Made by a program: the position numbers and the translations under genes
Notes under the pieces: model-generated
Told to the model about the DNA's origin: nothing
Databases searched by the model: none
Seen by the model: only the letters and a program-made list of their open reading frames with translations
Shown here: positions 1-19,549 of the stretch, piece by piece
How positions within the stretch are numbered: position 1 is the stretch's first letter
Layout of the letters: every line of letters begins with the position of its first letter
Assembly (NCBI GenBank): GCA_023381515.1
Contig: JAMCQI010000056.1
Span: 1 to 19,549 of the forward strand
DNA: 19,549 nucleotides
Source: Chloroflexota bacterium
GTDB taxonomy: Bacteria; Chloroflexota; Anaerolineae; UBA4142
Direction of reading: 5' to 3'

Positions 1-34
1 CCGATCTTGGTTGAGCGACTGCGGTGCTCGTCAT
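1..34 (-). CDS. 5' end of an unknown gene cut by the window edge
   Basis: An ATG (complement of 32-34) is preceded on the minus strand by a strong Shine-Dalgarno, CAGGAGG, about 8 nt upstream. It opens a frame beginning M-T-S-T-A-V-A-Q-P-R-S that runs off the window. Only eleven codons are visible, so no function can be given. It lies 48 nt downstream of the SDR stop on the same strand, so it is probably the next gene of the SDR transcription unit. The gap holds a small perfect hairpin (CCGGTC-TGAGG-GACCGG) that has no T-run and is therefore not a convincing terminator. Confidence 0.55.
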   Translation of the reverse strand, partial: MTSTAVAQPRS

Positions 35-63
35 GGTTCCAGCCTCCTGATACTGCTTTCAGT

Positions 64-80
64 CCGGTCTGAGGGACCGG
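64..80. other. Intercistronic hairpin CCGGTC-TGAGG-GACCGG
   Basis: Perfect 6-bp inverted repeat with a 5-nt loop between the SDR stop and the next start on the minus strand. There is no following U-tract, so it is more likely an RNA-stabilising or processing hairpin, or chance, than a terminator. Confidence 0.3.
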
Positions 81-82
81 CG

Positions 83-904
83 TCATGCTTTCTTTCCCAA
101 TCGCTCGCGGCGGATGGCGGCTAGTCTTTGCATGCCGCGTTTTTTCATCGGCTCGTACAACAGCAGCAAGAGCGAAGGATTGGCATGATTGAGTTTTGTC
201 AGCCAGCCTCTCCAGCGGGGTAGGTTGATCTCAAGCGGCTTGGCCCTCAGCGCACGCCAGAGCGCCTTTTCCAAATCCGTCACCGTCAGGGTGACGCCGG
301 TATAGGTCAAGGCGATCTCTTCGCGCCCCGTTTCCAGGTGCCTCTGCATGATGGGAGTATCTACCAAATCAGGGGAGATCACGGTGACTGCGACGCCGTG
401 CCGGCGCCACTCGACCGCTGCGGCGATCGAGGCATTGCGCAATCCTCCCTTCGCCGCCGAGTATAACGCGTTTCCCGGAGTCGGCGAAAGCCCCGCCAGG
501 GATGCCACGTTGACGATGTGGCCTGATCCCTGTTTCATCATCACTTCGCCGATGAGTTTCATACCGATGAGCGGACCCTTTAGGTTCACATCGATCACGA
601 AATCGATATTGTCGGTCGGCTGCTCGAGGAAAAACGCCGGCCGCCCTTCACCGGCGATGTTGAACAGGTAATCGATGCGACCGAACCGGGCGAGCGTGTT
701 CTCGATCACCTGCTGCCATTCGACGACCGAGCGAATATCAAGATGCTGCAGGCATACATTCTCGCCGGGTGCGAACGCCTGGAGGCCTGCTTCGTTAATG
801 TCGGCGAGGACCAAGCGGAACTCGCCACGTTTCAACAGAACACTTGCCCAGTGTTTGCCGATCCCGCTGGCAGCACCGGTGATGATCGCCGTTTGCGCTG
901 TCAT
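83..904 (-). CDS. Short-chain dehydrogenase/reductase (SDR)
   Basis: Classical SDR of 273 residues, the usual length for the family; cytoplasmic NAD(P)(H)-dependent oxidoreductase of an alcohol or ketone. Visible motifs: glycine-rich TGAASGIG at 9-16, Asp35 at the end of the second strand (ADIN, which favours NAD(H) over NADP(H)), NIAG at 82-85, Asn107, Ser135 in NVASLAG, and the catalytic YSAAK with Tyr148 and Lys152. I chose the ATG at 904 because the motif spacing then matches the family. The frame stays open to 979, but that extension is Pro/Ser-rich and unlike an SDR N-terminus. The ribosome-binding site is weak, and a perfect palindrome (GTGGTACCAC) sits 5 bp upstream of the ATG. A good promoter lies about 320 bp upstream beyond a structured leader, so the gene is probably transcribed separately from the esterase operon. 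Substrate unknown. Confidence 0.9.
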   Translation of the reverse strand: MTAQTAIITGAASGIGKHWASVLLKRGEFRLVLADINEAGLQAFAPGENVCLQHLDIRSVVEWQQVIENTLARFGRIDYLFNIAGEGRPAFFLEQPTDNIDFVIDVNLKGPLIGMKLIGEVMMKQGSGHIVNVASLAGLSPTPGNALYSAAKGGLRNASIAAAVEWRRHGVAVTVISPDLVDTPIMQRHLETGREEIALTYTGVTLTVTDLEKALWRALRAKPLEINLPRWRGWLTKLNHANPSLLLLLYEPMKKRGMQRLAAIRRERLGKKA

Positions 905-908
905 TTCG

Positions 909-918
909 GTGGTACCAC
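909..918. other. Palindrome GTGGTACCAC beside the SDR start
   Basis: Perfect 10-bp palindrome ending 5 bp upstream of the chosen SDR ATG, where a ribosome-binding site would normally lie. It could be an operator or an RNA hairpin limiting translation; no second copy was seen. Confidence 0.3.
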
Positions 919-1223
919 AATATTGACTTTGGATTTTGGGAGTAGGCGTGGGAAGGGACGAGTGCGGCAAGGGTTCCATCGCAACGCCGCTTGGCGATGC
1001 CGAGTTTCAGATTCGTGCGAGTGGCGAGAACGACTGATGGAACCGAAGGCAGGACGCCTGCGCCGTGCTTTTCCTCTCGCGGGGATGGGGGCATTCCTCG
1101 CGTGCCTCCGTGCATCGCCAGATGGTCGACTGGTTGCGCAGCCTAGTGATCCGCGAGTTGATCGCCAATGATCTCATTGATCCGCAGATGACCCGGAATC
1201 CAGCAGACTAGCCTTCGAGCTTC

Positions 1224-1251
1224 AGTATATGCGTGTCTTTGGAACTGTCAA
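1224..1251 (-). promoter_or_regulatory. Promoter for the SDR gene
   Basis: On the minus strand TTGACA (1246-1251), a 16-bp spacer and TATACT (1224-1229) make a near-consensus sigma-70-type promoter. The -10 region overlaps GCATATAC, identical to one half of the operator at the three Mo/W promoters of this window, but in a different register and without the second half, so shared control is uncertain. The expected start near 1217 leaves a leader of about 310 nt before the SDR ATG. Confidence 0.6.
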
Positions 1252-1307
1252 GAGTGCGCTTCAAGCTGCGCTCAAGCGGAGTGAAAACGTGACCGCGGAT
1301 TGGCGCG

Positions 1308-2378
1308 CTAAGGCCCCTGCTCGACCGCTGGGTTGGGCAGGGGATGCTGCTGGAAAAACATCCAGATCAGAAGGGAAGCGCTGATCGTATGGTCGGCGGG
1401 AGCGCCAGGCTCGACAAAGACACTGGGCGGCCATGTATGGCCTTCTCCCGCGATGCGGTAATGGACGACGGTGGCATCGTCTTTGCACCCTGTCCACTCC
1501 ATCCCTGTCACGTCCCCTTGCTCGTAAAAGGTTGTGGGTCCGCTGGTACAGCCGTCGGCGGAGGCCCATCCCTGGAGCCATGAAAGAACCGGCGGCTCGT
1601 GCATGGCGGGCTTGCCGGTATACGGGACCACCGAATCCTCAGTACCGTGGATTTCGAGCATGGGGACCGGTCGGACCGGAAAACAGCCGCCCGGGTAGGG
1701 AGGGTATGACCCGGAGACGGGTGCAAATGCCGCCAGCCTGCCTGCCATGGTGCAAGCGAGCACATTCGTCATGCCCCCGCCGTTCGAAAAGCCTGTGGCA
1801 AAGATACGGCGTGGGTCAATACACAAGCGCGCCTGCAACTGGTTGAGCAGATCGCTGACGAACAGGACGTCGTCTACCTTGACGGTTCGCCTTGCAGTGG
1901 TGGCCCATCCGGTCGCCCCGGTGGGGCCGCGCAACCCTTGTGGGTAGACGGCAATGAACCCCTGCTCGTCGGCGACCCTGGATAATCCAGTGCGTCCCTC
2001 CTGGTCGTTGGCATTGGCGCCATGACCATGAAAGCTCAACACCAGCGGGGTTGGGGAGTCGACTTGATAACTGGGCGGGAGGTGCAGCAGGTACTGCCGT
2101 CGCAAGCCCCCCGATGAAATCGTCCGTTCGGCCGTCCTCCCGGGCCGCACCGGCGCGGGCTGGCCGCACCCAGCGCTGATAATTGGCGCGGGCATGATCT
2201 TGTCCGGCTGCGGAGAGGGAGGAGCCGGAGTGGGTAAGGGCGGTGAGGCGCAACCCGCGAGGAGCAGCGCGCCGAGCACGGCCAGCAGCGGCGAGTATTC
2301 GCCGAACCGCTTTATCTTGATCGCGAATACGAAGGACAGTCTGCCATCTTTATTGGTTGGCTTCCACTTTGGTTTCAT
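1308..2378 (-). CDS. Secreted lipoprotein esterase, PHB depolymerase/feruloyl esterase (LpqC) family
   Basis: 356-residue alpha/beta hydrolase. Residues 24-43 form a lipoprotein signal ending in LLAGC (Cys43), so the enzyme should be anchored at the outer face of the cytoplasmic membrane. A Pro-rich linker (to about 60) precedes the catalytic domain. HGHG at 117-120 suits the oxyanion hole, GFSNGG carries nucleophile Ser198, GTED gives Asp248 and GEGHTWP gives His314: the full triad of the polyhydroxyalkanoate-depolymerase/feruloyl-esterase (CE1-like) family. It is last in the MFS-ligase-acyltransferase operon; its ATG lies inside the acyltransferase reading frame, a 29-nt overlap that implies translational coupling. 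The N-terminal stretch before the signal is long and Lys-rich, but no better start is visible. Likely role: hydrolysis of an extracellular ester whose acid product is imported and activated by the neighbours. The exact substrate (hydroxyalkanoate or hydroxycinnamate ester) is not determinable. Confidence 0.85.
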   Translation of the reverse strand: MKPKWKPTNKDGRLSFVFAIKIKRFGEYSPLLAVLGALLLAGCASPPLPTPAPPSPQPDKIMPAPIISAGCGQPAPVRPGRTAERTISSGGLRRQYLLHLPPSYQVDSPTPLVLSFHGHGANANDQEGRTGLSRVADEQGFIAVYPQGLRGPTGATGWATTARRTVKVDDVLFVSDLLNQLQARLCIDPRRIFATGFSNGGGMTNVLACTMAGRLAAFAPVSGSYPPYPGGCFPVRPVPMLEIHGTEDSVVPYTGKPAMHEPPVLSWLQGWASADGCTSGPTTFYEQGDVTGMEWTGCKDDATVVHYRIAGEGHTWPPSVFVEPGAPADHTISASLLIWMFFQQHPLPNPAVEQGP

Positions 2379-3573
2379 GCGGGATGCGATTGCTCAACCC
2401 TTGCTGCAATGCCGTAGCTCTCTCCCGCCTCGGCCATCGAGATGGCCGGCCCACCAGGCGGCTTGCTATCGGAAGGTTCAGAAAGACGATTGTGATGAAT
2501 GCCGAGCCGCCCGCGGTCAGCACCCAAATCATCAAGACGCGCAGGCCGGTCGGCCAGGCGTTCGGCATCTTTGGAAACACCCAGGTGAAAACCGCGGTCA
2601 AGACGAATGCCTGAACGAGATAAATCCCGAACGTCGCATCCGAGAGCAGGTGCCAGAAGCCATAGCCCGGCGGTTCCTTGCCCGGCTTCGCTCGACTCGC
2701 CCAGACCCACCCCAGCCAGTAGAGAAAAACGATCACCCCCAGACTATAGATTATGATCACCGGCTGCAAGACCGCACTCGCCAAGATGGGGCTCATGTGA
2801 TGGACCCAGATCTCGAACGCGTAATCTGCCAGAGCTACGCCCAGCCCGAAGACGAAGGCGCCGATGGCCCATTTCCCGTGGCTCGACAGGAACGCGCGTA
2901 CCCGGTCCATATACAGTGCGCCCAGACCGCCGAGGATGACGTAGAACTGGTACGTCAGCAAGAATCCATTTGCGAACGCGAACAGCGACTGTCCGAGCGA
3001 CGAAGATGCCAGCGGGCCCTGCTGCAGATACTGGAACAAGACATGCATGGTGACCAGCTCTAGAACAAAGCTAATGGCCAGTGCGCGCCAGGGGTGTCGT
3101 GCAATACGTTTAAGCAAGGCCAGAAACAACGGCAGCACGATGTAGATCTGGAGCGTGAGCAGGATATAGTAGAGCTGATAGGAGGCGGTGCCTGTCAGAA
3201 TCTGAACGAACGCCGTCTTGGCAAACGCGACCGGCTCGTGCACGGGATTGTTCGCCCAGGAATAGGCAAGACTCCAGAGCACGTAGGGCAGCAGGACGCC
3301 GAGGCTGCGCTTGCTCCAAAAGCTCCGCGCCGAAAAGGGCCGACCATAGTAAACGTACGTGAGGACGAAAGCGGTGATGGCCAAAAAGACATCCCGCGTC
3401 CAGTGCACGGTGTCGAGCAGCCCGAACTGGATGGTGGTGGCCGCCGCGTTGCCATAGAACCCGGAAGTGAAAAACAAGACGTGCACCGCGACCACGGCGA
3501 GCGCGGTCAGCGAGCGCAGAGGGTCGAGTTCATAGATGTGAGGATGGGAGGGTGCGCCGCTCTTCGCAATCAA
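2350..3573 (-). CDS. Membrane acyltransferase, acyltransferase-3 (OafA/IcaC-like) family
   Basis: 407-residue protein with about ten hydrophobic segments. The N-terminal motif ELDPLRSLTALAVVAVH, with Arg20 and His31, corresponds to the DGLRGLAAL...H signature of acyltransferase-3 membrane proteins, which move acyl groups onto sugars, lipids or peptides at the membrane. The start is a TTG at 3573: it overlaps the ligase stop (TTGA) and has AAGGAGG 7 nt upstream, whereas the longer open frame to 3741 lies wholly within the ligase gene. The C-terminus (about 375-407) is Arg-rich and probably cytoplasmic. Position between a CoA ligase and a secreted esterase suggests an acyl donor or acceptor shared with that pathway, but the acceptor is unknown. 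Confidence 0.8.
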   Translation of the reverse strand: MIAKSGAPSHPHIYELDPLRSLTALAVVAVHVLFFTSGFYGNAAATTIQFGLLDTVHWTRDVFLAITAFVLTYVYYGRPFSARSFWSKRSLGVLLPYVLWSLAYSWANNPVHEPVAFAKTAFVQILTGTASYQLYYILLTLQIYIVLPLFLALLKRIARHPWRALAISFVLELVTMHVLFQYLQQGPLASSSLGQSLFAFANGFLLTYQFYVILGGLGALYMDRVRAFLSSHGKWAIGAFVFGLGVALADYAFEIWVHHMSPILASAVLQPVIIIYSLGVIVFLYWLGWVWASRAKPGKEPPGYGFWHLLSDATFGIYLVQAFVLTAVFTWVFPKMPNAWPTGLRVLMIWVLTAGGSAFITIVFLNLPIASRLVGRPSRWPRRERATALQQGLSNRIPHETKVEANQ

Positions 3574-5084
3574 GGCACGGCCTCCTTGATCACAAGCTGC
3601 TGCAAGGCCGCGTCGTGCTCTTGCAGCCGCCGGTGCTGTAGTTTGCCCATCTCGTTTCGGGGAAGGGAATCCACGCCGATGAATTCGACCGGAACCTTGT
3701 GAGCGCTCAGGTTCTTGGCCGCGTGCTCGCGCAAGCTCCATTCGAGCTTGGGGCTCCAGGGCTCGTTCAAGACGACATAGGCGATGACTTGCTCGCCCAA
3801 GAGCCGGTCCGGCCGACCGATCACGCCGGCTTCACGGACGGCCGGGTGCTCTTGCAACACCTCTTCCACCTCGCGCGGCGCGATATTCTCCCCGCCGCGG
3901 ATAATCTCGTCGCGCAGTCGTCCGTCGATGTGGATATAGCCTTCGTCATCCAGACAGCCGAGGTCGCCTGTGCGAAACCATCCGTCTTGAAAGGCCTCGC
4001 GGCCGGTGTTGCCATAGTAGGAGGAGACGAGGCTCGGCCCTCTAACACAAATCTCGCCGAGGTCCCCGCGCGGCACGTCGAGCAGCTCGGTATCATCTGC
4101 TTGGCGGGGGCGGCAGACCCGCAGGGAGACGCCGACGGGCAGGCCGGCCGAGCCGGGCTTGCGCCGTCCGGGGGGGACGGGATTGGCCGTCACCATGCTG
4201 GCGGCTTCACTCAAACCGTAGGTCTCGATCGCCGGAACGCCGAACTTGTCTTCGAAGGCATACAGATCGCCAGCGGGCAGGGGAGCCGCGCCGGTCCGCA
4301 CAAATCGCAGCGTTCCGGGTAGGAAAGCCGGCTTCGGAGTGGTCAGTAAGATCGCTACAATGGTCGGTACGATGCTGGCCCAGGTGACATGATAGTCTTC
4401 CACCCAGGACCAAAAGTGGCTGCGACTGAACTTGCGCGCGATCACCACGGTGCTCCCGGTCATGATCGAAGCAGAGAGGCTGACGACCGGGCCGTTCACG
4501 TGAAAGAGCGGCAGGGGCGTCAAGCCGACGTCGCTGGGCGCAAGCCGGTGGCTGATGCGGACATGGTCCGCCGTCCAGGCGATCTGCTGCGCGTCCAGGA
4601 TTACGCCTTTGGGCTTGCCGGTGGTGCCCGAGGTCATGAGACACACATAGCCGTTGACAGGGTCCAACGGCGCGCCGGAAGCCTGCGGAGCGCGGTCGAT
4701 CAGTTTCTCGGACTCGGCTCGCGTCAAGACGCGGGCACGGGCCAGGGGGAATTTCCGCGCCTGGTCCTGCCGTTCCAGGAAGAGCACATCCGGCTTGTAC
4801 ATCGACACCGCCCTGGCCCGTTCTTCGTCCCCGGCATCGGGGGCCAGGGGGAAGAGCAAATGCCCTCCGGTCAGAGCTGTGAGCCAGATAAGTGCATCCG
4901 GAATCCCCCCGGGTAAGAGGGCCATGATATTGCGCGGTGAAGGACCAAGCCAGCGTCGCATCTCCTGTACGGCTTGAAAGGCGTGACGATAGGTGATACG
5001 GCGACCGGTTTCGGCCTCGACGATGCTAGTCCGATCGGGAGCCCGGTCCGCCCAGTAAGCGAATCGGTGGTAGAGATCATTCAT
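3570..5084 (-). CDS. AMP-forming acyl-CoA synthetase/ligase
   Basis: 504-residue class I adenylate-forming enzyme: carboxylate + ATP + CoA to acyl-CoA + AMP + PPi, in the cytoplasm. Motifs in order: P-loop TSGTTGKPKG (151-160), YGLSEA (289-294), WFRTGDLG (369-376), DGRLRDEIIRGGENIAPREVEE in the hinge and C-terminal region (387-408), and the catalytic Lys481 in NEMGKLQ. All key residues are present. The start at 5084 has GAGAGGA about 7 nt upstream and overlaps the MFS stop by 8 nt; an upstream start at 5108 in the same frame has no such support. The order fits a medium-chain or aromatic acid ligase more than acetyl-CoA synthetase, which is longer. Coupled with the MFS carrier upstream it probably activates the imported acid; specificity cannot be read. 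Confidence 0.9.
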   Translation of the reverse strand: MNDLYHRFAYWADRAPDRTSIVEAETGRRITYRHAFQAVQEMRRWLGPSPRNIMALLPGGIPDALIWLTALTGGHLLFPLAPDAGDEERARAVSMYKPDVLFLERQDQARKFPLARARVLTRAESEKLIDRAPQASGAPLDPVNGYVCLMTSGTTGKPKGVILDAQQIAWTADHVRISHRLAPSDVGLTPLPLFHVNGPVVSLSASIMTGSTVVIARKFSRSHFWSWVEDYHVTWASIVPTIVAILLTTPKPAFLPGTLRFVRTGAAPLPAGDLYAFEDKFGVPAIETYGLSEAASMVTANPVPPGRRKPGSAGLPVGVSLRVCRPRQADDTELLDVPRGDLGEICVRGPSLVSSYYGNTGREAFQDGWFRTGDLGCLDDEGYIHIDGRLRDEIIRGGENIAPREVEEVLQEHPAVREAGVIGRPDRLLGEQVIAYVVLNEPWSPKLEWSLREHAAKNLSAHKVPVEFIGVDSLPRNEMGKLQHRRLQEHDAALQQLVIKEAVP

Positions 5085-6501
5085 TGGTTCGTCCTCTCGT
5101 CTCTGCACCCCACAGGGCTACCGCGCCTATTCCGACGAAGGCGACGACAGCCACAAAGACATAGGCGCCCCAGACGTGGCTGCTGGCGAGGATAAAGGCC
5201 ATGATGAACGGCGCCATCACCCCGCCGAAAAAGCGCCCCACGCCCTCAAAGAGGCCGACCCCCGTCTCGCGGATGCGTGTCGGATACTGCTCCGCGCCAT
5301 AGATCTTGACGACGGGATCGACGCCGATGCCAAAGAACGCCAGGACGACCCCGCAGAGGAGCGAAAGGAGCGGATCATTCAGTAGACCAAAGACCACCGC
5401 GGCGGCCGCGGCGGCGGCGGTGAACACGAACAACGTCGGCTTGCGCCCAAACCGCTCGGACATAAAGCCCGCGAGGTACTTGCCGGGAATCGAAGCCGTG
5501 ACGATGATCGCGGTCATGAGAAAGGCGGTTGCACTGCCATAGCCCTTTTGGATCAAGACGGTGGGCGTATAGGTCTGGATCGCATAGAAGATAAAGAGGA
5601 TGCAGGAGAAGGCGATCCACATCATCGCCGACCGCGTGAGAAAAGACCCGTGGACGATCTGTGCGTAACGGTCGCGCCATCCACTGTTTTTTTCGTTCGT
5701 TTCGCCGTCCGTGCTTCCGCCGCCGTCGGGCATCGCCTCCACCGGTTCGGGCAGATGTGCGCCCGCTCGGCGCTCGATGGCCTGCTCGATCCCGCTCACG
5801 ACGCTATCCGCCTCGCGGAGACGCCCATTGACCGCGAGCCAACGCGGCGACTCGGGCATCCACTTGAGCACAATGGGAACGTAGAGGAGGGGGATACCGC
5901 CGATCAGGAAAAGCACGCGCCAGCCCAGATTCAACGGCAGGCTCGGGACGAGGACAAAGGCCAGCAGCGGCGCCAAAAAGTAGCCGACGGAGAGGAAGGA
6001 ATCCAATATCCCCGTCATCGCTCCCCGGAAATTATGGGGCATGAGTTCCGCCGCCATCGCATACGGAATGGGGAAGATGGCCCCCATCCCAAAGCCGGCC
6101 ACAAAGCGGAGCAGCACGACGATGGTGGGATTGGGCGCGAACGCGCACAGGAGTGAAAACGTCGCGTACCAGATCGTGCCGATGACGAGCATCGTCTTGC
6201 GCCCGACCCGGTCCGCGAGCGAGCCCGCGGGGATGACCGAGATCACGATGCCTAGCGTCGAGGCGATCGCGAGCGTCCCCACGCCAAAAGCATCCAATCC
6301 GAATTGCTTCTGCAACGACGGCAGGGCGCTGCTGATGACGCCAATGTCGTAGGACTCGACCAGCCAGGCGATGCCGGCCAGGAACATGCTCAGCCAGATC
6401 TCCCGGCTCATCGGCAGCCGGTCGATGCGAGCCGCGATCCTGCGCGCTTGAGTATTCACTTGGGATTTGGGCGGTTGACCCGTCCTTGGAATTGCAATCA
6501 A
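5077..6501 (-). CDS. MFS transporter, sugar/aromatic-acid symporter type
   Basis: 474-residue major facilitator with twelve predicted membrane segments. The duplicated motif A is visible as GSLADRVGRKTM in the N half and GFMSERFGRKPTL in the C half; PESPRWL follows helix 6, as in the sugar-porter/aromatic acid:H+ symporter branch. A charged loop (about 210-285) joins the halves. Asp in VESYDIG of helix 1 resembles the helix-1 acidic motif of aromatic-acid carriers. Start: TTG at 6501 with AGAGGTG about 4 nt upstream. First gene of the four-gene minus-strand operon and overlapping the CoA ligase, so uptake of an organic acid is the natural guess. Upstream are a 7-bp-arm palindrome and four 11-bp tandem repeats that may carry regulation. 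Confidence 0.88.
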   Translation of the reverse strand: MIAIPRTGQPPKSQVNTQARRIAARIDRLPMSREIWLSMFLAGIAWLVESYDIGVISSALPSLQKQFGLDAFGVGTLAIASTLGIVISVIPAGSLADRVGRKTMLVIGTIWYATFSLLCAFAPNPTIVVLLRFVAGFGMGAIFPIPYAMAAELMPHNFRGAMTGILDSFLSVGYFLAPLLAFVLVPSLPLNLGWRVLFLIGGIPLLYVPIVLKWMPESPRWLAVNGRLREADSVVSGIEQAIERRAGAHLPEPVEAMPDGGGSTDGETNEKNSGWRDRYAQIVHGSFLTRSAMMWIAFSCILFIFYAIQTYTPTVLIQKGYGSATAFLMTAIIVTASIPGKYLAGFMSERFGRKPTLFVFTAAAAAAAVVFGLLNDPLLSLLCGVVLAFFGIGVDPVVKIYGAEQYPTRIRETGVGLFEGVGRFFGGVMAPFIMAFILASSHVWGAYVFVAVVAFVGIGAVALWGAETRGRTNE

Positions 6502-6547
6502 CGGACACCTCTTGCTTGGTTGCTGTGATTCACTATATTATCTTTAA

Positions 6548-6563
6548 CGCCGTGCTCACGGCG
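6548..6563. promoter_or_regulatory. Palindrome CGCCGTG-CT-CACGGCG upstream of the MFS operon
   Basis: Perfect 7-bp arms around 2 bp, about 50 bp upstream of the MFS start. On the minus strand TATAGT follows about 16 bp downstream of it, so it would cover or adjoin the -35 region of the operon promoter. It could be an operator for a dimeric repressor. The -35 box is poor. Confidence 0.35.
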
Positions 6564-6579
6564 GCTAGTACGCGATCAG

Positions 6580-6623
6580 CTCTCAACTATCTCTCAGCTA
6601 CCTCTCAGCTACCTCTCAACTGA
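6580..6623. repeat. Four tandem 11-bp direct repeats, CTCTCARCTAY
   Basis: Units at 6580-6590, 6591-6601, 6602-6612 and 6613-6623 follow CTCTCA(A/G)CT(A/G)(T/C/A); two are identical and the last diverges at its end. The 11-bp period is one helical turn, the arrangement used by PhoB/OmpR-type response regulators that bind head-to-tail. They lie between the divergent MFS operon (about 80 bp from its start) and dedA (about 80 bp from its -35 box). Confidence 0.75.
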
Positions 6624-6703
6624 CTGGATGTAAGGCGCCAACGAAGGAGCTTGGGTCCCCTTTTTCAGAGGAACCGGATGCTCTTCCATCTCCGTATTCC
6701 GGT

Positions 6704-6733
6704 TTGCGTCATTCCCCCTCCTTGCGATATAAT
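6704..6733 (+). promoter_or_regulatory. Promoter for the DedA gene
   Basis: TTGCGT (6704-6709), an 18-bp spacer and a perfect TATAAT (6728-6733) point to the DedA gene, giving a leader of about 50 nt. Confidence 0.55.
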
Positions 6734-6788
6734 GAGAACTCGCGTAATCTGAAAACGCCACCCATCTTCTGGAACTGGGAAAGCATTT

Positions 6789-7439
6789 ATGAACCTCATC
6801 TTGCAAATCGTGGAATTCATACTGCACGTCGACGTGTACTTGAACGAGATGATTGTCCTCTACGGCGCCTGGACCCTGGCGGTGTTGTTCTTTGTCATCT
6901 TCATGGAGACCGGCTTTGTGGTGACCCCATTCCTGCCGGGCGATTCGCTCATCTTCGCAGCCGCCACCTTCGCGGCGCGCGGCGCGCTCAATCCCTGGGC
7001 GATCTTCATCCTCATGTCGATGGCGGCCGTCGCCGGGGATACGGCCAACTACTGGATCGGTCACCGCGTGGGCGCGCAAGCCTACACCGGCGAGGTCCGC
7101 TGGATCAAGAAGGAATACATGGAGCGGACGCACGCCTTTTTTGAAAAGCACGGCGGCAAAGCTATCTTTCTGGCGCGTTTCGTTCCCATTGTGCGGACCT
7201 TCGCACCGTTCGTCGCCGGGGTCGGCCGGATGCCTTATGGGTTCTTTATCCGCTGGAACGTCATCGGCGGCGTCTCCTGGGTGGCGACCTTTACCCTCCT
7301 GGGTTACTTTTTCGGCAACATCCCCTTTGTTCAAAAGAACTTTGAACTCGTCATCGTCGCGATCATCCTCATCTCGGTCGTCCCGATCGGCGTGGAGGGA
7401 CTGAAAGCTCGGAGGCAGGCCAGCCTGACCAGGGACTAG
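6789..7439 (+). CDS. DedA/VTT-domain membrane protein
   Basis: 216-residue polytopic membrane protein of the DedA (SNARE-associated, VTT) family, whose members act in lipid-carrier flipping and membrane homeostasis. Typical features are present: an acidic residue in the first re-entrant region (FMETGF), PFLPGDS, GDTANYWIGHRVG, and the hallmark FLARFVPIVRTFAPFVAGVGRM with its two arginines and proline, followed by the conserved N-IGG--W segment. Length is typical. ATG at 6789 is preceded by GGGAAAG. Flanked by divergent and unrelated units, so probably monocistronic. Confidence 0.9.
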   Translation: MNLILQIVEFILHVDVYLNEMIVLYGAWTLAVLFFVIFMETGFVVTPFLPGDSLIFAAATFAARGALNPWAIFILMSMAAVAGDTANYWIGHRVGAQAYTGEVRWIKKEYMERTHAFFEKHGGKAIFLARFVPIVRTFAPFVAGVGRMPYGFFIRWNVIGGVSWVATFTLLGYFFGNIPFVQKNFELVIVAIILISVVPIGVEGLKARRQASLTRD

Positions 7440-7862
7440 CGCCTGCGCACTCGCCTCAACAGGGTTGCTCATCCCGCCGCCCGGCGTCCTCTCATCACTT
7501 TTTCTCCTCGAGCCCCATTCCTATTTTCACAACAAAGTCGGTGCCCATAGTGAACGGCACCGACATTGGAATCTTCACCACCTAATCTTGTGTGATTCTA
7601 GCCTAAGAACCTGAAGAAACGCTGATAGAGTCCTGAGCGGTTACTGAAAGTTTTTCCGTCGCATCGCAGGAAAGCATTAGAATTCTCTAAAGATGGCAGA
7701 GCAGGAAGCTGGAAAATCCCCGGGTTATTGTCAGTTTAGCCCCTTGCGCGGGGAGATGTAGACAGAATCGTTGGACATATTCCGTGCCCTGGCGCATCCG
7801 TGGAGTCGGCCGCACACCCTCGAACCAATCGTCCGCGCCCGTAAACCCGCCCCCCGTGGAAT
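7440..7862. other. 423-bp gap without a supported gene
   Basis: No credible coding frame. Notable only for a perfect 9-bp inverted repeat, GTCGGTGCC (7537-7545) and GGCACCGAC (7556-7564), with a 10-nt loop about 100 bp after dedA and no T-run, and a weaker CCCC-ttgcgc-GGGG hairpin near 7740. A minus-strand open frame at 7687-7986 runs through the operator and terminator of the next unit and looks non-coding. Confidence 0.5.
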
Positions 7863-7906
7863 TTGACAAAAGGAATGCCGCGCGGTAGTATATGCTATGC
7901 ATATAC
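7863..7906 (+). promoter_or_regulatory. Promoter P1 with PadR-PBP-type operator
   Basis: TTGACA (7863-7868), 17-bp spacer, TAGTAT (7886-7891). The 21-bp site at 7886-7906 starts at the first base of the -10 box and contains a perfect palindrome GTATATGC-TAT-GCATATAC. The same architecture, in the same register, occurs upstream of wtpA and of the PadR-PBP gene. A protein bound here would block RNA polymerase. Confidence 0.85.
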
Positions 7907-8009
7907 CAATGACGCGTACCGCGGGACTCGCGTTCGGCGACGAAGGCGGGTTGAGGCAAGCGCCTGAAAAACTCTTGCTCTGACATCTCCGTCAGAGCCA
8001 GGAGTTTTT
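7898..8009 (+). ncRNA. Short leader/sRNA candidate from P1 ending in a terminator
   Basis: From the predicted start near 7898 to the terminator is about 110 nt with no start-SD-ORF of note. It holds short paired segments (ACGCG...CGCGT; AGGC-AAGC-GCCT). A 14-nt block GGCGACGAAGGCGGG resembles GGCGACCGAGGCGGG in the wtpA leader. Either an sRNA released by termination or an attenuator for the small ORF at 8051. Boundaries are inferred. Confidence 0.4.
7967..8009 (+). terminator. Intrinsic terminator/attenuator hairpin
   Basis: GCTCTGAC (7977-7984) pairs with GTCAGAGC (7991-7998) around a 6-nt loop. This is extended by AAAAACTC (7967-7974) with GAGTTTTT (8002-8009), which supplies the U-run and, on the other strand, a second one. 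It stands between promoter P1 and the ATG at 8051, an unusual position that implies sRNA termination or attenuation. Confidence 0.75.
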
Positions 8010-8050
8010 GTTACCGATGAACGGGGTTACAAATCCGCACGGGAGCCATC

Positions 8051-8356
8051 ATGGCAGAATCACCCATCCCCAGCTTTGACAAATTGTCATTTGAAGAGGC
8101 CATCCGGATCCTGAAAGGCTGGGGATTTCAAGTCGAGCCGGGTCCCCGGCCCGAGGAGGTTTCCCTAATCACTAAAGCCGAAGACCATTGCACTTTTTCA
8201 GTGCACCCGGCCGAAATGCTCACGTCGGTCGTCGCCGCCGCCCTGCGCGTCCGGTGGCAGAACGGGATTCTGTTCGGCTCCATCTGGTGGGCCGGGGTGG
8301 GCGTCGACAGGGAGAATGTGTCGCGTGGGTCTTGGGATCACGCGCGTTTGCACTAG
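8051..8356 (+). CDS. Small protein of unknown function under the P1 operator
   Basis: 101 residues, not recognised. The first 75 look like a compact soluble domain: FEEAIRILKGWGFQVEPG is an amphipathic helix then strand, PEEVSLITKAEDHCTFSVHP continues alpha/beta, and VVAAALRVRWQNG is a helix ending in a basic-aromatic motif. After this the composition changes (ILFGSIWWAGVGVD onward, Gly/Trp-rich), so the original C-terminus may have been altered. No signal peptide or membrane segment. GGGAG lies about 6 nt before the ATG. It is the only gene between P1 and the convergent wtp operon, so it probably belongs to the regulon of the PadR-PBP protein, with the upstream terminator controlling read-through. 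Confidence 0.6.
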   Translation: MAESPIPSFDKLSFEEAIRILKGWGFQVEPGPRPEEVSLITKAEDHCTFSVHPAEMLTSVVAAALRVRWQNGILFGSIWWAGVGVDRENVSRGSWDHARLH

Positions 8357-8413
8357 CGACCTGGTTCAGTCGCCCGAAAGGGCACGGACGGCCAGCAGCG
8401 AGGAATCGCGGAT

Positions 8414-8629
8414 ATGAAGCGGGTTTTTATCGTTTCCAAGCACGAAATGTTTGGGAAGGGCATCGCCAAGCCAGGGCTCAAAGATAAAGGCGCGGACACT
8501 TTTGTGATTCTCCGCGCCTGTGCCGCGCCTTGGCGAATTCATCAGGTCGTGCAGCTAAGTTTGCCCGATGAGATGCACGGCCGCCGCTTCAATGTGGGCA
8601 ACCACTTCAGCACCGGGCGCGAGCTTTAG
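8414..8629 (+). pseudogene. Possible truncated receiver-like ORF overlapping the wtpC end
   Basis: A 71-codon frame starts MKRVFIVSKHEMFGKGI, which resembles the first strand and helix of LuxR/NarL-type receiver domains (V-D-D-H-x-x-F-x-x-G); the usual acidic pair is replaced by Ser-Lys. The resemblance stops after about 17 residues. The rest covers the wtp terminator and is antisense to the last 75 bp of wtpC, so it is not plausible coding sequence. GAGGAA precedes the ATG. Best read as a remnant or chance match. Confidence 0.25.
8488..8519 (-). terminator. Terminator of the wtp operon
   Basis: Perfect 9-bp stem AGGCGCGGA / TCCGCGCCT with a 14-nt loop, about 35 nt past the ATPase stop. On the minus strand it is followed by TTATCTTT, a modest U-rich tail. 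Confidence 0.55.
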
Positions 8630-9640
8630 GTCCAAATAGGTCCGCTTGGTGACAAAAGCCGTGAGCGGGAAACCACAGTCCAATTTGACCTTGAGCATCG
8701 GTCCTAGCGGCTCACCGCCGACGACGCGTCCCGGGAACTGATTCGCCCCCGCCGAGTCCTTTGCCGGAGGCCGGTTCAGCGCCACATCCTCCGGGCGGAT
8801 GCACACCAGCACACTCGGACTGCGGACCGCGCCATGATCCACCGCCTCGATTCTGCGCTCCGGGGTCACCTGGACGGTCGCAACCCCATCGTGGGTGCAC
8901 AGTACGCGACCCGCGATAATGGTCTCGACGCCCACAAAGCGGGCGACGAATTCGTCGACGGGCGCGCCAAAGACCTCGGACGGAGTACCCTCTTGCAGTA
9001 ACACCCCATCGCGGATGACCGCCAACCGGTCGGCCAGGACCAATGCCTCGGTCTGGTCGTGAGTGACGTAGATGGCGGGGACGCCGAGTTCGCGCAAAAG
9101 TGTCCTCAGCTCTTCGCGCAAGCTGTCGCGCGTGCGCGCGTCCAGCGCCGAGAGCGGTTCGTCGAAGAGGAAAAAGGCCGGCTCCATCGCCAACGCCCGC
9201 GCGAGCGCCACGCGCTGTTTCTCGCCCCCGCTCAAGTTGGACGGATGGCGTTCGGCAATCTGCTCCAGTCCCAGTCGAGCGAGCAAATCCTGGACCTGGG
9301 AATGCTCCGTAGGACGCGGTCTGCTTCTCCGGAACTGCAGTCCGAATTTGACGTTCTGGGCGACGGTGAGGTGCGGAAAGAGGGCGTAATCCTGAAACAT
9401 AAAGCCGACCCGCCGCGCCTCCGGGGCCGCGCGGGTGACGTCACGTCCCTCGATCAGGATTCGTCCGTGGTCGGGCCAATAGAACCCGGCGATCGTCTCC
9501 AGAAGAACCGACTTGCCGGCACCGCTGGGCCCCAGAATTCCATAGACTTGGCCCGGAGCGAGCGAGAACGAAATGTCCTGCAACGCAAACGTGCCAATCC
9601 GGAGCGAGACGCGTTCGACGGTAAGCGTGGAATCACTCAC
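8555..9640 (-). CDS. wtpC: Tungstate/molybdate ABC transporter ATP-binding protein
   Basis: 361-residue ABC ATPase of the molybdate/tungstate/sulfate importer group, located on the cytoplasmic face. Walker A GPSGAGKS (37-44), Q-loop Gln83, signature LSGGEKQR (136-143), Walker B with Asp160-Glu161, H-loop His194. The extra C-terminal part (about 235-361) contains a regulatory TOBE/MOP-like fold (FPGRVVGGEPLGPMLKVKLD and the segment ending in VHLI), which in ModC-type proteins can bind oxyanion and mediate trans-inhibition. ATGA overlap with the permease gene shows translational coupling. Last gene of the operon, followed by a hairpin terminator. The symbol follows from the WtpA-type binding protein; ModC would be an equally fair name from this protein alone. 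Confidence 0.9.
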   Translation of the reverse strand: MSDSTLTVERVSLRIGTFALQDISFSLAPGQVYGILGPSGAGKSVLLETIAGFYWPDHGRILIEGRDVTRAAPEARRVGFMFQDYALFPHLTVAQNVKFGLQFRRSRPRPTEHSQVQDLLARLGLEQIAERHPSNLSGGEKQRVALARALAMEPAFFLFDEPLSALDARTRDSLREELRTLLRELGVPAIYVTHDQTEALVLADRLAVIRDGVLLQEGTPSEVFGAPVDEFVARFVGVETIIAGRVLCTHDGVATVQVTPERRIEAVDHGAVRSPSVLVCIRPEDVALNRPPAKDSAGANQFPGRVVGGEPLGPMLKVKLDCGFPLTAFVTKRTYLDLKLAPGAEVVAHIEAAAVHLIGQT

Positions 9641-10452
9641 ATGCGCCGCCCTCCTGGAGTGACCCGGCCATACGAGAGGTGGCGGAGGATGATGAAAACG
9701 GCCAGGGAGGCCGTCAAGAACAGGACTGCCATCGCGGAGGACTCGTCGAGGCCGGACTGTAAAAAGAGGTCATAGATCTTGACCGGTGCCGTCATCGGAT
9801 AGTAGGTCAGGATAATGACGGCGCCGAACTCGCTGATGGAGCGCGCGTACGTCAACATCAGACCGGTCCCGATTCCTCGCCAGGCCAGAGGCAACGTCAC
9901 GCGCCCGAACACGGACCACGGCCCTGCGCCCAGTGTGCGGGCCACGCGCTCGAGACGCGCATCCACCGATTCGAAACCGACGCGGGCCGCATTCACGGTA
10001 TAAGTCACGCTGACAAAGAGCATCGCGATGACGATGCCGCCCCAGGTCCCCCAGAACTGGAACCCCGTGACAGCGTTCACAGGACCGCCGATGATGCCGG
10101 TGCGCCCAAAGACGAACAACAAGGCAATGCCGACCACGGTGTGAGGAATGGCCAGGGGCAGGTCCACGACGGCTTCGACGCCCCCCTTTCCTGGAAAGGT
10201 CGTGCGCGCCAAGAGATAGGCCAGCGGAACGCCGAGCGCACCGGCCAGCAGGGCGGTCAGAAAGGCTGCCTCCAGGCTGAGCCAGATCGCGGACTGGACA
10301 TCCTCGATGGCGGCGATTTGCATCAGGGTCGCCGGGGTTTGCGTCGCGTACATCCGGAGCAGGGGTACCAGGATGAACGCGAGCAGCAAACCCCCGACGA
10401 CTGAGAAGACAAAGACGAGCCCGCGGGACTGACCGAGGGTCTGCGTCCGCAT
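9637..10452 (-). CDS. wtpB: Tungstate/molybdate ABC transporter permease
   Basis: 271-residue inner-membrane permease with about six helices, forming a homodimer that passes the oxyanion to the cytoplasm. The EAA coupling-loop motif is clear: ERVARTLGAGPWSVFGRVTL followed by PLAWRGI, about residues 168-194, with the invariant Gly nine residues after the Ala pair. LPLAIPHTVVGIALLF and SISEFGAVIIL are characteristic of ModB/CysT-type permeases. The gene starts one base after the wtpA stop and overlaps wtpC by four bases. Confidence 0.92.
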   Translation of the reverse strand: MRTQTLGQSRGLVFVFSVVGGLLLAFILVPLLRMYATQTPATLMQIAAIEDVQSAIWLSLEAAFLTALLAGALGVPLAYLLARTTFPGKGGVEAVVDLPLAIPHTVVGIALLFVFGRTGIIGGPVNAVTGFQFWGTWGGIVIAMLFVSVTYTVNAARVGFESVDARLERVARTLGAGPWSVFGRVTLPLAWRGIGTGLMLTYARSISEFGAVIILTYYPMTAPVKIYDLFLQSGLDESSAMAVLFLTASLAVFIILRHLSYGRVTPGGRRM

Positions 10453-10453
10453 A

Positions 10454-11530
10454 CTAAGGGCTCGGCCAGGCCGTGATGAGCTTACTCAGGTCGGGCGGGG
10501 CCTTGCTGATGTCGTTGACATACGCGGGCGCCACCGACCCAAACCCATTCTTGGTCATGACCGCTTGGCCGTCGCCGCCGAGGAGGAACTGCAGATACTT
10601 GATCGCCCAATCGGAGTGGGCAGCATTATTGGGAATCGTTACGGCATAGACGATGGGTGAACCGGTCAAGGTGCCGTTGGCCGTCTGCGCTTTGGCTTGG
10701 GCATATGAGGAGGAGTACTTGGCATCGCTCAAGTTGATCTGCGGCGGCAGGTCCAGGTACTTGAAATTGTGCTGGCGTGCATCTGAGAGATAAATGGCAA
10801 GGTAGTCGATCTGGCCCGACTGGAGCGCCGCGATCAACTCTGTTTCCGTGTCGCGCATGTTCGTCTTGGGAGCGTTCGCCAGGATAGCGTTGGCCAGACC
10901 CGGCTGGTTATAGTACTTTTCGGCGAGGTCGAGCATCTGCACGGTCTGGTAGCCCGATGGATCGGTGTCCGGATTCGAGCGCCCGATTTGGACGCCCGGG
11001 CGCGCCAGGACCTGATACCAGTTCTGGGGAGTGATCTCGCCGGCGAACTTGCTCTTGTCGGTGTACACGAACGTGATGGCGTTCGTAGCAAAACCCGCAT
11101 ACCAGTTGGTGTAGGCGGTCTTACCGTTCTTTCCAAAGAGGTAGCTCGGAATGACATTATAGTCGGCGACGGCTACCACATCCGCAATTTGGTGCAGGTC
11201 GGTCACCTGCTTGACCATCTTGACGCTGCCTCCGAACTGCGGCTGAACGGTGACATTCGGGTACTGCTTGGTAAATTCCGCGTCCAGTTGTTTAAAGGGG
11301 TTGGCCAGTGTCCCGGCGCCAAAAAGGGTCAGCGTGACCTTGGATGCCGCGGTCGCGGATGAACCTCCCGCGGGGGCGGAGGTAGGAATGGCTGCCGAGG
11401 TTGCCGATGTTGTTGCCGAGGTCGGCGATGTGGCGGCAGCGGTTGGCGGGGCGGGCGTCGGGGTCGCGGCGCAGGCGCTTGCCACCAGCGCGAAAAGGGC
11501 GACGACGACAGGAAAAGTTAGTCTTGTCAT
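10454..11530 (-). CDS. wtpA: Tungstate/molybdate-binding lipoprotein
   Basis: 358-residue extracytoplasmic binding protein. ATG at 11530 has GGAGG 7 nt upstream; an open frame reaching 11788 is only the leader. Signal peptide 1-19 ends VASAC with lipidated Cys20, followed by a Pro/Thr/Ala/Ser-rich linker to about 62. The mature domain is WtpA-like rather than ModA-like: GAGTLANPFKQLDAEFTKQY, GGSVKMVKQVTDL, ADVVAVADYNVIP, FATNAITFVYTDKSKF, NPDTDPSGYQ, AALQSGQIDYLAIYLSDARQ, LPPQINL and PIVYAVTIPNNA all correspond to landmarks of archaeal WtpA, including acidic residues that give octahedral tungstate/molybdate coordination in that family. High affinity for tungstate is known for the family and inferred here. 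Expression is probably set by promoter P2 with its operator and by a 250-nt structured leader. Confidence 0.93.
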   Translation of the reverse strand: MTRLTFPVVVALFALVASACAATPTPAPPTAAATSPTSATTSATSAAIPTSAPAGGSSATAASKVTLTLFGAGTLANPFKQLDAEFTKQYPNVTVQPQFGGSVKMVKQVTDLHQIADVVAVADYNVIPSYLFGKNGKTAYTNWYAGFATNAITFVYTDKSKFAGEITPQNWYQVLARPGVQIGRSNPDTDPSGYQTVQMLDLAEKYYNQPGLANAILANAPKTNMRDTETELIAALQSGQIDYLAIYLSDARQHNFKYLDLPPQINLSDAKYSSSYAQAKAQTANGTLTGSPIVYAVTIPNNAAHSDWAIKYLQFLLGGDGQAVMTKNGFGSVAPAYVNDISKAPPDLSKLITAWPSP

Positions 11531-11773
11531 GCGTGATCCTCCAAGCTGGGATGAGTGGAAGCCAAGGGGCTTCGGCCGGATGCTCAATAGCCGTGCATAA
11601 GAGATCGGTCCCGCCTCGGTCGCCTGGCGAAGCAAAACGACAGAGAAGCCACCTCCTTTCGGGAAAAACCAGGGTCGCCTGACCGGGGGCTTGTTGCATG
11701 CCGCCACGCGCGGGGACGGAACCATGGTAGAGCCGGAGGGAAAATTCCGTGCCGGGCGATGAACCATGCAACT
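11531..11773 (-). promoter_or_regulatory. Structured 5' leader of wtpABC
   Basis: Between promoter P2 and wtpA lies about 250 nt of transcribed leader. Nested pairs seen: GTTGCATG/CATGCAAC (11693-11700 with 11765-11772), CGCC/GGCG (11702-11705 with 11755-11758), ACGGAA/TTCCGT (11716-11721 with 11745-11750). Downstream come an AAGCC/GGCTT domain enclosing GGTC-aggc-GACC, and a GAAGCC-loop-GGCTTC hairpin (11558-11573) about 30 nt before the start. This suggests RNA-level control, conceivably by molybdenum/tungsten cofactor or oxyanion. I cannot match it to a named riboswitch from memory. Confidence 0.45.
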
Positions 11774-11817
11774 GTATATGCAATGCATATTCTATTCGCG
11801 CTCTGCCCATTTGTCAA
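11774..11817 (-). promoter_or_regulatory. Promoter P2 of wtpABC with PadR-PBP-type operator
   Basis: Minus strand: TTGACA (11812-11817), 17-bp spacer, TAGAAT (11789-11794). The 21-bp site 11774-11794 begins at the -10 box and reads GAATATGC-ATT-GCATATAC, one mismatch from a perfect palindrome. Same geometry as P1 and P3. Confidence 0.85.
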
Positions 11818-11872
11818 TGCGCGTTCCGAGGCGGGTGTAGTTCAGTTTCGGGGCGAATCGACACAGACGAGC

Positions 11873-12006
11873 GTCAATGCGAGGAGCCGCGAAGCGGCGG
11901 CGTCCTGTGAAGTGCCATCCCGCAGACCCCGCGGGAGCATAGCGGGGCGGGCGCAAACTCGGCCTCGGGTGAGATTGCTTCGCTCCCTACGGTCGCTCGC
12001 AATGAC
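11873..12006. repeat. REP/MITE-like element with inverted ends
   Basis: 134-bp segment bounded by GTCAATGCGAG (11873-11883) and CTCGCAATGAC (11996-12006), inverted copies with one mismatch. Internal palindromes include GCCGCGAAGCGGC and CCCGC-GGG. The right half (GAGATTGCTTCGCTCC...) resembles a REP-type sequence I recall as widespread in environmental bacterial genomes. It sits between the divergent promoters P2 and P3. No ORF. Confidence 0.6.
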
Positions 12007-12160
12007 GAGTTGCCCCCGATCTGAACCGCACTCTCCGAGGCGGGGCGCCCATCCAGGCTCCGCGTCGGCGCGCCTCACGGGGTGAGCAGCGGGAATTCAC
12101 GCGGCCGGGATTTCAATCTCCGCCGGAAGAGCTTACGTAAACCCACAGCCCCCAGGGCAT

Positions 12161-12204
12161 TTGACAAATCAGCCGCGGCGGGATACTATGTGCATAACAT
12201 ATAC
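12161..12204 (+). promoter_or_regulatory. Promoter P3 of the regulator operon with its operator
   Basis: TTGACA (12161-12166), 17-bp spacer, TACTAT (12184-12189). The 21-bp site 12184-12204 reads TA-CTATGTGC-ATA-ACATATAC, the weakest match to the palindrome, as expected for an autoregulated gene kept partly on. The leader is short (about 30 nt). Confidence 0.82.
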
Positions 12205-12228
12205 TATTCGTCCGCGCGAGGGTCAATT

Positions 12229-13452
12229 ATGAACCCTTCTTATGCCTTGCTCGGCCTGCTCTTCAACGGCGAGCGACACGGCTACGACCTCAAGCAAACG
12301 GTGGACCGTGAGTTTGCTCCGTTTTGGCGCATTGACTTTGCTCAACTATATCGTTCCTTCGCGAGAATGAAGCAGAAAGGCTGGATTCAGCCGCGGGTCG
12401 AGCCCAGTTCCGGCGGTCCCGACCGGAAGATGTACCGATTGACGCCGAGCGGCCGTAAGGCGTTCAAAGCCTGGCTCCAGGTGCCCGCGGCGGGTCGAGA
12501 CGAGTTCTTTGTTAAATTGCGCCTTGCCAACGCCGCAGGCATCGCCATCGACAGCGTCGTAGCCACCGAGCGCGAATCTCTGGAGAGCGAACATGCAGAA
12601 CGCTTGCGGACACTGCACGCGGCGCGCGACGCCGGAGATGCCGGGCGGATTGTTCTGGCGGATGCCGCCTTCCGGGAGACCGAAGCCGCCCTCACGGCTC
12701 TTCATCTCTGGACGAATACGACGCCCACCCCAAGGGGGACGCCCAAGTCCGGAAGGGCGCCGGCAAGCGTTGTCATCACCGGCAGCGACGACCCGCTGCT
12801 CAGCTTTCTGGCGCAGCTCAGCGGCTCTACGGCGACTGCGGTCGGCAGCCTGACCGGCCTTCTCATTCTCGCCCGGCATGAGGCGGACATTGCCGGCGTG
12901 CACCTCCTCGATCTGGAAACCGGCGAATACAATGCCCCCTTCGTCAAGCACCTCATGCCGGAAGATTCGTCCGTGTTGGTCAATCTCGCTTTCCGAACAA
13001 ACGGTTTAATGATCGCCCACGGCAACCCTAAACGGATACGCAGTGTGCGCGACCTGGCGCGTCCGGATATTCGTTTCATCAATCGTCAACGCGGCGCGGG
13101 CACGCGCCTTCTCCTTTTTTCCAAGCTGTGTGCGGCGCATGTCGATCCGCATGCCCTCCCCGATTGGGAACGCGAGGTTTCCACGCATGAGGCTGTCGCC
13201 GCCGCGGTGGCCACCGGCCATGCCGATGCTGGCCCGGGGTTGGAGGCGGTCGCCGCCGAATGGGACCTCGATTTCATTCAGTTGGGTGAGGAACGCTACG
13301 ATTTGGCGATGCTGCAAGAGACGTTTGACTCGGGGCGCTTGCAGCCCTTGCTGGAGGCCCTGCAGGGCGCCCCGTTTCGCAGCAAGGGCGCCGAGTTGCG
13401 GGGGTATGACCTCAAGCGCAGCGGGAGCGTGGTTGCCCGTATCAAACAATAG
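12229..13452 (+). CDS. PadR-type winged-helix regulator fused to a PBP-like ligand-sensing domain
   Basis: 407-residue one-component regulator. Residues 1-85 are a PadR winged helix: YALLGLLFNGERHGYDLKQTV, FAQLYRSFARMKQKGWI and the wing GGPDRKMYRLTPSGRKAF. A helical linker (about 95-165) resembles the PadR dimerisation helices. From about 185 to 400 comes a domain of the PBP-like superfamily found fused to MoeA and to HTH proteins: LLSFLAQL, GSLTGLLILARHEADIAGVHLLD, LVNLAFRTNGLMIAHGNP, INRQRGAGTRLLLFSKL, EAVAAAVATGHADAGPG. That domain is known from molybdate-related proteins, so it probably binds an oxyanion or cofactor in the cytoplasm. GAGGG precedes the ATG. First gene of its operon, behind an operator shared with wtpABC and P1. 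Whether ligand promotes or relieves DNA binding is unknown. Confidence 0.88.
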   Translation: MNPSYALLGLLFNGERHGYDLKQTVDREFAPFWRIDFAQLYRSFARMKQKGWIQPRVEPSSGGPDRKMYRLTPSGRKAFKAWLQVPAAGRDEFFVKLRLANAAGIAIDSVVATERESLESEHAERLRTLHAARDAGDAGRIVLADAAFRETEAALTALHLWTNTTPTPRGTPKSGRAPASVVITGSDDPLLSFLAQLSGSTATAVGSLTGLLILARHEADIAGVHLLDLETGEYNAPFVKHLMPEDSSVLVNLAFRTNGLMIAHGNPKRIRSVRDLARPDIRFINRQRGAGTRLLLFSKLCAAHVDPHALPDWEREVSTHEAVAAAVATGHADAGPGLEAVAAEWDLDFIQLGEERYDLAMLQETFDSGRLQPLLEALQGAPFRSKGAELRGYDLKRSGSVVARIKQ

Positions 13453-13460
13453 GGAGAGGC

Positions 13461-14276
13461 ATGAAGATAGCGCGGGTTACGGATTGGATCCAATTGTGGC
13501 GGGAGTTGGTCGAGGCGCAGTCGCCCGAGCCCGAACGCAAGGGCAAGCCGAAAGGGCCGCACATGGCGGCCCAGCGGCGCTGGGCGAAACCGGATTGCAC
13601 TCTGGATTTTATCGTGTCGCAACTCAAGGCCGCCCCCGACGCCACCGTACTCGACATCGGCGCCGGAACAGGGAGGTGGGCCGTTCTCTTGTCGCCGCAC
13701 GCCCGTCACATCACGGCGGTCGATTCATCGCCGGCGATGATTGACGCGATGCGGGAAAATCTTGCCGCCGCAGGGGTGAGCAACGTAGAGATCGTCGCGG
13801 GATCATGGCCCGACGTCCAGATGACCCCGCACAGCTTTTCGTTCTGTTCCCACGGCATGTACGGCTCTCCCGATCTGCCGGCGTTCATCCGGAGTATGGA
13901 GCAAGTGACGCGGCGCACTTGTTTCCTTATTCTGCGCGCGCCCGTCCCGGATGGAATCATGGCCCAGGCCGCCCTGCGGATTTGGGGCCATCCGTACGAC
14001 AGCCCCAATTTCCAGGTCTGCTACAACGCGCTCCTCCAGATGGGGATTTTCGCGAATGTGCTGATGGCGGACGCCGGACTGTGGAGCCCGTGGAAGAATT
14101 CCACTTTGGAGGAGGCCCTGGTCGAAATCAAGCGGCGCTTTGGGCTGGCCGGACCGAGCGAGCACGACGAATTCCTCGCCGACCTGCTGCGCCGCGAATT
14201 GACGCTGGAGGACGGGCAGTATGTCTGGCCGCGCAGCGTTCGCTCGGCAATGATCTATTGGAATCCAAACGGATAG
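13461..14276 (+). CDS. Class I SAM-dependent methyltransferase of unknown substrate
   Basis: 271 residues. SAM-binding motif I VLDIGAGTGRWAV (63-75), acidic Asp88 in ITAVDSSPAM that would hold the ribose, then EIVAGSWPDV and FSFCSHGMYGSPDLPAFI typical of methyltransferase-11/25 folds. N-terminal 45 residues are basic and begin with DWIQLWRELVEAQ; the C-terminal 90 residues carry a helical extension not explained by the core fold. The gene starts 8 bp after the regulator stop with GGGAGAGG, so it is firmly in the operon. A methyltransferase is not part of known molybdate or tungstate uptake, and its substrate cannot be inferred; a thiol/pterin or small-metabolite substrate is only a guess. Confidence 0.8.
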   Translation: MKIARVTDWIQLWRELVEAQSPEPERKGKPKGPHMAAQRRWAKPDCTLDFIVSQLKAAPDATVLDIGAGTGRWAVLLSPHARHITAVDSSPAMIDAMRENLAAAGVSNVEIVAGSWPDVQMTPHSFSFCSHGMYGSPDLPAFIRSMEQVTRRTCFLILRAPVPDGIMAQAALRIWGHPYDSPNFQVCYNALLQMGIFANVLMADAGLWSPWKNSTLEEALVEIKRRFGLAGPSEHDEFLADLLRRELTLEDGQYVWPRSVRSAMIYWNPNG

Positions 14277-14298
14277 GCCGCCGCTCAAGGGAGAGCCA

Positions 14299-15063
14299 AT
14301 GCCCGCCCTCAAGATACATCTCGCCTCCTTTTTTTTCTGCCTGGCACTCGCCGCGTGTTCTTCGCCGCCGCGTCCGCTGACCGTATCCGCCGCGGCGAAC
14401 TTGCAGACTGCGTTCACAGAGATCGGCGCCGCCTTCGAGAAGCAGAACGGGACGCCCGTCACTTTAAATTACGGCGCGACCGGCTCACTGGCGCAGCAAA
14501 TCATCCAAGGCGCGCCCGTGGATGTCTTCGCTTCGGCAGATGTCGCAACGGTGGACGATCTCGCCAAGCGCGGTTTTATTATCACCGATACCGTTCAGAT
14601 CTACGCCCGCGGGCAGATCGTCCTCTATACCCGCGCCGATAATCCCATCCCGCTCCAATCTCTTTCCGATCTTGCGAATGCCGACGTCAAGCGCATCGCG
14701 ATCGCGAATCCCGAAACGGCACCCTACGGCCACGCGGCCCGCCAAGCGCTGCAAAATTCCAAACTCTGGGACGGCCTCCAGCCCAAAATCGTCATTGCCG
14801 AAAACATCCAACAAACGCAGCAATATGCCGACAGCGGCAACGTGGACGCGGCGATCACGGCTCGCTCGCTCGCCGTCGGCTCCAAAGGCAAGTGGACGGA
14901 AATCCCGCAAGGCTTGTACACGCCGATTGACCAGGCGCTCGGCGTGGTCAAGGGGAGGCCGAACGAGAGCACGGCGCGGGCGTTTGCCGCTTTCGTTACC
15001 GGTCCGGCGGGCCGCGCGGTCCTGGTCAAGTACGGCTATGGATTGCCCGCAGTGAATCGATGA
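14299..15063 (+). CDS. modA: Molybdate-binding lipoprotein, ModA family (orphan)
   Basis: 254 residues. Signal peptide ends LALAAC (Cys20), so it is membrane-anchored outside the cell. Family landmarks: LTVSAAANLQTAFTEIGAAFE, NYGATGSLAQQI, GAPVDVFASAD, IANPETAPYGHAARQAL, NIQQTQQYADSGNVDAAITARSL. ModA binds molybdate or tungstate tetrahedrally, so this paralogue differs in coordination class from the WtpA protein. GGGAGAG precedes the ATG, 22 bp after the methyltransferase. It is not followed by a permease: directly after its TGA comes only the C-terminal end of an ATPase, so its transporter appears deleted. It may hand over oxyanion to WtpBC, feed a sensing role, or be decaying. Confidence 0.9.
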   Translation: MPALKIHLASFFFCLALAACSSPPRPLTVSAAANLQTAFTEIGAAFEKQNGTPVTLNYGATGSLAQQIIQGAPVDVFASADVATVDDLAKRGFIITDTVQIYARGQIVLYTRADNPIPLQSLSDLANADVKRIAIANPETAPYGHAARQALQNSKLWDGLQPKIVIAENIQQTQQYADSGNVDAAITARSLAVGSKGKWTEIPQGLYTPIDQALGVVKGRPNESTARAFAAFVTGPAGRAVLVKYGYGLPAVNR

Positions 15064-15240
15064 ATCTATACTTACGTGGTGATCGTGACGCACAACGTTT
15101 TTCAGGCCAAGCGGATCGCGCAGCGCGTCGGCCTCATGCTCGGCGGGAAACTCGTCGAGATGGCCGAGACGAAACGGCTCTTCGACGCGCCGACCGACCC
15201 GCGCACAATGGCCTTTGTTCGTGGCGAGATGGTCTATTGA
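15064..15240 (+). pseudogene. C-terminal remnant of an oxyanion-type ABC ATPase (TupC/PstB-like)
   Basis: Immediately after the modA stop a frame of 58 codons reads I-Y-T-Y then VVIVTHNVFQAKRIAQRVG, LMLGGKLVEMAETKRLFDAP, TDPRTMAFVRGEMVY, stop. This is the H-loop (VTHN) and the last ~55 residues of a TupC/PstB-type ATPase, including the family's PTDPRT-x-x-F-x-x-GEMVY-like ending. Walker A, Q-loop, signature and Walker B are absent, and no permease precedes it. It has no good start codon beyond GTGs at 15076 and 15079. It marks a deletion that joined modA to the end of a former ABC gene. It differs clearly from the C-terminus of WtpC in this window. Confidence 0.8.
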
Positions 15241-15401
15241 TTCAACTTCGGCTTGTCCCGCGCCGGTGGCAGCGCGGGAAAGGCATAGCACGCGGGGCCA
15301 AGCATTCCCGGCGCCGGCCGTACGGCACAGCCGGACCATACGACTGTCTTTTCGTCTCCTTTCCAGTCCGCCGGGAATGTCTTGCTCTGGCCCAATGAGA
15401 G
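15241..15401 (+). promoter_or_regulatory. Structured RNA candidate (three-way junction) before the SUOX-like/ECF S genes
   Basis: No gene in this gap. Complementary segments define hairpin CCCGCGC/GCGCGGG (15257-15263, 15272-15278) and a junction. Closing helix GGGCC/GGCCC (15295-15299, 15389-15393); helix ATTCCCGGCG/CGCCGGGAAT (15304-15313, 15369-15378); arm CCGGC/GCCGG (15314-15318, 15330-15334) abutting it with no linker; arm GACTG/CAGTC (15342-15346, 15364-15368) abutting the other side. The SD of the next gene follows within 10 nt. It looks like a riboswitch or other cis-regulatory RNA, class unrecognised. Confidence 0.55.
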
Positions 15402-15407
15402 GTGAGT

Positions 15408-15914
15408 GTGTCGCAGAAAACGAGGATATGGATTGTGGTCGCCGGGCTCGTGGTCGTCGCGGCGGTGCTGGCAGGCGTCGGATTCTTGTCGCAGAATCAG
15501 GCGACCCAGGCGCCTGCCACGACTCCCCAGCCGGGGATGATTCACTTGTACGTGAACGGCAGCTTTGCCGCCAATCTCTTACCCGCGGAAATGCAAAAGC
15601 TGCCGGCGGCGTCCTTCGTGGATAAGGAACAGGGCAAGACACAAAAGGGTTACTGGCTGAGAGACGTCCTCCAGCTGTACGTCAAGGAGAATGCTCTCTC
15701 GCCCTCCACTCAAATCACTTTCACCGGGTCGCGCCAGGGAACCGAAAAGAGCGCCACCGTCACGTGGGCGGAGACGCTCGACCCGGCCAACCATATTCTT
15801 TTCAGCCCCTCGAACGACGGTACCTCCGTGAAAATCGCCGCGACGATGGACAAGCTAGCCACGCGCGACAATTGGATCCAGGGGCTCACGCAGATCGGCG
15901 TTCAGACGAAATAG
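15408..15914 (+). CDS. Membrane-anchored small domain resembling the SUOX/molybdopterin-oxidoreductase fold
   Basis: 168 residues from GTG at 15408, chosen because GAGAGG ends 5 nt before it; a GTG at 15402 is inside that SD. One N-terminal membrane segment (IWIVVAGLVVVAAVLAGVGF) and a Gln/Ala/Pro linker place the domain outside the cytoplasm. The domain (about 42-168) has a pattern reminiscent of small sulfite-oxidase-like proteins: LPAASFVDKEQGKTQKGYWLRDVLQLYV, ITFTGSRQG, TVTWAETLDPANHILF, DNWIQGLTQIGV. It contains no cysteine at all, so it cannot ligate Mo as SUOX does; binding of a cofactor or substrate is the likelier role. Two bases separate its stop from the ECF S gene, suggesting that it serves as an external partner of that transporter. 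Family assignment is tentative. Confidence 0.6.
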   Translation: MSQKTRIWIVVAGLVVVAAVLAGVGFLSQNQATQAPATTPQPGMIHLYVNGSFAANLLPAEMQKLPAASFVDKEQGKTQKGYWLRDVLQLYVKENALSPSTQITFTGSRQGTEKSATVTWAETLDPANHILFSPSNDGTSVKIAATMDKLATRDNWIQGLTQIGVQTK

Positions 15915-15916
15915 AA

Positions 15917-16477
15917 ATGTCCAGTCCAGTCGCGCGCCCACATTATTTTACGACGTTCGAATTGATTCTGCTCACCTTGTTCTCAGCCCTCGTGGTCGTG
16001 GACAAGATCGTGTTGCACTTGCCCCTCGACCTGCCCGGACATTCGGGCGTGACCTGGATGGCGATCCTCGTGGTCGCACGCGGGCTCGTGCCCAAGCCCG
16101 GCGCTCTGTCGCTCGTCGGACTCTTGAGTGGACTGCTCGCCGCCTTCCTCGGATTGGGCGATCTGGGGGCGATCTACACCGTCTTTTCTTATCTGGCTTC
16201 CGGAGTGGGCGTCGATCTGATCGCGCTATTCCTCGGGGGCGTGGATCCCATCGCGGCGGCCGCGTTGGCGGGCATTGTCGGCAATGTGGCCAAGATGCTC
16301 GTCAAGACGGGGATGGCGGTCCTGCTCCAAATCCCGGCCGGTTTCGTGGCGCTCGGTTTGCTCTACTCCTTCTTCACAAATACCGTCGCCGGTCTTTTGG
16401 GCGGCCTCCTCGGTTGGCTCCTTCTGCGTGCTTTGCGCCGCGCCGGGTTCTTCCTCTATCTCGCCGAAAAGCGTTAA
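15917..16477 (+). CDS. ECF-type transporter S (substrate-binding) component
   Basis: 186-residue membrane protein with about six helices, rich in Gly/Leu/Ala, with the helix pattern and size of ECF S components: VVVDKIVLHLPLDLPGHSGVTWMAILVVARGLV, GLLSGLLAAFLG, TVFSYLASGVGVDLIALFLG, ALAGIVGNVAKMLVKTGMAVLL, FTNTVAGLLGGLLGWLLLRAL. ATG at 15917, 2 bp after the SUOX-like gene; SD weak, fitting translational coupling. The A and T components lie on the opposite strand directly downstream, and the stop codons overlap at TTAA (16474-16477). Its motifs do not let me assign it to a known specificity such as biotin, thiamin, cobalt or riboflavin. The Mo/W context suggests a cofactor- or metal-linked substrate (inference). 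Confidence 0.78.
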   Translation: MSSPVARPHYFTTFELILLTLFSALVVVDKIVLHLPLDLPGHSGVTWMAILVVARGLVPKPGALSLVGLLSGLLAAFLGLGDLGAIYTVFSYLASGVGVDLIALFLGGVDPIAAAALAGIVGNVAKMLVKTGMAVLLQIPAGFVALGLLYSFFTNTVAGLLGGLLGWLLLRALRRAGFFLYLAEKR

Positions 16478-17220
16478 CGCCAGAAAAAGACGACTCCCGT
16501 GATCGCGAGGGCGGCGAGAAGCAATATCCCATCGGCGGACTGGAGCGCCAGCTGCCGGTAAGGGCGGCGCCGCGGCGAGTCAAAACCGCGCGTATGCGCG
16601 GCTTCGGTATAGGTCCACGCCCGCTTGACTGTCAGCACGATCGCGGGCACCCCCAGCGCCACCAACCCACTCAATTGATCTCCGACCCGGCGGAGGCCGC
16701 GCACGTCTTGCCACGCGCCGCGGGAACGCTGCGCCTCCAGAATGTTGAGAAATTCCTCCTGCATCAGCGAGATCGAAAGGAAAGCCAGGCTCAGCGAGAA
16801 AGCATAGGCGTAGGGCATCCTCAGATGTTCCATGGCCAATCGAAACTCTTCCGGGGTCGTCGTCGCGAAAAAGAGCGTAAAGGCGGAGACGACGAGAACA
16901 AAGCGCAGAGTGATGAGGACAGCAAAGGTCAAGCCCACGCCCACCCAGTCGAGGATGAACAGGAGGACCAGGATGAAGGCGATGCGGCGCACCTGGTAGA
17001 GCATTTCTTTCGTCAACCGGGCGGCGACGATCCCGACGGCAAAAATGAGCCAGAAGACGGCCAGACGCTCGAGCGGCAGCATGACGGAGAGTGCGACCAG
17101 AATGCAGACTCCAAGCTTGACGCGTGGATCGATGCGCCGGAGCGGCGAGTCGGGAACCATGCGGATCAGCCGCCGGTGTTCACCCGTGCCTCGTCTCCGG
17201 AAGGGATTCAACGGATTCAC
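16474..17220 (-). CDS. ecfT: ECF transporter T (transmembrane coupling) component
   Basis: 248 residues from GTG at 17220; ATG at 17160 (228 residues) is the alternative. The frame stays open to 17496 but overlaps the ATPase gene without need. DSPLRRIDPRVKLGV near the N-terminus is the standard EcfT opening. Four or more hydrophobic helices follow. The two coupling motifs with the conserved Arg are visible: LEAQRSRG and AAHTRGFDSP, which contact the ATPase pair. A final helix (GILLLAALAITGVVFFW) closes the protein. Third gene of the minus-strand operon, 16 bp after the ATPase stop; convergent with the S gene, whose stop codon it overlaps. Confidence 0.85.
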   Translation of the reverse strand: MNPLNPFRRRGTGEHRRLIRMVPDSPLRRIDPRVKLGVCILVALSVMLPLERLAVFWLIFAVGIVAARLTKEMLYQVRRIAFILVLLFILDWVGVGLTFAVLITLRFVLVVSAFTLFFATTTPEEFRLAMEHLRMPYAYAFSLSLAFLSISLMQEEFLNILEAQRSRGAWQDVRGLRRVGDQLSGLVALGVPAIVLTVKRAWTYTEAAHTRGFDSPRRRPYRQLALQSADGILLLAALAITGVVFFWR

Positions 17221-17236
17221 GTGAAGGTGACCTCGG

Positions 17237-18667
17237 TCATCCGATCGGCTCCCAGATCCACTCGGGCACGCGCAGGTGGACGTGCTGCCACAAGCTCGAG
17301 TCCCGCAGCAGCATCGACGGCGATCCATTCGCAATGATGCGCCCCTCGTGCAGCACGACCATCTGCGTGGCATAGTGGGCCGCCCAGGCCAGATCGTGCG
17401 TCGCCACGACGACGACCCGTCCCGCCTGCGCCAACGCGCTTGCCATATTTCCCAACAGAACTCGGTGACGATCGTCCTGTCCCAGCGTCGGCTCATCCAG
17501 CAAAATGCCGTGGCGGGGTTGGTGCATCAACACCATCGCCAGGCAGAGGCGTTTCTTTTCGCCCTCGCTGAGAAGCAGTGGGGACGAGGTTTCATAACGG
17601 GCCAACCCCAATTCCCCCAGCAGCCACCGATACAGTTCCTCGTTTGGCTCCTTCACCCGGTAGAGAATCTCCTCACGGATCGTCGGATTAAAGAGCTGCA
17701 AATCAGGATTCTGGTAGACGAGTCCCAGGTCCGGTTTGCCGTCGCTCGCCTTGACTTGCCCCGCGTGCCGCTGCAGACCGACCAAAGACCGCAAGAGCGT
17801 CGTCTTGCCGGAGCCGTTCACGCCGACGAGTGCGACGATTTGCCCGCTCGACAGCTCCAGACTTAGGCGATCGAGCACACTGTGTTCTCCGAACGTCACA
17901 GACAGGTTGTCGACATGCAGGCAAAACTCCCGGGCGGCGGAAAGAGGCGCAGCAGAAGAGTCTTCCTGTACGACATGCGTGGCGGGCGGATTAAGAGCGT
18001 GCTCTCGACGTTCGAGGGCGTGCTCCCGAAAGGCGCTCGCATCGCTAAAGTAGTGGGAGCGGTGCTCGCACACGACGACTGCGCGGCCCTGTTGCGCCAA
18101 CTCGGTCAAATGGCGGACTAGGTCGGTCGCGGCCGTGGTGTCGAGCATCGAGAGCGGCTCGTCGAGGACGAAAAGAGGAGTCTGTCGTGACAGCATCGCG
18201 GCGAGCATCACCCGCTGGCCCTCGCCGCCGCTCAGCCGCCGGGGATCCTGGGTTCGAAATCGTTCCAGTCCGAAACGGTTCAGACTCGCTGCAATCCGTT
18301 GCCCGATTTCCGCCCGCGGCAACCCCAGATTCTCCATCCCAAAGGCGAGTTCGTCTTCGACGGTGGAGGCCAACATCTGGCCTTGCGTGTTTTGCAGGAC
18401 CATACCCGCTTTTTCCGAGAGCTGCCAGAGGGGAGTCTCGTGCGTGCGGCAGCCGTCCAACCAAACCGCACCCTCCAGTTGGCCTTTGTAGAGGTGGGGA
18501 ATCAGTCCGACGAGGCAGCGCGCGAGCGTGGATTTGCCGCACCCGGAGGCGCCGGTGATCAGCAGGCATTCGCCTGCAGAAACGCCGAGCGTCACATCGT
18601 GAAAGCTCGGCGTCGATTGACCGTGGTACGTATAGGCCAGAGACTGGACATCGAGAAGGGGGGACAT
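17237..18667 (-). CDS. ecfA: ECF transporter double ATPase (fused A-A')
   Basis: 476-residue protein with two complete ABC domains. First: Walker A GASGCGKST (39-47), Q-loop LQNTQGQMLA, signature LSGGEGQR (145-152), Walker B LFVLDEP with Asp169-Glu170. Second: Walker A GVNGSGKTT (282-290), Q-loop YQNPDLQLFNPT, signature LSEGEKKR (366-373), Walker B GILLDEP with Asp391-Glu392, H-loop His424. The two Q-loop types and the 'LSEGEKKR' variant are normal for fused EcfA pairs. A linker at about 215-245 separates the halves. The start at 18667 overlaps the upstream stop as TAATG; a longer frame to 18691 is not needed. It powers uptake through EcfT and an S component. One fused ATPase with no S gene in its own operon suggests that it serves the convergent S protein, and maybe others. 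Confidence 0.9.
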   Translation of the reverse strand: MSPLLDVQSLAYTYHGQSTPSFHDVTLGVSAGECLLITGASGCGKSTLARCLVGLIPHLYKGQLEGAVWLDGCRTHETPLWQLSEKAGMVLQNTQGQMLASTVEDELAFGMENLGLPRAEIGQRIAASLNRFGLERFRTQDPRRLSGGEGQRVMLAAMLSRQTPLFVLDEPLSMLDTTAATDLVRHLTELAQQGRAVVVCEHRSHYFSDASAFREHALERREHALNPPATHVVQEDSSAAPLSAAREFCLHVDNLSVTFGEHSVLDRLSLELSSGQIVALVGVNGSGKTTLLRSLVGLQRHAGQVKASDGKPDLGLVYQNPDLQLFNPTIREEILYRVKEPNEELYRWLLGELGLARYETSSPLLLSEGEKKRLCLAMVLMHQPRHGILLDEPTLGQDDRHRVLLGNMASALAQAGRVVVVATHDLAWAAHYATQMVVLHEGRIIANGSPSMLLRDSSLWQHVHLRVPEWIWEPIG

Positions 18668-19365
18668 TAGTCCAGTTTGAGGGGCAGCCACACGGACGGA
18701 TTGTCTTCTTGCGGCTTGACGACGAGGACCGCCTGATTGCCGCGCAGCGCCGGCCGCAGCTTGCCGCCGGTTTCCACCAGACCCGTTTGGAGCGCTGCTC
18801 CTTCGGACGTGCGCACCGCGGCAATCCCATGTTCGAGAATTGCTTGCACCGACTGTACGCCCGCCAGTTCACGGGATCGCCCTACGAGGACGAAACGCCC
18901 ATCCTCGCCGGTGGCCGCAAGGCCAACCCCGGCCAAGGCGCCGATGACGCCGTCTTGCGTGCCGCCCAATCCCCGCAAGACGCAGCCGTTGCGCTCGGCG
19001 ATTTCGCGCGCTTCTGCCTGCCGGAGCAGCTCGGTCTTGGCCCGGTGCCCGAACGCGATCATCTCGGACGTCAAGGTCCGTGCCACGCACAAGCCGGGGT
19101 CGCTGCCGGGTTGAAAATCCGCCAGCATCACGGCCTCGACTTGATCGGCCAACGCGACCAGGTCGACGTTCCCATCCGCCAGTAAATGGACGACGTTGCA
19201 GCTATTGTGCGACGTGTACGGCACACGGGGGTCGACCAACAACTGGTGTCGTGTGACACCACGCACCTGATAGCTAACGGAGAGCGAGGCCGCCACCGCG
19301 CGCGCCAGGTTGCCCGTTCCTCTCGAAGTCTTGTTATCCGTGTCGTCCAACCCGATATAAATCAC
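18667..19365 (-). CDS. Short TiaS-like protein (DDTD kinase-like and ferredoxin-like domains)
   Basis: 232 residues from GTG at 19365, supported by GGAGG 6 nt upstream; the frame stays open to 19416, but that would begin inside the operator and start of transcription. MIYIGLDDTDNKTSRGTGNLARAVAASL matches the N-terminus of archaeal TiaS (tRNA-Ile2 agmatidine synthetase), including the DDTD motif (7-10) of its unusual kinase domain. GVTRHQLLVDPRVPYTSHNSCNVVHL and GLGGTQDGVIGALAGVGLA correspond to the later kinase-like and ferredoxin-like domains. The OB-fold and zinc-ribbon domains that TiaS uses to hold tRNA are missing (archaeal TiaS is about 420 residues), and bacteria use TilS instead. So tRNA modification is unlikely. 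Its TAATG coupling to the ECF ATPase suggests a role in use or activation of the transported compound, possibly ATP-dependent. Confidence 0.7.
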   Translation of the reverse strand: MIYIGLDDTDNKTSRGTGNLARAVAASLSVSYQVRGVTRHQLLVDPRVPYTSHNSCNVVHLLADGNVDLVALADQVEAVMLADFQPGSDPGLCVARTLTSEMIAFGHRAKTELLRQAEAREIAERNGCVLRGLGGTQDGVIGALAGVGLAATGEDGRFVLVGRSRELAGVQSVQAILEHGIAAVRTSEGAALQTGLVETGGKLRPALRGNQAVLVVKPQEDNPSVWLPLKLD

Positions 19366-19396
19366 AAAGAGCCTCCGCGGTCCCGGTCTTGAATCG

Positions 19397-19417
19397 GCCA
19401 CTATATGTATAGACACC
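19397..19417. promoter_or_regulatory. Operator copy 1 of the ECF operon
   Basis: 21-bp site around core CTATATGTATAG, flanked by GCCA and ACACC. An inverted copy with a single change (core CTATATATATAG) lies at 19529-19549. On the minus strand it covers the predicted start site, just downstream of the -10 box of the TiaS-like/ecfA/ecfT promoter. It differs from the GTATATGC-N3-GCATATAC operator, so another regulator is implied. Confidence 0.65.
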
Positions 19418-19424
19418 TAGTCCC

Positions 19425-19453
19425 ACTATACTCTGAATAGCGTCGTTAGTCAA
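19425..19453 (-). promoter_or_regulatory. Promoter of the TiaS-like/ecfA/ecfT operon
   Basis: Minus strand: TTGACT (19448-19453), 17-bp spacer, TATAGT (19425-19430). The expected start near 19418 leaves a leader of about 50 nt, and the operator at 19397-19417 follows directly. Confidence 0.7.
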
Positions 19454-19528
19454 AAACCTTCCTTCTCTCCCCTCCTGCAACGGTCTTGTAACGCTTGTTC
19501 GAGTAGACTTTGTATACCCTATCGCGAC

Positions 19529-19549
19529 GGTGTCTATATATATAGTGGC
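19529..19549. promoter_or_regulatory. Operator copy 2, inverted, at the window edge
   Basis: Inverted repeat of 19397-19417 with one mismatch, core CTATATATATAG. Its orientation and distance (about 110 bp between sites) suggest a divergently transcribed gene to the right of the window under the same regulator. A plus-strand promoter could not be fixed with confidence. Confidence 0.6.

What the first reader, a model, noticed from the sequence alone, without database searches (positions are those of the whole stretch)
7863..12204. Three promoters with one operator in identical register define a PadR-PBP regulon
P1 (7863-7906, +), P2 (11774-11817, -) and P3 (12161-12204, +) each have TTGACA, exactly 17 bp, and a -10 box whose first base opens a 21-bp site, consensus TA-GTATATGC-N3-GCATATAC. 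P1 carries a perfect palindrome. P2 drives wtpABC and P3 the regulator itself; identical placement argues for one repressor-like protein acting at the -10. A PadR-PBP fusion as a molybdate/tungstate one-component sensor, distinct from ModE, with a readable operator, would be new to me.
Basis: partly seen in the sequence, partly recalled or inferred. Interest (0 to 1): 0.8.

Follow-up and report, generated by a model that had tools for sequence, protein, structure and literature searches.

The report
Tungsten-sensing PadR regulator and its operator
An uncultured Chloroflexota bacterium carries a gene switch, probably a tungsten sensor fused to a PadR DNA-binding domain, whose short mirror-image DNA site lies in front of its own gene, of tungsten-uptake genes and, in relatives, of some tungsten and molybdenum aldehyde enzymes; it is predicted, not yet tested.

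Summary
In detail: P1, P2 and P3 each carry TTGACA-N17-(-10 box) with one palindrome in the same register. It is a conserved operator. Upstream of 19 of 19 readable PadR-PBP genes a leave-one-out profile picks STATATGYA-N-TGCATATAS; 0 of 1900 shuffles score as high. In the 20 held genomes of the order the 24 best-scoring sites precede padR-PBP, tungsten/molybdenum genes or P1-type units. Targets: padR-PBP, usually with tupABC-like genes; wtpABC; tupA; a molybdopterin aldehyde oxidoreductase; and 3 of 128 tungsten-AOR matches. At uptake, autoregulatory and Mo-enzyme promoters the operator centre is near -1 (repressor position); at the three AOR promoters it is at -44, -44 and -67 (activator-like). 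Best reading: a tungstate-responsive one-component regulator whose loaded form shuts off uptake and turns on the W enzyme. Closest known kind: TaoR, the same sensor type on another HTH. Ligand, polarity and activation are inferred. P1's product is open.

The parts
7863..7906 (+). P1: TTGACA, 17 bp, TAGTAT, with operator GTATATGCTATGCATATAC at 7888-7906
7968..8008 (+). strong hairpin ending in T5 downstream of P1; could end a P1 RNA of about 115 nt (or act for the other strand)
   Evidence: -22.8 kcal/mol, z -6.47 for 7968-8016. The tool's terminator scan lists it on the minus strand
8051..8356 (+). 101-aa ORF beyond the hairpin, with relatives in metagenomes, function unknown; possible P1 target
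   Evidence: 16 proteins at E<=0.001, its own copy included; no Pfam match
8555..9640 (-). wtpC-like ABC ATPase
   Evidence: best NCBIfam WtpC, 338.1 bits, below cut-off 440
9637..10452 (-). wtpB-like permease
   Evidence: best NCBIfam WtpB, 263.2 bits, below cut-off 340
10454..11530 (-). wtpA, tungstate substrate-binding protein
   Evidence: TIGR03730, 274.6 bits against cut-off 242.75; the second WtpA model PRK04168 below its cut-off (297.4 against 355)
11774..11817 (-). P2: TTGACA, 17 bp, TAGAAT, with operator; would drive wtpABC through a leader of about 250 nt
12161..12204 (+). P3: TTGACA, 17 bp, TACTAT, with operator CTATGTGCATAACATATAC, 24 bp before the padR-PBP ATG
12229..13452 (+). 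padR-PBP regulator, 407 aa: PadR winged helix 7-80, helical linker, PBP_like 202-379
13461..14276 (+). SAM methyltransferase, 8 bp after padR-PBP; also next to W/Mo transport genes in two relatives
   Evidence: L203; L264
14299..15063 (+). modA-like molybdate-binding protein, likely same operon
   Evidence: TIGR01256, 206.4 bits against cut-off 62.5

Best explanation
The 407-aa protein is a one-component tungstate (perhaps tungstate/molybdate) sensor: an AphA-type PadR winged helix, presumably dimeric, fused to a type-2 periplasmic-binding-protein domain (PF12727). Loaded with the oxyanion, the dimer binds a 19-bp palindrome, STATATGYA-N-TGCATATAS. Where the palindrome is centred near -1 (its own promoter P3, wtpABC P2, tupABC, tupA, a Mo-aldehyde oxidoreductase, P1) it blocks RNA polymerase. 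Where it lies at -44 or -67 (some tungsten AOR promoters in relatives) it recruits polymerase. With enough tungsten, uptake and the Mo enzyme are off and the W enzyme is on; without tungsten the reverse. Shown from sequence: the palindrome, its conservation, its register, its targets, the domain architecture. Inferred: binding by this protein, dimerisation, the ligand, that the loaded form binds, and activation at AOR.
For: Site upstream of 19/19 readable orthologues, leave-one-out, 0/1900 shuffles. Right arm, which has no promoter role, 1.47 bits per base against 0.03 downstream (anchored on the chosen sites). Of 27 sites placed, 24 are not at AOR genes; 21 of these are centred at -1, 22 with L016's second-best promoter. 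In the 20 genomes of the order, 24 of 31 places score above 21: padR-PBP 15, AOR 3, P1-type 2, wtpABC, tupA, mop and padR-modABC 1 each (profile trained partly on these sites, cut set after seeing the scores). TupABC-like genes follow padR-PBP in 15 of 19 relatives and wtpABC is divergent in the window (families). The AOR beside the L015 site is followed by a tungsten-cofactor radical-SAM maturase (TIGR04317, 421.9 against cut-off 380), and mop is NF045668 (1648.7 against 1100). Phylum background at up to 1 mismatch: 13 of 400 genomes, G001 included. PBP part near ModA and tungstate-bound WtpA, PadR part near Rv1176c; nearest PDB sequence AphA, E 9.7e-20. PF12727 is also the extra domain of a MoeA needed for the tungsten cofactor of AOR in D. 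vulgaris (passage of PMC10102598).
Against: No binding or expression data. The PBP fold ties with phosphate-binding proteins. The AOR role rests on 3 of 128 AOR-domain matches in the order, in two genera. G001, nearest to the window, has 9 such matches, some only contig-end pieces, and no site at them. The AOR-plus-maturase counterpart in G423, which keeps a padR-PBP fragment at a contig end, has no site, nor has the one in G430, where no padR-PBP was found. G424 (97% complete) has a perfect tupA site but no padR-PBP found. L022 and L024 have the palindrome without a recognisable -35 and, like L021, no tup-like genes beside it. L020 lacks residues 1-75 of the regulator right after the site. 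TupA, TupB, WtpB and WtpC score below NCBIfam cut-offs.
Confidence: 0.65

Rival explanations
1. Same regulator and operator, but a pure repressor: at AOR genes the upstream site also represses (by looping or by hindering polymerase at the -35), or serves another weak promoter, so there is no dual role.
For: Only three AOR sites. In L015 and L023 the operator reaches the first base of the -35, so steric hindrance is possible (sequences). Counterpart AOR genes in G423 and G430 lack the site.
Against: Repressing a tungsten enzyme when tungsten is plentiful makes little sense. The -67 site in L144 is about 21 bp clear of the -35. AphA, the nearest PDB match by sequence, is an activator of tcpPH (passage of PMC6855506).
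Confidence: 0.2
2. The protein senses molybdate (or both oxyanions alike), and tungsten genes are only part of a Mo/W regulon.
For: A modA gene follows in the window. JGI names relatives 'molybdate-binding protein/DNA-binding PadR family transcriptional regulator'. ModA rows rank as high as WtpA rows in the fold comparison. G424 has a weaker site before a PadR gene with modABC.
Against: TupABC-like genes follow padR-PBP in 15 of 19 relatives, and the activator-type sites are at tungsten AOR genes, two of them with a W-type maturase next to them.
Confidence: 0.3
3. The palindrome is bound by another protein and only travels with padR-PBP.
For: G424 keeps a perfect tupA site without a padR-PBP found, and it, like G413, G414, G416 and G430, has other PadR proteins.
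Against: The site precedes padR-PBP itself in 19 of 19 readable cases across two families of the order and records with other labels. In L019 and L021 both operator arms change together (CTATAGG..CCTATAG) and the recognition-helix region of the protein differs too (two cases only).
Confidence: 0.1

Closest known systems
TaoR family (Rajeev et al. 2019, not held; seen only through passages of PMC11980592 and PMC10102598)
   Same: HTH and PBP-like sensor domain; [quoted passage not shown] DVU3193, cited to the same paper, as regulator of tungstate uptake
   Different: The HTH of TaoR-like proteins is HTH_17 ('excisionase-like' is recalled); here the DNA-binding part is a PadR winged helix with its own palindrome
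ModE
   Same: Works alike in outline: an oxyanion-loaded regulator that represses uptake and activates enzyme genes (recalled)
   Different: No TOBE domain and no other HTH than PadR found in this protein
AphA / PadR family
   Same: PadR winged helix; AphA is the best PDB match by sequence; its site ATGCAA-N4-TTGCAT (passage of PMC6855506) shares the ATGCA/TGCAT arms
   Different: Arms here are 1 bp apart and extended by TATA, and a PBP sensor is fused on; AphA has none (recalled; its solved chain is 179 aa)
TunR (recalled: Kazakov et al. 2013)
   Same: Tungstate-responsive control of Mo/W transport inferred by comparing sites and promoters
   Different: Recalled as having a XerC/D-like DNA-binding part and a ModE-like sensor; neither is seen here

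Membership tests
PadR family | PF03551 winged helix | tested here: met
   E 1.3e-16, 60.7 bits against 27
PadR family | dimer binding a two-fold symmetric operator, often autoregulatory | tested here: inconclusive
   palindrome at own promoter in 19/19 readable orthologues; binding itself not tested
PBP_like (PF12727) sensors | PF12727 domain with type-2 PBP fold | tested here: met
PBP_like (PF12727) sensors | binds molybdate or tungstate | not testable with these tools
   fold ties with phosphate binders
ModE | TOBE oxyanion-binding domain | tested here: not met
   no TOBE in the regulator at E<=0.01
TaoR | HTH_17-type DNA-binding domain | tested here: not met
   one search lists PadR and no HTH_17; defining feature from PMC11980592
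TaoR | PBP-like sensor domain | tested here: met
TaoR | controls tungsten AOR and W transport | tested here: inconclusive
   operator at wtp/tup promoters and at 3 of 128 AOR-domain matches; no expression data
WtpABC | WtpA, WtpB and WtpC above curated cut-offs | tested here: inconclusive
   TIGR03730 above; PRK04168, WtpB and WtpC below, though best hits

The most novel reading that the evidence does not exclude
One palindrome, read by one tungstate-loaded PadR-PBP dimer, acts as repressor site at -1 and activator site at -44/-67, building a metal-choice switch: W-AOR on and Mo-aldehyde oxidoreductase plus W uptake off when tungsten is present, the reverse when it is scarce. In two genomes the same operator also controls a short hairpin-ended RNA (P1 type) that would be made under tungsten starvation, in the manner of Fur and RyhB.
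Probability: 0.3. Interest if true: 0.75.

Novelty: new variant of a known kind. Interest (0 to 1): 0.58.

Why it matters
Few tungsten-responsive regulators are known (recalled). This one comes with a readable operator, a small regulon found by comparing genomes, and two clearly different promoter positions that predict opposite effects. If true, it shows that the PBP-like Mo/W sensor has been joined to at least two unrelated DNA-binding domains, and it gives a direct test of how cells choose between tungsten and molybdenum enzymes for similar aldehyde chemistry.

Tried and rejected
Riboswitch in the leaders: Rfam found nothing at gathering cut-offs in the window. Site as a chance promoter feature: rejected, because the right arm lies downstream of the -10 and is conserved while flanks are not, and shuffles never reach it. 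Site as a general PBP_like element: in the 66 loci L025-L090, whose match lacks the PadR part, the best profile score is 14.5, against 17.3 or more at padR-PBP genes. AOR genes in general as targets: rejected; 3 of 128 AOR-domain matches in the order have a site within 2 mismatches (some matches are contig-end pieces). In the 42 loci scanned by profile (L206-L247; 30 of the 128 matches plus 12 fetched stretches, some overlapping) no site scored 8 or more; the three site-bearing AOR genes were not among them. A shared P1-type RNA: local alignment of the two is weak (score 14), so a conserved RNA family is not shown; each holds a possible 28-aa ORF, not alike. The seven lower-scoring places (20.6 and less): six lie inside open frames and one (G416:C245) lies between a TetR-like gene and another frame; set aside. 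Covariation of operator and recognition helix: two variant cases only. Literature: searches showed, in the rows listed (capped; titles and abstract starts), no paper joining PadR with tungstate or molybdate sensing. The library holds open-licence PMC papers only, so this is weak. Rajeev et al. 2019 was not held and may mention other fusions.
Full report
1. What is there. Each has TTGACA, 17 bp, and a -10 box overlapped by a palindrome that starts 2 bases into the box. The sites are P1 GTATATGCTATGCATATAC (7888-7906), P2 GAATATGCATTGCATATAC (minus strand, 11792-11774) and P3 CTATGTGCATAACATATAC (12186-12204).

3. The operator is conserved. Of 80 loci returned by the genome scan (136 relatives were found and the best 80 kept), 13 match the PadR part and L020 begins at residue 76 (L011-L024). 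L011 is the window's near twin and L017 has an N gap before the gene, which leaves 12. With the window and six loci of a second family of the order (L196-L199, L201, L202) that makes 19. In all 19 the best leave-one-out profile hit in the 250 bases before the gene (start codon, or frame start for L020) is the palindrome I had picked, 2 to 90 bases before the start, scores 19.5 to 32.4; 0 of 1900 shuffles score as high, the highest being 17.3. Information per base is 1.45 and 1.47 bits in the two arms, 0.26 between the promoter boxes and 0.03 downstream. The 19 include records titled Deltaproteobacteria (L021) and Proteobacteria (L022, L024).

4. The regulon. In the 20 held genomes of the order, 31 distinct places match within 2 mismatches. 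Scored by the profile (trained partly on these sites, cut chosen after seeing the scores), 24 score above 21: padR-PBP 15, AOR 3, P1-type 2, wtpABC 1, tupA 1, mop 1, padR-modABC 1 (the weakest, 21.7). Of the seven at 20.6 and less, six lie in open frames and one beside a TetR-like gene. In 400 genomes of the phylum, 13 (G001 included) match within 1 mismatch. padR-PBP was found in 16 of the 20 genomes of the order (14; G413 and G416), plus a fragment at a contig end in G423, followed by a methyltransferase and tupAB-like genes. G422 (69% complete), G424 (97%) and G430 (87%) have none found; G424 still has a tupA site.

5. Neighbours. TupABC-like genes follow padR-PBP in 15 of 19 relatives: L012-L020, L023, L196-L199 and L202; not in L021, L022 and L024, and L201 ends too soon (BLAST against the L196 genes; in L013 and L014 other transport-like genes come between). 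L196 TupA has TupA as its only NCBIfam hit, below cut-off; its TupB hits the TupB model below cut-off. In the window wtpABC is divergent from padR-PBP, and a methyltransferase and modA follow it. The genome of L013 (G402) has a further site (stretch L140) before a molybdopterin-dependent aldehyde oxidoreductase, NF045668 well above cut-off. In L015 and L023 a site lies before an AOR gene followed by a radical-SAM gene; the L015 one scores above cut-off as tungsten-cofactor maturase and the L023 one is 92% identical to it. In L144 a site lies before another AOR. AOR-domain matches number 128 in the 20 genomes, so these are a chosen few, and the counterpart AOR genes in G423 and G430 have no site.

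6. Position and mechanism. Of 27 placed sites, 24 are not at AOR genes: 21 have the operator centre at -1 relative to the predicted start (spacers of 17, in five cases 16), L016 does with its second-best promoter, and L022 and L024 show no good promoter. The three AOR sites are at -44, -44 and -67, upstream of TTGACA or TTGACT, 17 bp, TACAAT or TAGAAT. Repressor at -1 and activator at -44 or -67 is the plain reading. For an uptake system and a tungsten enzyme to make sense together, the oxyanion-loaded form must be the one that binds. That polarity is inference.

7. P1. Both P1 of the window and a second site in L013 (7727) stand before a stretch that folds better than shuffles (z -4.52 and -2.50; the L013 stretch folded stops short of its last stem). 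In the window a hairpin of -22.8 kcal/mol ends in T5. In L013 a long-range stem ends in T6 before the padR-PBP promoter. They may be short regulatory RNAs, but the two are hardly alike, each has a 28-aa ORF, and in the window a 101-aa ORF with metagenomic relatives follows (16 proteins). I leave this open.

8. Comparison with the known. [quoted passage not shown] PMC10102598 gives DVU3193 as regulator of tungstate uptake and notes PF12727 in a MoeA needed for the tungsten cofactor (passages). So a PBP-like W/Mo sensor fused to a DNA-binding domain is known. The PadR fusion's palindrome and the two promoter positions are what is new, as far as the listings of searches show; the fusion itself already bears an automatic JGI name. 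ModE membership fails on the TOBE domain; TaoR membership fails on the HTH type; it is predicted to work like both.

Noticed in passing
13461-14276: A SAM methyltransferase sits directly after padR-PBP here, after the padR-PBP fragment in L264 (before tupAB-like genes, by eye), and after modABC in L203. A link of this methyltransferase to Mo/W transport is unexplained.
   Followed up: partly
15402-18691: A 170-aa ORF with a membrane-like N-terminus and no family hits, a weak ABC_cobalt-like S component (15911-16477, below cut-off), and convergent ECF T-like and double ATPase genes (16474-18691). An ECF-type transporter of unknown substrate lies near the tungstate regulator; L014 ends with a 72%-identical piece of the ATPase.
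   Followed up: no
L203 (G424:C36), site about 5448: A PadR protein without a PBP domain (Vir_act_alpha_C tail) stands before modABC with a weaker, related palindrome at its -10.
   Followed up: partly
L019 and L021: The operator is CTATAGG..CCTATAG with both arms changed together, and the recognition-helix region of the protein differs from the usual one.
   Followed up: partly
genomes of the order: All 20 held genomes carry AOR-domain matches, 2 to 15 each, 128 in all: a tungsten-enzyme-rich group.
   Followed up: no
18667-19416: A protein with a TiaS-like (TCKD) domain just over the Pfam cut-off; by eye a like protein lies beside the ECF ATPase in L014.
   Followed up: no
L020, 1153-1178: The operator is followed at once by residue 76 of the regulator, so the DNA-binding domain is missing there; a real deletion or an assembly fault cannot be told apart.
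   Followed up: partly
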